From: Sphingopyxis sp. KK2
GTDB taxonomy: Bacteria > Pseudomonadota > Alphaproteobacteria > Sphingomonadales > Sphingomonadaceae
Direction: 5' to 3'
Length of the DNA: 64,000 nucleotides
Assembly (NCBI RefSeq): GCF_001990265.1
Contig: NZ_LYVN01000002.1
Coordinates: 1-64,000, forward strand
In this document: one piece after another, positions 1 through 64,000 of the stretch
How the letters are laid out: the number at the start of each line of letters is the position of its first letter
Position numbering within the stretch: position 1 is the first letter of the stretch
Made by a program: the position numbers and the translations under genes
Notes under the pieces: model-generated
Seen by the model: only the letters and a program-made list of their open reading frames with translations
Databases searched by the model: none
What the model was told of the DNA's origin: nothing

Positions 1-1
1 C

Positions 2-511
2 GCGGGCGGCAAGCCGATGGCCGACGTGCTGCGCGCGCGGCTGGAGAAATTGAGCTGCGATTTCGACCTCAAGGACAATTATTTCGCCTGGCAGGCGTTC
101 GGGCGCGGCTATGGGCGCGGTGCCGACGCGCCGCTGCCGCCCTATCTGCAAGCCGCCAATTATGCGGCGGTCCAGACGCGCGCCGGGCGGGTGACGATGC
201 TCCATGCGAATATGACCGACATGCTCGCCGCGGCCGGGGATGAAAGCTTCGATCGCTATATCTTCCTCGACGCGCAGGATTGGATGACCGACGCGCAATT
301 GCTCGCGCTGTGGACCGAGGTTACACGCACCGCGCGGCCGGATGCGCGCGTGCTGTTTCGTACCGCCGCCGAGCCGAGCCTGCTGCCCGGGCGCCTGCCG
401 GCGGCGTTGCTCGATCGCTGGGACTATCGCGCGGTGGATTCGCTCGGCTTCACCCGGCGCGACCGCTCGGCGATCTATGGCGGGGTCCATCTCTATGTCC
501 TGAAGCGCTGA
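2..511 (+). CDS. btaA: BtaA, C-terminal part (AdoMet:diacylglycerol 3-amino-3-carboxypropyltransferase)
   Basis: The frame is open at the left edge of the window, so only the last ~169 residues are present and the start lies outside. The protein resembles the C-terminal half of the DUF3419/BtaA family, which transfers the 3-amino-3-carboxypropyl group of AdoMet to diacylglycerol, the first step of the betaine lipid DGTS. Visible parts are a segment FDRYIFLDAQDWM of Rossmann type and a C-terminal YGGVHLYVLKR. The next gene, 3 bases on, is a BtaB-like methyltransferase, which is the usual btaAB order and strongly supports the call. The internal ATG at 17 is not the start, because the frame continues upstream of it. 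Confidence 0.8.
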   Translation, partial: AGGKPMADVLRARLEKLSCDFDLKDNYFAWQAFGRGYGRGADAPLPPYLQAANYAAVQTRAGRVTMLHANMTDMLAAAGDESFDRYIFLDAQDWMTDAQLLALWTEVTRTARPDARVLFRTAAEPSLLPGRLPAALLDRWDYRAVDSLGFTRRDRSAIYGGVHLYVLKR

Positions 512-514
512 GCC

Positions 515-1177
515 ATGGCCGGGGGGGAGGGCCATGCCGCGCTGATGGACGGGGTGTATCGCGGCCAGCGGCACATCTATGACCTGACGCGCAAATATTA
601 TCTACTGGGGCGCGACCGCATGATCGACGAGCTGCAGCCGCCGGTCGGCGGCCATGTGCTCGAGGTCGGATGCGGGACCGGGCGCAACCTGATCGCGGCG
701 GCGCGCAGCTGGCCAGGCGCGCATTTCTATGGGATCGACATCTCGAACGAGATGCTCAAGAGCGCGCGCGCGGCGATCGCCAAGGCGGGTCTTTCGCGGC
801 GGGTGACGGTGGCGCAAGGCGATGCGACCGATTTCGATGCGCAGGCGCTGTTCCGCGTCGGCAATTTCGATCGCATTTTTCAAAGCTATACCTTGTCGAT
901 GATTCCCGACTGGCAGGGCGCGATGCGCGAGGCGGTGCGCCATTTGGCGAGTAACGGCGCGCTGCATATCGTCGATTTCGGTCAGCAGGAGGCGATGCCC
1001 GACTGGTTCCGTGCGGGGCTGTTCGGCTGGCTCGCGCGCTTCCATGTCGCGCCGCGCGCGATGCTGCCCGAGGCGGCGCGCGAGATTGCGAGCGATATCG
1101 GTGCGCGCATGACCTTGGTGCGCCTTTATCGCGGCTATGCCTGGTCGGTGCGGATCGACAAGGGGCTGCGCCGCTAA
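515..1177 (+). CDS. btaB: BtaB, betaine-lipid headgroup N-methyltransferase
   Basis: A 220-residue class I AdoMet-dependent methyltransferase. The AdoMet-binding motif LEVGCGTGRNL lies at about residues 49-59, followed by an acidic loop (GIDISNEM, ~77-84) and a YTLSMIPDW segment typical of the BtaB/UbiE-like group. In the known pathway BtaB methylates the homoserine headgroup made by BtaA three times to give DGTS, replacing phospholipid in the membrane, often under phosphate limitation. The start at 515 lies 3 bases after the btaA stop, so the two are one transcription unit. No Pho box can be judged because the promoter is outside the window. Confidence 0.82.
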   Translation: MAGGEGHAALMDGVYRGQRHIYDLTRKYYLLGRDRMIDELQPPVGGHVLEVGCGTGRNLIAAARSWPGAHFYGIDISNEMLKSARAAIAKAGLSRRVTVAQGDATDFDAQALFRVGNFDRIFQSYTLSMIPDWQGAMREAVRHLASNGALHIVDFGQQEAMPDWFRAGLFGWLARFHVAPRAMLPEAAREIASDIGARMTLVRLYRGYAWSVRIDKGLRR

Positions 1178-1227
1178 GCCGCTTGCCAAGCGGCCTCGCA
1201 CCTGCTCCCTTGGCTGCGGAGGGGCTG

Positions 1228-1821
1228 ATGAACGAGACGATCGTGGCGGCGACGCGCGCCGACAGGCCGGAAATTGTCGAAACGCTGGCGCAGGCGTTCC
1301 AGACCGATCCGGCGCTGTCGTGGATATTGCCCGATCCCGACCATCGCGCGCGGGCGCTGCGCGGGCTGTTTCGGGTGCTGGTGCCCGCCGACATGCGCGC
1401 GGGTGTCGCGCTGCGCTCGGCAAGCGATGCGTCGGCGGCGCTGTGGCGCGCGCCCGGGCAGGCGCATAGCGGGACGCTGGAATTCCTGCGGACGGTCGTG
1501 CCGCTCGTCGCGACCTTCGGCACCGCGCTGCCGCGCGGACTCAAGGTGCAGGACGGCATCGACCGGCACCGGCCCAAGGGGCGCTTCTGGTATCTCCATT
1601 ATGTCGGCGTGCGGCCCGGGCATCAGGGGAAGGGCCATGGCGGACGGATCATCCGGGCGCAGACGGCGGTCGCCGATAACCAAGGGCTGCCGTGCTGGCT
1701 CGAAACCGCGACGCCCGAGAATGTGCCGCTTTACGAGCGGCTGGGCTTCGTCACCCAGGTCGAATGGGACGTGCCGGGCGGCGGCCCGCATTTCTGGGGG
1801 ATGATGCGGCCGGCGGCCTAG
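1228..1821 (+). CDS. GNAT-family N-acetyltransferase
   Basis: A 197-residue protein of the GNAT fold. The acetyl-CoA binding loop is VRPGHQGKGHGG near residue 130, followed by an amphipathic helix and a C-terminal ENVPLYERLGF segment that is typical of the family. I chose ATG at 1228 because GGAGGGG stands just upstream; a TTG at 1183 in the same frame has no such site. It follows btaB by 50 bases and may be cotranscribed, but nothing shows its substrate. Its last 4 bases overlap the stop of the convergent nitroreductase gene. Confidence 0.75.
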   Translation: MNETIVAATRADRPEIVETLAQAFQTDPALSWILPDPDHRARALRGLFRVLVPADMRAGVALRSASDASAALWRAPGQAHSGTLEFLRTVVPLVATFGTALPRGLKVQDGIDRHRPKGRFWYLHYVGVRPGHQGKGHGGRIIRAQTAVADNQGLPCWLETATPENVPLYERLGFVTQVEWDVPGGGPHFWGMMRPAA

Positions 1822-2507
1822 TCGTCGAAGCCGACGAAACGCACCGCTTCGGCGACGCTCTTGCGGTTCGACACCACGGCGTTGGCGGGGAAGTCGTCTT
1901 CGGGCCAGCCCAGCGCGACGCAGATCATGATGACCTGGTCGTCGGGGATCTGCGCATGTTCGCGCACCACCGGCGACTGCATGATGCCCTGGCTGTTGAT
2001 GACGCAGCCGAGGCCGCGCGACCAGGCGGCGTTGACCAGCGCATTAGTCACCGCCCCGCAGTCGAAGGGCGCGATGTCGCTGCCGAGCAGCACGCGGTCA
2101 TAGGTGACGACGATGCTGACCGGCGCGTCGAACTGGCGAAAACCGCGCAGCACCCAGTCCTGCCGCGCGTCCTTGTCGTCGCGCGCGATGCCCATCGCGC
2201 CAAACAATTGCTTGGCGATCTCGATCTGGCGCGCGCGATGGTCGTCGGCGATGCCGTCGAAGCGGCGGAACTCGCGGCTGTCGGGCTTGCCGGCAAGAAT
2301 GCCCTCGGTATTGCCGCGGCGGATCGCGTCGAGCGCATCGCCGGTGACGACCGAGAAATTCCAGCACTGGTTGTTGAACGACGAGGGTGCGCGCATCGCG
2401 ACCTCGAGGATCTCGGCGATCAGTGCTTTGGGAACGGGCTTGTCGAGGAAGCCGCGAATGCTGCGGCGTCCCCGGACAACCTCGTCGAAACCCGGTGCGC
2501 TGCTCAC
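1818..2507 (-). CDS. nitroreductase family protein
   Basis: A 229-residue FMN-dependent nitroreductase-fold protein. The N-terminal [13 protein letters not shown] motif and [12 protein letters not shown] are the usual FMN phosphate and ring contacts, and [10 protein letters not shown] near the C-terminus matches the family's conserved GYP-like turn. Members reduce nitroaromatics, quinones or enones with NAD(P)H; the substrate here is unknown. It starts with GTG at 2507, and this GTGA overlaps the hemA stop, so translation is coupled to hemA. That pairing could reflect a flavin or tetrapyrrole-linked role, but this is inference. Confidence 0.78.
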
Positions 2508-3718
2508 GCCGCCTTGCGCAGCTCGAGACGGTCCCAGATTTCGGCCAGCGCCTCGGTCAGCTCGCGCATCATCGCTTCGTCATGCGCCGGGCCCGGGGTG
2601 AAGCGCAGGCGTTCGGTGCCGCGCGGCACGGTCGGGAAATTGATCGGCTGCACATAGACGCCATATTCGGCGAGCAGGATGTCGCTGATCTTCTTCGCGC
2701 GCACCGGATCGCCGACCATCAGCGGCACGATGTGCGTCGTCGAGTCCATGACCGGCAGGCCGGCGTCGCGGAAGCTCTGCTTCAGATAGGCGGCCGCGGC
2801 CTGCTGCGCGTCGCGCTCGACGCTCGATTCCTTCAGGTGGCGCACGCTGGCGAGCACGCCCGCGACGAGCACCGGCGACAGGCTGGTCGTGAAGATGAAG
2901 CCCGGCGCGTAAGAGCGGATCACGTCGATGATGTTCTTGTCGGCGGCGATATAGCCGCCCATCACGCCGAACGCCTTGCCGAGCGTGCCTTCGATGATCG
3001 TCACGCGGCTCGCGGCTTCGTCGCGGTCGGTGATGCCGCCGCCGCGCGGGCCGTACATCCCGACGGCATGGACTTCGTCACAATAGGTCAGCGCGTTATA
3101 TTTGTCGGCAAGGTCGCAGATCGCGTGGATCGGGGCGACGTCGCCGTCCATCGAATAGACGCTTTCGAATGCGATCAGCTTGGCGGCTTCGGGGTCGTCC
3201 TGCGCCATCAATTCTTCGAGATGCGCGAGGTCGTTGTGGCGCCACACGCGCTTTTCGCAGCCCGAATTGCGGATGCCCGCGATCATCGACGCGTGGTTGA
3301 GTTCGTCCGAATAGATGATGCAGTTCGGAAGCAGCTTGCCGAGCGTGCCGAGCGTCGCTTCGTTCGAGATATAGCCCGAGGTGAAGAGCAGCGCGCCTTC
3401 CTTGCCGTGGAGGTCGGCGAGTTCGGCTTCGAGGTCGACATGGTAATGCGTATTGCCGCCGATGTTGCGCGTGCCGCCCGAGCCGGCGCCGACGTCGTGC
3501 AGCGCCTCTTCCATCGCGGCGACGACCTTGGGGTGCTGGCCCATGGCGAGATAGTCGTTCGAGCACCAGACGGTGATCGGCTTTGGCCCGTTGTGGCCGG
3601 CAAAGCAGCGCGCGTTCGGGAAAGCGCCCTTGTTGCGCAGGATATCGATGAAGACGCGGTAGCGCCCCTCTTCGTGCAGCCGATCGATGGCGCGTGCGAA
3701 AATATCGTTATAGTTCAC
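2504..3718 (-). CDS. hemA: 5-aminolevulinate synthase
   Basis: A 404-residue pyridoxal-phosphate enzyme that condenses glycine with succinyl-CoA to 5-aminolevulinate, the first step of tetrapyrrole synthesis by the Shemin pathway used in alphaproteobacteria. The PLP lysine is K248 in EGTLGKAFG, the same number as in Rhodobacter ALAS. Other conserved parts are [11 protein letters not shown] (~79-89), YCDEVHAVG (~212-220) and the C-terminal [10 protein letters not shown]. Length is normal. The start codon is GTG at 3718, with GGGGCTGAG upstream. Its stop overlaps the nitroreductase start by 4 bases. Succinyl-CoA supply links it loosely to the methylmalonyl-CoA module at 22.6-33.5 kb. Confidence 0.95.
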
Positions 3719-3866
3719 GTCTCAGCCCCGCAGTCAGGTGCCAATCCAGGCTTGTGGCGCCGCTCCCTCCAGCGGCTATTAACAGCGGGGCCAATAACGC
3801 CGAAAGTCCCCGAAAGCCAGTGCGAACGATTCGCAACTTGTGCGGAAAATCAGTGTGATCGAGGCG

Positions 3867-4673
3867 TCAGATCAGTTCGATGCGATCGAGGCCATAGGGG
3901 GCCAGGATCGCCAGCGGCGGCGGCGGGCGATCGTCGCTGCGCGTGAACACTGCGATGCCCGGCGCTGCCGCTTGTGGCCAAGGTTGACCATCGGTGAGGT
4001 AAGCGATGCGGCGCGCGATGCCCTCGGCGCCGTCGATCAGGCGGACTTCGGGACCCACTTCGGCCTGCAATTCGTCGGCGAGCAGCGGGAAGTGGGTGCA
4101 GGCGAGGACGACGACGTCGAGCCGGTCGCCGCCCGGCTGGTCGCGTAGCCCGGCGATGGCGCGCGCGATCACCGCCGGATCGACGGGCTCGCCGCGCAGC
4201 TTGGCCTCGGCGCCGGTGACGAGACCGGGGCTGCCGTGGCGCAGCACGGTCTTGCCTGCGGCGAAGCGTGCGGAGAGGTCGTCGACATAGGGCTGGCGCA
4301 CCGTCGCCTCGGTGCCGAGCACGCCGATGACGCCGGTCCTGGTGAGTTCGGCGGCGGGTTTGATCGCCGGCACAGTGCCGACGATCGGCAGGTCGAGCGC
4401 GGCGCGGACGTGCGTCAGGGCGATCGTCGAGGCGGTGTTGCACGCGATCACCGCGAGCCGCGGCTGGTAACGCTCGACGAGCCGGCCGAGCAGCGCGGGC
4501 ACGCGTGCGGCCAGTTCGGCCTCGCTCTTCTGGCCATAGGGCAGGCCCGCATAGTCGGCGGCATAGACAATCGGCGCGGTCGGCAGCAGCGCGCGGGTCG
4601 GCCCGAGTACGGTGAGCCCGCCGAGGCCGGAGTCGAAGAAAAGGATCGGGGCGTCGGCGTTCGGGGTTGGCAT
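3867..4673 (-). CDS. murI: glutamate racemase
   Basis: A 268-residue cofactor-independent racemase that supplies D-glutamate for peptidoglycan. The two catalytic cysteines are visible: C78 in VIACNTAST and C192 in LACTHFPLL; the N-terminal FFDSGLGGLTV carries the conserved Asp-Ser pair. I prefer ATG at 4673 because the protein then begins just before the first beta strand; an in-frame ATG at 4745 would add 24 basic residues with no family counterpart. No strong Shine-Dalgarno site precedes either. It is transcribed divergently from plsY. Confidence 0.92.
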   Translation of the reverse strand: MPTPNADAPILFFDSGLGGLTVLGPTRALLPTAPIVYAADYAGLPYGQKSEAELAARVPALLGRLVERYQPRLAVIACNTASTIALTHVRAALDLPIVGTVPAIKPAAELTRTGVIGVLGTEATVRQPYVDDLSARFAAGKTVLRHGSPGLVTGAEAKLRGEPVDPAVIARAIAGLRDQPGGDRLDVVVLACTHFPLLADELQAEVGPEVRLIDGAEGIARRIAYLTDGQPWPQAAAPGIAVFTRSDDRPPPPLAILAPYGLDRIELI

Positions 4674-4809
4674 GGTGGCGCCGTAGCAGCGGCGGCGGGG
4701 CCGCTCAATGGGCGCCACGAGTTTGTCCGATTTGGCAGTCACCATGCGCGAATGCGTTGATTGCCGCGCTTAATGCCGCCACATAGGCGCAAAGGGAGCA
4801 GGGAGCCAC

Positions 4810-5412
4810 ATGACGACATATTTGCTGATCGCGGCGGGGTATCTGCTCGGATCGATCCCGTTCGGGGTGATCCTGACGCGCGCCTTTGGCGCGGGCGACC
4901 TGCGCCAGATCGGATCGGGCAATATCGGCGCGACCAATGTGCTGCGCACCGGGCGCAAGGGCCTTGCGGCGGCGACGCTGATCCTCGACGGCGCGAAGGG
5001 CGCGGCCGCGGTGCTGCTCGCGCGGCATTTCTTCCCCGAAACGGGCGATCATGGCGCGATGGTCGCGGGCGCGGCGGCGATGATCGGCCATTGCTATCCG
5101 GTCTGGCTGAAGTTCAAGGGCGGCAAGGGCGTCGCGACCTTGCTCGGCCTGTCGATCGCGCTCGCCTGGCCGATCGGGGCGATTTTCGCGGCGGTGTGGC
5201 TCGCTGCGGTGCTGTTGCTGCGCATCTCGTCGCTCGGCGGGATGCTGGGGGCGATCGCGGCGCCGGTTGCGGCGCTGGCGCTCGGCTATCCCGTTTATGC
5301 GATCGGCCTTGCGGGGCTCGCGATCATCGTGTTGTGGCGCCACCGCGAGAATATCGCGCGGCTGCGCGCCGGCACCGAGCCGCGCGTCGGCGCCAAGAAG
5401 GCGCCTGAATGA
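4810..5412 (+). CDS. plsY: acyl-phosphate:glycerol-3-phosphate acyltransferase PlsY
   Basis: A 200-residue integral inner-membrane enzyme that acylates glycerol-3-phosphate from acyl-phosphate, giving lysophosphatidic acid for phospholipid synthesis. The three cytoplasmic family motifs are seen: LLGSIPFGVIL near residue 13, GSGNIGATNVLRTGRKG at ~36-52, and LKFKGGKGVAT at ~100-110. Hydrophobic stretches fit the usual seven transmembrane segments. A GGGAGC site stands before the ATG. The stop overlaps the dprA start by ATGA, so plsY and dprA are translationally coupled. Confidence 0.95.
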   Translation: MTTYLLIAAGYLLGSIPFGVILTRAFGAGDLRQIGSGNIGATNVLRTGRKGLAAATLILDGAKGAAAVLLARHFFPETGDHGAMVAGAAAMIGHCYPVWLKFKGGKGVATLLGLSIALAWPIGAIFAAVWLAAVLLLRISSLGGMLGAIAAPVAALALGYPVYAIGLAGLAIIVLWRHRENIARLRAGTEPRVGAKKAPE

Positions 5413-6494
5413 CCGATGCCGAAAGGCTGGCGCGGCTGCGGCTCATCCGCACGCCGCATGTCGGCCCGGTCAGCTGGCACCAGCTGATGGCGCGTTTCGG
5501 GTCGGGCGAGGCGGCGCTTGCGGCACTTCCCGACCTCGTGCTGCGCGGCGGTGCGGGCCGCGCCCGCATCGCGCCGGCCGAAATCGCCGAGCGCGAGATC
5601 GAACGCGTCGCGGCGCTCGGCGCGCGGCACGTCTTCAGTGACGAGCCGGACTATTCGCCGCTGATGCGCGAGGTCGAGGGGGCGCCGCCGGTGGTCATCG
5701 TTCGCGGCGACACCGCGATGCTCCGGCGGCCGTGCGTCGCGATCGTCGGCGCGCGCAATGCCTCGGCCGTCGCGTGCCGCTTTGCGCGCCAGATGGCGGC
5801 AGACCTTGCGGCGCGCGATGTAACGGTGGTCAGCGGGCTGGCGCGCGGGGTCGACACCGCCGCGCATGTCGGAGCGCTCGGCGGGCGCACCGCCGCGGTG
5901 ATCGCGAGTGGGATCGACATCGCCTTTCCGCCCGAAAATGCCGCCTTGCAGGAAAAGCTCGGGGCCGACCAGTTGCTGATCGCCGAGCAGCCGCCGGGCA
6001 CCGAACCGCTCGCGCGTCATTTCCCGTCGCGCAACCGGATCATCGCCGGGCTGTCGCACGGGACATTGGTGATCGAGGCGGCGCCCAAATCGGGGTCGCT
6101 GATCACCGCGCGCCGCGCCGGCGACTATGGGCGCGAGGTGATGGCGGTGCCCGGATCGCCGCTCGATCCGCGCGCGCAGGGTTGCAACCTGCTGATCCGC
6201 GAGGGCGCGACCCTGATCCAGACCGTCGACGATGTGCTCGAGGCGCTCGGCCCGATCGACGCGCGCATGGTCCGCGAACCGGCACGCGCCTATGTCCCGA
6301 CGCCCGCAGTGCCCGATGCGGGGGAGGGCGAACGGCGCCATATCGTCGAACTGCTTGGCCCGACCCCGGTCGCGATCGACGAACTGGTGCGCCAGTCGGG
6401 GTGCACCGCCGCAACGGTGCAGCTGGTGTTGCTCGAACTCGAGCTGGCGGGGCGGGTCGAGCGCCATGCGGGGGCAAAGATTTCGCGGCTGTGA
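5409..6494 (+). CDS. dprA: DNA-processing protein DprA
   Basis: A 361-residue DprA/Smf protein, which loads RecA on incoming single-stranded DNA in natural transformation. The Rossmann-like core is clear: VAIVGARNAS (~112-121), VVSGLARGVDTAAH (~138-151), FPPENAALQ, FPSRNRIIAGLSHGTLVIEA (~204-223) and the CNLLIREGA segment. The C-terminal ~60 residues form a winged-helix domain, as is common outside Firmicutes. It is coupled to plsY by a 4-base overlap. Presence of dprA does not by itself prove competence. Confidence 0.93.
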   Translation: MTDAERLARLRLIRTPHVGPVSWHQLMARFGSGEAALAALPDLVLRGGAGRARIAPAEIAEREIERVAALGARHVFSDEPDYSPLMREVEGAPPVVIVRGDTAMLRRPCVAIVGARNASAVACRFARQMAADLAARDVTVVSGLARGVDTAAHVGALGGRTAAVIASGIDIAFPPENAALQEKLGADQLLIAEQPPGTEPLARHFPSRNRIIAGLSHGTLVIEAAPKSGSLITARRAGDYGREVMAVPGSPLDPRAQGCNLLIREGATLIQTVDDVLEALGPIDARMVREPARAYVPTPAVPDAGEGERRHIVELLGPTPVAIDELVRQSGCTAATVQLVLLELELAGRVERHAGAKISRL

Positions 6495-6523
6495 CGCGGC
6501 GCATAGCGGCTAACCCCAAATAA

Positions 6524-6572
6524 ATTCACGATTCATCGCGGTTCAGCCACGGTTCAGCGGTTGGTCGTGAAT
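6524..6572. promoter_or_regulatory. repeat cluster upstream of the VWA gene, possible operator
   Basis: Direct repeats GGTTCAGC stand at 6540-6547 and 6551-6558, 11 bases apart, with a weaker TTCATC one turn upstream. They lie inside an inverted pair ATTCACGA (6524-6531) and TCGTGAAT (6565-6572). Repeats one helical turn apart are typical of OmpR-type response regulators binding in tandem. The cluster ends 34 bases before the chosen start of the VWA gene. A regulatory role is inferred only from position and spacing. Confidence 0.35.
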
Positions 6573-6605
6573 CTAATGATATTGTATCACATGGCGGGGA
6601 GTTCG

Positions 6606-8240
6606 ATGATGCGAAGCCGATTTCTGACAGGCGCGACGATGATGGCCGTAGTTGCGGGCGGCCTTGCCCCCGCGCCGCTGACCATCGCTTATGCCAAGCC
6701 CGGGACCTCGCAGCTGGGCTTTTGCCGCAACGCCGACCCGTTGCCGCGCCTCGACAATGAAGCGCCTGCGCCGAAGCCGCAGGTGAACGTCAGCACCAAG
6801 ACCAAGGGCGGAGAGCGTGTGAGTAAACGTTCGGGGGCCGTTCGAGAGGAGGCGATATCGGTCGACGCTGCAGCGCCGATCTATGCGCCCGAACCGCCGA
6901 TGCCGCCTCCGCCGCCACCCCCGCCGCCGATGGCTCCGCCGCCGCCTTCCTACGAGCCGCCGCCGGTGGGGTCGACGTCGGAGGTTGTGGTGACAGGGTC
7001 GGCCCGTGCCGCATCCGATGCCGGGTCGTCGAGGATCGCCGCACCGCCGGTGCCGGGCTCGTCGAGCGACTATACCGGGCGCCCACCGGTGCCGCCGCGC
7101 CCCTATCCGCAGCCGCAGCCGCAATCGGGGCAACTGACCGCTGGCGAGCATGACGACCTGCTCAATCCCGAACTCTACGCCGCCTATGTCAATCGCACCG
7201 ATCTGGGTCAGGCGATCCGCACCTTGCCGCGCGTCGACACGATGCGCGTCGTGACGGTGAAGGTGAACGACCGCAACGGCCAGCCGATCCCCTTCGCCGA
7301 CGTCGTCGTGACCTGCAGCGACGGCAACAGCATCACCATGGCGACGCAGGCCGACGGCAGTGCGGTCTTTTTCCCCGGACTCGACCGGCTGAGCGAGCGC
7401 ATCACCGTGTCGGCGAAAAAGGCAGGGCGCAGCATCGCCGATGCGCGGCCGGTGCTCGTGTCCGATGCGCCGGGCGGGCAGGTCGTCGGGCTGACCGCCA
7501 GCCAGACGGCGACGAAGGCGACCAAGCTCGACCTGATGCTCGTCGTCGACACTACGGGCAGCATGGGCGACGAGATCCGTTATCTCCAGTCGGAGATGCG
7601 CGCGATCATCGCGTCGATCACCGCGAAGCATCGCGACCTCGATATCCGCGTCGGCTTTGTCTTCTATCGCGACATCGGCGACGAATATATCACGCGCACG
7701 GTGGTGTTCGATCGCGACATCGGCCGTGCACAAGGCACGCTGGCAGCGCAATATGCGACCGGCGGCGGCGATTATCCCGAGGCGATGGACCAGGCGCTGA
7801 TCCGCGCGGTCGGGCAGGAATGGCGCCCCGACGCGGTGAAATCGCTGCTGCTCGTCGCCGACGCGCCGCCGCATAACGATCTGTTCGGACGCACCTGGCA
7901 GGCGGCCGAGGCGGCGCGCGCCAAGCGCATCCATATCACCCCGGTTGCCGCTTCGGGCGTCGCCGACGAGGCGGAATATGCGATGCGCGCGATGGCCGCA
8001 GCGACCCAGTCGCGCTATCTGTTCCTGACCGACGACAGCGGCATCGGCAATGCGCATGCGGCGCCGGCGATCGACTGCTATCTCGTCACGCGGCTCGACG
8101 CGCTCGTCCGCCGGGTGGTCGACAGCCAGATCAGCGGCCGCCGCATCGAGCCCGAGGACAGCGAGGTCATCCGCAGCGTGGGCAATTACGATGCGGGCAA
8201 ATGCATATTGCCCGCCGACTTCAAATGGCAGGATTCATAA
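6606..8240 (+). CDS. exported von Willebrand factor A domain protein with proline-rich linker
   Basis: A 544-residue protein of unknown function. Residues 1-29 form a signal peptide (basic start, hydrophobic core, cleavage near AYA). A proline-rich stretch follows at about 92-122, then EVVVTGSA at ~126-133, which looks like the TonB box of TonB-dependent receptors. After a second Pro/Gln-rich linker comes a small beta-sandwich-like region (~215-300, VTVKVNDRNGQPIPFADVVVTC), and then a VWA domain with the MIDAS motif DTTGSMGDE beginning at D315. I start at ATG 6606, behind GGGGAG; in-frame TTG 6561 and ATG 6591 are alternatives. It probably binds metal and a protein partner in the periplasm or at the outer membrane. 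Confidence 0.75.
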   Translation: MMRSRFLTGATMMAVVAGGLAPAPLTIAYAKPGTSQLGFCRNADPLPRLDNEAPAPKPQVNVSTKTKGGERVSKRSGAVREEAISVDAAAPIYAPEPPMPPPPPPPPPMAPPPPSYEPPPVGSTSEVVVTGSARAASDAGSSRIAAPPVPGSSSDYTGRPPVPPRPYPQPQPQSGQLTAGEHDDLLNPELYAAYVNRTDLGQAIRTLPRVDTMRVVTVKVNDRNGQPIPFADVVVTCSDGNSITMATQADGSAVFFPGLDRLSERITVSAKKAGRSIADARPVLVSDAPGGQVVGLTASQTATKATKLDLMLVVDTTGSMGDEIRYLQSEMRAIIASITAKHRDLDIRVGFVFYRDIGDEYITRTVVFDRDIGRAQGTLAAQYATGGGDYPEAMDQALIRAVGQEWRPDAVKSLLLVADAPPHNDLFGRTWQAAEAARAKRIHITPVAASGVADEAEYAMRAMAAATQSRYLFLTDDSGIGNAHAAPAIDCYLVTRLDALVRRVVDSQISGRRIEPEDSEVIRSVGNYDAGKCILPADFKWQDS

Positions 8241-8251
8241 GCCGTTGACTT

Positions 8252-8278
8252 GCCCCCGCATCTGTTCGATGCGGGGGC
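8252..8278 (+). terminator. stem-loop after the VWA gene
   Basis: An 11-base perfect GC-rich stem (8252-8262 with 8268-8278) and a 5-base loop stand 11 bases after the VWA stop. There is no T-run, so it may be a 3-prime stabilising hairpin or partial terminator and not a classical terminator. Confidence 0.45.
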
Positions 8279-8344
8279 CATGGGTCGCTTCGGGGATCCC
8301 CAGCCGCCGGTTTTATCCGGCCGCCGGGGTCGGAGGAAAGATCC

Positions 8345-9337
8345 ATGAAGAAACTGCTGTCGGCCGTCGCCATCGCGGCGATGCTGTTCCAGCCTGTCGC
8401 CGTCATCGCCAAGGAAAAGGAGCCGGTAAAGATTGCCGGCCCCGCCAATGCCAAGGGCGTCACCACTGTCGCGGTCGGCGCATTCAACATCGGCTTCATC
8501 TTTGAATCGACCGACCAGAGCGCGGCCAGCGGCGGCCTGATCGGCGCGTTCGGCGGCACCACCAAGGCCAAGAGCGAATTGGTCGGGGTGACGCCAGAGA
8601 TGATGCAAGCGGTCACCGACGCCGCCTATGCCGACTTCGTGACCCAGTTGACGGCCAATGGCTACACGGTCCAGGCACCGACCGACCTGTTCGGTCATGC
8701 CGCGCTGGCGAAGACCAAGCCGCAGGAGGCGCCGCTCGACATCAACATCGCGCTCGAAAAGGGCAGCAAGGGCAAGGCGACCTACTACAAGCCGACTGCG
8801 CTGCCCGGGCTGCACATGATCCCGGGCGACTTCACGGGATCGGGGATGAGCAGCATCGGCATCAACATGGCCGCCGGACAGGCAAGCATGGCATTCAACA
8901 ATTACGCCAAACAGTCGGGCGTCGGAGTCATCGACGTCGTCTATCTGATCGACTTTTCGCAGCTCAAGCGCCCCGGCGCGTTCAGCTTCGGCGGGTTGCA
9001 GGTGAACAGCGCCTTGTCGGTGAGCGCCGATTATTCGCGCATCACGCTGATCGCGCCGAGCGGCAAGCAGTCGGTGATCACGGTCAAGGCTCCCGTCGCG
9101 GTCGAGGGCGAGTTCGTCGAGAAGAGCGACGCGTCGAGCGGCGCCGACAAGGCGATGCAGTCGGCGGGTAACGTCGTCGGCGGGCTCGCGGCGGTTGCGG
9201 GCTTCGGCGGGCTGCGCCTGGGCAAGACGCGCAAATTCGCTTTCACCGCCAAGCCCGGCAATTACGAAGAGGGCGCGGCGAAGGCGGCCAATCTCGCGAG
9301 CACGTTGCTGATCGGGAGGCTGACGCCGCTGCGTTGA
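8345..9337 (+). CDS. exported protein of unknown function
   Basis: A 330-residue protein I do not recognise. Residues 1-22 are a Sec signal peptide ending in VIA. The mature part starts with a strand-rich stretch (VTTVAVGAFNIGFIF) and a glycine-rich segment, and near the C-terminus has AGNVVGGLAAVAGFGG, which may pack against a membrane. It has no lipobox and no cysteine in the mature chain. A good GGAGG site precedes the ATG. It lies 104 bases after the VWA gene on the same strand, so a shared envelope role is possible but not shown. Confidence 0.7.
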   Translation: MKKLLSAVAIAAMLFQPVAVIAKEKEPVKIAGPANAKGVTTVAVGAFNIGFIFESTDQSAASGGLIGAFGGTTKAKSELVGVTPEMMQAVTDAAYADFVTQLTANGYTVQAPTDLFGHAALAKTKPQEAPLDINIALEKGSKGKATYYKPTALPGLHMIPGDFTGSGMSSIGINMAAGQASMAFNNYAKQSGVGVIDVVYLIDFSQLKRPGAFSFGGLQVNSALSVSADYSRITLIAPSGKQSVITVKAPVAVEGEFVEKSDASSGADKAMQSAGNVVGGLAAVAGFGGLRLGKTRKFAFTAKPGNYEEGAAKAANLASTLLIGRLTPLR

Positions 9338-9436
9338 TCCTGGTGCGGGCGCTCTCTAAATCCTCTTGACGGGATAGCGGGGCGCCCGCCACCCTCGCGC
9401 GTACGTACGTGAGAGACAGCAGGACAAGCTTTTTAC

Positions 9437-11998
9437 ATGCAATTGGTTATTGTGGAATCGCCCGCCAAGGCGAAGACGATCGAAAAATATCTCGGCCGCG
9501 ATTTCAAGGTGTTGGCCAGCTATGGCCATGTTCGCGACCTGCCGCCCAAGGACGGGTCTGTCGATCCCGACGACGGGTTCGCGATGCAGTGGCAGCTCTA
9601 TCCCGACAAGGCGAAGCGGCTGAAGGAAATCCAGGACGCGGCGAAACAGGCCGATCGCCTGATCCTCGCGACCGACCCCGATCGCGAGGGCGAGGCGATC
9701 AGCTGGCACGTCCAGGAATTGCTGCGCCAGAAAAAGGCGCTGCCGCAGACGGTCGACCGCGTGACCTTCAACGCGATTACCAAGCAGGCGGTGACCGATG
9801 CGATGGCGGCGCCGCGTGCGCTCGATACCGACCTGATCGACGCCTATCGCGCGCGCCGTGCGCTCGACTATCTGGTCGGCTTCACCCTGTCGCCGGTGCT
9901 GTGGCGCAAGCTGCCCGGTGCCAAGTCGGCGGGACGCGTCCAGTCGGTCTCGCTGCGCCTGATCGTCGAGCGCGAGCGCGAGATTGAGGCGTTCAAGGCG
10001 CTGCAATATTGGTCGATCACCGGGCTGTTCGAAATGTCGGGGACGCCGTTCAAGGCGCGGCTGGCGCGCTGGCGCGGCGACAAGATCGAGCGGCTGTCGA
10101 TCACCAGCGAGGCCGATGCGCGCGCCGCCGAGGCCGATGTGAAGGCGGGGCATTTCACCGTCGAGACGGTCGAGACCAAGCCGCTGACGCGCAACCCGCC
10201 GCCGCCCTTCACGACCTCGACGCTGCAACAGGAGGCTGCGCGCAAGCTCGGTTTCTCGGCGAGCCACACGATGCGCATCGCGCAGGGCCTCTATGAGGAT
10301 GGCGCGATCACCTATATGCGTACCGACGGCGTCCAGATGGACGGCAGCGCGATCAGCGCCGCACGCAAGGCGATCGCGACGCGCTACGACGGCGGCTATG
10401 TCCCCGACCAGCCGCGCCAGTATCAGACCAAGGCGAAAAATGCGCAGGAAGCGCATGAGGCGATCCGTCCGACCGATTTTTCGAAGGACAAGGCCGGCAG
10501 CGGCGACCATGGCCGGCTCTATGAGCTGATCTGGAAGCGTGCGATGGCGAGCCAGATGGCGTCGGCGCGGCTCGAACGCACGAGCATCGATTTGAGCGAC
10601 GGCACCGGCAAGACGATGCTGCGCGCGACCGGGCAGGTGGTGAAATTCCCCGGCTTCCTCGCGCTCTATGACGAGAGCCGCGATGATGCGGGCGACGATG
10701 ACGATGCGCGCCTGCTGCCCGCGATGTCCAAGGGCGATGCGCCGGCAAAGACCGGGGTCGAGGTCGAAAGCCACGAAACCCAGCCGCCGCCGCGCTATTC
10801 GGAAGCGAGCCTCGTTAAAAAGATGGAGGAGCTCGGCATCGGGCGCCCGTCGACCTATGCGTCGATCCTCCAGGTGCTCAAGGACCGCGCTTATGTGACG
10901 GTCGAGAAGAACCGCTTCATTCCCGAAGAGAGCGGGCGGCTGCTCACCGCCTTCCTTGAGCGCTATTTCACCCGTTATGTCGAATATGACTATACGGCGG
11001 GGCTCGAGGAAGAGCTCGACGACGTGTCGGGCGGCCGCGCGCAGTGGCAGGCGGTGCTCGAAGCTTTCTGGCGCGATTTCAAGCCGCGCACCGGCGAGGT
11101 GATGGAACTCAAGCCGTCGGAGATCACCGCGGCGCTCGACGAATTCCTCGGCCCCTATCTCTTTCCCGACAAGGGTGACGGCAGCGATCCGCGCCTCTGC
11201 CCCAATTGCGGCACCGGGCGGCTGGCGCTGCGTGGCGGCAAGTTCGGGCCGTTCATCGCGTGCAGCAATTATCCCGACTGCAAGTTCACGCGCAAATTCG
11301 CCCAGCCGGGCGGCAGCGACGGTGGCGATACCGGGCCCGAGGCGATGGGCAATGATCCCGAATCCGGGCTGGAAGTGACGAAGCGCAGCGGGCGGTTCGG
11401 ACCCTATATCCAGCTTGGCGACGGCAAGGAGGCGAAGCGTTCGTCGATCCCCAAGGATATTCCGGGCGAGGATTTCGACCTCGATTATGCGCTGCGGCTC
11501 TTGAGCCTGCCGCGCGAGGTCGGTGTGCATCCCGAAAGCGGCAAGCCGATCATGGCGGGGCTGGGGCGTTACGGCCCCTATCTGCTCCACGACGGCAAAT
11601 ATGCGAAGCTGACCGGCACCACCGAAATCTTCGAGATCGGCATGAACGCCGCGGTGGCGCGGATCGCCGATGCCGCCAATGGCGGCGGACGCGGCCGGAC
11701 CAAGGCCGAACCGCTCAAGACCTTCGGCGCGCACCCGACCAGCGGCGGCGACATGAAGCTGATGGCGGGACGCTTTGGCCCTTATGTCACCGACGGCACG
11801 ACCAATGCGACGCTGCCTAAGTCGATGGAGCCTGACGAGCTGACCGAAGAGGAAGCGATCGCGCTGATCGACGCGCGCGCCGCGAAGGGGCCGGCGAAGG
11901 GCAAGAAGAAAGCGGCGCCGAAGAAGGCCGCCGCCAAGAAGGCGCCTGCAAAGAAGAAGGCGCCCGCGAAAAAGGCGGCGGCGAAGGACGCCGAATAG
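9437..11998 (+). CDS. topA: DNA topoisomerase I
   Basis: An 853-residue type IA topoisomerase that relaxes negative supercoils. The TOPRIM domain opens with LVIVESPAKAKTIEKYLG and holds ATDPDREGEAISWH (~76-89). The active-site tyrosine is Y293 in AITYMRTDGVQ. A four-cysteine zinc finger begins at C588 (CPNCG ... CSNYPDC), followed by further repeat domains built on GRFGPY-type motifs that lack the cysteines. The last ~40 residues are a Lys/Ala-rich DNA-binding tail, as seen in other alphaproteobacterial enzymes. No clear Shine-Dalgarno site stands before the ATG. Confidence 0.96.
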   Translation: MQLVIVESPAKAKTIEKYLGRDFKVLASYGHVRDLPPKDGSVDPDDGFAMQWQLYPDKAKRLKEIQDAAKQADRLILATDPDREGEAISWHVQELLRQKKALPQTVDRVTFNAITKQAVTDAMAAPRALDTDLIDAYRARRALDYLVGFTLSPVLWRKLPGAKSAGRVQSVSLRLIVEREREIEAFKALQYWSITGLFEMSGTPFKARLARWRGDKIERLSITSEADARAAEADVKAGHFTVETVETKPLTRNPPPPFTTSTLQQEAARKLGFSASHTMRIAQGLYEDGAITYMRTDGVQMDGSAISAARKAIATRYDGGYVPDQPRQYQTKAKNAQEAHEAIRPTDFSKDKAGSGDHGRLYELIWKRAMASQMASARLERTSIDLSDGTGKTMLRATGQVVKFPGFLALYDESRDDAGDDDDARLLPAMSKGDAPAKTGVEVESHETQPPPRYSEASLVKKMEELGIGRPSTYASILQVLKDRAYVTVEKNRFIPEESGRLLTAFLERYFTRYVEYDYTAGLEEELDDVSGGRAQWQAVLEAFWRDFKPRTGEVMELKPSEITAALDEFLGPYLFPDKGDGSDPRLCPNCGTGRLALRGGKFGPFIACSNYPDCKFTRKFAQPGGSDGGDTGPEAMGNDPESGLEVTKRSGRFGPYIQLGDGKEAKRSSIPKDIPGEDFDLDYALRLLSLPREVGVHPESGKPIMAGLGRYGPYLLHDGKYAKLTGTTEIFEIGMNAAVARIADAANGGGRGRTKAEPLKTFGAHPTSGGDMKLMAGRFGPYVTDGTTNATLPKSMEPDELTEEEAIALIDARAAKGPAKGKKKAAPKKAAAKKAPAKKKAPAKKAAAKDAE

Positions 11999-12020
11999 CG
12001 TTGTGAACAAGCCCTATTCC

Positions 12021-12054
12021 CCGATGCGGCAGCCGTGATAGGCTGCCGCATCGG
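12021..12054 (+). promoter_or_regulatory. perfect 14-bp stem-loop between topA and the hydrolase gene
   Basis: Arms 12021-12034 and 12041-12054 pair perfectly around a 6-base loop. There is no T-run. The right arm covers part of the GGGAG ribosome-binding site (12053-12057) of the next gene, so the hairpin may end or protect the topA transcript and also mask the start of the hydrolase. Confidence 0.55.
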
Positions 12055-12064
12055 GAGAATGCCC

Positions 12065-13192
12065 ATGCGCCGCTTGCTTGCCGCTCTACTCACCGCTTTT
12101 TCGATCCCTGCATGCCCTGCGGCTGCGCAGCAGGCCGGGAGCCTGATCACCGCCGAGCCGATGGTCGATACGCCGCCGGGGGTGCAGGCGTGGCGCGTCC
12201 AATATTGGACGACCAACGCAAAGAACGAGCCGTTGCGTGTCACGGGCATCGTCGCGGCGCCGCGCGAGGCGGTGCCGCCGCGCCCGCGCCGTGTCATCGC
12301 CTGGACGCATGGGGCATGGGGCGTGGCTGAGAAATGCGCGCCCTCGCTCAGCAGCAATTTCTTCGGCGCCTCGGCGGGTGTCGAGCCGTCGGTGCGTGCA
12401 GGCTATGTCGTCGTCGCGCCCGATTATATCGGGCTGAACAGCCCGATGATGCATCCCTTCCTGATCGGCGACGAGACTTCGCGCGCGGTGCTTGACGGGG
12501 TTCGCGCGGCGCGCGCGATCCCGGGTGCGGCGGCGGGGACCAGTTTCGCGGTATGGGGGGAATCGCAGGGCGGCCATGCCGCGCTGTGGACTGCCACCAA
12601 CGCGCGGCGCTATGCGTCCGAACTGACGCTCGTCGGCGCCGCTGCGGCCGCGCCGCCGACCGACCTCGCCGCCAATCTGCGCGAAGGCAGCGACAAGAAT
12701 GCCCGCGCGCTGCTGCTGTCCTTTGCGCTGCACAGCTGGTCGACCTTGTACGGCTATTCGATGGACGGGATCGTCAACAAGTCGAATGCGGGGATCATCC
12801 ACCGGCTGGCCGAAAATAATTGCGTCAGCTTCGAGCGGAAGCCGAAGCTCGGCACGATCCTCGGCATCTTGACCGTCGCGCGCGTGACCAAGAAGAAGGA
12901 CATCGGCGCGATCGAACCTTGGAAATCGCTCGCGAGCGCCAACAGCGTCGATCCGGCGCGCGTGCCGGGGCCGCTGCTGATCGCACAGGGCGACAAGGAT
13001 GTGATCGTCGCGCCCGCCGTCACGCGCCGCTTTGCGCAGGCGGTGTGCCGCAACCGCACCAAGGTCCGTTATGTCGAAATGCCCGGCACCGAGCATGGCG
13101 CGAGCGCGAAGGACAGCGTCGCCGAAACGCTGGCATGGATCGGCGCGCGCTTCGACGGGCAGCCGCCGCCGGACGATTGCCGGCGGATTTAG
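12065..13192 (+). CDS. secreted lipase-like alpha/beta hydrolase
   Basis: A 375-residue exported hydrolase of the secretory-lipase (LIP) type. Residues 1-23 are a signal peptide ending in AAA. The fold markers are WTHGAWG (oxyanion region), YVVVAPDYIGL, and the nucleophile elbow GESQGG with its serine; a later GDKDVIV carries the likely acid and GTEHGA the histidine. It likely cleaves esters in the periplasm or outside the cell; the substrate is unknown. ATG 12065 is chosen because GGGAG lies 7 bases upstream; ATG 12059 sits too close to that site. A hairpin overlaps the ribosome-binding region. Confidence 0.8.
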   Translation: MRRLLAALLTAFSIPACPAAAQQAGSLITAEPMVDTPPGVQAWRVQYWTTNAKNEPLRVTGIVAAPREAVPPRPRRVIAWTHGAWGVAEKCAPSLSSNFFGASAGVEPSVRAGYVVVAPDYIGLNSPMMHPFLIGDETSRAVLDGVRAARAIPGAAAGTSFAVWGESQGGHAALWTATNARRYASELTLVGAAAAAPPTDLAANLREGSDKNARALLLSFALHSWSTLYGYSMDGIVNKSNAGIIHRLAENNCVSFERKPKLGTILGILTVARVTKKKDIGAIEPWKSLASANSVDPARVPGPLLIAQGDKDVIVAPAVTRRFAQAVCRNRTKVRYVEMPGTEHGASAKDSVAETLAWIGARFDGQPPPDDCRRI

Positions 13193-13205
13193 CGGAATGA
13201 TCTAT

Positions 13206-13643
13206 CTAGCCGAAGGTCGTCGGATCGAGGCGATGAGAATTTGTTAACCAGCGGGTGGCATTCGGTTGATAGGCGCAAATGATCGACAGGAAGGCTAACA
13301 GATCGGCACCTACGGAGCCAATCATAATGCTGGGCGGGAGGTCTGCTAATAATAGCCCCGTAAAGCTCGCCAAGATTCCTACGCTCGCAAGGACGGCATA
13401 TGCTCTTCGTGCAGCGCTGCTCCGGCGCCTGGTGATGGCATGAAAGAATAGCGATGCTAGACCAAAGCCTCCCAACCCGGCGATGATCAAGATGGTGTTC
13501 AGCGTTGCTGGGGCGGACATCCACTGAGGGCGGCCCTCGACAAGCAGGATGGTCGTCCATCCCAAAAGGCATACTTGCATAAATACCAAAGCCGAAGTCC
13601 ACACGAGCCATTCGAAGGCGATGATCGATGGCGGCCGGTGCAT
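13206..13643 (-). CDS. four-helix membrane protein of unknown function
   Basis: A 145-residue protein with four predicted transmembrane segments (about residues 8-35, 45-67, 80-103 and 106-125) and no recognised family. Its base composition is less GC-rich than the flanking genes, which may point to recent acquisition or fast evolution. The start is well supported by GGGGGAG 5 bases before ATG 13643, though that site lies in the arm of a small hairpin. It is the last gene of the lepB-rnc-era run on this strand, 68 bases after its neighbour. Confidence 0.65.
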   Translation of the reverse strand: MHRPPSIIAFEWLVWTSALVFMQVCLLGWTTILLVEGRPQWMSAPATLNTILIIAGLGGFGLASLFFHAITRRRSSAARRAYAVLASVGILASFTGLLLADLPPSIMIGSVGADLLAFLSIICAYQPNATRWLTNSHRLDPTTFG

Positions 13644-13651
13644 ATTTTCTC

Positions 13652-13672
13652 CCCCAATTCACGCAATTGGGG
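13652..13672 (-). promoter_or_regulatory. hairpin overlapping a ribosome-binding site
   Basis: CCCCAATT (13652-13659) pairs with AATTGGGG (13665-13672) around 5 bases. On the minus strand the second arm contains most of the GGGGGAG site that serves the membrane-protein gene starting at 13643, so folding would hide that site. Confidence 0.45.
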
Positions 13673-13711
13673 TCGATGTATAGGCAAATGCCGTGGTGCG
13701 CTACCGGCTCG

Positions 13712-14059
13712 TCAACTGGTGCATGCCACCAACGCGGTATGAAAAGTGCGCCCTGCGGCATTGTCACGCTGGATCAGCCGAACGGTCGATCCGGTTCGGC
13801 AATTTGTCTTGCCGGGCAGAAAGACCGCCGTTTCAGTCCCATTGAGCAGGCGGACGTGCGCGCGCGTCTTCAGGCTCTTGGCGCCGTCCTGCTCGATGCG
13901 GATGATCGTACCGGATATAATGGTTTCGGTCCCGGTCGACGAAACATAGCCCCAGCCCGCGATCAGGAGCACCGCGAGAACTGCAATGGCTATGGCCGAC
14001 CAGTTCCTCAATATCGACCGAAGACGATGACGCGGCGTATCGAGCGGATCGACGGGCAT
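13712..14059 (-). CDS. small membrane-anchored protein of unknown function
   Basis: A 115-residue protein with a short basic cytoplasmic end (~1-20), one transmembrane helix (~21-40, SAIAIAVLAVLLIAGWGYV) and a beta-rich periplasmic part of ~75 residues with two cysteines (NCRTG and LVACTS) that could form a disulfide. I do not recognise the family. The start is 8 bases after the era stop on the same strand, so it should be cotranscribed with era. There is only a weak ribosome-binding site. Confidence 0.6.
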   Translation of the reverse strand: MPVDPLDTPRHRLRSILRNWSAIAIAVLAVLLIAGWGYVSSTGTETIISGTIIRIEQDGAKSLKTRAHVRLLNGTETAVFLPGKTNCRTGSTVRLIQRDNAAGRTFHTALVACTS

Positions 14060-14067
14060 CGGTTTGC

Positions 14068-14961
14068 CTAGTCGACCCAGTCGAGGCCCATGTCGCGATA
14101 AACGCCGCGGTCCTCGTCCCAGTTCGCCTTGACCTTCACATGCAGGAACAGATGGACCTTGCGGCCCAGCAACTCGGCGAGTTCGGCGCGTGCGCGGCTG
14201 CCGATTTCCTTGATGCGTTCGCCCTTGTGGCCGAGGATGATCGCGCGCTGGTTGTCGCGCGCGACGAGGATCTGCTGGTGGATCTCGGCGCTGCCGTCCT
14301 TGCGGTTGGTGAACTTCTCGGTCTCGACGGTCGACTGGTACGGCAGTTCCTCGTGGAGCTGGCGATAGAGCTGCTCGCGCGTGATTTCGGCGGCGAGCAT
14401 GCGTTCGGGGGCGTCGCTGACCTCGTCCTCGGGAAAATGCCAGGGGCCTTCGGGCATCAGCTTTGCCAGATGCGCCTTGAGTTCGGGCACACCGTCGCCG
14501 CTGCTCGCCGAGATGAAGAAGGTTTCGTCGAAGGCGAGCCGGCTATTGAGCTCGGTCGCGATGGTTAGCAATTTGTCCTTCTTGGTCAGGTCGACCTTGT
14601 TGAGGACCAGATATTTCTTCTCGGGCCGGTTCGCGACGCCCTCGAGCACGCGCTCGACGCGGCCGGTCAGCTTGGCGGCGGCGTCGACCATCACGAGGAT
14701 CGCCTCGGCTTCCTCGATGCTGCCCCACGCGGCGGCGACCATCGCGCGGTCGAGGCGGCGGGTCGGCGCGAAGATGCCGGGAGTGTCGATCAGCACGATC
14801 TGCGTCTCGCCCTCCATCGCGACGCCCATCAGCCGCGTGCGCGTGGTCTGCGCCTTGGGGCTGACGATTGCGACCTTCTGGCCGACGAGCGCGTTGACGA
14901 TGGTCGATTTGCCCGCATTGGGCGCGCCGACGACGGCGACGAAACCGCAACGATGGGTCAT
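14068..14961 (-). CDS. era: GTPase Era
   Basis: A 297-residue Ras-like GTPase needed for 16S rRNA maturation and 30S assembly. The G motifs are GAPNAGKST (G1, ~13-21), DTPGI (G3), NKVD (G4) and SASSGDG (G5), followed by a KH domain with [13 protein letters not shown] near residue 230. The ATG at 14961 fits the usual Era N-terminus, although the frame stays open well upstream. Its start overlaps the rnc stop by 4 bases, the classical rnc-era arrangement. Confidence 0.95.
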
Positions 14962-15638
14962 TCCTTCAGTCCTTCCAGAATCGCGAGCATCGCGATTGCG
15001 GCGGCCTTTTCGGCCGCCTGTTTCGAGGCGCCTTCGCCCTCGGCCTGGGCGAGCTTGCCGACCGTCACGCCGACGCGGAAGCGCGGGGCATGGTCGGGCC
15101 CGTCGCGGCGGATCAGCCGATATTCGGGGGGCTTGCGGCCCTTGGCGGCGGCCCATTCCTGCAGCGCGGCCTTGGGGTGTTTCGGCGCCGCGACCTGCCC
15201 GTCGATCATCGCACCCCATTGTTTGACGATGAAGGCGCGCGCGGGTTCTTCGCCGAGGTCGAGCCACAGCGCGCCGATCAGCGCCTCGAGCACGTCGGCG
15301 GCGATATTGTCGCTGTGGCGGCCGCCGTCGCCGATCGCTTGGCTGCCAAAGCGGACATGCGCGTTGAGGTCGAGACCCTGTGCGATGCGCGCGCAGGTTT
15401 CGCCTGAGGCGAGCGCGTGGAGGCGCGACGAGAGCTCGCCCTCGGCGGCCTTCGGAAAGCGGCGGAACAGTTCGGATGCGATGACGAGGCCGAGCACGCG
15501 GTCGCCAAGGAACTCGAGCCGCTGATAATCGCCGGCGCCGCTGCTGCCATGGGTCAGCGCCTCATGGTACAGGCCGATGTCGCGCGGCGCGGCACCGGTG
15601 ATGGCTGCGATCGTGTCGGCGGTGGCGCCGCCCGTCAA
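14958..15638 (-). CDS. rnc: ribonuclease III
   Basis: A 226-residue double-strand-specific endoribonuclease that processes rRNA precursors and structured mRNAs. The signature [12 protein letters not shown] (~43-54) and the acidic [13 protein letters not shown] stretch form the catalytic domain; the C-terminal ~70 residues form a double-stranded-RNA-binding domain ([14 protein letters not shown] ... [11 protein letters not shown]). The start is TTG at 15638, which overlaps the lepB stop as TTGA. The frame remains open upstream across lepB, but the TTG gives the normal family length. Confidence 0.92.
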
Positions 15639-16567
15639 AAGCCATCCCCGATGCGGTCCCAGCGCGCCGCGGTGAACCAGCTGATCGGGTTGATCCAGCT
15701 CGCCGACCCGTCGGTCGAGAACATGCCGACCATCGCCTTGCCGACCAGATTCTCCTGCGGAACCCCGCCGCCAAGCCCGCCTTCTTCCATCGGTACGCGG
15801 CTGTCGGCGCTGCGGTCGCGGTTGTCGCCCATCAGGAACACCTTGCCATCGGGCACGGTGTAGAGCGTCGTGTTGTCGACGGGCAGATCGACGATATCGA
15901 GCACCGCATAGCTCTTGCCGTTGGGCAGCGTTTCCTTGAAGCGCGGGAAGCGGCACTGGCGCGTGCCGTCGGTCGCCTTGATCTCGAAGGCGACGCTGTA
16001 ACAGGTGTTGAGCAGGCTGTCGTCCTTCGGCACCGGCAGGCCGCGGTTGCGCAGTTCGACGCGCGCCGCCTCCAGCATATTGTCGGTCACCGGGATGACG
16101 AGGTCGGGCATCGCTTCGCGCGGCAGCGTCTTGCCGTTGAGCCAGACGATGCCGTCAACGACCTGCACTGTGTCGCCGGGAACGCCGATCACGCGCTTGA
16201 TCCAGTCGTCGCGGTTCTGCGGCGGCGCCTTGAACACGACGACGTCGCCGCGCTCGGGGGTCTTGGCAAAGATCCGACCGGGGATCAGCGGCACGCTGAA
16301 CGGCAGGCTGTATTTCGAATAGCCATAGGCCATCTTGTTCACGAGCAGATAGTCACCGATCAGCAGCCGGGGCTGCATTGATTCCGACGGAATATTGAAA
16401 GGCGACAGGAAAAAGCTGCGGAAAATCAGCACCGCGATCGCCAGCCAGGCGAGGAAGCGGACGGTGTCGATCGCCTCTTCCTTGGCACTCATCGGGGCGG
16501 CGGCGGGAGTGGGGTTCGCAGCGCCGGCGACGGGCGGCGTCTCGGCGGAAAGGCTGGCTTCGGTCAT
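15635..16567 (-). CDS. lepB: signal peptidase I
   Basis: A 310-residue membrane serine protease that removes Sec and Tat signal peptides. An N-terminal hydrophobic anchor (~36-56) is followed by the periplasmic domain with catalytic S63 in IPSESMQP and K124 in [11 protein letters not shown], plus the box [12 protein letters not shown] near the C-terminus. An insert of about 60 residues between these boxes (including two cysteines, TCYSV and QCRFP) is similar to longer proteobacterial enzymes. It heads the lepB-rnc-era run. Confidence 0.95.
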
Positions 16568-16686
16568 GGCGCGGCATTTGGCGACGAATAGGTCTGCGTG
16601 CAAGCAAATATCGGTGGATCGCACTGGCGCGCAGGGCGCGGCGGACCTATGGAAACGGCCACCGGACAGCATAAGGAAGCCGATAT

Positions 16687-18192
16687 ATGACGACAGCCGA
16701 CCAAGCCTGGCAGGCGCTCGCCGACTGGCAGCCGCAGCGGTTGACCGATCTCGTTGCCGCCGACCCCGCCGAGCGGCTGGGCAAGCTGGTTTCGACCGTT
16801 GCCGACATCCGCTTCGATTTCGCCAAGACGCATCTCGACGATGCCGCGATCGGGGTCCTGTCCGAACTTGCGGCGGCGCAGGACTTCGCCGGGCGCCGCA
16901 AGACGCTCTTCGCCGGCGGCATCGCCAACCCGACCGAGGATCGCGCCGCCGAACATAGCGCCGAACGCGGCGACGGTGCCCCCGAGTCCGTCCACCGCGC
17001 GCAGGCGCTGCACCAGCGGATGCGGATGCTGATCGACGCGATCGAGGCGGGTGCCTTTGGCGAGATACGCCACCTGCTCCATATCGGTATCGGCGGGTCG
17101 GCGCTGGGCCCCGACCTGCTCGTCGATGCGCTCGGCCGTAATGGATCGCGCTATGACGTCGCGGTGGTGTCAAACGTCGACGGCGCGGCGCTCGCCGAGG
17201 CTTTCGCGAAATTCGACCCGGCCTGCACCTTGGTCGCAGTCGCGTCGAAGACCTTCACGACGACCGAAACCCTGCTCAACGCCGCGTCGGCGCTCGAATG
17301 GCTCGAGGATGCCGGGGTGCCCGATCCCTTCGGCCGCGTCATCGCGCTGACCGCGATGCCCGAGCGCGCGATGGAGTGGGGCGTCGACGAAACGCGCATC
17401 CTGCCGTTCAGCGAGAGTGTCGGCGGCCGCTATTCGCTCTGGTCGTCGATCGGCTTTCCCGCTGCGCTCGCGCTCGGCTGGGACGCCTTTGCCGACATGC
17501 TCGAGGGCGCGGCCGAGATGGACCGCCATTTCCGCCTGTGCAACGGCGCCGACAATGTCCCGCTGCTCGCGGCCTTCGCCGACCAGATATATGCCAACCG
17601 CCTCGGCTGCCAGACGCGCGCGGTCTTCGCCTATGACGAACGGCTGCGGCTGCTCCCTTCCTATCTCCAGCAGCTCGAAATGGAATCGAACGGCAAGGCG
17701 GTGACGCTCGACGGCGAGCCGCTGGCGCGCGAAAGTGCGGTGGTCACCTGGGGCGGGGTCGGCACCGACGCGCAGCATGCGGTGTTCCAGCTGCTTCATC
17801 AGGGCACGCATCTGATCCCCGTCGAATTCGTCGTCGCGCGCGAGCCCGACCATCTGCTCGACGAGGCGCATCACGAAACGCTCGTCGCGAACTGCATCGC
17901 GCAGGGCGCGGCGTTGATGACCGGGCGGACGAGCGACGACGGCGCGCGCAACTATCCCGGCGACCGGCCGTCGACGACGATCCTGCTCGACCAGGTCACG
18001 CCGCGCAGCCTCGGCGCACTGATTGCCTTTTACGAGCACCGCGTCTTCGCCAATGCGGTGCTGCTCGGCATCAATCCCTTCGACCAGTTCGGGGTCGAAC
18101 TCGGCAAGGAGATGGCCAAGGGGCTCGCCGCGGGAACGGTCGAATTCGATCCCGCGACGCAGGCGCTGATGGCGGCGGCGCTGGGCGAATAG
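16687..18192 (+). CDS. pgi: glucose-6-phosphate isomerase
   Basis: A 501-residue isomerase that interconverts glucose-6-phosphate and fructose-6-phosphate. Family markers are LLHIGIGGSALGPDLL (~131-146), VASKTFTTTET (~185-195), the GGRYSLWSSIG signature (~246-256) and QQLEMESNGK near ~333. The C-terminal FDQFGVELGKEMAKGL is the second PGI signature. AAGGA precedes the ATG. It is divergent from lepB with a 119-base gap and stands 90 bases ahead of gor. Confidence 0.95.
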   Translation: MTTADQAWQALADWQPQRLTDLVAADPAERLGKLVSTVADIRFDFAKTHLDDAAIGVLSELAAAQDFAGRRKTLFAGGIANPTEDRAAEHSAERGDGAPESVHRAQALHQRMRMLIDAIEAGAFGEIRHLLHIGIGGSALGPDLLVDALGRNGSRYDVAVVSNVDGAALAEAFAKFDPACTLVAVASKTFTTTETLLNAASALEWLEDAGVPDPFGRVIALTAMPERAMEWGVDETRILPFSESVGGRYSLWSSIGFPAALALGWDAFADMLEGAAEMDRHFRLCNGADNVPLLAAFADQIYANRLGCQTRAVFAYDERLRLLPSYLQQLEMESNGKAVTLDGEPLARESAVVTWGGVGTDAQHAVFQLLHQGTHLIPVEFVVAREPDHLLDEAHHETLVANCIAQGAALMTGRTSDDGARNYPGDRPSTTILLDQVTPRSLGALIAFYEHRVFANAVLLGINPFDQFGVELGKEMAKGLAAGTVEFDPATQALMAAALGE

Positions 18193-18282
18193 AATGAGCG
18201 CAAAATTCGATTGGCAAGCGACGCCCGCGTAACCACATAGGCGGCCGCTGCGAATGCCAGCCAGCATCTTCAGGGGTCCTTC

Positions 18283-19629
18283 ATGAGCAATTTCGACTAT
18301 GATCTTTTCGTCATCGGCGCCGGGTCGGGCGGGGTGCGCGCTTCGCGTATCGCCGCATCGCATGGCGCGCGTGTTGCGGTGGCCGAGGATTATCGTGTCG
18401 GCGGCACCTGCGTCATCCGCGGCTGCGTGCCGAAGAAGCTGCTCGTCTACGGCGCCCATTTCGCCGAGGATCTGAAGGACGCGCGCCATTTCGGCTGGGA
18501 CGTGCCCGACTGCAAGTTCGACTGGGACCGTCTGCGCGACAATGTCCAGGCCGAGGTCACGCGGCTCGAAGGCCTTTATGGCCAGACGCTCGACAACCAC
18601 AAGGTGACCGTGCTGAAGACGCGCGCGACGATCGCCGGGCCGCAGAAGGTGCGGCTGGCCGACGGCACCGAGCTGACCGCCGAACGCATCCTCGTCGCGA
18701 CCGGCGGCTGGCCGCACGTCCCCGAATTCCCGGGCAGCGAGCATGCGATCACCTCGAACGAGGTCTTTCATCTCGAGAAGCTGCCGAAGCGTGTCGTGAT
18801 CGCGGGTGGCGGCTATATCGCCAACGAGTTTGCCGGCATCTTCAACGAATTCGGTAGCAAGGTGACGATCGTCAATCGCGGCGACACGATCCTGCGCGGT
18901 TATGACGAACAGATCCGCGACCGGCTGCTGCAGATTTCGATGACCAAGGGCATCGATTTCAAGTTCAACGCACCCTTCCAGTCGATCAGCAAGAATGACG
19001 ACGGATCGCTCACCGTGATGCTTGAAGGCTGCGAGCCGATCACTGCCGACGCGGTGCTTGTCGCCGCCGGGCGCGTCCCGAACACCAAGGGCATCGGGCT
19101 GGAGGAGGTCGGGGTCGAACTCGACGAGCATGGCGCGATCAAGGTCGACGAGACCAACCAGTCGTCGGTGCCGAGCATCTATGCCGTCGGCGACGTCACC
19201 AACCGCATCCAGCTCACCCCCGTCGCGATCCGCGAGGGGCAGGCTTTTTCGGACAGCGTGTTCGGCGGCAAGCCGACGGTGGTCGATTACCAGAATGTCC
19301 CGAGCGCGGTGTTCAGCCATCCGCCGATCGGCGCGGTTGGCATGACCGAGGCGCAGGCGCGCAACAAGCTCGGCAGCATCCGCGTCTACACGAGCGATTT
19401 TCGCGCGATGAAGAATGTCCTCGCCGGCCGTAACGAGCGCGCGCTCTACAAGATGGTCGTCAACGCCGCGACCGACCAGGTCGTCGGGCTCCACATGATC
19501 GGCCCCGATGCGCCGGAGATATTGCAGGCCGCCGCAATCGCGGTGAAGGCCGGGCTGACCAAGGCCGATTTCGATGCAACAGTGGCGCTGCATCCGAGCA
19601 TGGCCGAGGAACTGGTGCTGCTGAAATAG
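18283..19629 (+). CDS. gor: glutathione-disulfide reductase
   Basis: A 448-residue flavoprotein that reduces glutathione disulfide with NADPH. FAD motif: VIGAGSGGVRASRIAA (~10-25). Redox-active pair C43 and C48 in GGTCVIRGCVPKK, with the spacing and flanks of bacterial Gor. NADPH site: VIAGGGYIANEFAGI (~172-186). Second FAD contact: YAVGDVTNRIQLTPVAI. C-terminal active-site base: ALHPSMAEE. AGGGG precedes the start. Lpd at 50.8 kb is a paralogous fold with a different C-terminal half. Confidence 0.95.
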   Translation: MSNFDYDLFVIGAGSGGVRASRIAASHGARVAVAEDYRVGGTCVIRGCVPKKLLVYGAHFAEDLKDARHFGWDVPDCKFDWDRLRDNVQAEVTRLEGLYGQTLDNHKVTVLKTRATIAGPQKVRLADGTELTAERILVATGGWPHVPEFPGSEHAITSNEVFHLEKLPKRVVIAGGGYIANEFAGIFNEFGSKVTIVNRGDTILRGYDEQIRDRLLQISMTKGIDFKFNAPFQSISKNDDGSLTVMLEGCEPITADAVLVAAGRVPNTKGIGLEEVGVELDEHGAIKVDETNQSSVPSIYAVGDVTNRIQLTPVAIREGQAFSDSVFGGKPTVVDYQNVPSAVFSHPPIGAVGMTEAQARNKLGSIRVYTSDFRAMKNVLAGRNERALYKMVVNAATDQVVGLHMIGPDAPEILQAAAIAVKAGLTKADFDATVALHPSMAEELVLLK

Positions 19630-19690
19630 GGTTCGGCCCTGTAACGCAAATGCGCTATCTTCGCCCGGATAACGGACGAGGGAGGGGCGC

Positions 19691-20707
19691 ATGGCGGGCA
19701 CGGTTCTGGTCACGGGGGGCAGCGGCTATATCGCGGGCTTCCTGATCCGACAGCTGATCGACAACGGCTGGCACGTCCACACGACGGTGCGCAGCCTGAA
19801 GCGCGAGGCCGAGGTGCGCGGCTGGCTGAACGTCGACAATGACAAGCTCGCCTTTTTCGCCGCCGACCTCGAACATGACGCCGGCTGGGCCGAGGCGGTC
19901 GCGGGCTGCAGCCATGTCGCGCATGTCGCGTCGCCCTTTCCGCTCGATGTCCCCAGGCACGCCGACGATCTGGTGATCCCCGCGCGCGAAGGCGCGTTGC
20001 GCGCGCTGCGCTTCGCGCGCGCGGCAGGGGTGAAACGCTTCGTCCTGACCTCGTCGATGGCGGCGGTCGCCTATGGCCATGGCAAGGGCCGCGATCTCTA
20101 TAACGAAGCCGACTGGAGCAACCTCGATAACCCCGAGGTCATGCCCTATCCGCGCTCGAAGACCGTCGCCGAGCGCGCCGCGCGCGACTGGGTGGCGGCC
20201 GAGGGCGGCGATATCGAATTTGCCTCGGTCAACCCCGCGGCGGTGTTCGGGCCGTTGCTGTCGGACGATCTGTCGACCTCGATCGAGGTCGTGAAGCAGC
20301 TTCTCGAGGGAAAGGTGCCGATGTGTCCCGATGTCGGTTTCGGTATCATCGACGTGCGCGACGTCGCCGACATGCACTATCGCGCGCTGACCGTCGATGG
20401 GATCCGGGACGAGCGTTTCGTCTGCTCGGGGCCGTTTTTGAAGTTCATCGACGTCGCGAAAATCCTGAAGGCCAATCTGGGCGAACAGGCGCGCAAGGTG
20501 CCGACGAAGAAGATGCCCGACTGGTTGCTCAAGGCGCTGGCGATCTTCCGGCCCGAGCTGAAACAGGTCGTCGCCGAACTCGGCAATGTCCGCGGCGGCG
20601 ACAGCAGCCATGCGATGGCGCGGCTCGGCTGGACGATGCGACCGCCCGAGGAAGCGATCCTCGCGACGGCGCAGGATTTGATCGGCCGGGGGATTGTGAA
20701 GGTCTGA
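19691..20707 (+). CDS. extended SDR family NAD(P)-dependent reductase/epimerase
   Basis: A 338-residue extended short-chain dehydrogenase. The nucleotide-binding motif LVTGGSGYIAGF is at ~6-17, the catalytic serine in LTSSMAAVAYG, and the Tyr-Lys pair in YPRSKTVAE (~154-162). It most resembles dihydroflavonol-4-reductase-like aldehyde/ketone reductases, of which several occur in every sphingomonad; the substrate cannot be told from the sequence. GGGAGGGG stands upstream of the ATG. A REP-like palindrome follows the stop. Confidence 0.78.
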   Translation: MAGTVLVTGGSGYIAGFLIRQLIDNGWHVHTTVRSLKREAEVRGWLNVDNDKLAFFAADLEHDAGWAEAVAGCSHVAHVASPFPLDVPRHADDLVIPAREGALRALRFARAAGVKRFVLTSSMAAVAYGHGKGRDLYNEADWSNLDNPEVMPYPRSKTVAERAARDWVAAEGGDIEFASVNPAAVFGPLLSDDLSTSIEVVKQLLEGKVPMCPDVGFGIIDVRDVADMHYRALTVDGIRDERFVCSGPFLKFIDVAKILKANLGEQARKVPTKKMPDWLLKALAIFRPELKQVVAELGNVRGGDSSHAMARLGWTMRPPEEAILATAQDLIGRGIVKV

Positions 20708-20714
20708 AAACAAG

Positions 20715-20780
20715 TGAACCCCGGCGAAAGCCGGGGCCCAGTTGATTTGGCCGATGGGCCCCGGCCTGCGCCGGGGAACA
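20715..20780. repeat. REP-like palindromic element, CCCCGGCG type
   Basis: Two GC-rich palindromes, CCCCGGCGAAAGCCGGGG near 20716-20733 and its diverged partner GGGCCCCGGCCTGCGCCGGGG near 20757-20777, flank a short AT-richer spacer. The element fills the space between two convergent genes and could also end both transcripts. Confidence 0.7.
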
Positions 20781-20781
20781 T

Positions 20782-21567
20782 TTAGGCAATCGTCGGAACG
20801 ATCCCGCCTTCCGCGCGGATCGCGGCGCCGTTGGTCGCTGCGGCGAGCGGGCTTGCGAGGAACGCCACCGTCGCGCCGATCTCGTCGGCGTCGATCAGCC
20901 GGCGGATCAGTGACAGCGGGCGCAGTTCCTCGAAAAAGGCCGTTTCGCGCTCGGCCTCGGGCGCGTCGGGGTTCGACACCACCGACTGGATAAAGTCGAC
21001 GATGCCCTCGGACCGCGTCGGGCCCGGCAGCACCGAATTGACCGTCACGCCGGTCCCCTTGGTCTGCTCGGCGAGCCCGCGCGCGATGGTCAGCTGCGCG
21101 GTCTTGGTCATGCCGTAGTGGATCATCTCGGCGGGGGGCAGCAGCCCGCTCTCGCTCGCGATGAAGATCACGCGGCCCCAGTTTTTTTCGAGCATCTTCG
21201 GGAAATAATGCCGCGACAGCCGCGCACCGCTGACCACATTGACCTCGAAGATATGGTGCCAGTCGGCGTCGCTGATGTCGGCGAAGGCCTTGGCCTCGTA
21301 AATGCCGAGGTTGTTGACGAGGATGTCGACCGCAGGAACCGCGGCGATCAGCGTCGCGGCGCCCTCGGCGGTCGCGGGGTCGGCGAGCACCGCGCGGATC
21401 GTGCCGGCCCGCGCCAGTTCGGTGGCGGCTTCGTCGAGCTTCGCCTGGTTGCGGCCGGTGATGACGACCTCGACGCCCGCCTCGGCGAGGCGCTTGGCGA
21501 TCGCGAAGCCGATGCCGGCGGTCGATCCGGTGACGAGGGCGGTCTTACCTTGCAGTTTCAGGTCCAT
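20782..21567 (-). CDS. SDR family oxidoreductase
   Basis: A 261-residue classical short-chain dehydrogenase. Cofactor motif VTGSTAGIGFAIA (~13-25), NNLG (~86), catalytic serine in IASESGLL and Tyr-Lys in YGMTKTAQ (~153-160). NADP use is possible from the arginine in TGRNQ after the second strand. The start at 21567 has a good AAGGAGA site. It is divergent from a LysR-type regulator 107 bases away, the usual layout for a regulator and its target. Confidence 0.82.
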   Translation of the reverse strand: MDLKLQGKTALVTGSTAGIGFAIAKRLAEAGVEVVITGRNQAKLDEAATELARAGTIRAVLADPATAEGAATLIAAVPAVDILVNNLGIYEAKAFADISDADWHHIFEVNVVSGARLSRHYFPKMLEKNWGRVIFIASESGLLPPAEMIHYGMTKTAQLTIARGLAEQTKGTGVTVNSVLPGPTRSEGIVDFIQSVVSNPDAPEAERETAFFEELRPLSLIRRLIDADEIGATVAFLASPLAAATNGAAIRAEGGIVPTIA

Positions 21568-21674
21568 GATGCGTCTCCTTGGATGGAAGTGCCTTGATGA
21601 ACCCGAAGATAGCGCGGTCGCCTATTGTTGATTAGAATGTCGCTTATCATTTCAGAAGTGATTCAAAATCAGGA

Positions 21675-22574
21675 ATGGCGATGGACAATCGGTTCGGCGA
21701 TATCGAAACCTTTCTCGCGGTGGCGAGCGGCGGCAGCTTCGCGGCAGCGGCCAAGGCGCTGCGGCTCACGCCTTCGGCGGTCAGCCGCAGCATCGCACGG
21801 CTTGAGCAGCGGCTCGGCACGATCCTCTTTCGCCGCACGACGCGCTCGCTCGCGCTGACCGCCGAAGGCAGCGCCTATCGCGATCGGATGAGCGTGCTGC
21901 TCGCCGAGATCGAGACGGTCGAGGAGGGGCTCGGGCGTGAGAAACAGGGGCCGCGCGGGCTGCTGCGGGTCAACGCCTCGCCGTCGATCGGGGTGCCGTT
22001 GCTGCCGATCCTGCCGAAGTTCATGGCGCGCTATCCCGAGATCGTCCTCGATCTCACGCTCTCGGACACGATCGTCGATTTGGTCGAGGAGCGCGCCGAT
22101 ATCGCGATCCGCATCGGCCCGCTGCGCGATACCAGCCTGCGCGCCAAGAAGCTGGGGCATAGCCGTATGGTGCTCGTTGCCAGCCCCGAATATCTCGCGC
22201 GGCGCGGGATGCCGCAGACGCCCGACGATCTCGAAACGCATGACTGCCTGCGTTTCAGCTTCCGCCGCTCGATCGACAGCTGGCCCTTTCGCATCGGCGG
22301 CCGCGTCGTGCATCGCCCGGTGCCCGGCAGCTTCTTCGGCAATTCGGGCGAACTGGTGCGCCAGATGGCGGTCGCCGGCGGCGGGGTTTCGCGCCATGGG
22401 CAATTCCATGTCGCCGCCGACCTCGCGGCGGGGCGGCTGGTCGAATTGCTGGCGGATTATCACCCCGGCGACGGCGAGGACATCCATGCGCTCTACGCGC
22501 CCGAGGACCGCGCCGCCGCGCGCATCCGCGCCTTCCTCGATTTTCTCGACGAAGAACTGGTGATCGCGCCTTAG
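21675..22574 (+). CDS. LysR-type transcriptional regulator
   Basis: A 299-residue LysR regulator: winged HTH at ~5-62 ([32 protein letters not shown] spans it, with the recognition helix at TPSAVSRSI) and a periplasmic-binding-like effector domain from ~90. ATG codons at 21675 and 21681 are both possible. It is divergent from the SDR gene, which it likely controls. Its last base triplet overlaps the convergent pccR stop by 3 bases. Confidence 0.85.
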
Positions 22575-23989
22575 CCGATGCGGTAGGGCACGACGTCGCG
22601 GCGGTCGGGATCGACCAGGATTGGGCGGTCGCTCGGCGGGAAGGCGCGCTGGTCGCAATCGTCGCGCGGGCAGATACGGCACGACGATCCGATGCGCGTC
22701 GCGGCTTGCGGCGCGGCGACATCGACCCCGTCGGCATAGACGAAGTCGGCGGCATATTGCGCTTCGCAGCCGAGCGCGACGGCGTAGCGGCGCGGGCTGC
22801 GCGCATAGCTGCCCGACGGTTTCACCAGCCCCTTCGCCATCGAAACATAACGCAGCCCGTCGGGGGTCTCGGCGAGCTGGAAGAGGATGCGGTCGGGGAT
22901 CGCCGCCGCCTCATGGACCACCCACAAGGGGCAGGCACCGCCGAAGCGTGCGAATTGCAGCCGCGTTGCCGAGTGGCGCTTGGTGATATTGCCCGCCATG
23001 TCGACGCGGCAGAAGAACATCGGGATGCCGCGGGCGCCGGGGCGCTGCAGCGTCGACAGGCGGTGGCACGCCTGCTCGAAGCTGACGCCATAGTCCATGC
23101 GCAGCCGGTCGATATCGTGGCGCACCGCGCGCGCGCTGGCGCGGAAGGGCGCGTAGGGCATCAGCACCGCGCCGGCGGCGTAATTGGCGAGCCCGACGTG
23201 GAGCAATTGCCGCGCCGCCGCGGTGCGCAGCGGCGAAGCCTCGACCACCGCGGCGATTTCGTTGGCGAGTGCGAGCGCGGCGAGTTGGTGCGCGAGCTGG
23301 AAGCGGCGGCTTTCGGCGGGCTGCGACGGGTCGATCACCAGATGGCGCATCGTCGCGTCATAGTCGCGCAGCGCCTGCGTCTGATTATAGACGATCGAGA
23401 TGCCGAGCGCGTCGCGCAGGCGGCGTTCGATCGTCTCGATCGTGGGGGAGGGCGAGCGGCCGCGCAATTGCCCCGCGAGTATCTCGGCGGCGCGGTCGAT
23501 GCTGTCGACATAGTTTCCGGCGTCGTGGAACCAGTCGCGCACCTCCTCCCACGGCAGGCGGCTGCCCTCGGCGGTGCCGCCGGTGAGTGCCTCGTCGATG
23601 ATCTGCAGCCGTTGGCCCGCGCGGCGATAGGCGGCGTGGAGCGCGACGAACTGATCGGCGAGCTGCGGCTGCTGGAGCGCGGCGCGTTCGAGCTGTTCGG
23701 GGGGCAGGGGGGAGGCGGCGAAGAGCGGGTCGGCGGCGGCTTCGCGCAGCGCGCCGGCGCGGCGGTCGCCGGTATCGGCGGCGACTTCCTCCCATTCGAG
23801 CGGGAAGAGGCGTTGCAGGCGGTCGAGCAGCGCGGGCGTCAGGGGGCGGTCGTCATGCTCGATCTGGCTGAGGTAGGAGGCGGAGATGCCGAGCTGCGCG
23901 GCGAAGTCGGCCTGGCGGATCGCGCGGGTTTCCCGAAGTTGGCGAAGTTGTCGCCCAGCGTAGAGTCGGGTTGGCTGCATGATCGGCAT
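22571..23989 (-). CDS. pccR: ScfR-family short-chain acyl-CoA regulator, PccR-like
   Basis: A 472-residue regulator with an N-terminal XRE-type HTH (~10-64; [19 protein letters not shown]), a middle IrrE-like domain in which the expected HExxH is HQLAA (so probably no protease), and a C-terminal ScfR domain. A cysteine cluster C437, C440, C445 (CRICPRDDC) resembles the one reported to hold an Fe-S cluster in mycobacterial PrpR. The family senses short-chain acyl-CoA; PccR of Rhodobacter sphaeroides activates propionyl-CoA carboxylase genes. Here it is divergent from pccB with TTTGCAA repeats between, which makes the assignment strong. Start: ATG 23989 or 23980; neither has a clear ribosome-binding site, so the message may be leaderless. 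Confidence 0.88.
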
Positions 23990-23992
23990 GCT

Positions 23993-24038
23993 ACTTTGCA
24001 AAGTATGACTTTGCAACTTTGCAAATTCGCATTTGCAT
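23993..24038. promoter_or_regulatory. PccR operator array (TTTGCAAA repeats)
   Basis: ACTTTGCAAAGT is a perfect palindrome at 23993-24004. TTTGCAAC (24010-24017) is directly followed by TTTGCAAA (24018-24025) and, with one diverged unit between, by TTTGCAT (24032-24038). This is the motif I recall for ScfR regulators such as PccR and the mycobacterial RamB/PrpR. The array begins 3 bases from the pccR start and ends 51 bases before pccB, so bound protein could repress pccR and control pccB. Confidence 0.85.
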
Positions 24039-24088
24039 CGGAGGCGAAGCGGGCGCAGACGGCGCATTCGATTTATCCGGAGAGACTT

Positions 24089-25621
24089 ATGTCCGCCAAT
24101 ATCGCCGAAATGGAACGCCGCCGCGCCGCCGCCGCCCTGGGGGGCGGGCAGAAGCGCATCGATGCGCAGCACAGCAAGGGCAAGCTGACCGCGCGCGAGC
24201 GGCTGAACGTGCTGCTCGACGAAGGCTCGTTCGAAGAGCTCGACACCTATGTCGAACATAATTGCACCGATTTCGGCATGGAAAATCAGAAGATTCCGGG
24301 CGACGGCGTCGTCACCGGCAGCGGCACGATCAACGGCCGCCTCGTCTATGTCTTCAGCCAGGACTTCACGGTTTTCGGCGGTGCGCTGTCCGAGCGCCAC
24401 GCCGAGAAGATCATGAAGGTGATGGACAATGCAATGAAGGTCGGCGCGCCGGTGATCGGCCTGAACGACAGCGGCGGCGCGCGCATCCAGGAGGGCGTCG
24501 CCTCGCTCGGCGGCTATGCCGAGGTGTTCCAGCGCAATGTGCTGGCATCGGGCGTGGTGCCGCAAATCTCGCTCATCATGGGCCCGTGCGCGGGCGGCGC
24601 GGTTTACAGCCCCGCGATGACCGACTTCATCTTCATGGTGAAGGACAGCTCGTACATGTTCGTGACGGGCCCCGATGTTGTCAAAACGGTGACCAACGAG
24701 GTGGTGACGCAGGAGGAACTGGGCGGTGCGATCACGCACACGACCAAGAGTTCGGTCGCCGATATCGCGTTCGAGAACGACATCGAGGCGCTGCTCGCGA
24801 CGCGCGATTTCTTCGATTATTTGCCCGAAAACAACCGCAGCGGCGTGCCCGAGAGGCCGACCGATGACCCGTGGGACCGCGCCGAGCCGAGCCTCGACAC
24901 GCTGATCCCGCCCAATGCGAACCAGCCGTACGACATGCACGAACTGATCCGCAAAACGGTCGACGAAGGCGATTTCTTCGAGGTGCAGCCGGCGCATGCG
25001 GGCAACATCATCTGCGGCTTCGGACGCATCGAGGGACGCACGATCGGCATCGTCGCGAACCAGCCGATGGTGCTGGCGGGCGTGCTCGACATCAATTCGT
25101 CGAAGAAGGCGGCGCGCTTCGTCCGCTTCTGCGACGCGTTCGAAATCCCGATCGTCACCTTCGTCGACGTCCCGGGCTTCCTGCCCGGCACCGCGCAGGA
25201 ATATAATGGCATCATCAAGCATGGCGCGAAGCTGCTGTTCGCCTATGCCGAGGCGACGGTGCCCAAGATCACGGTGATCACGCGCAAGGCCTATGGCGGC
25301 GCCTATGACGTGATGGCGTCGAAGCATCTGCGCGGCGACCTCAACTATGCCTGGCCGACCGCCGAGATCGCGGTGATGGGCGCGAAGGGCGCGGTCGAGA
25401 TCATCTTCCGCAGCGACATCGGCGATCCCGAAAAGATCGCGCAGCGCACGAAGGAATATGAGGACCGCTTTGCGAACCCCTTCGTCGCGGCGTCACGCGG
25501 TTATATCGACGAGGTCATCCACCCGCACAACACGCGCAAGCGGATCGCGTTGGGGCTGCGCAAGCTGCGCAACAAGCAGTTGGAGAACCCCTGGAAGAAG
25601 CATGATAATATTCCGCTTTAG
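24089..25621 (+). CDS. pccB: propionyl-CoA carboxylase beta subunit
   Basis: A 510-residue carboxyltransferase subunit that moves CO2 from carboxybiotin on PccA to propionyl-CoA, giving (S)-methylmalonyl-CoA. Two crotonase-like halves are visible: [20 protein letters not shown] (~128-147) with [12 protein letters not shown] in the N half, and [20 protein letters not shown] (~362-381) with [10 protein letters not shown] in the C half, the expected oxyanion-hole segments. Length matches family norm. The ATG at 24089 follows CCGGAGAG. The ScfR-type operator lies directly upstream. Confidence 0.95.
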
Positions 25622-25961
25622 TGCCGCCATTCTGGCTTCGGCTGCGGCGCTGGTGATATTCGCTGGTTGTCAGCGAACGATGACGATGTCTGAAATCTTG
25701 GCCAGCGATTTGGAGCAGGAACATCTTTCTTGGCAATTTGGCGAACGGCTCGACCTTCTTTCGGAAAACAAGGATTTGATGAGAAGCGAGATGAAAGCTT
25801 CCGGTTTTGAACTGAAGGATCGAGGTGATGGCTGCGGCGCATGGGAGCTCCCGGAAAATCCAAAACGCGTATGGGCGTTTGTGCAGTATTGCGAGAATGA
25901 GGATGACTCCGTCGCTTACACCAGATTTGGGATTTCAAGGTCGGGTATGACTTATGACTGA
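25602..25961 (+). CDS. small predicted lipoprotein of unknown function
   Basis: A 119-residue protein with a lipoprotein signal: hydrophobic core at ~6-19 and lipobox FAGC with C21. The mature chain is charged, with [22 protein letters not shown] and two cysteines (GCGAW and QYCEN). I do not recognise it. Its first 20 bases overlap the end of pccB, and GGAAGAAG precedes the ATG, which suggests coupling. Codon use is clearly more AT-rich than pccB, so this may be a later insertion in the operon. Confidence 0.65.
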
Positions 25962-26106
25962 AGGTCAGCCCGACCTTCCTCTCCGCAAACGGGTGGAATG
26001 AGAATGGGCTGTGACGGTCGCCACAGGCGTCCGGGCAGACTGGAGACAAGGGTGAAGGACGGTTAGGATGCCGCCGCGATGTCCTTGATTCCAAATGAGG
26101 TTTATG

Positions 26107-26856
26107 ATGCGTAACTTGCTTCTTGGTGCCCTGCTTGTCCCCGCGCTGCTGGCTTCGCCGGCGGCGTCGGCGTTCGATCCCGATACCCCCGTCGGTGCGC
26201 CCGAACCCGCCTTTCCGGTGGTGCTGGAGAGCGAGGAAAGCACGACGATCGATCTGGCGTTCCGCACCGCATTCGACCTGCCCAAGGGCGCCGAGGCGAC
26301 CGCAACGCGCGAGATCGACGGGCGGACCTATCAGTTCCGGCCCGCGGCGATCCACCTGCTGCCGAACAATGTCGGCGTGCTGCTGAGCCTCGGCAGTCTG
26401 GAGGATGCGGGGCATGGCGATAATGGGGTCAATGCGATCCACTATCTGCAGGGCGGTCCTTCGGGGTGGCAGACGCAAGGCGAATGGCTCGACCGCGGCG
26501 GCGTCGGGACCGTGGGCAATGCCGCGACCAGCTGGGCGTTCAGCGATGCGATCGGCAAGAACCCCTATCTGGTCACTGCGGGCGGCGGCGTGTGGCAGGG
26601 ATGCCTGATCAGCAGCGCGGTGCTGACCGAGTTGGCGCCGGACGGGCCGGTCGATCGCGGCAGCTTTACCGACGCGATGAGTTCGGGTGCCGGGCTGGGG
26701 CAGAAGGAGCAGGGCTATGACGGCGCGATCGTCGCGGCCGAGCCCGACAAGAGCTTCACTGTCGCCTATACGGGCAGCAAGGCGTTCAGGCAGCGCTATG
26801 TGCTGAAGGACGGCAAATATGAACTGGTCGGCAAAGACCAGGTTCCGGGTTGTTGA
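26107..26856 (+). CDS. exported protein of unknown function
   Basis: A 249-residue protein with a Sec signal peptide (~1-22, ending SASA-like in PAASA). The mature part is rich in strands and has a GGGVWQGCLISSAVLTEL segment with a single cysteine, plus a second one at the C-terminal end. No family is recognised. ATG 26107 is preferred because TGAGG stands 6 bases upstream; in-frame ATGs at 26095 and 26104 are alternatives. It lies inside the propionyl-CoA cluster, 145 bases after the lipoprotein gene, with no reason from its sequence for a role in that pathway. Confidence 0.65.
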   Translation: MRNLLLGALLVPALLASPAASAFDPDTPVGAPEPAFPVVLESEESTTIDLAFRTAFDLPKGAEATATREIDGRTYQFRPAAIHLLPNNVGVLLSLGSLEDAGHGDNGVNAIHYLQGGPSGWQTQGEWLDRGGVGTVGNAATSWAFSDAIGKNPYLVTAGGGVWQGCLISSAVLTELAPDGPVDRGSFTDAMSSGAGLGQKEQGYDGAIVAAEPDKSFTVAYTGSKAFRQRYVLKDGKYELVGKDQVPGC

Positions 26857-26866
26857 GGCGCGGGTG

Positions 26867-27127
26867 ATGGAATGGCTTTGGGCCGCGATTTCGGTGTGCT
26901 GGACGATCGGCGCCTGGGTCGTTGCCCGGACCGCCTGGACGATCGCGCGCCACTGGGGGCAGGCCGGCGTGGTTGATCGCGGAATGGGCCGCGGTCTCGA
27001 CCGCGAGGATAATCCGGTCGGCTTTGCGCTGGCCTATCGCGGGACGCAGTTTGTCGCGGTGCTGGCGCTGGTTTTCGTCGCGATCGGGATCGCGATTACG
27101 TTGGGATGGATATCGAGGGCTTTATGA
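26867..27127 (+). CDS. small two-helix membrane protein
   Basis: An 86-residue protein with two hydrophobic helices (~2-20 and ~60-82) joined by a charged loop. Unknown function. The ATG at 26867 is 10 bases after the previous stop; an in-frame ATG at 26819 would overlap that gene. Its stop overlaps the mce start as ATGA, so its translation is coupled to methylmalonyl-CoA epimerase. Confidence 0.55.
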   Translation: MEWLWAAISVCWTIGAWVVARTAWTIARHWGQAGVVDRGMGRGLDREDNPVGFALAYRGTQFVAVLALVFVAIGIAITLGWISRAL

Positions 27128-27564
27128 AACTGGGACGTTTGAACCATATCGGCGTTGCGACGCCGTCGATTGCCGACAGCATCGTCTTTTACCGCGACGT
27201 GATGGGCGCGACGAAGATCCATGATCCCTTCGACCTGCCCGAGCAGGGCGTCAAAGTGTGCTTCGTCGATACGCCGGGCGCCGATGGCGCGCTGAACGGG
27301 ACGCAGATCGAACTGGTCGAGCCCTTGCCGGGCAACACCTCGATCGCAGGCTTTCTCGAGAAGAACCCGGCGGGGGGGCAGCATCATATTTGTTATGAAG
27401 TGCCCGACATCCATGCCGCCAAGGCCGCGTTCGAGGCGCTGGGCAAGCGCGTGCTCGGCGAGCCGCGGATCGGGGCGCACGGGACGCTGATTTTCTTCTT
27501 GCATCCCAAGGATATGGGCGGGGTGCTGACCGAGATCATGGAGACGCCGAAGGAGGCGCATTGA
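27124..27564 (+). CDS. mce: methylmalonyl-CoA epimerase
   Basis: A 146-residue glyoxalase-fold protein that converts (S)- to (R)-methylmalonyl-CoA, the link between PccAB and the mutase. Metal ligands fit the family: H12 in LNHIGVATPS, Q in GTQIELVEPL, H in GGQHHICYEV, and E in GVLTEIME. The start at 27124 has GAGGG 5 bases upstream and overlaps the preceding stop; ATG 27106 in frame is less likely. Confidence 0.9.
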   Translation: MKLGRLNHIGVATPSIADSIVFYRDVMGATKIHDPFDLPEQGVKVCFVDTPGADGALNGTQIELVEPLPGNTSIAGFLEKNPAGGQHHICYEVPDIHAAKAAFEALGKRVLGEPRIGAHGTLIFFLHPKDMGGVLTEIMETPKEAH

Positions 27565-27575
27565 GACCACTTACC

Positions 27576-27730
27576 CCCTCTCCCGTCGGGAGAGGGTTGC
27601 GAAGACTTGGCGCCGAAGGTGCCTAGTCGAAGCTGGGTGAGGGGATGCACGCTATCGAGAGGGCAGAGACCCTCACCAACTCCGCCTAGGCCTACGGCCA
27701 AGGCTTCGTATCCTCTCCCGGTGGGAGAGG
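27576..27730. repeat. intergenic palindromic element between mce and the mutase
   Basis: CCCTCTCCCGTCGGGAGAGGG (27576-27596) and CCTCTCCCGGTGGGAGAGG (27712-27730) are each palindromic and also mirror each other, closing a ~155-base element with inner pairs such as GTGAGGGG and GACCCTCAC. It looks like a MITE-like or REP-type intergenic element. It ends 21 bases before the mutase start and could act on expression of the downstream half of the operon. Confidence 0.6.
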
Positions 27731-27751
27731 AAAATTGGAACGAGACTGCAT

Positions 27752-29899
27752 ATGACCGACAAACCGACGCTCGACCAATGGGCTGCCGCCGCCGACAAGG
27801 AAGTGAAGGGCAAGGAGCTCAGCTGGGCGACGCCCGAGGGGATCGACGTCAAGCCGCTCTATACGGCCGACGACGTCACGACCGACCCCGGGCTGCCCGG
27901 TTTCGCGCCCTTCACGCGCGGGGTGCGTGCGTCGATGTACGCCGGTCGCCCGTGGACGATCCGGCAATATGCGGGTTTCTCTACCGCCGAGGAATCGAAC
28001 GCCTTTTATCGCCGCAACCTCGCGGCGGGGCAGAAGGGGCTGTCGGTCGCCTTCGACCTCGCGACGCACCGCGGCTATGACAGCGACCATCCGCGCGTCG
28101 TCGGCGACGTCGGCAAGGCGGGGGTCGCGATCGACAGCGTCGAGGATATGAAAATCCTGTTCGACGGCATCCCGCTCGACCAGATGTCGGTCAGCATGAC
28201 GATGAACGGCGCGGTGATCCCGATCCTCGCCTTCTTCATCGTCGCGGGCGAGGAGCAGGGGGTCGAGCGCAAATTGCTCGACGGGACCATCCAGAACGAC
28301 ATCCTCAAGGAGTTCATGGTCCGCAACACCTATATCTATCCGCCCGAGCCGAGCATGCGGATCATCAGTGACATCTTCGGCTATACCAGCCGCGAGATGC
28401 CCAAGTTCAACAGCATCTCGATCTCGGGCTATCATATGCAGGAAGCCGGCGCGACGCAGGTGCAGGAGCTGGCCTTCACGATCGCCGATGGCGCCGAATA
28501 TGTGCGTTACGGCGTCGCATCGGGCCTCGACATCGACAAGTTCGCGGGGCGTTTGAGCTTCTTCTTCGCGATCGGCATGAACTTCTTCATGGAGATCGCC
28601 AAGCTGCGCGCCGCGCGCGTGCTGTGGCACCGCGTGATGACCAACCTTGGCGCCAAGGACGAGCGCAGCAAGATGCTGCGCACGCACTGCCAGACGTCGG
28701 GGGTCTCGCTCACCGAGCAGGACCCGTACAATAACGTCATGCGCACGACGATCGAGGCGATGGCGGCGATGCTGGGCGGCACCCAATCGCTGCACACCAA
28801 CGCGCTCGACGAAGCCATCGCGCTGCCGACCGACTTTTCGGCGCGTATCGCGCGCAATACGCAGATCGTCATCCAGGAAGAGACGGGGATGACCAAGGTC
28901 GTCGATCCGCTCGGCGGCTCTTATTATGTCGAGGCGCTGACGCAGGAGCTGGTCGACAAGGCGTGGGAGATCATCGAGCGTGTCGAAAAGGAAGGCGGCA
29001 TGGCGAAGGCCGTCGCCGCCGGCTGGCCCAAGGCGATGATCGAGACCGCCGCCGCCGCGCGGCAGGCACGCGTCGACCGCGGCGACGATGTGATCGTCGG
29101 GGTGAACAAATATCGCCTCGCCAACGAGGACCTGCTCGAAACGCTCGAGGTCGACAACACGAAGGTCCGCGAGGCGCAGATCGCGCGGATCAACAAGACC
29201 AAGGCGGGTCGCGACGAGGCGGCGTGCCAGGCGGCGCTGAAGGCGCTGCGCGACGCGGCCGCAGGCGAGCAGTCGATCGAGAACAACCTGCTCGCGCATG
29301 CGGTCGAGGCGGCGCGCGCGCGCGCGACGCTCGGCGAAATCTCGTCGGCGATGGAGGAAAGCTTCGACCGTTACGGCACCCAGCCGACCCCGGTGAAGGG
29401 CGTCTATGCCGCGCCCTATGAGGGCGATGCGCGCTGGCAGCAGGTGCTCGACGGCGTCGCGGCGGTCGAGCGCCGCATGGGGCGCAAACCGAAGCTGCTC
29501 GTCGCCAAGATGGGGCAGGACGGGCATGACCGCGGCGCGAACATCATCGCCTCGGCGTTCGGCGACATGGGCTTCGACGTCGTGTCGGGGCCTTTGTTCC
29601 AGACGCCCGAGGAGACGGTGGTGCTCGCGCTCGACAGCGGCGTCGACGTCGTCGGCGCGTCGAGCCTGGCCGCCGGGCACAAGACCTTGATCCCCGAACT
29701 GATCGGCAAGCTCAAGGAAGCCGGCCGCACCGACATCAAGGTGATCGCGGGCGGGGTGATCCCGCCGCAGGATTACGACTATCTGCGCGACGCCGGGGTG
29801 CAGGGCATCTACGGCCCCGGATCGAATGTCGTGGAGTGCGCCGCCGACGTGCTGCGCTTGCTCGGCCACAATATGCCCCCTCTTGGAGAAGCCGCATGA
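27752..29899 (+). CDS. scpA: methylmalonyl-CoA mutase
   Basis: A 715-residue adenosylcobalamin enzyme that converts (R)-methylmalonyl-CoA to succinyl-CoA. The TIM-barrel part shows [19 protein letters not shown] (~70-88), [17 protein letters not shown], and [25 protein letters not shown] as split by the family signature. The C-terminal B12 domain has [12 protein letters not shown] (~588-599), with the His that binds cobalt, and ASSLAAGH. It is a single-chain mutase of normal length. Its stop overlaps the bioB start. No cobalamin riboswitch was seen. Confidence 0.95.
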
Positions 29900-30909
29900 C
29901 CATGGAAACCCGCACCGACTGGACCCGCGAGGAAATCGCCGAGCTGTTCGACCTGCCGTTCGACGAGCTGATGTGGGAAGCGCAGGGCGTCCACCGCCGT
30001 CATCACGCGCGCGGCGAGGTGCAGCTTTGCACCTTGCTCAGCATCAAGACCGGCGGCTGCGTCGAGGATTGCGGCTATTGTTCGCAGTCGAAGCATGCCG
30101 ACAGCGGCCTCAAGGCGACCAAGCTGATGGACGTGCGCGCGGTGCTGCAGGCGGCGGCCGAGGCGAAGGATTCGGGTTCGAAGCGCTTCTGCATGGGCGC
30201 CGCCTGGCGCAACCCCAAGGAGCGCGACATGCCCGCGATCGTCGAGATGGTCGAGGGCGTGCGCCAGATGGGCATGGAAACCTGCATGACGCTGGGCATG
30301 CTGACCAAGGAACAGGCGCAGACGCTCGCGGTCGCGGGGCTCGACTATTATAACCACAATATCGACACGAGCCCGGAGAATTACGAGAATATCATCTCGA
30401 CGCGGACCTTCCAGGATCGGCTCGACACGCTCGAGGAAGTGCGCGCGGCGGGGATCAACGTCTGTTCGGGCGGGATCGTCGGGCTGGGCGAGAACCGGCA
30501 GGACCGCGTCGGCTTCATCCATGCGCTCGCGACCTTGCCCGAACATCCGGGCAGCGTGCCGATCAACGCGCTGGTGCCGGTGAAGGGCACCGTGCTCGGC
30601 GACATGCTCGCCGACACGCCGCTCGCGAAGATCGACGACATCGAATTCGTGCGCACCGTCGCGGTCGCGCGCATCACCATGCCGCGCTCGATGGTCCGCC
30701 TGTCGGCGGGGCGCGAGAGCATGTCGGAGGCGACGCAGGCCTTGTGCTTCATGGCGGGCGCGAACAGCATCTTCACCGGCGACAAGCTGCTGACGACGGG
30801 CAACCGCGGCGACAGCGCCGACGCGGCGCTGTTCGCGAAGCTGGGCATCGTGCCGATGACGAGCGAAGAGCCGATGCGGATGGGCGTGCTGACGGAAGCG
30901 GCCGAATAG
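29896..30909 (+). CDS. bioB: biotin synthase
   Basis: A 337-residue radical AdoMet enzyme that inserts sulfur into dethiobiotin. The 4Fe-4S cysteines are C55, C59 and C62 (CVEDCGYC); further cluster residues fall in ETCMTLGML and RLSAGRE. GGAGAA precedes ATG 29896, which overlaps the mutase stop as ATGA. There are no bioA/bioD/bioF genes nearby. Its place between the mutase and pccA is sensible because PccA carries biotin, so the operon may provide its own cofactor step. Confidence 0.95.
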
Positions 30910-31151
30910 TGACCCGCAAGCCGCTCCTTGCCCTGCTGACCTCGGTGCTGTTGCTGCCCGCCTCGTGCGCGTGCGGCTATACGGCGAACCGGATGCAGGG
31001 GGTGCGGATGGGGACCGAGGGCGGCGAGGCGTCGCCGCTTTGGGTCGAGAATTTGCTGTGGATCGGGGCGCTGGCGCTGATGCTCGTCTGGGCGCGGCAG
31101 GTGTCGAAGATCTATCGCAGCGAACCGGCGGCGAAGGAGGCGGGCGAATGA
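30909..31151 (+). CDS. small membrane protein of unknown function
   Basis: An 80-residue protein starting with GTG at 30909, one base inside the bioB stop. It has a hydrophobic N-terminal segment with LLPASCACGY, possibly a lipoprotein signal, and a second helix (~49-66, LLWIGALALMLVWA). Function unknown. Its stop overlaps the start of the next gene as ATGA. The tight packing on both sides is the main reason to accept it. Confidence 0.55.
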   Translation: MTRKPLLALLTSVLLLPASCACGYTANRMQGVRMGTEGGEASPLWVENLLWIGALALMLVWARQVSKIYRSEPAAKEAGE

Positions 31152-31540
31152 TGCTGATGTCGTTGATGCTGCTCGCTGCGGCGGCGCAGGAGCCCGCGGT
31201 CGATTGCGAGAACGCGCAATATCAGGTCGAGATGAATTTCTGCGCAGGCAAGGAATATGATGCCGCCGATGCCGAACTCAACGCGCAATGGAAGCTCACC
31301 GTCGCGGCGCTGAAGGCGCGCGACAAGACCATCGACCGCAGTTACGACAGCCAGCCGACGCATTATGACACGCTGCTCGCGGCGCAGCGCGCGTGGCTCA
31401 CCTATCGCGACCAGCACTGTCTCTCCGAAAGCTTCGCCGCACGCGGCGGGAGCATGGCGCCGATGCTGCACAGCGGCTGCATGGCGCGGCTGACCCAAGA
31501 ACGTACCGAACAACTCAAGGCACTTGTCGAGGAAAATTGA
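31148..31540 (+). CDS. LprI-like (DUF1311) exported protein
   Basis: A 130-residue protein with a short signal peptide (~1-15) and the DUF1311 pattern: cysteine in VDCENAQ, MNFCAG, a DAELNAQW segment, then LLAAQRAWLTYRDQHC and GSMAPMLHSGCMARLTQERTEQL, given here in parts. The four cysteines probably form two disulfides. Family members include the LprI N-terminal domain, reported to inhibit lysozyme, but most are uncharacterised. It is coupled to both neighbours; the stop overlaps the pccA start as TGATG. Confidence 0.75.
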   Translation: MMLMSLMLLAAAAQEPAVDCENAQYQVEMNFCAGKEYDAADAELNAQWKLTVAALKARDKTIDRSYDSQPTHYDTLLAAQRAWLTYRDQHCLSESFAARGGSMAPMLHSGCMARLTQERTEQLKALVEEN

Positions 31541-33546
31541 TGTTCAAGAAAATCCTGATCGCCAATCGCGGCGAAATCGCCTGCCGCGTTATCAAGACCG
31601 CGCGCCGCATGGGCATTGCGACCGTCGCCGTCTATTCGGACGCCGATGCGCGCGCGCCCTTTGTGCAGATGGCCGACGAAGCCGTCCACATTGGCGCTTC
31701 GCCTGCGGCCGAATCCTATCTGATCGCCGACAAGATCATCGCGGCGTGCAAGGAAACCGGCGCCGAGGCGGTGCATCCGGGCTATGGCTTCCTGTCCGAA
31801 CGGACCAGCTTTGCCGAGGCGCTCGCGAAGGAAAATATCGCCTTCATCGGCCCGCCGGTGAACGCGATCGCCGCGATGGGCGACAAGATCGAGTCGAAGA
31901 AGCTCGCGATGGAAGCGGGCGTGAACGTCGTCCCCGGCTTCGTCGGCGAGATCGAGGACACCGAGCATGCGGTGCGCATCTCGGACGAGATCGGCTATCC
32001 GGTGATGATGAAGGCCAGCGCCGGCGGCGGGGGCAAGGGCATGCGCCTCGCCTATAGCGAGCAGGACGTCCGCGAGGGGTTCGAGAGCGTCAAGCGCGAG
32101 GGGCTCAACAGCTTCGGCGACGACCGCGTGTTCATCGAGAAATTCATCCTCAACCCGCGCCATATCGAGATCCAGATCCTTGGCGACCAGCATGGCAACA
32201 CGCTGTACCTCAACGAGCGCGAGTGCAGCATCCAGCGCCGCCACCAGAAGGTCGTCGAGGAAGCGCCGTCGCCCTTCGTGACGCCCAAGATGCGCAAGGC
32301 GATGGGCGAGCAGTGCGTCGCGCTGGCGAAGGCGGTCGGCTATTACAGCGCGGGCACGGTCGAACTGATCGTGTCGGGCGCCGACCCGACGGGCGAGAGC
32401 TTCTATTTCCTCGAAATGAACACCCGGCTTCAGGTCGAGCATCCGGTGACCGAGGCGATCACCGGGATCGATCTGGTCGAGCAGATGATCCGCGTCGCCG
32501 CAGGCGAAAAGCTCGAGCTGAAACAGGAAGATGTGAAGCTCGACGGCTGGGCGATCGAGAACCGCGTCTATGCCGAGGATCCCTATCGCGGCTTCCTGCC
32601 CTCGACGGGGCGCCTCGTGCGCTATCGCACCCCCGTGCCGGCGTGGGAGGGTGACGAGCGTGGCGACGAGGGCGTGCGCGTCGACGCGGGGGTCGAGGAG
32701 GGCGGCGAAGTGTCGATCTTCTACGACCCGATGATCGCCAAGCTGATCACCTGGGGCGAGACGCGCGACGAGGCCGCCGATTTGCAGGTCGCGGCGCTCG
32801 ACCGCTTCGAGCTCGAGGGGCTCGGTCACAATATCGACTTCCTGTCGGCGATCATGCAGCACCCGCGCTTTCGCTCGGGCGAGCTGACCACCGGCTTCAT
32901 CGCCGAGGAATATCCCGAAGGCTTCCACGGCGCCGACACCGACGCCGATGTGACGCGCGCGCTGGCGGCGATCGCGGGCTTCATGGCGTCGGCCGAGGCC
33001 GACCGCGCGCGGCGCACCGATGGCCAGCTCGGCGACCGGCTCGAGCCGCCCGCCAAATGGCAGGTGACGATCGACGGCACCCCGCACAAGGTCAAGGTCG
33101 GCGAGAAGCATATCAAGGTCGATGGCGACAAGGTCGACATCGCGCTGGAGTATACGCCGGGTGACAAGCTGGTGGTGGCCGACATCGACGACAGCGAACT
33201 CGCGGTGAAGGTCGCCAAGACGCGCACCGGATGGCGCATGACGACGCGCGGGCGCATCCATAATGTCCGCGTCCTGCCGTGGCATGTCGCGCCGCTGAGC
33301 GCGCACATGATCGAGAAAGTGCCGCCCGACCTGTCGAAATTCCTGATCTGCCCGATGCCGGGGTTGCTGGTGGCGCTGCACGTCGGCGAGGGCGACAAGG
33401 TCGAGGCCGGCCAGCCGCTCGCGACGGTCGAGGCGATGAAGATGGAGAATATCCTGCGCGCCGAAAAAACGGGCGTGGTGAAGACGGTGAATGCCGCGCA
33501 GGGCGACAGCCTGGCGGTGGATGCGGTGATCCTGGAGATGGAATAG
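31540..33546 (+). CDS. pccA: propionyl-CoA carboxylase alpha subunit (biotin carboxylase + carrier)
   Basis: A 668-residue protein: biotin carboxylase domain at ~1-450 with ATP-grasp loop KASAGGGGKGMRLA (~157-170) and FLEMNTRLQVEHPVTE (~289-304); a PccA-type BT linker domain (~510-590); and a C-terminal biotin carrier domain with VEAMKMEN, whose first lysine is biotinylated. It carboxylates biotin with bicarbonate and ATP and docks on PccB. Subunit genes are split by ~6 kb of the same operon. ATG 31540 follows GAGGAAAA and overlaps the previous stop. Confidence 0.95.
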   Translation: MFKKILIANRGEIACRVIKTARRMGIATVAVYSDADARAPFVQMADEAVHIGASPAAESYLIADKIIAACKETGAEAVHPGYGFLSERTSFAEALAKENIAFIGPPVNAIAAMGDKIESKKLAMEAGVNVVPGFVGEIEDTEHAVRISDEIGYPVMMKASAGGGGKGMRLAYSEQDVREGFESVKREGLNSFGDDRVFIEKFILNPRHIEIQILGDQHGNTLYLNERECSIQRRHQKVVEEAPSPFVTPKMRKAMGEQCVALAKAVGYYSAGTVELIVSGADPTGESFYFLEMNTRLQVEHPVTEAITGIDLVEQMIRVAAGEKLELKQEDVKLDGWAIENRVYAEDPYRGFLPSTGRLVRYRTPVPAWEGDERGDEGVRVDAGVEEGGEVSIFYDPMIAKLITWGETRDEAADLQVAALDRFELEGLGHNIDFLSAIMQHPRFRSGELTTGFIAEEYPEGFHGADTDADVTRALAAIAGFMASAEADRARRTDGQLGDRLEPPAKWQVTIDGTPHKVKVGEKHIKVDGDKVDIALEYTPGDKLVVADIDDSELAVKVAKTRTGWRMTTRGRIHNVRVLPWHVAPLSAHMIEKVPPDLSKFLICPMPGLLVALHVGEGDKVEAGQPLATVEAMKMENILRAEKTGVVKTVNAAQGDSLAVDAVILEME

Positions 33547-33570
33547 GAGCTTCGGGCCAATCCCGTTTTT

Positions 33571-33643
33571 CGTCATTCCCGCGAAAGCGGGAATCCAGCT
33601 AAGACGACGCCAAAGCTGGATTCCCGCCTTCGCGGGGATGACG
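33571..33643. repeat. REP-like inverted repeat, family A copy 1
   Basis: CGTCATTCCCGCGAAAGCGGGAATCCAGCT-type arms (33571-33600 and 33614-33643, nearly perfect inverted copies) around a short spacer. A second copy lies at 52229-52307. It stands between pccA and csaA and can fold into a long hairpin. Confidence 0.8.
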
Positions 33644-33654
33644 AAGGGTTGGAA

Positions 33655-34026
33655 ATGCACCTGAATCACGAAAACGACGCCCCCGCCGCCGACCCGATCG
33701 CCTTTGACGATTTCCTGAAGGTCGATATCCGCATCGGCACGATCGTCGAGGCCGAACCCTATCCCGAAGCGCGCAAGCCCGCGTTCAAGCTGAAGATCGA
33801 CTTCGGCCCTGCGATCGGGGTGAAGAAGAGCAGCGCGCAGATCGTCGACCGCTATGCGCTGGAGGAACTGGCGGGGCGGCAGGTCGCCGCGGTGGTCAAT
33901 TTCCCGCCGCGCCAGATCGGCAAGTTCATGTCCGAGGTGCTGACCTTGGGCTTCGCCGACGAGGAAGGCGCGGTGATCCTATTCGCGCCCGACCGCGCGG
34001 TGCCGAACGGGTCGCGGCTGTTTTGA
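33655..34026 (+). CDS. csaA: tRNA-binding domain protein CsaA
   Basis: A 123-residue single-domain OB-fold protein of the CsaA/ARC1 type (LKVDIRIGTIVEAEPYPEARKP near residue 20, given by its core; later FPPRQIGKFMSEVLTLGF). CsaA binds tRNA-like RNA and has been linked to chaperoning of secretory proteins. Length is typical. ATG 33655 is preferred over TTG 33649; GAAGGG stands upstream. It sits between two REP-like elements and is thus probably its own unit. Confidence 0.88.
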   Translation: MHLNHENDAPAADPIAFDDFLKVDIRIGTIVEAEPYPEARKPAFKLKIDFGPAIGVKKSSAQIVDRYALEELAGRQVAAVVNFPPRQIGKFMSEVLTLGFADEEGAVILFAPDRAVPNGSRLF

Positions 34027-34044
34027 TCGCCCGACCCAGAAAGT

Positions 34045-34122
34045 CCGTCATTGCGAGCGTAGCGAAGCAATCCAGAGTGGCGTACACCGCTCTGGATTGC
34101 TTCGCTATGCTCGCAATGACGG
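34045..34122. repeat. REP-like inverted repeat, family B copy 1
   Basis: Arms CCGTCATTGCGAGCG...AGCAATCCAGAG and their inverted match (CTCTGGATTGCT...CGCAATGACGG) surround ~10 bases. A second, very similar copy is at 46823-46898. Long perfect stems of this kind are typical of REP/BIME elements. Confidence 0.82.
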
Positions 34123-34156
34123 GAATTGGGGAGCGGGGTTTGGGGGAGGGACGATC

Positions 34157-34564
34157 ATGACATTACCGGTAACCGCCTTCGTCGGCGCCGTGTGCGCGCT
34201 GTTGCTGCTGTTCACCGCGATCCTGACGGTGCGCCAGCGGCTGCGCCTCAGCGCCGCGTTCGGCGACCATGGCGATGCGAAGCTGATCGCGGCGAGCCGC
34301 AGCCACGGCAATCTGGCCGAACATGCGCCGATCGTCGTCATCCTGCTCGGGCTGCTTGAAAGCGCGCGGGCGAACCATATGGCGCTGATGGTGATCGGCG
34401 CGATCTTCCTGATCGGCCGCGTCGCGCATATCGCGGGGCTGCACGCGCCGGTCGAGCCGGGGAAGCCGCCGGTGACGCGGCAGATCGGCGTCGTTGCGAC
34501 ATGGGCGAGCCTCCTGGTTCTGGGCGGGTGGACGTTGTGGATATTGGCGACGGTGAATTTGTGA
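34157..34564 (+). CDS. MAPEG-family membrane protein
   Basis: A 135-residue four-helix membrane protein of the MAPEG superfamily, whose members include glutathione S-transferases and eicosanoid-related proteins. The family motif is seen in ASRSHGNLAEHAPIVVILLGLLE (~47-69, quoted by core) and GRVAHIAGL. Bacterial members are mostly uncharacterised. GGGGGAGGG lies before ATG 34157. The stop overlaps the next start as GTGA. Confidence 0.85.
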   Translation: MTLPVTAFVGAVCALLLLFTAILTVRQRLRLSAAFGDHGDAKLIAASRSHGNLAEHAPIVVILLGLLESARANHMALMVIGAIFLIGRVAHIAGLHAPVEPGKPPVTRQIGVVATWASLLVLGGWTLWILATVNL

Positions 34565-34758
34565 ACGAGGACGCCGTTGCGGCGGCGGCCCCCTATCGGC
34601 CGCTGCCTTTCTGGCTGCTGCTCAGCACCTATCTGTTGCCGATCGTCTTCGTCTGGCTGTTCCTGCGCCGCTGCTACAGCCCGTCGCTGCGGCGTGCCGC
34701 CTTCACCTTCGCCATTCCGGTGACGGTCTTTCCGATGCTCGGCGAGATACCGCTCTAA
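34561..34758 (+). CDS. small membrane protein
   Basis: A 65-residue protein beginning with GTG at 34561, overlapping the MAPEG stop. It has one or two hydrophobic stretches (~15-32, LPFWLLLSTYLLPIVFVWLF, and ~45-60). No family recognised. Its stop overlaps the convergent cyclase gene by 4 bases. The overlap with MAPEG supports its reality, but it remains hypothetical. Confidence 0.45.
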   Translation: MNEDAVAAAAPYRPLPFWLLLSTYLLPIVFVWLFLRRCYSPSLRRAAFTFAIPVTVFPMLGEIPL

Positions 34759-35525
34759 TCCTCGACCAGCGCCACCGCGCGAATCCACCCCGCGCTCGCG
34801 CGTTCAATCTTCACCGGGAAGCAGCTCAGCGTCCAGCCGGTGGCGGGCAGGGCGGCGAGGTTGGTGAGCTTTTCGATCTGGTAATAGGGCTGGATGCGGC
34901 CCGCCTTGTGCCCTTCCCAGATGATCTTGGGGTCGCGCGTCTCGGCCCACCGCTTCGCGGTGTGGCTGAACGGCGCATCCCAGCTCCACGCGTCGGTGCC
35001 GACGACCTGTACGCCGCGTGTCGTCAGGTACAGCGTTGCTTCCTCGCCCATGCCGCAGCCCTGGTCGGTGAAATTGTCGGTGCCGTAGATCGCGCCGGAC
35101 TGGACGAGCACGATATCATAAGGCTGGAGCGTATGGCCGATGCGCGCGAGTTCGGCCTCGACCTCGGCAGCGGTGACGACATGCCCCGCGGGGCGGGCCG
35201 AGAAATCGAGCTTCACGCCCGGACGGAAGAAGAGGTCGAGCGGCGCCTCGTCGATGCTCGGCGCCGGGGTGGCGCCGCGATCGGTGGTCGAATGGAAATG
35301 CCAGGGCGCGTCCATATGCGTGCCGTTGTGTGTGCTCAAGGTCAGGCTTTCGACCGCCCAGCCTTCGCCGTCGGGCAGGTCGTCCTGCGTCAGCCCCGGA
35401 AAGAACATCGCGATCTGTTGCCATGTGTTTTCGTGGGTCATGTAGGTGATCTGCGGGCGCATCACCGGCGGGTCCGACACGACGTCGTTGGTGATCGGGA
35501 TCGAAAGGTCGATGAACTGGGTCAT
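34755..35525 (-). CDS. cyclase-family hydrolase (kynurenine formamidase-like)
   Basis: A 256-residue metal-dependent hydrolase of the cyclase family. The signature HNGTHMDAPWHFH holds the metal ligands H66, H70, D72 and the catalytic H76. Family members hydrolyse N-formylkynurenine, isatin or similar amides, or close polyketide rings; the active substrate here is unknown. No kynurenine genes stand near. It is divergent from the MHS transporter with 94 bases between, so transport and hydrolysis of one compound is possible. Confidence 0.8.
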   Translation of the reverse strand: MTQFIDLSIPITNDVVSDPPVMRPQITYMTHENTWQQIAMFFPGLTQDDLPDGEGWAVESLTLSTHNGTHMDAPWHFHSTTDRGATPAPSIDEAPLDLFFRPGVKLDFSARPAGHVVTAAEVEAELARIGHTLQPYDIVLVQSGAIYGTDNFTDQGCGMGEEATLYLTTRGVQVVGTDAWSWDAPFSHTAKRWAETRDPKIIWEGHKAGRIQPYYQIEKLTNLAALPATGWTLSCFPVKIERASAGWIRAVALVED

Positions 35526-35619
35526 GGTGCGATGCTGCGCCCACGCGCCCGCTTGTGCAAGGCCGAACAGCCTCTATGACGGAGGCAGATAAACAACGCA
35601 TTTGGGGGAATGTCACGCG

Positions 35620-37242
35620 ATGAGCGAGGCCGCAGTCTATCAGCCGACCAAGAAGGATATCCGCATGGTCATCGCCGCGTCGTCGGCGGGGACAATCTTC
35701 GAATGGTATGATTTCTTCATCTACGGCACGCTCGCGGCGATCATCGGCAAGGCCTTTTTCCCCAGCGACAATGCGACGCTCGAAATCCTGCTCGTCTGGG
35801 CGGGGTTCGCGGTCGGTTTCGGCTTCCGGCCGCTGGGCGCGGTGCTGTTCGGTTTCCTCGGCGACCGGCTCGGGCGCAAATATACGTTTCTCGTCACCGT
35901 CACGCTGATGGGCGTCGCGACTGCCGGCGTCGGGCTGATCCCGTCGGCGGCGACGATCGGCATCGCGGCGCCGATCATCGTCATCCTGCTGCGCGTGCTG
36001 CAGGGCCTGGCGCTTGGCGGCGAATATGGCGGGGCCGCCGTGTATGTGGCGGAGCACTCACCGCCCGAGCGGCGCGGCTTCTATACCAGCTTCATCCAGG
36101 CGAGCGTCGTCGGCGGCTTCGTGCTCAGCCTGATCGTCGTGCTGGGATGCAAGGCGCTGATGTCCGACGCAGTGTGGGAAAGCTGGGGCTGGCGCGTGCC
36201 GTTCCTGCTGTCGCTGATCCTGCTCGCGATCTCGCTGTGGATGCGGCTCAAGCTGTCCGAAAGCCCGGTGTTCCAGGCGATGAAGGCCGAGGGCGAACTG
36301 GCGAAGAACCCGCTCAAGGAGAGCTTTACCTTCCCGGGCAACCCCAAGCGCATCTTTGTCGCGCTGTTCGGTATCGCCGCGGGACTCACCGTAATCTGGT
36401 ACACCGCGATGTTCTCGGGCCTCGCCTTCCTCAAGGGGCCGATGAAGGTCGAGGATACGGCGGCCGAGATCATCGTCGGTTTCGCCGCCGCGCTCGGCAT
36501 GGGCTTCTTCCTGTGGGCGGGGCATATCTCCGACAAGATCGGGCGCAAGAAGCCGATCGTGTGGGGCTATGCCGCGACGCTGGTGCTGCTCTTCCCGCTG
36601 TTCTGGCTGATGGGCAGCGTCGGCAATCCCGCGCTCACCGCCGCGGCCGAAAAGGCGCCGGTGGTGGTGACGGGGTCGCAGTGCAGCTTCGATCCCTTTG
36701 CCTCGAAACAGACGACCGCGTGCGGCAAGACGCTGGGCGAACTCACCAAGCTCGGCGTGCCGTACACGGTGGTGGACAGCGGCAGCGGTTTCGACAGCGT
36801 CAAGGTCGAGATCGGCGGCCGCGAAGTTGCGGGCGAGGACCCGGGGGTGCTCAAGCCCGCGCTCGAGGCGATGGGCTATGATTTCGAAAAGCAGGTGCCG
36901 GGGGCGCTCGGCATCGCGGTGATCCTTGTCGCACTGCTCGGTTTGAGCGCACTGTCGGGTTTCACCTATGGCCCGGTTGCGGCTCTGCTGTCCGAAATGT
37001 TCCCGCCGCATGTCCGCTATTCGTCGCTGTCGATCCCCTATCACCTCGGCACCGGCTATTTCGGCGGGTTCCTGCCGCTGATTGCGAGCTTCATCATCGC
37101 CAAGACGGGCAATGCCTATGCCGGGCTGTGGTACACCTGGATCGTGGTGCTGGTGGCGTTCCTCGTCGCCGCTTTCATGCTCAAGGAGCCGGTCGAGGGG
37201 CAATGGGACAAGGCGGCACCCGCACCGGGGCCGGCGAACTGA
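35620..37242 (+). CDS. MFS transporter, metabolite:H+ symporter (MHS) type
   Basis: A 540-residue twelve-helix transporter of the MHS group (like ShiA, ProP, KgtP). Markers: SSAGTIFEWYDFFIYG (~24-39), GDRLGRKYTF in loop 2-3, and QGLALGGEYGGAAVYVAEHSP (~127-147, split by core), which is diagnostic for MHS. Residues ~345-425 form a hydrophilic insert on the outer side with C355 and C368, unusual for most MFS proteins but known in a subset of MHS transporters. ATG 35620 lies behind GGGGGA. Substrate unknown, probably an organic acid. Confidence 0.88.
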   Translation: MSEAAVYQPTKKDIRMVIAASSAGTIFEWYDFFIYGTLAAIIGKAFFPSDNATLEILLVWAGFAVGFGFRPLGAVLFGFLGDRLGRKYTFLVTVTLMGVATAGVGLIPSAATIGIAAPIIVILLRVLQGLALGGEYGGAAVYVAEHSPPERRGFYTSFIQASVVGGFVLSLIVVLGCKALMSDAVWESWGWRVPFLLSLILLAISLWMRLKLSESPVFQAMKAEGELAKNPLKESFTFPGNPKRIFVALFGIAAGLTVIWYTAMFSGLAFLKGPMKVEDTAAEIIVGFAAALGMGFFLWAGHISDKIGRKKPIVWGYAATLVLLFPLFWLMGSVGNPALTAAAEKAPVVVTGSQCSFDPFASKQTTACGKTLGELTKLGVPYTVVDSGSGFDSVKVEIGGREVAGEDPGVLKPALEAMGYDFEKQVPGALGIAVILVALLGLSALSGFTYGPVAALLSEMFPPHVRYSSLSIPYHLGTGYFGGFLPLIASFIIAKTGNAYAGLWYTWIVVLVAFLVAAFMLKEPVEGQWDKAAPAPGPAN

Positions 37243-37284
37243 TCGGCATTGGCGCTGCCGCCGATCGCGGCTAGGGGCAGGGGC

Positions 37285-38331
37285 ATGATCGATATCGCGC
37301 CGCCGCTTCGCCTTCGCCTCGACGCCGGGGCGCTTGTCGCCAACTGGCGCTGGCTGGCGGCACAAGGCGGAAGCGCGGCCTGCGGTGCGGCGATCAAGGC
37401 CAATGGCTATGGGCTCGGCGCGCGCGAAGTGATGCACCATCTGGCGGCCGCAGGGTGCCGCGATTTCTTTGTCGCGTCCTGGGCCGAGGCGGCGGCGCTG
37501 ATGCCGCTGCCCGCGGGCGTGGCGCTGTCAGTGCTCCACGGGGTGGGCGAGGCCGATATGGTCGCGGCGCGGACGCTGCCGGTGCGGCCGGTGCTGAACA
37601 GCGTCGAGCAGGTCGCGCGCTGGCGCGCGGGCGGCGACGCGCGGCCGTGCGACGTCATGGTCGACACCGGGATGAGCCGGCTCGGGTTGCGCGTCGAGGA
37701 GGCGCTGGGCGGCGCGCTCGATGGGCTGGTCATCGAGACCCTGCTCAGCCATCTCGCCTCGGCCGATGAGGACAGCGCGCAAAATGCGCAGCAGCTCGCG
37801 GCGTTTGGGGCGCTGCGCGAGGCTATTCCAGCGCGGCGCTACAGCCTCGCGAACAGCGCGGGGATATGTCTCGGCGCCGACTACGCCTTCGACCTGACGC
37901 GGCCCGGCATCGCGCTCTATGGCGGGCTGCCGCGCGCCGATGCGGCGGGGCAGCTGCGCCAGGTGGTCTTTCCCGAGGCGCGCGTGCTGCAACTGCGCGA
38001 CGTGCGCGCGGGCGAGACCGTCGGTTATGGCGCGAGCTGGACCGCAGCCGCCGACAGCCGCATCGCGGTGACCAATCTGGGCTATGCCGACGGCTATCTG
38101 CGCTGCCATGCGGGTCATGGCGGTGCGACATGGAACGGCGCGGCGCTGCCGCTGATCGGGCGCGTGTCGATGGACCTGACGGCGTTCGATGCCAGCGGTG
38201 CGGGCACGCTGGGCGAGGGCGACTGGCTGGCGATCGATTACGACCTGCCGACGACGGCGACGGCGAGCGGGCTCTCGCAATATGAATTGCTCACCGGGCT
38301 GGGCGACCGTTTCGAGCGTCGCTGGGGCTGA
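37285..38331 (+). CDS. alr: alanine racemase
   Basis: A 348-residue PLP-dependent racemase that makes D-alanine. The PLP lysine is K38 in GAAIKANGYGLG, and the second catalytic residue is the tyrosine in VGYGASWTA, about 250. VSMDLTAF near the C-terminus carries the conserved Met-Asp. ATG 37285 is preceded by GGGGCAGGGG. It follows the MHS gene by 42 bases; whether the two are cotranscribed is unclear. Confidence 0.92.
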   Translation: MIDIAPPLRLRLDAGALVANWRWLAAQGGSAACGAAIKANGYGLGAREVMHHLAAAGCRDFFVASWAEAAALMPLPAGVALSVLHGVGEADMVAARTLPVRPVLNSVEQVARWRAGGDARPCDVMVDTGMSRLGLRVEEALGGALDGLVIETLLSHLASADEDSAQNAQQLAAFGALREAIPARRYSLANSAGICLGADYAFDLTRPGIALYGGLPRADAAGQLRQVVFPEARVLQLRDVRAGETVGYGASWTAAADSRIAVTNLGYADGYLRCHAGHGGATWNGAALPLIGRVSMDLTAFDASGAGTLGEGDWLAIDYDLPTTATASGLSQYELLTGLGDRFERRWG

Positions 38332-38370
38332 GCAGAGGCGCCCGGGTAGCGGGAGAAAGCGGACCGGCAT

Positions 38371-38514
38371 CCTCCCTGTGGCGAAGCCATGGGGCGGGGG
38401 AGCGCAGCGAAGCGGTGGTGGACGGCCGCGGAAAGCCTGCACGACGACTGACAGCGTCAGCCCCTCCGTCAGCGCTTCGCGCTGCCAACTCCCCGTCGCT
38501 GCGCGACAGGGAGG
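38371..38514. repeat. intergenic repeat-like element with terminal inverted repeats
   Basis: CCTCCCTGT (38371-38379) and ACAGGGAGG (38506-38514) close a ~144-base non-coding stretch with inner palindromes such as GCGCTTCGCGC. It resembles the mobile-looking intergenic repeats of other sphingomonads. It holds no gene. Confidence 0.5.
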
Positions 38515-38560
38515 ATATTGAACGTCCGTTCCCGACCTCAAAACCACCACGCCCCAAAAG

Positions 38561-38591
38561 AAAAAGGCCGCCTTCCCGAAGGAAGGCGGCC
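38561..38591 (-). terminator. rho-independent terminator of the TonB-dependent receptor gene
   Basis: An 11-base perfect stem (38566-38576 with 38581-38591), a TTCG tetraloop on the minus strand and a following run of T residues (A run at 38561-38565 on the plus strand). It lies 26 bases after the receptor stop. Confidence 0.92.
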
Positions 38592-38617
38592 CGTTTCGGT
38601 GGCCGGAGCCGACTGGC

Positions 38618-41600
38618 TTACCAGCTGGCTTTGATACCGGCGTAGAAGTAACGGCCGAAGCTGTCGAACGGATCGCCCGCAGCGGTGCCAAGCAGGCCCA
38701 GCGGCGGCAGCTTGTCGAACACGTTGTCGACGCCGACGTAGAAGTTGAACTTCTTGTCGATTTCGAGGTTCGCGCGGAAGCTGTGGTAGAACACGTCCGG
38801 ATAGGTGACTTCGGCGAACGCATCGGGGTTCGTCGGCGGCAGGAGCACGATGTCGCCCGGGGTACAGGTTCCGCCGCCCAGCGGGATGTTGCCGCTGGTC
38901 GGGCAAGCGCCCTTGTACGGATGCTGGGCTTCGTAGGTGCCGATGGTCTGCTTGCCGATATAGCGAACGGTCCAGCCGAGATCGAATTCACCGAAGTCGT
39001 AGTTGATGCTGGCGTTCGCAGCCCAACGCGGATCACCGAGTTCGCTCATCTGGCGGTTCGGTTCGAGCGCATTGAGCGGGTTGGTGAAGTTGTCGAGGCG
39101 CAGCAGGTGCGTCGCGATGGCGCGGAACGACAGGCGGTGGCCGTTGTCGAACGTCCGGCGATACTGGACGTCGAGGTCGACACCTTCGGTCTTCTGCGCC
39201 GCGAAGTTCACGCCGCCCGAGATCACCGCCGGTTCGATGAAGAAGCCGGCCGAGTTACGCTGCACGGTCGCGCAGAACGGGTTGTCGATGCCCGTCGAGC
39301 TATCATAGCACAGGTCGATGATCTGCTGCGCGCCAAGCGCCGAGATCAGGCTTTCGACCTTGATCTTGTAATAGTCGACGGTGAAGTTGAAGCCCGGCAG
39401 GAAGCTGGGTTCAACGACGATGCCGAGCGTCAGGCTCTTGCCGATTTCGTTCTGCAGGGTGGGGTTGCCGCCCGACAGGAAGCCCGTGGTCTGGCTGTTC
39501 GCGATCGTGTTGATGAAACCGACCGGAACGCCCGCTGCGGCGCAGTTCGCGACGCGATTCGGCCCGTTGTTGATGCGGCTGACGTCGCACGGGTCGGCAA
39601 TCTGCGCGAAGTTTTCGCTCGGCGTCGAGAACAGGTCGCTCTGCGTCGGGGTACGAACCGACTTTGCGTAAGCGGCGCGGAAACGGACGTCCGGGATCGG
39701 CGCATACAGGCCCTGGACGTTATACGCCCAGACGGTGCCGGCGGCGCTGTTATAGTCCGAAACGCGCGCAGCGGCGCTGACCGACAGTTCTTCGGCGAAG
39801 GGCATGTTGGCGAGCAGCGGAACGCTGACTTCGCCGAATGCTTCCTTCACGGTCAGCTTCGCGGGGTCGAACGGCGGGATCGCGTTGAGGAACGTGCCGC
39901 CGCTGGCGACCAGGTCGTCATAGGCCGAATAGGCGGTTTCTTCACGATATTCGGCGCCGAAAGCGAAGCCGATCGGACCACCCGGCAGTTCGAACAGCTG
40001 CGACAGGTCGCCGTTGACGCTTGCCGTGGCAACGAATTCCTCAGCCTTTTCCTTGCGGAGCGAGTCGGTGTTGATGAACGCGAGCGCTGCGGCGCTGGGC
40101 TGGCCGCTGCCGAACAGGTTGATCGGCACGCAGTCCGGGCGGTCGTTCGTCGTGATCGCGTCGGCGTTGACGCGGCAGACGATCTGGCCCGAGCTGTTGC
40201 GCACGGCGTCATAGGCAAGCAGGAAGCCGTCCAGATTGCCCTGTTCGTCATACAGCTTGAGGTTGTTCAGCGACTTCATACGCGTGTCGAGACGGCCGTA
40301 GTTCGCCGAGATTTCGTAACCCCAGTCGTCGTTGAACGTGCCTTCGACACCAGCGACGATGCGGTAGGTTTCACGCGTGTGATATTCGCCGCGGCCGCCG
40401 AAGTCCGTGTTGAAACGCGAAATCGCGAAGGGGGTAGCGTCAGGCGTTGCGCCGCAGACACCGAAGCCCGAGAGCGTCTGGAAGGCTTGAGTGGTAAGGA
40501 ACGGGTTGTCGCAACGCAGTTCCGGAATAGCCGCAAACTGTTCGTCGGTATTTGCAAAGAAACCGGCGAGCGAGCCTTGGAAGAAGCTCGGCTGACCTTC
40601 CTGAACCGCGTTCACGCGAACATATTTGGCTTCGATGAACGGACGGAAGGCGTCGCTGACGTCATAGTGCGCGAGCAGGTTGATCGCATAGCGCTTCAGG
40701 CCGGCAGCGAGCTGGCCGGTGTTGCGCAGCGTCGAGCCCGCGCCGCCCTGCTGGTTACCGGTCGAACCGATGTCCGAGAAGGAGTCGTCGGGCGTGTCGA
40801 TGAAGAGATCGCCGTTCGGAGCGAAGCGCAGGTAACGACGACGCGCGGCCGACGTGGCGTCGATCGCCCCGAGGGTGCCGCCGTCGCTGATCGATGCGTT
40901 CTTGATGCCGCACAGGAAGGTGCTGTCGGGAATGCCGTCGCCCGCCTGGGTCTCGTCGGTGGTGCGGTCGGTCTGCTGGAACTGGCAGCGGCCCGAATAG
41001 GCGCCGGTCAGGCCGTCACGGTCGGTGAAGTAGAGCGGATCGGATTCGGCATATTCGGCCGACACGGCGATGTTGCCGCGGCCGTCGGCGAAATTCTTGC
41101 CCCAGGTGCCGCTGACGAACAGGTTGCCGCGGTCGCCGCGCGACGAGACGCCGCCCTGCGCGCGCAGGCTCAGGCCGTCATAGTTGCGCTTGGTGATGAA
41201 GTTGACGACGCCGGCGACGGCGTCCGAGCCGTAGATCGCCGAGTTGCCGCCGGTGACGATGTCGACGCGCTCGAGCAGGTCGACCGGGATCGTGTTGACG
41301 TCGACCAGATAGTCGCCCGGCAGCGCGGTGATGTGACGTTTGCCGTTGACGAGCACCAGCGTGCGCGAAATGCCGAGGCCGCGAAGATCGAGGATGTTCA
41401 GGCCGGCGGTGCCGATGAAGCGGGTCGAGTTGCCCTGGCTGAAGGTCGAGCGCAGCGACGGAAGGTCGTTCAGCGCGTCACCCAGCGAGACGTCGCCGGT
41501 GTCGGTCAGATCGCCGACATCGACCGAGGTCAGCGGAACCGACGATTCGAGCGTCGGGCGCGAAATGCGCGATCCGGTGACGACGATCGCGCGGTCGGTA

Positions 41601-41734
41601 TTTTCGTCCGAATCGCAGACGCCATTCTCATTGGCGTCGACGCAATCGGCGGCAGCTTGTGCGAAAACAGGCTGGCTCACGGACATGGCTACTGCAACGG
41701 CAGCAGCACCCATAAGCAGGTGCGACTTGTTCAT
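38618..41734 (-). CDS. TonB-dependent outer-membrane receptor
   Basis: A 1038-residue receptor. Residues 1-26 are a signal peptide (cleavage after VFA). A short acidic segment with two cysteines follows (C31 and C40, DANENGVCDSDEN), then the TonB box AIVVTGSRI (~49-57). The plug holds LVLVNGKRH and GGNSAIYGSDAVAGVVNFITK; the rest is a 22-strand beta-barrel ending in FYAGIKASW. ATG 41734 with GGGGAG upstream is preferred over an upstream in-frame codon. Large receptors of this group import siderophores, cobalamin, sugars or oligomers; substrate unknown. It is a single-gene unit with its own terminator. Confidence 0.92.
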   Translation of the reverse strand: MNKSHLLMGAAAVAVAMSVSQPVFAQAAADCVDANENGVCDSDENTDRAIVVTGSRISRPTLESSVPLTSVDVGDLTDTGDVSLGDALNDLPSLRSTFSQGNSTRFIGTAGLNILDLRGLGISRTLVLVNGKRHITALPGDYLVDVNTIPVDLLERVDIVTGGNSAIYGSDAVAGVVNFITKRNYDGLSLRAQGGVSSRGDRGNLFVSGTWGKNFADGRGNIAVSAEYAESDPLYFTDRDGLTGAYSGRCQFQQTDRTTDETQAGDGIPDSTFLCGIKNASISDGGTLGAIDATSAARRRYLRFAPNGDLFIDTPDDSFSDIGSTGNQQGGAGSTLRNTGQLAAGLKRYAINLLAHYDVSDAFRPFIEAKYVRVNAVQEGQPSFFQGSLAGFFANTDEQFAAIPELRCDNPFLTTQAFQTLSGFGVCGATPDATPFAISRFNTDFGGRGEYHTRETYRIVAGVEGTFNDDWGYEISANYGRLDTRMKSLNNLKLYDEQGNLDGFLLAYDAVRNSSGQIVCRVNADAITTNDRPDCVPINLFGSGQPSAAALAFINTDSLRKEKAEEFVATASVNGDLSQLFELPGGPIGFAFGAEYREETAYSAYDDLVASGGTFLNAIPPFDPAKLTVKEAFGEVSVPLLANMPFAEELSVSAAARVSDYNSAAGTVWAYNVQGLYAPIPDVRFRAAYAKSVRTPTQSDLFSTPSENFAQIADPCDVSRINNGPNRVANCAAAGVPVGFINTIANSQTTGFLSGGNPTLQNEIGKSLTLGIVVEPSFLPGFNFTVDYYKIKVESLISALGAQQIIDLCYDSSTGIDNPFCATVQRNSAGFFIEPAVISGGVNFAAQKTEGVDLDVQYRRTFDNGHRLSFRAIATHLLRLDNFTNPLNALEPNRQMSELGDPRWAANASINYDFGEFDLGWTVRYIGKQTIGTYEAQHPYKGACPTSGNIPLGGGTCTPGDIVLLPPTNPDAFAEVTYPDVFYHSFRANLEIDKKFNFYVGVDNVFDKLPPLGLLGTAAGDPFDSFGRYFYAGIKASW

Positions 41735-42234
41735 TTGGTAACTCCCCGGTTGCCCGTTCAAAAATAGAGATGAACGGATTGACAGCTAGAAAGCCCGAAA
41801 TCGGAAAGCGCACAACCCCTGGGGGGCAAATTTTCCACCGCTTTGCCGCATCGTCATGACATTGTGTCATTTTCGCAACACTGGTCGACGCTGACTGGGG
41901 AAAGGCCTTGAATAATAAGCTTGTTGCAGCGCGACATGAAGCGGCGAGGGGATGGGCAAGGATGCAGTCATTATGTCAATGCAACGGTTTCTTGTGAAAC
42001 TATATTACTTTTGAGCGGTGGTGACGTCGATAACGAGGTCGCGATTGCCATCGCCGGGCTCCACCCGGCTTTGCCTATTAAGACAGTATCGCGAAGCTGC
42101 GCTCACGAATCGCCATTGGCCCTTCGGCTCATGTTGCGATGCATCATATATTGGTGCTAATGCCCATGTTCCGAATTCAAATAAGCCGGAGCGGCGGGGT
42201 CGCCTTTGCCACCGGACCAGGGAGCAGCATCACC
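41735..42234. other. 500-base non-coding gap between the receptor gene and phaR
   Basis: The gap separates two divergent genes and must hold both promoters. It is less GC-rich than the coding DNA. Short open frames (for example 41921-42160) have cysteine-rich, unlikely translations without ribosome-binding sites. I saw no tRNA, riboswitch or Fur-like palindrome. Confidence 0.6.
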
Positions 42235-42771
42235 ATGGCGAAGTCCAAGGCGCCGACCGATGGCGACACGGTCATCATCAAGAAATATGCGAACCGACGC
42301 CTCTATGACACCGAGCGCAGCTGCTACATCACGCTCGAGGATCTGGGCACGATGGTGCGCGACGGGCGCGAATTCAGCGTGCTCGATGCCAAGAGCGGCG
42401 AGGATATTACGCATAATGTGCTGACCCAGATCATCATGGACGAGGAAACGCGCGGCGAGACGCTGCTGCCCGTCAATTTCCTGCGCCAGCTGATCGGGAT
42501 GTACGGCGACAAGATGCAGTCGATGGTGCCGCAATATCTCGAAGCCTCGATGGCGACCTTCCGCAAGAACCAGCAGGATGTCCGCGCCGCGCTCGAAGGC
42601 GCCCTCGGGTCGAACCCATTGGCCGAGCTGACGCGCCGGAACCTCGAAATGTTCCAGCAGGCGACCAGCGCCTTCATTCCGGGCGCCTCGAACACCAAGG
42701 CGAAGGACGCCGAAATCGCCGCGCTCAAGGCCGAAGTCGCCGAACTGAAGGCCGAGCTCGCCAAGAAATAA
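42235..42771 (+). CDS. phaR: polyhydroxyalkanoate synthesis repressor PhaR
   Basis: A 178-residue regulator. The N-terminal PHB/PHA accumulation DNA-binding domain has the hallmark VIIKKYANRRLYDT (~14-27) and ITLEDLGTMV. Middle ILPVNFLRQLIGMYG-like segment follows, and the C-terminal 30 residues are an Ala/Lys/Glu coiled coil. PhaR binds PHB granules and represses phasin and pha genes when polymer is absent. No pha genes are in this window. ATG 42235 matches the usual PhaR start; the frame is open further upstream. Confidence 0.92.
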   Translation: MAKSKAPTDGDTVIIKKYANRRLYDTERSCYITLEDLGTMVRDGREFSVLDAKSGEDITHNVLTQIIMDEETRGETLLPVNFLRQLIGMYGDKMQSMVPQYLEASMATFRKNQQDVRAALEGALGSNPLAELTRRNLEMFQQATSAFIPGASNTKAKDAEIAALKAEVAELKAELAKK

Positions 42772-42811
42772 TCGGGGCGCTCTCCCGCCCCCAGCATAGA
42801 AATCAGGACAA

Positions 42812-44338
42812 ATGGTCAAACATGCGCTCAGCGTAACCCGGCAGGCCGACTTCGCGGCCTGGTATCAGGATGTCATTGCCGAAGCCGACCTCGCCGAGGA
42901 ATCGGGGGTGCGCGGCTGCATGGTCATCAAGCCGTGGGGCTATGGCATCTGGGAACGAATCCAGACGGTGATGGACGCCGCGATCAAGGATGCCGGCGTC
43001 CAGAACGCCTATTTCCCGCTCTTCATTCCCTTGAGCTTCTTTGAAAAGGAAGCCGACCATGTCGATGGTTTTGCAAAGGAAATGGCGGTCGTTACCCACC
43101 ATCGCCTGATCGCGAACGACAAGGGCAAGCTGGTTCCCGATCCCGAGGCGAAGCTCGAGGAGCCGCTGATCGTGCGCCCGACGTCGGAGACGGTGATCGG
43201 CAGCGCGATGAGCCGCTGGGTGCAGAGCTGGCGCGACCTGCCGCTCAAGGTCAACCAGTGGGCGAATGTTGTGCGCTGGGAGATGCGCACGCGCATGTTC
43301 CTGCGCACCAGCGAATTCCTGTGGCAGGAGGGCCATACCGCGCACGCCGACCGCGACGACGCGATGGCCGAAACGCTGCGCGCGCTCGAAATGTACCGCG
43401 CCTTCGCCGAGGATGTGCTCGCGATGCCCGTCGTGGCGGGCGAAAAGCCCGAGAATGAGCGTTTCCCGGGCGCGGTCGCGACCTATTCGATCGAGGCGAT
43501 GATGCAGGACGGCAAGGCGCTGCAAGCCGGCACCTCGCATTATCTCGGCACCGGCTTCGCCGAGGCGGCGAACATCCGCTACCAGGACAAGGACGGCGGC
43601 CACAGCCTGTGCCACACGACGAGCTGGGGCACCTCGACGCGAATGATCGGCGGCGTCATCATGACGCATGGCGATGACGACGGGCTGCGCTGTCCGCCGC
43701 GCATCGCGCCGCACCAGATCGTGATCGTGCCGATGCTGCGCGAGAATGACGAAGACGCGGCGATCCTCGATTATTGCCGCGATCTCGAGGTGCAGCTCAA
43801 GGCGCTCGACGCGTTCCGCGAACCCGTGCGCGTGCTGCTCGACACCGGCGGCGCCAAGGCGCAGACCAAGCGCTGGGGCTGGGTCAAGAAGGGCGCACCG
43901 GTGATCGTCGAGATCGGCCCGCGCGACGTAGCCGGCGGCAATGTCGCGGTGATCCGCCGCGACCGGCTGTATCAGGAGAGCGGCAAGCTCGACACCGCGT
44001 TCGTCGCGAAGGGCGATTTCGTTGCCGCCGCGGTGGCGACGCTCGAGGAGATCCAGGCCAATCTCCATGCCGAGGCCAAGGCGCGGCTCGATGCGAACAT
44101 CAGCCGCGATGTCACGGATCTGAAAGCGCATTTCGCGGGCGACGACAAGTTCGTCGGCTGGGCCGAGGTGCAATGGTCGCGCCCGAGCGGTGCTGCGCTC
44201 GACAAGATCGTCGAGCAGCTGAAGGCGCTCAAGCTGACGATGCGCAACACCCCGCTCGATGCCGCCCCGGCAGACGGCGCCTGCTTCTTCACCGGCGAGC
44301 CGGCGGTCGAACGGGTACTCGTCGGGCGGACCTATTGA
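42812..44338 (+). CDS. proS: prolyl-tRNA synthetase, eukaryote/archaea-like type
   Basis: A 508-residue class II aminoacyl-tRNA synthetase. The N-terminal GCMVIKPWGYGIWERIQ (~36-52) and PLFIPLSFFEKEADHVDGF are diagnostic of the eukaryote-like (type 3) ProRS; motif 2 is VNQWANVVRWEMRTR and LRTSEFLWQEGHTAHA, and motif 3 includes PPRIAPHQIVIVPM for the anticodon-binding domain. The bacterial editing insertion is missing, and the C-terminal domain ends in VLVGRTY. ATG 42812 follows AGGACAA. Confidence 0.92.
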   Translation: MVKHALSVTRQADFAAWYQDVIAEADLAEESGVRGCMVIKPWGYGIWERIQTVMDAAIKDAGVQNAYFPLFIPLSFFEKEADHVDGFAKEMAVVTHHRLIANDKGKLVPDPEAKLEEPLIVRPTSETVIGSAMSRWVQSWRDLPLKVNQWANVVRWEMRTRMFLRTSEFLWQEGHTAHADRDDAMAETLRALEMYRAFAEDVLAMPVVAGEKPENERFPGAVATYSIEAMMQDGKALQAGTSHYLGTGFAEAANIRYQDKDGGHSLCHTTSWGTSTRMIGGVIMTHGDDDGLRCPPRIAPHQIVIVPMLRENDEDAAILDYCRDLEVQLKALDAFREPVRVLLDTGGAKAQTKRWGWVKKGAPVIVEIGPRDVAGGNVAVIRRDRLYQESGKLDTAFVAKGDFVAAAVATLEEIQANLHAEAKARLDANISRDVTDLKAHFAGDDKFVGWAEVQWSRPSGAALDKIVEQLKALKLTMRNTPLDAAPADGACFFTGEPAVERVLVGRTY

Positions 44339-44342
44339 TTTT

Positions 44343-44493
44343 GTTCGCGCGGAGACCCGGAGACGCGGAGAGGTTGCGCCTGCCGCAAAGCGGCTCTTCT
44401 CGTCCATCGCTGCGGCCCGCCGCGTCGTTGAAGGAGAGAATGGGCCTGTCGGCCCGAACTGACATCTCCGCGTCTCCGCGTCTCCGCGCGAAC
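44343..44493. repeat. 151-base element with long terminal inverted repeats
   Basis: The left arm at 44343-44372 (GTTCGCGCGGAGAC..., with GGAGAC/GCGGAG units) and the right arm at 44466-44493 (...GTCTCCGCGCGAAC) are inverted copies of about 28 bases. The inner part has further short palindromes (GGGCCTGTCGGCCC). It lies between proS and rnr and has no coding potential. Confidence 0.65.
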
Positions 44494-44507
44494 CATTTGG
44501 ACGTCCG

Positions 44508-46814
44508 ATGAAAAAGCCCAAGCCGCAGCCCGGCCTGCCCACGCCCGACCAGATCATGCGTTTCATCGAGCAGAGCCCCGGCGCGGTCGGCAAGCGAGAG
44601 ATCGCCAAGCATTTCGGGCTCCACGGCGCCGACAAGATCGCGCTGAAGGCGCTGCTCAAGGACATGACCGACGAGGGGATCGTCGATCTGGCGCCGGGGC
44701 GCGCGTTCCACAAGCACGGCGGATTGCCCAAGGTAACGGTGCTGCGCGTCGTCGCGATCGAGGGCAGCAACCTCTGGGCGGTGCCCGATCGCTGGGAAGC
44801 CTCGACCCCGCCGCCGCGGGTGCGCGTGATGGAGCAGGGGCGCAAGGGCGCGCTCGGCATCGGCGACCGCATCCTTGCGCGCACCGAGGAACGCGGCAGC
44901 GGGCATGTCGCGCATCCGATGAAGCGGTTGCAGGCGAGCGCCGAGCTGATCGTCGGCGTGCTCGTCCACGACGTCGGCCCGGGCGGCAAGGCGATGACCT
45001 GGCTGCGCCCCGCCGACAAGCGCGCGCGCTTCGACTTCGCGGTCGCCGACATGGGCGATGCGGCGATCGGCGACCTCGTGCGCGCCGAACTGACCGGCCG
45101 CGGGCCCGCGACCAAGGCGAAGGTGATCGAACGCATCGGCGATCCCTTTGCGCCCAAGGCGCTGAGCATGATCGCGATTGCGCGCCACGAAATCCCGCAT
45201 GTCTTCAGCGGCGAGACGATCGCCGAGGCCGAGCGCGCGGCGAAACTGCCGCTGACGCCCGAGGGGCGCGAGGATCTGCGCGCGCTGCCGATCGTCGCGA
45301 TCGACCCGATCGACGCGCGCGACCATGACGATGCGGTGTGGGCGGCGCCCGACGAGGATCCGGGCAACAAGGGCGGTTTCCGGGCGATCGTCGCGATTGC
45401 GGACGTCAGCTATTATGTGCGGCCAGACGGCGAACTCGACCGCGAGGCGCGGCGGCGCGGCAACAGCGTCTATTTCCCCGACCGCGTCGTGCCGATGTTG
45501 CCCGAAATCTTGTCCGCCGGCGTCTGTTCGCTGAAGGCGGGCGAGGATCGTGCCGCGATGGCGTGCCATCTCGTCATCGACAGCCATGGCAAGGTGACGT
45601 CATGGCGTTTCACCCGCGCGCTGGTGCGGCTGCGCGCGAACATCGCCTATGAACATGCGCAGGCAGCCTATGACGCGAACGAGGCGCGCGAGGCGTGGGA
45701 CGGCGATGTGCTGCCTGCGCTCAAGGCGCTTTGGGCTTGCTGGGCGCTGCTCGCCAAGGCGCGCGCGGCGCGCAATCCGCTCGACCTCGACCTGCCTGAG
45801 CGGCAGGTGATCCTCGACGAGGCGGGCGGCATCGCCGAAATCCGCGTCCGCGACCGGCTCGATTCGATGCGGCTGATCGAGGATTATATGATCGCGGCGA
45901 ATGTCGCGGCGGCGAAGGCGCTCGAGGCGAAGAAATCGCCGGTGATGTATCGCATCCACGAGCCGCCGAGCCGCGAGAAGCTCGTCAGCCTCAAGGAATA
46001 TCTCGAAACCTTCGAACAGAGCTTCGCGCTGGGACAGGTGATCACGCCCGCGGTGTTCAACCGGCTGATCGACGGTTTTTCAGAGGACGACCGACTGCCC
46101 GAGATTATGCAGGCAATCCTGCGCAGCCAGACGCAGGCCTATTATGGCCCCGCCAATTCGGGCCATTTCGGCCTCGCGCTCGGCAGCTATGCGCATTTCA
46201 CGTCGCCGATCCGCCGCTATGCCGATTTGATCGTCCACCGCGCACTGGTCGACAGCTATCGACTCGAAGTGCCTGGAAAGGCGAAGGATTTGCCGCAGCG
46301 TACCGGGCTGGGCGAGGCCGATGCCAAGGGGCTGTCGCGCATCGGCGAGGCGATCAGCGCGCTCGAACGCCGCGCGATGGAGGCCGAGCGCGAGACGATC
46401 GACCGCTATGTCGCGGCCTATCTGGCGAACAAGGCGGGCGAGATCGTCGCGGCGCGGATCACCGGGGTGCAGCCCTTCGGCTTTTTCGCGACGGTCGACG
46501 GCCTGGGCGGCGACGGGCTGGTGCCGGTGTCTATATTGGGCAGCGAGCGCTTCTTCTATGACGAGGCGGCGCGGACGCTGGTCAGCGAGCATGGCCGGGT
46601 GAGTTTCAGCACCGGGCAGCGGCTCGACCTGCGGCTGATGGAGGCGAACCCGGTGAGCGGCGCGCTGCGCTTCGAGTTGCCCGATGCGCCCGAGGGCGGC
46701 TTTCGCGATCGTCCGGTGCGGCGCGACGGGCTGAAGAAGGACAAGGCGGGCAAGCATGTGGTCGGCAAGCGCGGGCGGCCGGCGAATATCAAGCACAAGG
46801 GCAAGCGTCGTTAG
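44508..46814 (+). CDS. rnr: ribonuclease R
   Basis: A 768-residue 3-prime to 5-prime exoribonuclease of the RNB family, able to degrade structured RNA. Order of domains: N-terminal winged helix (~8-60), cold-shock domains (~70-225), catalytic RNB with the acidic site IDPIDARDHDDAV (~265-277) and GHFGLALGSYAHFTSPIRRYAD as the C-terminal RNB hallmark, S1 domain (~645-725), and a Lys/Arg-rich tail (~735-768). The stop is followed by a REP-like element. Confidence 0.95.
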   Translation: MKKPKPQPGLPTPDQIMRFIEQSPGAVGKREIAKHFGLHGADKIALKALLKDMTDEGIVDLAPGRAFHKHGGLPKVTVLRVVAIEGSNLWAVPDRWEASTPPPRVRVMEQGRKGALGIGDRILARTEERGSGHVAHPMKRLQASAELIVGVLVHDVGPGGKAMTWLRPADKRARFDFAVADMGDAAIGDLVRAELTGRGPATKAKVIERIGDPFAPKALSMIAIARHEIPHVFSGETIAEAERAAKLPLTPEGREDLRALPIVAIDPIDARDHDDAVWAAPDEDPGNKGGFRAIVAIADVSYYVRPDGELDREARRRGNSVYFPDRVVPMLPEILSAGVCSLKAGEDRAAMACHLVIDSHGKVTSWRFTRALVRLRANIAYEHAQAAYDANEAREAWDGDVLPALKALWACWALLAKARAARNPLDLDLPERQVILDEAGGIAEIRVRDRLDSMRLIEDYMIAANVAAAKALEAKKSPVMYRIHEPPSREKLVSLKEYLETFEQSFALGQVITPAVFNRLIDGFSEDDRLPEIMQAILRSQTQAYYGPANSGHFGLALGSYAHFTSPIRRYADLIVHRALVDSYRLEVPGKAKDLPQRTGLGEADAKGLSRIGEAISALERRAMEAERETIDRYVAAYLANKAGEIVAARITGVQPFGFFATVDGLGGDGLVPVSILGSERFFYDEAARTLVSEHGRVSFSTGQRLDLRLMEANPVSGALRFELPDAPEGGFRDRPVRRDGLKKDKAGKHVVGKRGRPANIKHKGKRR

Positions 46815-46822
46815 TTAGGACT

Positions 46823-46898
46823 CGTCATTGCGAGCGAAGCGAAGCAATCCAGAGTAGCGTAAGCCGCCCTGGATTGCTTCGCTTCGCTCGCAATGACG
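46823..46898. repeat. REP-like inverted repeat, family B copy 2
   Basis: Arms CGTCATTGCGAGCGAAGCG... and ...CGCTTCGCTCGCAATGACG. It matches the copy at 34045-34122 in nearly all arm positions. It lies between the convergent rnr and the XRE regulator gene. Confidence 0.82.
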
Positions 46899-46902
46899 AA
46901 GT

Positions 46903-47685
46903 TTAGGAAGGCTGGGCCAGCCTCGCCAACAGCGCCGCGCTCTCCGCATCGGCCGGGAAAAAGGCCTCGATCGCCAGTTCGGACAGCGTGATGTCGACCG
47001 GCGTGCCGAAGATCGTCACCGTCGACACGAAGGAAATCCGCCCCGCGATCGTGTCGAGGACCAGCGGCACGGCGATGCTGCTCACCGCGCCGTGATTGTC
47101 GTTCGCCGGCCCCGGATAGGCGGCGATCTCGTCGCGCAGTGCGATCAGCCCGGCGTCGGCGCTCGCCTCGATCTGCAGGTCGAGCCGGTGCAATATATGC
47201 GCGCGCCACAGGCCGTAGTTGACGATCTGCGGCGCAAGGCCGTCGGGATGGAGCGCGATGCGCAGCACGTTGATCGGCGGCGTCAACAACTCAGGCGAAA
47301 CCTGTTCGATCAGGATAGCGATGGCGTCATTCGCCGCGACCATGTTCCAGTGCCGGTCGACCGCGAGCGCGGGATAGGGCTCATGCCCCTTCAGCACATG
47401 TTCGACGATCGCCTTCATCGCCGCCATTTCGGGGCTGTCGAGCGCGCGTTCCTGATAATCGGGGGCATAGCCCGCGGCGAGGAGCAGCGCGTTGCGCGCG
47501 CGGTGCGGGACCTCGAGGCAGTCGGCGATCCGCTGGAGCATCGCGGCGCTGGGTTTCGAGCGGCCGGTCTCGATGAAGCTGAGGTGGCGCGTCGACATTT
47601 CGGTGTCGAGCGCGAGGTCCATCTGGCTCATCCGGCGCCGCATGCGCCATTCGCGCAATTGTTCGCCGAGCGGTGCTGCCTTCAT
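46903..47685 (-). CDS. XRE-family regulator with MmyB-like ligand-binding domain
   Basis: A 260-residue regulator with an N-terminal HTH (~9-63; MSQMDLALDTEMSTRHLSFIE by core) and a PAS-like MmyB domain, which in relatives binds a fatty acid or similar ligand (YPALAVDRHWNMVAANDA). Members commonly sit beside and control a single oxidoreductase or membrane gene. ATG 47685 has GGAGA upstream. It is divergent from the small membrane protein gene 119 bases away. Confidence 0.85.
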   Translation of the reverse strand: MKAAPLGEQLREWRMRRRMSQMDLALDTEMSTRHLSFIETGRSKPSAAMLQRIADCLEVPHRARNALLLAAGYAPDYQERALDSPEMAAMKAIVEHVLKGHEPYPALAVDRHWNMVAANDAIAILIEQVSPELLTPPINVLRIALHPDGLAPQIVNYGLWRAHILHRLDLQIEASADAGLIALRDEIAAYPGPANDNHGAVSSIAVPLVLDTIAGRISFVSTVTIFGTPVDITLSELAIEAFFPADAESAALLARLAQPS

Positions 47686-47804
47686 CAAACGTCTCCTTCG
47701 CCGCCGCAGCTATACCCCGGCTTTCGCGATTTCCATTACCTGTCACGTAATCGACGCGCTGCATTCGGGGGCATAGTTGGGCCGGGTTCGAAAGGAGAAC
47801 CCCT

Positions 47805-48191
47805 ATGTCGATTTCCAATCTCAAGACCGTCCTGATCGTCGACGCGATCACCTGCACCGGCGTCCTCGCGCTCGGGCTACTCGCGCTGGAGCCGGTTGCC
47901 GCGCTGCTCGGGCTGCCGGTCGTTGTCGTAACCTTCGGCGCCTGGATTTGCCTCGCCGCTGCGCTCCCGATGTTCGCCGCCGCCGCGCAGGCCGTCCCCA
48001 ACGCCGCGCTCGTCAAGCTGATCGCGGTGGGCAATCTCGGTTGGGTCGCCGCGAGCTTTGCCGTCGTTGCGGTCTTCGCTGCGCAGATGACCGGCCTCGG
48101 CATCGTGATCGTGCTGGCACAGGCGGTCGCCGTGCTCGCCTTTGCGATCATCGAATGGAAAGGCGCGGCGCCGCGCCTCGCGCACGCCTAA
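47805..48191 (+). CDS. four-helix membrane protein
   Basis: A 128-residue protein with four transmembrane helices (~8-30, 38-62, 70-92, 98-118) and few charged residues. It has no recognised motif. AAAGGAG lies ahead of the ATG. Divergence from the MmyB-type regulator suggests that this is its target. Its stop overlaps the universal stress protein gene by 4 bases in convergent orientation. Confidence 0.7.
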   Translation: MSISNLKTVLIVDAITCTGVLALGLLALEPVAALLGLPVVVVTFGAWICLAAALPMFAAAAQAVPNAALVKLIAVGNLGWVAASFAVVAVFAAQMTGLGIVIVLAQAVAVLAFAIIEWKGAAPRLAHA

Positions 48192-48643
48192 CTCAGCGCA
48201 TCGAGTCGGGCGATGTCGATGCCGCCCGGCACCAGCATCACCGGGCAGGGGAGCGTTCCGGCATCCTGTCCGGTGAAATGCGCGACCAGCGGTCCCGGCG
48301 CGCCCGAGGCCGCGGTCGCGAGCACCAGTGCGGCGACCTCGTCATTCTCCGCTATCACCTGGCAGACGACCTCGGCCGGCTTGCCCTGGCGGACCATGAT
48401 CTGCGGCGTGACATTGGCTTCCTGCTGGACCGTGTCGGCCGCCGCCGACACCAAAGTCTCGGCATGTTCGCGCGCTTCGGCCTCGATCGTCGCCTGCACG
48501 CCGCCGAACGCCACGAAATCCTGCGGCGGGATGATCGCCAGCACCATCACGCCGCCGCCGGTGCGCGCCGCGCGCCGCGCCGCGAAACGGAGCGCCAGCG
48601 AGGCCTCCGGACTGTCGTCGATCACGACCAGATAAGTACGCAT
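48188..48643 (-). CDS. universal stress protein (UspA family)
   Basis: A 151-residue single Usp domain: LVVIDDSPEASLALRFAARRA at the start (core), and a C-terminal GAPGPLVAHFTG... PCPVMLVP. The ATP-binding GxxGx9GS loop is altered (GAPGPLVAHFTGQDAG), so nucleotide binding is uncertain. It stands opposite pdhC with 158 bases between the starts. Confidence 0.85.
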   Translation of the reverse strand: MRTYLVVIDDSPEASLALRFAARRAARTGGGVMVLAIIPPQDFVAFGGVQATIEAEAREHAETLVSAAADTVQQEANVTPQIMVRQGKPAEVVCQVIAENDEVAALVLATAASGAPGPLVAHFTGQDAGTLPCPVMLVPGGIDIARLDALS

Positions 48644-48801
48644 GCCCCGACCCCGCTATGCTTTTTGCGAGGGCAGAGTGCGTCACATTCGTATGAAAGG
48701 CAAGTTTGCGCCGATGGACCTTGACCGCAAACGCTCTTATGGCGAGGAACAATCCGTAGCGGCAGGCGCGGCCTGCAAGACTGACAGGGACAAGCCAGAA
48801 G

Positions 48802-50124
48802 ATGCCGATCGAACTCAAAATGCCCGCCCTTTCGCCGACGATGGAGGAGGGCACGCTCGCCAAATGGCTGGTCAAGGAGGGCGATACGGTGAAGTCGGGC
48901 GACCTGCTCGCCGAGATCGAAACCGACAAGGCGACGATGGAGTTTGAGGCGATTGATGAAGGCGTCGTCAGCCAGATTCTCGTCGCCGAGGGCACCGACG
49001 GGGTGAAGGTCGGCACCGTGATCGCGACGATCACCGCCGAAGGCGAGGACGCTGGCGCCGCCAAGGCCGCCCCGGCTGCCGCCGCGCCGGCACCGGCCGC
49101 GAAGGAAGAAGCGCCGAAGGCCGCTGAACCTGCTCCGGCGCCTGCGCCCACGCCCGCACCGGCGCCGGCGCCGGTCGCGGCGCCCGCCGCCTCGGGCGAC
49201 CGCATCAAGGCGAGCCCGCTCGCCAAGCGCCTCGCTGCCGAGCGCGGCATCGACCTGTCGACGATCAAGGGCAGCGGCCCTGGCGGCCGCATCGTCAAGG
49301 ATGACCTCGACGGCGCCCCCGCAGGCACCGCAGCGGCGCCCGCCGCCGCGCCGGCTCCGGCCGCTGCTGCTCCTGCCGCGCCCGCTGCTGCCGCGCCGGC
49401 CGCCGCCGCGCATGGCGACATCCCCGATTTCGGCATCCCGCACGAGGACAGCAAGCTGTCGGGCATGCGCAAGACGATCGCGCGCCGCCTGAGCCAGTCG
49501 ATGCAGGAATCGCCGCATATTTACCTCACGGTCGATATCCGCCTCGATGCGCTGCTCAAGCTCCGCGGCGAGCTTAACGCCAGCCTCGAAGGGCGCGGCG
49601 TCAAGCTCAGCGTCAACGACATGCTGATCAAGGCGCTTGCGGTCGCGCTCGAGCGCGTGCCGTCGTGTAACGTCAGCTTTGGCGGCGACGTGATGCGCCA
49701 TTACAAGCGTGCCGACATTTCGGTCGCGGTGAGCATCCCCGGCGGGCTGATCACCCCGATCATCGTCGATGCGGGCGGCAAGTCGATGTCGAAAATCTCG
49801 ACCGAAATGGCCGAACTCGCGGCGAAGGCGAAGGAAGGCAAGCTCCAGCCCAGCGAATATCAGGGCGGCACCGCCAGCATCTCGAACATGGGGATGATGG
49901 GGATCAAGCAGTTCACCGCGGTGATCAACCCGCCGCAGGGCATGATCATGGCAATCGGCGCGGGCGAGAAGCGCCCCTATGTGGTCGACGACGCGCTGGC
50001 GATCGCGACCGTGATGTCGGCGACGGGCAGCTTCGACCACCGTGCGATCGACGGCGCCGATGGCGCGCTGTTGATGAAGACCTTCAAGGAACTGGTGGAA
50101 AGCCCGCTGGGGCTGGTGGCGTAA
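48802..50124 (+). CDS. pdhC: pyruvate dehydrogenase E2, dihydrolipoamide acetyltransferase
   Basis: A 440-residue E2 core subunit. Lipoyl domain at ~1-78 with lipoylated lysine in ETDKATME (~41-48); Ala/Pro-rich flexible linkers (~85-135 and ~172-205); peripheral subunit-binding domain (~138-170, [14 protein letters not shown]); catalytic domain ending in [14 protein letters not shown] with the active-site histidine. It transfers acetyl from E1 to CoA. E1 genes (pdhAB) are not in this window. It is followed by an AT-rich gene and then lpdA. Confidence 0.93.
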
Positions 50125-50134
50125 TTTCGTGCCG

Positions 50135-50821
50135 ATGAATGCTTTTCGTAGTTGGAATGAAAGCCCCATGTTTAAAGGGCAGTCCTCAGACTCAGCTATC
50201 TCGCGGATGAGTTTGAACTACGTGCTTCTTGGAACGGCATTCTGTGGGAATGAGCCGAGCGCAAACGCCCTTCGAAAAACGTATGGACGACAGCAATTCG
50301 AGCTCGATCGCAAGGCTTTGGATAGGTTGTTGTTCGTCTATTATGCGGATCGCTTGAGAGCAAAAATCGAAGATGAGCTTCGGATATTTCTTGAAGACAA
50401 GCCGGTTCGCATTTTGAAGGTTGATCCGTCAATCGGAGGTAAGCTTCCTAGTAAAATAAGCGCAAAATCTATTGCGGGGTTGGTGCAGCATGCGGGTGAT
50501 CGATTGACCCGAGGATCGATCAAAAAAATCCAAAGCAGATTTTTTGATTTATTTGGGTTTCCGTTATTCTCCGATGCAGAGATAAGCTATTTGAATTACG
50601 TCTTTTCTCTCCGGAATATGCTGGTCCATCGCAGTGAACTTGCCGACTTGCGCTTTTTGAAAGAAACTAGGGCTAAGTGGACCCTCGGGGAAGAAGTAGC
50701 CATGCACCCGGTTAGAAAATTAGGCGGTGTAGGCATTCGCCTGCCGCATCTCCTGTCTCGTAGGCTTTCAGGTCACGACGCCGCAAAAAAATCGCTCAAA
50801 CATTGTCGAGGAAATCAATGA
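50135..50821 (+). CDS. HEPN-like protein of unknown function inside the pdh operon
   Basis: A ~228-residue protein encoded by DNA far more AT-rich than both neighbours, with codon use unlike them. It is largely helical and has SLRNMLVHRSEL near residue 158-169, in which R160-x4-H165 matches the Rx4-6H motif of HEPN RNases and toxins. Upstream are charged helices (DRLRAKIEDELRIFL). The start is uncertain: GTG 50129, ATG 50135 and ATG 50168 are possible, none with a good ribosome-binding site. The stop overlaps the lpdA start as ATGA, so it is placed in the operon. No partner antitoxin was seen. HEPN assignment is by motif only. Confidence 0.6.
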   Translation: MNAFRSWNESPMFKGQSSDSAISRMSLNYVLLGTAFCGNEPSANALRKTYGRQQFELDRKALDRLLFVYYADRLRAKIEDELRIFLEDKPVRILKVDPSIGGKLPSKISAKSIAGLVQHAGDRLTRGSIKKIQSRFFDLFGFPLFSDAEISYLNYVFSLRNMLVHRSELADLRFLKETRAKWTLGEEVAMHPVRKLGGVGIRLPHLLSRRLSGHDAAKKSLKHCRGNQ

Positions 50822-52215
50822 ATCCGCTAGAATACGACCTCATCGTCCTCGGCTCAGGTCCCGGCGGCTATGTCGCCGCAATCCGCGCGGCGCAGCTTGG
50901 TCTCAAGACCGCGATCGTCGAGCGCGAGAATCTTGGCGGCATCTGCCTCAACTGGGGCTGCATCCCGACCAAGGCATTGCTGCGTTCGGCCGAAATCTAT
51001 CATTATATGCAGCATGCCGGCGATTACGGCCTGATTGCGCAGCAGATCAGCGCCGATATCGACGCGGTGGTGAAGCGCAGCCGCGGCGTCGCGAAGCAGC
51101 TGAGCCAGGGCGTCGCCTTCCTGATGAAAAAGCACAAGATCACCGTCCATATGGGCGAGGGCAAGCTCACTGCCCCCGGCAAGATGGAAGTGAAAGGGGA
51201 GAAGGGGACCGAAACCCTGACCGCCAAGGATATCATCGTCGCGACCGGCGCGCGCGCACGCGACCTGCCGTTCGCCCCCGCCGACGGCAAGCGCATCTGG
51301 ACCTATCGTCATGCGCTCGTCCCGCCCGAAATGCCGACCAAGCTGCTCGTGATCGGATCGGGCGCGATCGGGATCGAATTTGCGAGCTTCTACAAGGATA
51401 TGGGGTGCGACGTGACCGTCGTCGAAATGCTCGACCGGCTCGTTCCCGTCGAGGATGCCGATGTCTCGGCCTTCCTCGAAAAGCAGCTCAAGAAGCAGGG
51501 CATGACGATCCACACCGGCGCCGGGGTCGAGGAGCTGAAGGCCACCGCGAACGGCGTCTCGGCGAAGATCAAGGGCAAGGACGGCAAGGTCGAAAGCGCC
51601 GAGTTCAGCCACGCGATCGTCGCGATCGGCATCGTCCCCAACACCGAGAATATCGGGCTGGAAGCCTTGGGTGTGAAGACGACCAAGGGCCATATCGACA
51701 CCGACGCTATGTGCCGCACCAACGTCCCCGGCCTGTGGGCGATCGGCGACGTCACCGCGCCGCCGTGGCTCGCGCACAAGGCGATGCACGAATCGGTGAT
51801 TTCGGTCGAGGCGATCGCGGGCAATCACCCGCACGCGATGGACCCGCGCAATATCCCCGGCTGTACCTATTGCCGTCCGCAGATCGCCAGCGTCGGGCTG
51901 ACCGAAGCCAAGGCGAAAGAACTCGGTTACGAGGTCAAGGCCGGCACCTTCCCCTTCATTGGCAACGGCAAGGCGATTGCGCTCGGGGAAGCCGAAGGTT
52001 TCACCAAGACCGTCTTCGACGCCAAGACCGGCGAACTGCTCGGCGCGCATATGATCGGCGCTGAGGTCACCGAGCTGATCCAGGGCTATACGATCGGCAA
52101 GACTGCCGAGCTGGTCGAGGATGATTTCATCGGCACCGTCTTCCCGCATCCGACGCTCAGCGAAACGATGCACGAGGGCGTGCTCGCGGCGTTCGGACGG
52201 CCGCTTCACATCTGA
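50818..52215 (+). CDS. lpdA: dihydrolipoamide dehydrogenase (E3)
   Basis: A 465-residue flavoprotein that reoxidises dihydrolipoamide with NAD. FAD motif VLGSGPGGYVAAIRAA (~10-25), redox cysteines C43 and C48 in GGICLNWGCIPTKA, NAD motif VIGSGAIGIEFASFY (~179-193), second FAD motif WAIGDVTAPPWLAHKA, and C-terminal HPHPTLSE-type base (FPHPTLSET). GAGGAAA precedes the start. It is coupled to the HEPN-like gene and serves PDH with pdhC. Confidence 0.95.
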   Translation: MNPLEYDLIVLGSGPGGYVAAIRAAQLGLKTAIVERENLGGICLNWGCIPTKALLRSAEIYHYMQHAGDYGLIAQQISADIDAVVKRSRGVAKQLSQGVAFLMKKHKITVHMGEGKLTAPGKMEVKGEKGTETLTAKDIIVATGARARDLPFAPADGKRIWTYRHALVPPEMPTKLLVIGSGAIGIEFASFYKDMGCDVTVVEMLDRLVPVEDADVSAFLEKQLKKQGMTIHTGAGVEELKATANGVSAKIKGKDGKVESAEFSHAIVAIGIVPNTENIGLEALGVKTTKGHIDTDAMCRTNVPGLWAIGDVTAPPWLAHKAMHESVISVEAIAGNHPHAMDPRNIPGCTYCRPQIASVGLTEAKAKELGYEVKAGTFPFIGNGKAIALGEAEGFTKTVFDAKTGELLGAHMIGAEVTELIQGYTIGKTAELVEDDFIGTVFPHPTLSETMHEGVLAAFGRPLHI

Positions 52216-52228
52216 ACTCTCCCATTAT

Positions 52229-52307
52229 CGTCATCCCCGCGAAGGCGGGAATCCAGCTTCTCCGCGCGGAGTGAAAAAGCTGGACCCCCGCCTTCGCGGG
52301 GGTGACG
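52229..52307. repeat. REP-like inverted repeat, family A copy 2
   Basis: Arms CGTCATCCCCGCGAAGGCGGGAATCCAGCTT... and ...AAGCTGGACCCCCGCCTTCGCGGGGGTGACG, here in shortened view. It is the same family as 33571-33643. It lies between lpdA and the PAP2 gene and may terminate the pdh transcript. Confidence 0.8.
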
Positions 52308-52318
52308 AAAAGGACCAT

Positions 52319-52942
52319 ATGAACAGCAAAATCCATCGCTTCCTCATCGCCGCCGCCATATTGCTCACCGGCGTCATCCTGCTCGGTTTCGCGGTCGTCG
52401 CGGGGTGGACGCAGGCGACGGACCTGCGCATTTCGACCGGGCTGGTGCTGCATGTCGGCAAGAGCGACCCCGCCTTCATCGCCTTCATGCAGGGCGCGAG
52501 CTGGATCGGCGGCGGGTTGCAGCGCTGGGTGATCGTGATCGGGCTGACCTTGCTCGTCTGGCGGCTGTGCGGCCCGCGCTGCGCGGTCGCGCTGGCGGGG
52601 GCCGCGTTGCTGTCGAACCTCGCGTCGAGCCTGCTCAAGCTCGGCTTCGGCGTGTCGCGCCCCGACCTTATCCCGCATCTCGACCATCAGACGAGCTTTT
52701 CCTACCCCAGCGGCCATGCGACCAACGCCGCGGTCGTCTATCTGATGCTCGCCTGGCTGGTGCCCCCGCGCTGGCGGCGCGCGGCGTGGAGCCTCGCGGG
52801 GGTGATGATCCTGCTCAACGGCATGTCGCGGATGATGCTCGGCGTGCATTGGGCAAGCGACATCGTCGGCGGGACGATGCTCGGCACCGCCTTCGCGCTG
52901 CTCGGCGCCGCGTGGGTGCGGCGCGGGAAAGCCACCGCATAA
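52319..52942 (+). CDS. PAP2-family membrane phosphatase
   Basis: A 207-residue membrane protein of the phosphatidic acid phosphatase type 2 group. The three phosphatase motifs are KLGFGVSRPD (~105-114), YPSGHAT (~127-133) and SRMMLGVHWASDIVGG (~169-184), with the catalytic histidines in the second and third. Likely substrates are lipid phosphates such as phosphatidate or undecaprenyl diphosphate. ATG 52319 follows AAAGGA. It starts just after a REP-like element. Confidence 0.88.
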   Translation: MNSKIHRFLIAAAILLTGVILLGFAVVAGWTQATDLRISTGLVLHVGKSDPAFIAFMQGASWIGGGLQRWVIVIGLTLLVWRLCGPRCAVALAGAALLSNLASSLLKLGFGVSRPDLIPHLDHQTSFSYPSGHATNAAVVYLMLAWLVPPRWRRAAWSLAGVMILLNGMSRMMLGVHWASDIVGGTMLGTAFALLGAAWVRRGKATA

Positions 52943-52996
52943 GAATATCCTAACCGCTTGGCGCTATGATCGCGCCGAACGGAGGAGGATTTTCGC

Positions 52997-53389
52997 ATGG
53001 GTTCGATCGGCAGTGTCTTTCGCTGGCTCGCGGCGCTGATTCCCGTTGCCTATATCGGCTTCTTCTTGTGGCATTTCATGGGCGTCGGCGGCAACACCGC
53101 CGAGGGCATCGTCGGCATCGGGCTCGGCCCGACCGTGCTCGGCCTGTCGATCGTCGCGCTGCTCTTCCTGATCGGGCCGCTGGTCAAGCTGCTCCGCGTC
53201 GCGTCGGGCGCGAACCGCGTGCCGGGCGCGAGCGTCAAGGTCGGCGACGACCTGCCCGCGACCGAGGGTTTCGACGCCGATGCCGCCTTCGCCCGCTATA
53301 TGAGCAAGCGCGGCGAAAACCCCGCGGTGGTCGAGGAAGCGGCGTCGGCCGAACCCCAACGCCCGCAATTCGGCCGCAAGACCGGCTGA
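52997..53389 (+). CDS. membrane protein with C-terminal FGRK motif
   Basis: A 130-residue protein with two transmembrane helices (~8-28 and ~42-66) and a soluble C-terminal tail (~70-130) ending in RPQFGRKTG. No family recognised. GGAGGAGG stands before the ATG. It lies 6 bases ahead of the next gene, whose product ends in a similar GFGRKVA, so the two probably form an operon and work together. Confidence 0.68.
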   Translation: MGSIGSVFRWLAALIPVAYIGFFLWHFMGVGGNTAEGIVGIGLGPTVLGLSIVALLFLIGPLVKLLRVASGANRVPGASVKVGDDLPATEGFDADAAFARYMSKRGENPAVVEEAASAEPQRPQFGRKTG

Positions 53390-53395
53390 CCGCCG

Positions 53396-54022
53396 ATGGT
53401 GATCGTCCAGTATAGCGGCGGCCAGCTCGTCACTCGCGCGCTGCTGTTCTTCGTCGGCGGCTTTGCGCTGATGGGGACGCTGATCGGCGCGCCGCTCGGC
53501 CTCTACCTGATCGCTTATGGCATCCGCGCGCTGGTGAAGGCGATGGCTCCGAACAAGGCGGCGATCACCCAGCATGCGCGCGGGATCGAAATCCGCACGC
53601 TGTGGACGAAGCGCTTCGTCTCGTTCGACCATTATACGCATGTCAGCGCCGAAACGATCTTCTTCAGCGCCGCCGGGCTGCCGATCCCGGGGCCGGTGAT
53701 GCTGGTGATCCATGCCGACAAGGGCGGGATCGCGGGCAAGCGCAAGATCCGCATTCCGCTCGGTTACCTCAAGCTCGTCGAACGCGCGGTGCCGCTGGTC
53801 GGCGAGGCGATCGAGATTTTCGCGATGCCGCACCGCGAAGCGGGCGCGACCTGGCACAAGGTGCTCGACGAGAAACGCGCCGCCGAGGGCGGACCGCCGC
53901 CGCCGCGCCAGCTTGCGACCGCCGAGGAACGCGCCGCCGCGCGCCGCGATCCGCTCGAAGGCGCGGCGCGCGGGCAGCTCGACCGTCCGCCGGTACGCGG
54001 TTTCGGGCGCAAGGTCGCCTGA
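53396..54022 (+). CDS. membrane protein with C-terminal FGRK motif
   Basis: A 208-residue protein with one long or two close hydrophobic helices (~14-50), then a PH-like or bPH-type beta-rich region (~55-150; GIEIRTLWTKRFVSFDHY) and an Ala/Arg/Pro-rich tail ending in GFGRKVA. Unknown function. It starts with ATG 6 bases after the preceding stop. The shared end motif with its neighbour is the main clue to a joint role. Confidence 0.66.
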   Translation: MVIVQYSGGQLVTRALLFFVGGFALMGTLIGAPLGLYLIAYGIRALVKAMAPNKAAITQHARGIEIRTLWTKRFVSFDHYTHVSAETIFFSAAGLPIPGPVMLVIHADKGGIAGKRKIRIPLGYLKLVERAVPLVGEAIEIFAMPHREAGATWHKVLDEKRAAEGGPPPPRQLATAEERAAARRDPLEGAARGQLDRPPVRGFGRKVA

Positions 54023-54074
54023 TCCCCTCGATCGCCAATTGCCATGGGCGCGTGCCAGCGGCTAGGTTCGCCGC

Positions 54075-54989
54075 ATGGCTCAAGGCACGCATGATTTCGT
54101 CCCCGATCCGCGCAACGACGCGATCCTGATCAACGTCAACGGCACGCTCGTGCCGCGCGCCGAGGCGACCGTGTCGGTGTTCGACAGCGGCTTCATGCTC
54201 GGCGACGGGGTGTGGGAAGGCATCCGCGTCCACAAGGGGCGCATGGCGTTTCTCGACCAGCATCTCGATCGCTTGTTCGAGGGGGCGAAGGCGATCGCGA
54301 TGGACATCGGGATCAGCCGCGAGGCGCTGATCCAGCGGCTCTACGACACGATCGCGGCGAACCAGATGGACGGATGCCACATCCGCCTGATGGTGACGCG
54401 CGGCATCCGCTCGACCCCCTATCAGGACCCGCGCGTCGTGATCTCGCCCGCGACGATCGTCATCATCGCCGAGCATAAGGACCCGCTGCCGTCGACGGTA
54501 GAGAAGGGGCTGACGCTGTTCACCGTCCATGTCCGCCGCGGCGACCCCGCGGTGCAGGACCAGAAGCTCAATTCGCACAGCAAGCTGAACTGCATCACCG
54601 CGTGCATCCAGGCGGCGCAGGCGGGAGCCGACGAAGGGCTGATGCTCGACCCGCACGGCTTTGTCGCGACGTGCAACTCGACGCATTTCTTCATCGTGCG
54701 CAAGGGCGAGGTGTGGACGTCGAGCGGCGATTATTGCCTCGGCGGCATCACGCGCGCCAATGTCATCCGCATCTGCCGCGAGGCGGGCATCCCGGTGTAT
54801 GAAAAGAATTTCTCGCTCACCGACGTCTATGGCGCCGAGGAGGCGTTCGTGACGGGCACCTTCGCGGGGGTGGTGCCGGCGCATACGATCGACGGGCGCA
54901 AGCTGACCGACGGGCGCGGGCCGATGGTCGAGCGGTTGCAGGGGCTCTACAAGGTCTTGATCGAGCGCGATATCGCGGGCGAGGCCTGA
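54075..54989 (+). CDS. class IV (branched-chain/D-amino acid type) aminotransferase
   Basis: A 304-residue PLP fold-type IV enzyme. The PLP lysine is K170 in NSHSKLNCI; other family marks are DSGFMLGDGVWEGIRV (~37-52), GADEGLMLD and CLGGITRANV. It may be a branched-chain or D-amino acid transaminase or an aminodeoxychorismate lyase; the sequence does not settle it. It lies 2 bases before a sulfotransferase-like gene, so the two likely act in one pathway. Confidence 0.82.
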   Translation: MAQGTHDFVPDPRNDAILINVNGTLVPRAEATVSVFDSGFMLGDGVWEGIRVHKGRMAFLDQHLDRLFEGAKAIAMDIGISREALIQRLYDTIAANQMDGCHIRLMVTRGIRSTPYQDPRVVISPATIVIIAEHKDPLPSTVEKGLTLFTVHVRRGDPAVQDQKLNSHSKLNCITACIQAAQAGADEGLMLDPHGFVATCNSTHFFIVRKGEVWTSSGDYCLGGITRANVIRICREAGIPVYEKNFSLTDVYGAEEAFVTGTFAGVVPAHTIDGRKLTDGRGPMVERLQGLYKVLIERDIAGEA

Positions 54990-54991
54990 AC

Positions 54992-55756
54992 ATGGCGGGC
55001 GGCGTCCGCATCGCCCCGAGCGAGGAGCAGCTCAAAATTGCGATGTGGTCGGGGCCGCGCAACCTGTCGACCGCGATGATGCGCAGCTTCGGCGCCCGCG
55101 CCGATACCCATGTCAGCGACGAGCCTTTTTACGGCGCCTATCTGAAAGAGACGGGCGATCCGCAGCCGATGATGGACGAAGTGATGGCATCGATGGACTG
55201 CGACTGGCACGGCGTCGCACGCGCGATGACCGGGCCGAACCCCGCGGGCACGTCGATCTGGTATCAGAAGCATATGGCGCACCATATGGTCGGGCCGATC
55301 GCGCACGACGACCTGCCCGGGCTGCGCCACGCCTTCCTGATCCGCGACCCGGCGCGTGTCGTCGCGAGCTATGCCGCGAAGCGCGTCGCGGTGCGCCCCG
55401 ACCATCTCGGCACCGACAAACAGGTCGAGTTCTTCGACCGCGAGGCCGACCGGCTCGGCCATGCGCCGCCGGTGATCGACAGCGCCGACATCCTGCGCGA
55501 CCCGCCCGCGATGCTCGCAAAACTGTGCGCCGCGCTCGGCATCGCATGGGACCCCGCGATGCTGCGCTGGGAGGCGGGGCTGCGCGACACCGACGGCATC
55601 TGGGCGTCGCACTGGTACGACGCGGTGATGTCGAGCACCGGCTTCGGCGCGCCCGACAAGCCGGTGCCCGACCTCGATACGCAGGGGCAGGCGGTCGCCG
55701 AGGCGTGCCGTCCCGGCTACGACTATCTGGCGCGGTACAAGATTCCGCTGTCCTAA
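54992..55756 (+). CDS. sulfotransferase-like P-loop protein
   Basis: A 254-residue protein with a PAPS-type nucleotide loop IAMWSGPRNLSTAMMRSF (~16-33) and a second motif FLIRDPARVVASYAAKR (~112-128) typical of sulfotransferases (3-prime phosphate loop). It belongs with a group often found next to class IV aminotransferases and lacks known substrates. ATG 54992 is 2 bases after the aminotransferase stop. Confidence 0.78.
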   Translation: MAGGVRIAPSEEQLKIAMWSGPRNLSTAMMRSFGARADTHVSDEPFYGAYLKETGDPQPMMDEVMASMDCDWHGVARAMTGPNPAGTSIWYQKHMAHHMVGPIAHDDLPGLRHAFLIRDPARVVASYAAKRVAVRPDHLGTDKQVEFFDREADRLGHAPPVIDSADILRDPPAMLAKLCAALGIAWDPAMLRWEAGLRDTDGIWASHWYDAVMSSTGFGAPDKPVPDLDTQGQAVAEACRPGYDYLARYKIPLS

Positions 55757-55810
55757 TTTCCCCGGCTTTGCCATCAACCGGTCAGGGCATTCAAAACAGG
55801 CGGAACCATC

Positions 55811-57145
55811 ATGCAATCACGAGTGAAGTTCGGGACTTTTCTGCGGCGAATCGCGTTTGGCGGAACCGCGCTTCTGGCGGTCGCGGCGCCGCCTGCGCAG
55901 GCGCAGGACGCCAGCGGCAAGACGGTCATCACCGCCGCGCGCTATGTCGACGTGCTGACCGGCAAGACGGTCGATTATCCTGCGATCTTCGTCGGCGCCG
56001 ACGGCCGCATCACCGGCATTGCGGACTCGCGTACGGTGCGCTGGGGATCGGACGTCAAGCATATCGACCTCGGCAACCGGACGCTGTTGCCCGGCCTGAT
56101 CGACATGCATGTCCATATCGACGGTCCCGCCGACATTGGCGGCTATAACGGCCTCGAATTCACCGACAGCTTCTGGGGCATGACTGCGGTCAAGAATGCG
56201 CGCGACATGCTCGATGCGGGTTTCACGACGATCCGCAACGTCGGCTCGTCGGAACGCAACGACATCGGGCTCAAGCAGGCGATCGATGCGGGGTACGCTG
56301 TCGGGCCGCGGATCATCGGCGCGGGCTATGCGCTCGGCGCGACCGGCGGGCACTGCGATTCGACCTTCTTCCCGCCGAGCTTCGAAAAGGACAATGCGAA
56401 GAAGGAAGGCATCGGCGATACCCCCGACGAGCTGCGCTACCAGGTCCGCCGCCAGCGCAAATATGGCGCCGAGGTGATCAAGGTCTGCGCGACGGGCGGC
56501 GTCTTTTCGCGCAACACCGAACCCGGCCAGTTGCAGGTTCCCGAGAATGAGCTGCGCGCCATCGCCGACGAGGCGCATCAATGGGGGCTGCAGGTCGCGG
56601 CGCATGCGCATGGCGCATCGGGCATCCGCGCCGCGATCGCGGCGGGCATCGACACGATCGAGCATGCCAGCCTGGTCGACGACGAGGGCATCCGCATGGC
56701 GGTCGCGCGCAAGCGTCCGGTGTGGTTCTCGATGGATATCTACAACACCGACTACACCCAGTCCGAGGGCGCGAAGAATGGCGTGCTCGAGGATAACCTG
56801 CGCAAGGACCGCGAGATCGCACAGATCCAGCGCGACAATTTCCGCAAGGCGCACAAGGCCGGCGTGCGCATGGTGTTCGGCAGCGACGCGGGCGTGATGC
56901 CGCACGGGCTGGTCGGCGGCCAGTTCAAGATCATGGTCCAGTACGGGATGACCCCGCTCGAGGCGATCCAGGCGGCGACGCGCAACGCGGCGCAGGCGCT
57001 CGACCGCGAAAAGGACGTCGGCGCGATCGCGGTCGGCCGCTACGCCGACATCATCGCGGTCGACGGCGACCCGCTCGCCGATGTGCGCGAGCTCGAAAGC
57101 GTCGATGCGGTGGTCAAGGGCGGGGTGCTGGTCAAGGGCAGCTGA
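55811..57145 (+). CDS. exported amidohydrolase-family metallohydrolase
   Basis: A 444-residue secreted member of the amidohydrolase superfamily. Residues 1-33 are a long signal peptide ending AQA. Metal ligands: HVH in LIDMHVHID (~97-105), a carboxylated lysine in AEVIKVCATGG (~217-227), histidines in VAAHAHGASG and IEHASL, and aspartate in FGSDAGVM. Relatives are Xaa-Pro or Xaa-Arg peptidases and organophosphate-type hydrolases; substrate unknown. It stands 25 bases upstream of the tape-measure-like gene on the same strand. Confidence 0.88.
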   Translation: MQSRVKFGTFLRRIAFGGTALLAVAAPPAQAQDASGKTVITAARYVDVLTGKTVDYPAIFVGADGRITGIADSRTVRWGSDVKHIDLGNRTLLPGLIDMHVHIDGPADIGGYNGLEFTDSFWGMTAVKNARDMLDAGFTTIRNVGSSERNDIGLKQAIDAGYAVGPRIIGAGYALGATGGHCDSTFFPPSFEKDNAKKEGIGDTPDELRYQVRRQRKYGAEVIKVCATGGVFSRNTEPGQLQVPENELRAIADEAHQWGLQVAAHAHGASGIRAAIAAGIDTIEHASLVDDEGIRMAVARKRPVWFSMDIYNTDYTQSEGAKNGVLEDNLRKDREIAQIQRDNFRKAHKAGVRMVFGSDAGVMPHGLVGGQFKIMVQYGMTPLEAIQAATRNAAQALDREKDVGAIAVGRYADIIAVDGDPLADVRELESVDAVVKGGVLVKGS

Positions 57146-57170
57146 CGCGCGCCGGCCGGGGAGACAGGGT

Positions 57171-57698
57171 GTGACCGAGGCCGACGACACGCGCTATATC
57201 GGCAATGCCGGGCTGGTCCTGTTCAACCCCTATTTGCCGATGCTTTTCGAGCGGCTGGGCTTGCTGGCGCGCGGCGACGACGGCCGACCCCGGATCGACG
57301 GGATCGAAGCCCGGTCGCGCGCGGTGCATTTGCTCCAATATCTGGTCGATGGACGCACCGACCGGCCCGAACCCGAGCTGGTGCTCAACAAGGCGCTGGC
57401 CGGGATCGCGATCGATGCGCCGGTGGCACCGTCGATCACGCCGACGATGGCCGAGCAGGAGATTTGCGACGCCTTGCTCCTCGCGGTCATTGCCAACTGG
57501 TCGGCGGTCGGGATCGTATCGGCCGAGAGCCTGCGCGAGACATTCCTCCAGCGCGAGGGTAGGCTTCGGCATGCCGAGGGGCGCTGGATGTTACAGGTCC
57601 AGCGCAAGACCATCGACGTGCTGGTCGACCAGGTGCCATGGAGTTTCTCGCTCATCCACCACCACTGGATGGACGAGCCTGTGCAGGTGAGTTGGTAA
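57171..57698 (+). CDS. standalone protein resembling the C-terminal domain of CIS tape-measure proteins
   Basis: A 175-residue protein starting with GTG at 57171 behind GGGGAG. Its body matches, from memory, the conserved C-terminal region of the contractile injection system tape-measure family: NAGLVLFNPYLPMLFERLGL (~11-30), RAVHLLQYLVDGR (~48-60), ELVLNKALAGI (~69-79), LRETFLQREGRL (~124-135), then QVQRKTIDVLVDQVPWSFS and HHWMDEPVQVSW at the end. In CIS loci this domain ends a far longer protein beside sheath, tube and baseplate genes. None of those is present here, so its role is unknown. It may be cotranscribed with the amidohydrolase gene. Confidence 0.72.
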   Translation: MTEADDTRYIGNAGLVLFNPYLPMLFERLGLLARGDDGRPRIDGIEARSRAVHLLQYLVDGRTDRPEPELVLNKALAGIAIDAPVAPSITPTMAEQEICDALLLAVIANWSAVGIVSAESLRETFLQREGRLRHAEGRWMLQVQRKTIDVLVDQVPWSFSLIHHHWMDEPVQVSW

Positions 57699-57706
57699 GG
57701 CGGCGC

Positions 57707-58486
57707 CTAGGCGACCAGCTTGTTGACCATCGCCTCGTGCATTTCGGGGGTCAGGTTCAGCACCACCTCGGCATAGGTCGCGATGTCGCCATGGTCGCGG
57801 CGGACGGTCGACAGCGCGGCGTCGAGGAAGATCGGGTTGACCGACATCAGCGTGCGGATCGCGTCGTCGGGAATTTCGGCATTGTAGCGCGCGCGGATGA
57901 CGTCGCCGCCCTGCGCGATCCGCTCCTCGATCTTGCCCGCGCTGTTGGTGAGCAGATAGTCCTGCATCAGGTCGTCTTCATGGACGCCGAGCAGCCGGTG
58001 AACGATCGCCACCGCAAAGCCGGTGCGGTCCTTGCCCGCGACGCAGTGGACGAGGCTCGGCGCGTCATATTCGGCGAGCGCGGCAAGATAGAGCCGCAGC
58101 GTGTTCACCAGCACCGGGCGGTACGGCATGCCGGCATAGGTATCGATCATCCGCGCGCGCGCAGTCTCATTGTCGATCGTTCCCTTTGCAGCCTGCAGAT
58201 GCGGGGCGAGGCCGGCGGTATTGCCGTCGGCGAACAGCACCCGCGCCGAAAAGCCGTCGGACCTTTTGCACGGATGCGCCGCGCGCTCGTCGTCGCCGCG
58301 CAGGTCGATGATCGTCTCGATCCCCAGCGCGTCGATGGCGTCGAGGTCGGCGGGGCTCGCATCCTGGTGATGCGCCGAGCGCCACAGCATCCCGCTGCGC
58401 AGCTTGCCGCCGCCTTCGACGTCATAGCCGCCATAGTCGCGGAAATTGTGGATGCCGGACAGCGGCACGACGCGCTCGGCGAGCAT
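57707..58486 (-). CDS. tyrosine phosphatase family protein
   Basis: A 259-residue protein of the Y-phosphatase 3 (lipid/dual-specificity) type. Active site HCVAGKDRTGFA with C148 and R154, and an N-terminal GIHNFRDYGGY typical of the group (PtpB-like; in some members lipid phosphatase). The ATG at 58486 has AGGAGA upstream. It lies 2 bases after the crotonase stop on the same strand and so is part of that operon. Confidence 0.85.
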   Translation of the reverse strand: MLAERVVPLSGIHNFRDYGGYDVEGGGKLRSGMLWRSAHHQDASPADLDAIDALGIETIIDLRGDDERAAHPCKRSDGFSARVLFADGNTAGLAPHLQAAKGTIDNETARARMIDTYAGMPYRPVLVNTLRLYLAALAEYDAPSLVHCVAGKDRTGFAVAIVHRLLGVHEDDLMQDYLLTNSAGKIEERIAQGGDVIRARYNAEIPDDAIRTLMSVNPIFLDAALSTVRRDHGDIATYAEVVLNLTPEMHEAMVNKLVA

Positions 58487-58488
58487 GG

Positions 58489-59292
58489 TCAGTCTCCTGT
58501 GAAGATGGGGGGGCGTTTTTCGACAAAGGCGTTGATCGCCTCGCGGTTGTCGGCGGTTTCGTGGACGATAGCCTGATAGGCGGCGCTGAGTTCGAGGATG
58601 TCGCTCATCCGGCTGTGCTGCGCTTCGCGAAGCAGCCGCTTGGTGAGCCGCAGCGCGCGCGGCGGGTTGCACACGATGCGGTCGGCGATCGCGATCGCGC
58701 GGTCGAGCAGTTCTTCATCGGGGACGACTTCGGTGACGAGGCCATATTCCTTGGCCTGCGCCGCGTCGAAGCGGTCGCCGGTCAGGAACAGTTCGGCGGC
58801 GCGCGGGTAGCCGAGGATTTTCTGGAGCAACCAGGCGCCGCCGTCGCCGGGGACGATCCCGACCTTGATGAAGCTGCACGCGAATTTGGCGCTTGTCGCG
58901 GCGATGCGGATGTCGCAGGTGCAGGCGAGGTCGGCGCCGAGGCCGATGGCATGGCCGTTGACCGCCGCGATCATCGGGATCTCGCAATCCATCAGCGCGC
59001 GGATCACCGCCTGCACGCCGCGGCGATAATTGGCGCGCGTCGAATCGGGCTGGTCGAGCACGCCGATGCCGGTGCGGTCCTGCATGCCCTTCAAATTGCC
59101 GCCGGCGCTGAACGCCTTGCCGCTGCCGGTCAGGATGATCGCGCTGATGCCGCGGTCGGCGCCCAGTTCGCGCATCGTGTCGATGATGTCGTCGCAATCC
59201 TCGTGGGTGCCGATCGCATTCATGCTCTCGGGCTTGATCATCGTCAGGATCGCGATCTTGCCGCGCCGCTCGACGCTCAGAAATTCGCCCAT
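58489..59292 (-). CDS. enoyl-CoA hydratase/isomerase (crotonase) family protein
   Basis: A 267-residue crotonase. The oxyanion-hole segments are KAFSAGGNLKGM (~58-69) and VNGHAIGLGADLACTCD (~111-127, core). The position of the hydratase acid (usually E in the KVGIVPGDGG stretch) is Gly-Asp, so hydratase activity may be altered and another crotonase reaction is possible. It lies 55 bases after the CaiB-type gene and 2 bases before the phosphatase gene. Confidence 0.88.
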   Translation of the reverse strand: MGEFLSVERRGKIAILTMIKPESMNAIGTHEDCDDIIDTMRELGADRGISAIILTGSGKAFSAGGNLKGMQDRTGIGVLDQPDSTRANYRRGVQAVIRALMDCEIPMIAAVNGHAIGLGADLACTCDIRIAATSAKFACSFIKVGIVPGDGGAWLLQKILGYPRAAELFLTGDRFDAAQAKEYGLVTEVVPDEELLDRAIAIADRIVCNPPRALRLTKRLLREAQHSRMSDILELSAAYQAIVHETADNREAINAFVEKRPPIFTGD

Positions 59293-59347
59293 TTCAGTCT
59301 CCTTGTCGGCGGCCGCAGGCTACGCCCCGCGACCGCCGCGTGCAAGT

Positions 59348-60478
59348 TCAGCGCACCGCGCCGCCGCTGCGCAGCGCCGCAATCTTGTCGGCGTCGTAAC
59401 CGAGCTTGGCGAGCACCGCATCGCCGTCGCCGCCCACGGCCGGGGCAGGGCGCGGGGTATCGGCGACCGTCGCCGAATAGCGCGGCGCGGGGGCGGGATG
59501 CGGGACCCCGGCGACGGTGACGAAGGTCTCGCGCTCGACATTGTGCGGGTGGTGCGGCGCTTCGGTCAGCGATAGCACCGGCGCAAAGCAGACGTCGGTC
59601 ATCTCCATCAACTCGCACCATTCATCGCGGGTCTTGGTCGCGAACAGCGCGGCGACCTTGGCTTTCTTGGCGGGCCAATTTTCCTGGTCGTCCTGCACGT
59701 CGAAGGCGGGGTCGGCGTCGAGCCCGGTCTTGCTACGCAACAACGCGTAAAATTGCGGCTCGATCGACCCGATCGAGATGAACTTGCCGTCGCTGCAGGT
59801 ATAGGTGTCGTAATAGGGCGCGCCGCCGTCGAGGCGGTTCACGCCGGCCTGGTCCTCGATCATGCCGGCGCCGTGGAACCACCAGCTCATGCCCGCGAGC
59901 AGCGCCGAGCCGTCGGTCATCGCGCAGTCGATCACCTGGCCTTCGCCGGTCTTGGCGGCATGGAGCAAGGCGCTCGACATGCCGAAGGCGAGCATCATGC
60001 CGCCGCCGCCGAAGTCGCCGACATAGTTGACCGGCGGCACGGGCTTCTGCCCCGCGAGGCCGATGGTGTGGAGCACGCCCGACAGCGAGATATAGTTGAT
60101 GTCGTGGCCGGCGGCCTGCGCATAGGGGCCGAACTGGCCCCAGCCGGTCATGCGGCCATAGACGAGCTTCGGATTGTCGCCGAGCAGCACGTCGGGGCCG
60201 AGACCGAGGCGTTCCATCACGCCGGGACGATAGCCCTCGATGATGCCGTCGGCGCTTTTGCACAGGTCGCGGGCGATCTGCACCGCTTGCGCGTTCTTCA
60301 TGTCGAGCGAGATCGAGGTGCGGCTCCGCGACAGCGGATCGCGCGGGTCCATGAAGCCGCCGGGGCGGTCGATGCGGATGACCTCGGCGCCATGATCGGC
60401 GAGCATCATGCCGCAGAAGGGGCCGGGGCCGATGCCGGCGAATTCGATGATGCGGATACCCTGAAGCGGACCTGCCAT
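59348..60478 (-). CDS. CaiB/BaiF family CoA transferase, alpha-methylacyl-CoA racemase-like
   Basis: A 376-residue family III CoA-transferase fold. The segment TGWGQFGPYAQAAGHDINYI (~118-137) carries the histidine and aspartate positions used by alpha-methylacyl-CoA racemase, and the aspartate that forms an anhydride in true CoA-transferases is likely at VGDFGGGG. This favours racemisation of 2-methylacyl-CoA. ATG 60478 has GGGAGA upstream; the frame stays open beyond it. It heads the crotonase-phosphatase run. Confidence 0.87.
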   Translation of the reverse strand: MAGPLQGIRIIEFAGIGPGPFCGMMLADHGAEVIRIDRPGGFMDPRDPLSRSRTSISLDMKNAQAVQIARDLCKSADGIIEGYRPGVMERLGLGPDVLLGDNPKLVYGRMTGWGQFGPYAQAAGHDINYISLSGVLHTIGLAGQKPVPPVNYVGDFGGGGMMLAFGMSSALLHAAKTGEGQVIDCAMTDGSALLAGMSWWFHGAGMIEDQAGVNRLDGGAPYYDTYTCSDGKFISIGSIEPQFYALLRSKTGLDADPAFDVQDDQENWPAKKAKVAALFATKTRDEWCELMEMTDVCFAPVLSLTEAPHHPHNVERETFVTVAGVPHPAPAPRYSATVADTPRPAPAVGGDGDAVLAKLGYDADKIAALRSGGAVR

Positions 60479-60697
60479 GTCTTTTATCTCCCAATATGTC
60501 CCCTTGGCCATGCCGGTGCGAAAGGGGCAGTGCAAGCGCGAAGGAACCCTTAGGAGGGAAAGGATTTCTTTGCCGTCGAAGGGGCGATCACGCGCCGTCG
60601 CCGAATGTTGCATTAATGTGCCGGTGGACTTCGTTTTGTTGCCAAAATGTCAGACTTCCGCAATCCGCCTGTCACGTCATGCGCGTATCGCGCGGCC

Positions 60698-62068
60698 ATG
60701 GAACGGGCATCCATCGCACTCGATCGCCGCGGCTTCGCCAAAGGGCTGATGGCCACCGCCTTTGCCGGGCTTGCACTCCACAGCCGGCATGTCTCGGCCG
60801 CGGTGCTGGCGAGCGAAAACCGCTTCGGCGCGCCAATCCCCGATCCGGCGCGCATCCTCGATCTGCCCAAGGGTTTTTCGTACAAAATCCTGTCGCAGTT
60901 CGGGCAGGTGATGAGCGACGGGCGGCAGGTGCCGAACAGCGCCGACGGCATGGGCTGCACGACGCTGCCCGACGGGCGATTGTGCCTGATGCGCAACCAC
61001 GAGCTCGGCGCCGACGAGTTGAAGCATGGGGCGTGCCCGGTGGGGACGGTCGGCGATGCCGCGGCGTTCGATTGTTATCGCAGCGGCAGCGGCGAGGCGC
61101 TGCCGGGCGGCGTGTCGACGATCATCCTCGATCCCGAAAGCCTCGACGTCGAGGAGCAATATCTCTCGCTGGTCGGCACGATCTACAATTGTGCGGGCGG
61201 CATCACGCCGTGGGGAACCTGGCTGAGCTGCGAGGAAGATGTCTCGCGCGGCGGCGCCCTGCACAAGGAGGACCATGGCTGGGTCTTCGAAATCCCCGTC
61301 GCGCCGGGCGGATTGGTGAGCGCCGCGCCGATCAAGGCGATGGGGCGCTTCAACCATGAGGCGGCGGTGGTCGATCCCGCGAGCGGCGCGGTCTATATGA
61401 CCGAGGACCGGCAGGACAGCCTCTTCTACCGCTTCGTGCCCGCGGTGCCGGGCCAGCTCCACAAGGGCGGGCGGCTGCAGGCGCTGGCGCTGGTCGACCC
61501 GGCGCTGTCCGACACGCGCAACTGGACGCGGCGGCTGCTGCCGACCGGCGGCTGGCACGATGTCCGCTGGATCGACCTCGACGAGGTCGAAAGCCCCAAG
61601 GACGATCTGCGCAAACGCGGAGCGCGGGCCGGCGCGACGATCTTCGCACGCGGCGAGGGCGTGCATGGCGGCGACGGCGAGATTTATTTCACCTGCACCT
61701 CGGGCGGCCCGGCGCGGCGCGGGCAGATCATGCGTTATCGCCCGTCGCCCGCCGAAGGCACGGCGGGCGAGGCGGCGCAGCCCGGGCAGTTGCAATTGTT
61801 TGTCGAGACGACCGACCCCGAGCATTTCAGCTTCGGCGACAATCTGAGCGTCGCGCCGAACGGCGACCTGGTGGTCTGCGAGGACCGGCGCGGCAGCCGT
61901 CCGGACAATTATCTGCGCGGTGTGACGCCCGAGGGGAAGGTCTATCCCTTTGCGCGGGTGAGCGCGGCGACCAAGGTTTCGGGCGTATGCTTCGCGCCCG
62001 ACGGCCGGACGATGTTCCTGAACCTCTATAATCCCGCGCGGACGATCGCGGTGCGCGGGCCGTTCTGA
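60698..62068 (+). CDS. Tat-exported PhoX-like (DUF839) protein
   Basis: A ~456-residue protein with a twin-arginine signal (DRRGFAKGLMATAFAG; RR at residues 11-12) and a beta-propeller of the PhoX/DUF839 type: MRNHELGADE, GGITPWGTWLSCEEDV, RFNHEAAVVDP, YMTEDRQDSLFYRFVP and FGDNLSVAPNGDLVVCED. PhoX enzymes are calcium/iron alkaline phosphatases, but this group includes uncharacterised members, and I cannot confirm all metal ligands. ATG 60698 gives a normal signal; ATG 60647 is an alternative. A hairpin terminator follows. Confidence 0.8.
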   Translation: MERASIALDRRGFAKGLMATAFAGLALHSRHVSAAVLASENRFGAPIPDPARILDLPKGFSYKILSQFGQVMSDGRQVPNSADGMGCTTLPDGRLCLMRNHELGADELKHGACPVGTVGDAAAFDCYRSGSGEALPGGVSTIILDPESLDVEEQYLSLVGTIYNCAGGITPWGTWLSCEEDVSRGGALHKEDHGWVFEIPVAPGGLVSAAPIKAMGRFNHEAAVVDPASGAVYMTEDRQDSLFYRFVPAVPGQLHKGGRLQALALVDPALSDTRNWTRRLLPTGGWHDVRWIDLDEVESPKDDLRKRGARAGATIFARGEGVHGGDGEIYFTCTSGGPARRGQIMRYRPSPAEGTAGEAAQPGQLQLFVETTDPEHFSFGDNLSVAPNGDLVVCEDRRGSRPDNYLRGVTPEGKVYPFARVSAATKVSGVCFAPDGRTMFLNLYNPARTIAVRGPF

Positions 62069-62069
62069 T

Positions 62070-62103
62070 CGAAGCCCCTCCCGCAAGGGGAGGGGCTTCG
62101 TTT
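62070..62103 (+). terminator. rho-independent terminator after the PhoX-like gene
   Basis: A 13-base perfect stem (62070-62082 with 62088-62100), a 5-base loop and TTT directly after. The gap to the convergent thiolase gene is only 40 bases, so it may serve both genes. Confidence 0.88.
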
Positions 62104-62108
62104 CTGGA

Positions 62109-63359
62109 TCAGATGCGTTCGATAATGATCGCCGGCGCCATGCCGCCCGCGGCGCACATGGTCACGAGACCATAGCGGCCGCCTGAACGCTCGAGTTCGT
62201 CGAGCGCGGTGCCGATCAGGATCGAGCCGGTGGCGCCGATCGGATGGCCGAGCGCCATCGCGCCGCCGTTGATGTTCACCTTTTCACGGTCGAGTTCGAG
62301 ATCGCGGATGAACTTCTCGGCGACCACCGCGAACGCCTCATTGATTTCCCAGACGTCGATGTCGTCGGTGGTCAAGCCCGCCTTTTCGAGCACCTTCTTC
62401 GCCGCCGGAACCGGGGCGTTGAGCATCAGCGTCGGGTCGTCGCCCTGGTTGGCGTAAGCGACGATGCGTGCGCGCGGCTTGAGGCCATGCTTGTCGGCAT
62501 AATCCTTCGAGGTCAGCAGCAGCGCGGCGGCGCCGTCGACGACGCCCGACGAGTTGCCGGCGTGATGGACGCCCTTGAACTCGAGGTCGGGGTAGCGGCG
62601 CATGATCTGCTTGCGGAAGGTCGTGCCGCCGCCGAGGTCGAAGTCGGCGAGCGCGTCGAAGCTGGCCTTGAGGCCTGCAAGGCCTTCGGCGGTGGTTTCG
62701 GGACGCGGGAATTCCTCGCGGTCGAGCGCGACGCTGCCGTCCTCGTTATAAACGGGGACGACCGACTTGGCGAAGCGGTTCTCCTTGATCGCGCGGTCGG
62801 CGCGCTGCTGGCTGACGAGCGCGAGCGCATCGACGGCTTCGCGGCTGATGCCTTCCTTCGCGGCGATCGCGTCGCCGCACACGCCCTGGTGCGACTGCGG
62901 GTGGATTTCGTCGAGCGCAGCGTTGCCCGATCCCATGCCGAGCGGCTTCAGACCGGCATTGGCTTCCTCGGCACCGATCTGCGCGGTGTAGCTCATCATT
63001 TCGGTGCCGCCGGCGATGACGCAATCTTCCATGCCCGACATCACCGATGCGGCGGCGAAGTTGACGCTGCTGATGCCGCCGCCGCAGAAACGGTCGAGCG
63101 TGGTGCCCGACGCCTTGGTATCATAGCCCGCGGCGAGCGCGGCCATGCGGCCCAGGTCGCCGCCCTGCTTGCCCTTTTGCGTCGAGGTCGACCAGACGAT
63201 GTCGTCGACGGTCGCGGTGTCGAGATTGTTGCGATCCTTGATCGCCTTCAGCACCGTCGCGGCGAGATGCTGCGGGTGGAGGTGCGAGAGCGCGCCCTTG
63301 CCGGGCTTGCCGATCCCGCGCGGGGTGCGCACGGCGTCGATGATATAGGCTTCGGTCAT
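62109..63359 (-). CDS. acetyl-CoA C-acyltransferase (thiolase)
   Basis: A 416-residue thiolase. Catalytic C92 is in LDRFCGGGIS, the histidine in ALGHPIGATG (~366-375), and the second cysteine in TMCAAGGMAPA near the C-terminus. Length and motifs fit a degradative or biosynthetic thiolase II of the FadA/PhaA range. The start at 63359 has AAGGAA at some distance. It lies 35 bases after an SDR gene, together forming the last two steps of a beta-oxidation-like sequence. Confidence 0.92.
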   Translation of the reverse strand: MTEAYIIDAVRTPRGIGKPGKGALSHLHPQHLAATVLKAIKDRNNLDTATVDDIVWSTSTQKGKQGGDLGRMAALAAGYDTKASGTTLDRFCGGGISSVNFAAASVMSGMEDCVIAGGTEMMSYTAQIGAEEANAGLKPLGMGSGNAALDEIHPQSHQGVCGDAIAAKEGISREAVDALALVSQQRADRAIKENRFAKSVVPVYNEDGSVALDREEFPRPETTAEGLAGLKASFDALADFDLGGGTTFRKQIMRRYPDLEFKGVHHAGNSSGVVDGAAALLLTSKDYADKHGLKPRARIVAYANQGDDPTLMLNAPVPAAKKVLEKAGLTTDDIDVWEINEAFAVVAEKFIRDLELDREKVNINGGAMALGHPIGATGSILIGTALDELERSGGRYGLVTMCAAGGMAPAIIIERI

Positions 63360-63394
63360 TTCACAGGGTTCCTTCTTCGAGGGGAGTTTAAAAA

Positions 63395-64000
63395 TCAGCG
63401 CGGGGCCATGCGGATCGCGCCGTCGAGGCGCACCGCCTGGCCGTTGAAATAGCTGTTGCGGACCATCTCCATCGCCAGGCTGGCATATTCCTCGGCCTTG
63501 CCGAGCCGCTTGGGGAAGGGGACCGATGCGCCGAGGCTGGCGAGCACCGGTTCGGGCAGGCCCGCGACGAGCGGGGTCTTGAACACGCCGGGCATGATCG
63601 AATTGACGCGGATGCCGAGGTCCATCAGGTCGCGCGCCATCGGCAGCACGAGGCCGTTCACACCCGCCTTGGCCGAGCCATAGATGACCTGGCCGATCTG
63701 CGCGTCCTGCGCCGCGACCGAGGCGGTGAGGATGATCGCGCCGCGCTCGCCGTCCTCGAGTTCGGGCAAGGTCGCCATGCCTTCGGCCGAGATCGAGGCG
63801 ATGCGATAGCTCGCGGTTAAAATGCCCGCGACGCCATAGGCATAATCCTCGGTCGGGGTGCGGCGGAAGCCGCCGCTCGCCTTGTCGAAGGCGAGCGTCT
63901 TGCCGCGGCGCGAGGTCATCGCGCAATGGACGCAGACGCGTTCCTGGCCATGCGCGGCGCGTGCCTTGGCATAACCATCGAGGACCGAATCCTCGTCGGT
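63395..64000 (-). CDS. SDR family dehydrogenase, C-terminal part (3-hydroxyacyl-CoA dehydrogenase type II-like)
   Basis: The frame is open at the right edge of the window, so the N-terminal nucleotide motif is missing. About 201 residues remain. Visible are VCVHCAMTSRRGK, a Ser in ILTASVAAQDAQ, and the Tyr-Lys pair in YGSAKAGVNGL, then VNSIMPGVFKTPLV. These fit type II 3-hydroxyacyl-CoA dehydrogenases (HSD17B10-like). It precedes the thiolase gene by 35 bases. An internal ATG at 63919 is not the start. Confidence 0.82.
   Translation of the reverse strand, partial: TDEDSVLDGYAKARAAHGQERVCVHCAMTSRRGKTLAFDKASGGFRRTPTEDYAYGVAGILTASYRIASISAEGMATLPELEDGERGAIILTASVAAQDAQIGQVIYGSAKAGVNGLVLPMARDLMDLGIRVNSIMPGVFKTPLVAGLPEPVLASLGASVPFPKRLGKAEEYASLAMEMVRNSYFNGQAVRLDGAIRMAPR

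Follow-up and report, generated by a model that had tools for sequence, protein, structure and literature searches.

The window analyzed here, the whole stretch formed by the first 64,000 nucleotides of contig NZ_LYVN01000002.1 of Sphingopyxis sp. KK2, carries a short open reading frame whose product resembles the end of the tape-measure proteins of contractile injection systems (CIS). It lies between an amidohydrolase gene and a phosphatase-like gene, and this raises the question of what a tape-measure end that is encoded on its own is doing there. An earlier note, made from the sequence alone, had offered three options: an orphan remnant, a component of a distant CIS, or a domain reused for another purpose.

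The gene and its product

The open reading frame at 57171-57698 starts with GTG at 57171, ends with TAA at 57696-57698 and encodes 175 amino acids (Table 1). Residues 3-175 were matched to positions 296-463 of the 463 positions of the Pfam profile CIS_TMP (PF19268) with an E-value of 2.7e-62. Because the score is 212 bits at a cut-off of 27.8 and the match is confined to profile positions 296-463, the similarity is beyond chance and covers the C-terminal domain only. The product comprises the whole C-terminal domain of a contractile-injection tape measure, without any further part; the profile search suggested by the earlier note thus confirmed what had been read from the letters. In a profile search of its own genome, the gene is the sole CIS_TMP match. 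NCBIfam and PHROGs gave no match to the product at E-values up to 1, and a search of solved structures by sequence gave no significant one (best E-values 0.59 and 0.97).

With the CIS_TMP tape measures of the Afp14-Pvc14-Cis14 type, the product shares about 170 terminal residues and the conserved motifs. In contrast to them, the N-terminal part and the ruler part are missing, no CIS gene was found on the contig, and no Cis15 ATPase gene follows directly 3′ of the domain as in a Cis14 locus. The first half of a split tape measure is not encoded next to it either, the neighbors being the amidohydrolase and the phosphatase-like gene, and an N-terminal tape-measure half was found nowhere in the genome by a search that was run without positive control. 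Since the product has no ruler part, it is unlikely, judging from its sequence, to set tail length.

The position behind an amidohydrolase, as described in the earlier note, agrees with the NCBIfam name of the left neighbor, Xaa-Pro dipeptidase. The right neighbor was named from its motif HCVAGKDRTG, which we take to be that of a protein-tyrosine-phosphatase-like protein. The gaps are 25 bp to the end of the amidohydrolase gene and 8 bp to the end of the convergent neighbor. The GC3 of the gene is 0.85, that of its neighbors 0.87 and 0.80. No promoter- or terminator-like sites were detected near the gene, which says little, since shuffled sequences likewise gave about none.

Table 1. Coordinates and sources of the gene, its surroundings, the CIS locus of the same genome and the stand-alone copies in other genomes.
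Feature	Position	Strand	Basis or remark
Stand-alone gene of the CIS_TMP C-terminal domain, 175 aa	57171..57698	+	PF19268, conserved positions, predicted fold
Putative Shine-Dalgarno-like site GGGGAG, 7 nt 5′ of GTG	57158..57163	+	Reading of the sequence
Left neighbor, secreted-type amidohydrolase, Xaa-Pro dipeptidase family	55811..57145	+	NF051886 (664 bits), PF01979; 'secreted' is a reading of the N-terminus
Right neighbor, convergent protein-tyrosine-phosphatase-like gene	57707..58672	-	ORF; gene order conserved in relatives
Segment missing at the same site in 20 same-genus genomes	57146..57714	.	Approximate; from the ends of DNA matches
CIS locus split over at least two contigs of the same genome	C21:39156-42709; C177:1-6931		DUF6519-bearing class without CIS_TMP match
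Stand-alone copy L090, Sphingomonas sp. Ant H11			Genome-contig motif scan
Stand-alone copy L092, Granulicella sapmiensis MAG			Genome-contig motif scan
Stand-alone copy L096, Bacteroidetes MAG			Genome-contig motif scan
Stand-alone copy G674, 206 aa, adjoining an FKBP gene			Class sample
Stand-alone copy L119, 171-183 aa depending on the start			Viral-contig scan; apparent bacterial flank of a provirus
Enzymes near the L096 copy: DPP IV with peptidase S51	L096:7180-11324		Proline-/small-peptide enzymes
Enzyme near the G674 copy: FKBP prolyl isomerase	L046:142-654		Proline-/small-peptide enzyme

The AlphaFold2 model of the 175-residue domain is compact, with mixed helices and strands (pLDDT 91.9, pTM 0.88), and the stand-alone domain is predicted to fold by itself. 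The input alignment (A4) comprised 34 sequences, namely the window and 33 of the 34 loci of the genome-contig scan described below, L084 being dropped as near-identical to L082; in alignment A5, L082 was left out in addition. The sequences of G674, G749, Pararhizobium and Azospirillum thermophilum were included in the trees and lay outside the structure predictions. No match to the domain model was found in the fold libraries of PDB and viral models at E-values up to 0.001.

The T3S4 ruler-switch domains of PscP and FliK are, like the CIS_TMP C-terminus, globular C-terminal domains of length rulers. The resemblance of the stand-alone domain to them is weak and within noise. Foldseek placed PscP (5cuk) at rank 10 (E-value 1.3) and FliK (2rrl) at rank 41 (E-value 3.4), neither being significant, and PscP was the only chain with a Z-score of at least 2 among 837 aligned chains (Z 2.5, 62 aligned residues, rmsd 3.6). 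Residues 110-175, folded alone, gave a weaker model than the whole domain (pLDDT 73), for which no row reached a Z-score of 2 and the resemblance to PscP and FliK was not recovered. The corresponding T3S4 Pfam family, which we take to be Flg_hook, is absent from the 13 families listed for 34 members at E-values up to 10, a result limited by the HMMER filters, which discard most very weak matches.

The site in relatives and further stand-alone copies

A DNA search of 41 genomes yielded loci from 24 other genomes of the genus, which were examined at the site. Both neighbors are present in 20 of the 24 loci, all 20 of them without the gene; the other four show one neighbor in the stretch. The DNA matches of the relatives stop at 57123-57157 on the left side and restart at 57702-57728 on the right side, and the DNA between the matched stretches amounts to 5-169 bp in 19 cases and to 611 bp in one (G056), whose genome contains no CIS_TMP match. 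As the neighbors occur together without the gene in 20 genomes of the genus, the gene would, most simply, have been gained in this lineage by a single-gene insertion. Around it, only weak, chance-like repeats were found and no flanking repeats that mark a mobile element. The idea that the gene is left over from a CIS once present at this site found no support, since the site is empty in 20 of 20 genomes and the search for an N-terminal half, run without positive control, gave none.

In the genus, CIS_TMP matches were found in one of 80 genomes, in the family sample in one of 397 and in the class sample in four of 385 (one of them below the cut-off); each count includes the genome of the window, which itself accounts for the match in genus and family. 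E. coli genomes gave no DNA match to the gene. The product had no match in phages, and no match in viral contigs was obtained for the window protein, L092 or A6. A viral or phage origin was rejected on these grounds, the sole viral-contig match being L119, which lies in an apparent bacterial flank.

Scanning genome contigs with two motifs resulted in 34 loci. In 31 of these, the domain closes a longer tape measure or the contig ends inside it, and a CIS-type ATPase is present, the gene of which adjoins the tape measure in 29 loci and lies 4-5 kb further on in the other two. The remaining three (L090, L092, L096) are stand-alone genes of 167-176 codons whose surroundings contain no detected CIS genes. 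Together with the window, L119 and G674, the latter with about 30 extra residues at its start, there are six stand-alone copies in all, and they lie in unrelated neighborhoods. No neighbor or partner gene is common to all six. A convergent gene ends 1-24 bp from the end of four copies (window 8 bp, L119 1 bp, L092 24 bp, G674 4 bp), and not in L090 and L096. In the open-licence PMC literature, no published stand-alone copy was recognized, which is no proof of absence.

The six stand-alone stretches (10-79 kb) were compared with the CIS reference set. Five of them gave no match, and that of G674 gave one weak ATPase match (37 bits), located in a transporter-like gene. Whole-genome searches gave the stand-alone copy as the only CIS_TMP match for the window, G674, L090 and L092; in the L096 genome, a complete tape measure was found in addition, and the contig that carries it also holds one sheath, below the cut-off. 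No sheath was found in the L092 MAG. The L090 genome has one sheath of 370 aa beside tail genes, which are presumably Mu-like. In G674, a sheath-tube pair lies on another contig than the domain (L066/L067, G674:C40:20370-22400), and no other CIS gene was detected on this 26.6 kb contig. The searches, run in part on drafts and MAGs, thus revealed no complete cognate CIS for the window, G674, L090 and L092.

Two observations on the surroundings may be added. Beside the stand-alone domain of L119, a magnesium-chelatase-family gene, which we take to be ComM-like, is cut short next to a serine recombinase gene (L119:2174-4328); this is probably an attachment site. Three of the six copies (window, L096 and G674) lie beside proline-/small-peptide enzymes (Table 1), in the window the left neighbor, probably by chance.

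In the 34 rows that are not stand-alone, 53 columns are at least 80% conserved, and each of these rows keeps 41-53 of them. The window keeps 52, followed by L090 (50), L092 and L119 (49 each), L096 (48) and G674 (39). The nearest relative of the window is a longer tape measure from a Sphingomonas MAG (66% identity). Altogether, five of the six stand-alone genes have their highest identity with a longer tape measure and not with another lone copy: L096 shows 62% to Mucilaginibacter, L092 60% to Myxococcus, L119 60% to Sphingomonas 28-63-12 and L090 53% to a longer tape measure vs. 51% to the window. For G674, a longer tape measure and a stand-alone copy tie at 42%.

In a 40-row tree, the six stand-alone rows require six label changes, and shuffled labels require 5.7 on average; the stand-alone copies therefore do not cluster. 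A single clade of the five first-known copies was rejected (p-AU 0.00026), which supports more than one release of the domain from tape measures. A clade of the window and L090 was not rejected (p 0.446), and one of the window, L090 and L092 was rejected marginally (p 0.043). L119 is included only in the second tree, the AU tests were run without it, and the complete tape measure of the L096 genome was left out of the tree. The starred (well-supported) branches alone do not exclude one origin.

A proposed free-standing module and its alternatives

Lone copies in distantly related bacteria suggest that the domain may be capable of existing without the machine. Of the three options in the earlier note, reuse of the domain fits best, because stand-alone copies occur in five other genomes and in unrelated neighborhoods; this applies to the fact of reuse, and the purpose proposed in the following is conjectural. 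With a probability of roughly 0.5, the domain was freed from tape measures more than once and is kept as a free-standing binding module outside a cognate CIS. This reading is favored because no complete cognate CIS was found in four of the six genomes and no neighbor is common to the copies.

According to this proposal, a gene for the C-terminal domain of a Cis14/Afp14-type tape measure, without the ruler, would have been inserted between the amidohydrolase and the phosphatase-like gene and would have been kept intact in this lineage. Within long tape measures, the end domain is probably a docking domain, either for the hub/spike end or for the ATPase. This guess is based on its position as the last domain with the ATPase gene usually next, on the anchoring of the C-terminus of a tape measure, which may or may not be related to CIS_TMP, on the spike described for the diffocin in the passages of PMC10996793, and on the association of effectors with the particle reported for Pvc15 in part of PMC11495950. 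No role is assigned to the conserved end domain of CIS tape measures in the relevant passages of PMC13277306, PMC12210884, PMC11495950, PMC10996793, PMC6972891 and PMC3542141. A free copy without the ruler would hardly measure length and could bind. Once released, the domain would most likely act as a binding module detached from any cognate CIS, and it would have come to this role more than once; for this, we infer expression of the gene, selection after the release and a binding partner.

A precedent for the reuse of tape-measure parts is given by the tape-measure-related CIS effectors Sle1 and Tme of Streptomyces (passages of PMC13277306). According to the same passages, these are phage-tape-measure-like coiled-coil cargo proteins, with Sle1-like genes in CIS clusters; they may or may not be related to CIS_TMP. 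In a wider form, which is proposed only tentatively, solo Cis14-C would be an autonomous module of at least three phyla that was released more than once and works without a cognate contractile machine. Such modules could be, for instance, free docking or switch domains, or blockers of CIS assembly. In the boldest form of the proposal, the end domain would play in CIS the part that the T3S4 switch domain plays in secretion-system rulers.

A possible, though somewhat doubtful, alternative is a non-functional passenger, i.e., a piece of a tape-measure gene acquired by lateral transfer that is in frame, spans the terminal domain by chance and has not yet decayed. The lack of a partner gene and the rarity of the domain, with one genome in the genus (1 of 80), are consistent with this, and truncations are presumably common in general. 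Moreover, the scans relied on conserved motifs or the family profile, so that decayed copies tend to be missed and intact ones are favored, and a selected stand-alone copy would be indistinguishable from one recently cut from a longer, unsampled gene. A passenger is, however, not easily reconciled with the clean start behind a Shine-Dalgarno-like site, nor with 52 of 53 conserved positions being retained at an identity of 66% to the closest of the relatives compared. Four of the six copies begin in a similar way, 8-16 residues before the NAGL motif, and L119, with its uncertain start, possibly does too. The support for more than one origin also argues against it, and the 25 bp between the genes are too short for any remnant of the ruler part.

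If the stand-alone domain is indeed a functional binding module, parts of tape measures can live outside contractile systems, and the name 'contractile injection system tape measure protein' would wrongly imply a CIS. Being small, confidently predicted by modeling and separable from the machine, the stand-alone copies would offer a direct handle on the end domain. The interest lies in their recurrence, which is invisible from the sequence of the window alone.

CIS genes elsewhere in the genome

The genome of the window is a draft of 320 contigs with an estimated completeness of 99.98%. On the 78,684-base contig of the gene, no CIS genes were found by blastp (E-values up to 1e-3) of ORFs of at least 60 aa vs. 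34 CIS reference proteins, a set without a tape-measure C-terminus. The absence of a CIS locus stated in the earlier note thus holds for the contig and does not extend to the genome, in which sheath, tube and baseplate genes are located on contigs C21 and C177 (Table 1). At the end of C21 lie genes for a sheath and a gp19-type tube, together with an ORF whose match to T4_baseplate is sub-threshold. C177 carries two baseplate-J-like ORFs, one slightly above the Pfam cut-off and one about at it, as well as a 758-aa ORF that matches no Pfam family and the beginning of a gene for a DUF6519 protein. Both pieces are colinear with a single locus of G060, which is a genome of the same genus in one contig; the DNA identity is about 80%. 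By ORF reading, the G060 locus spans about 26 kb, and its Pfam-tested parts are the sheath, an AAA ATPase and a Pvc16_N protein. A search of this locus with a profile of the stand-alone domain found nothing significant.

Further candidates in the genome of the window were rejected. For a second CIS, there is one sheath match only, and the baseplate-J matches are confined to C177. For a cognate Cis15, the Azospirillum ATPase matched three ORFs on C7 and C51, with five matches in total that all fall in its AAA part (residues 252-465, 28-38% identity); these ORFs were taken for other AAA proteins.

That the domain acts in trans and supplies a Cis14 function to the C21/C177 CIS, which would have none of its own, is improbable. 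It would be in line with a genome that has a CIS and no other CIS_TMP match. It would also agree with plasmid NZ_CP029358 of A. thermophilum, on which the C-terminal domain (56% identical to that of the window) is annotated as a gene of its own. Since the annotation divides the tape measure there into two adjoining genes (288 and 267 aa) within a CIS locus (L044:18853-20525), the C-terminal half may be a separate protein. Unlike in the window, the gene directly upstream encodes the N-terminal half and the one directly downstream an ATP-binding protein. Furthermore, pvc14 homologues are often missing from lineage II eCIS according to part of PMC11495950, and the C21/C177 CIS may belong to this lineage. 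Against a trans-acting role, the same CIS class occurs in G041 and G060 of the same genus (sheaths 87% and 78% identical to the own sheath by blastp; colinear locus), and neither genome has a CIS_TMP match anywhere.

Moreover, the relatives of the domain sit in a different CIS class. The sheaths of CIS_TMP-bearing genomes are up to 39% identical to the own sheath, over parts of the sequence (blastp); G866 is the exception, as the one sheath detected in it is of the G060 type. The stand-alone domain accordingly belongs to the tape-measure-bearing CIS class, unlike the C21/C177 CIS, and no sheath, N-terminal half (search without positive control) or clear ATPase of that class was found in the draft genome of the window. 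For the suggested component of a distant CIS, this means that a CIS does exist on C21 and C177, but that its class does without CIS_TMP in G041 and G060.

A misjoining of the domain into the contig by assembly or binning is very improbable: a draft of 320 contigs with CIS pieces also broken across contigs would allow for it, but the flanking DNA on both sides is native and keeps the conserved gene order, the inserted piece forms a complete gene at 25 bp and 8 bp from its neighbors with a codon-position GC that fits the host, and stand-alone copies are present in five other assemblies.

In A. thermophilum, the sheath also seems to be split (ORFs 4456-5364 and 5361-6389), and the splits of tape measure and sheath could be real or frameshifts. 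The Sphingomonas genome 28-63-12 apparently contains both CIS classes, with a G060-type sheath (L115, G866:C32) and a tape-measure locus (L072).
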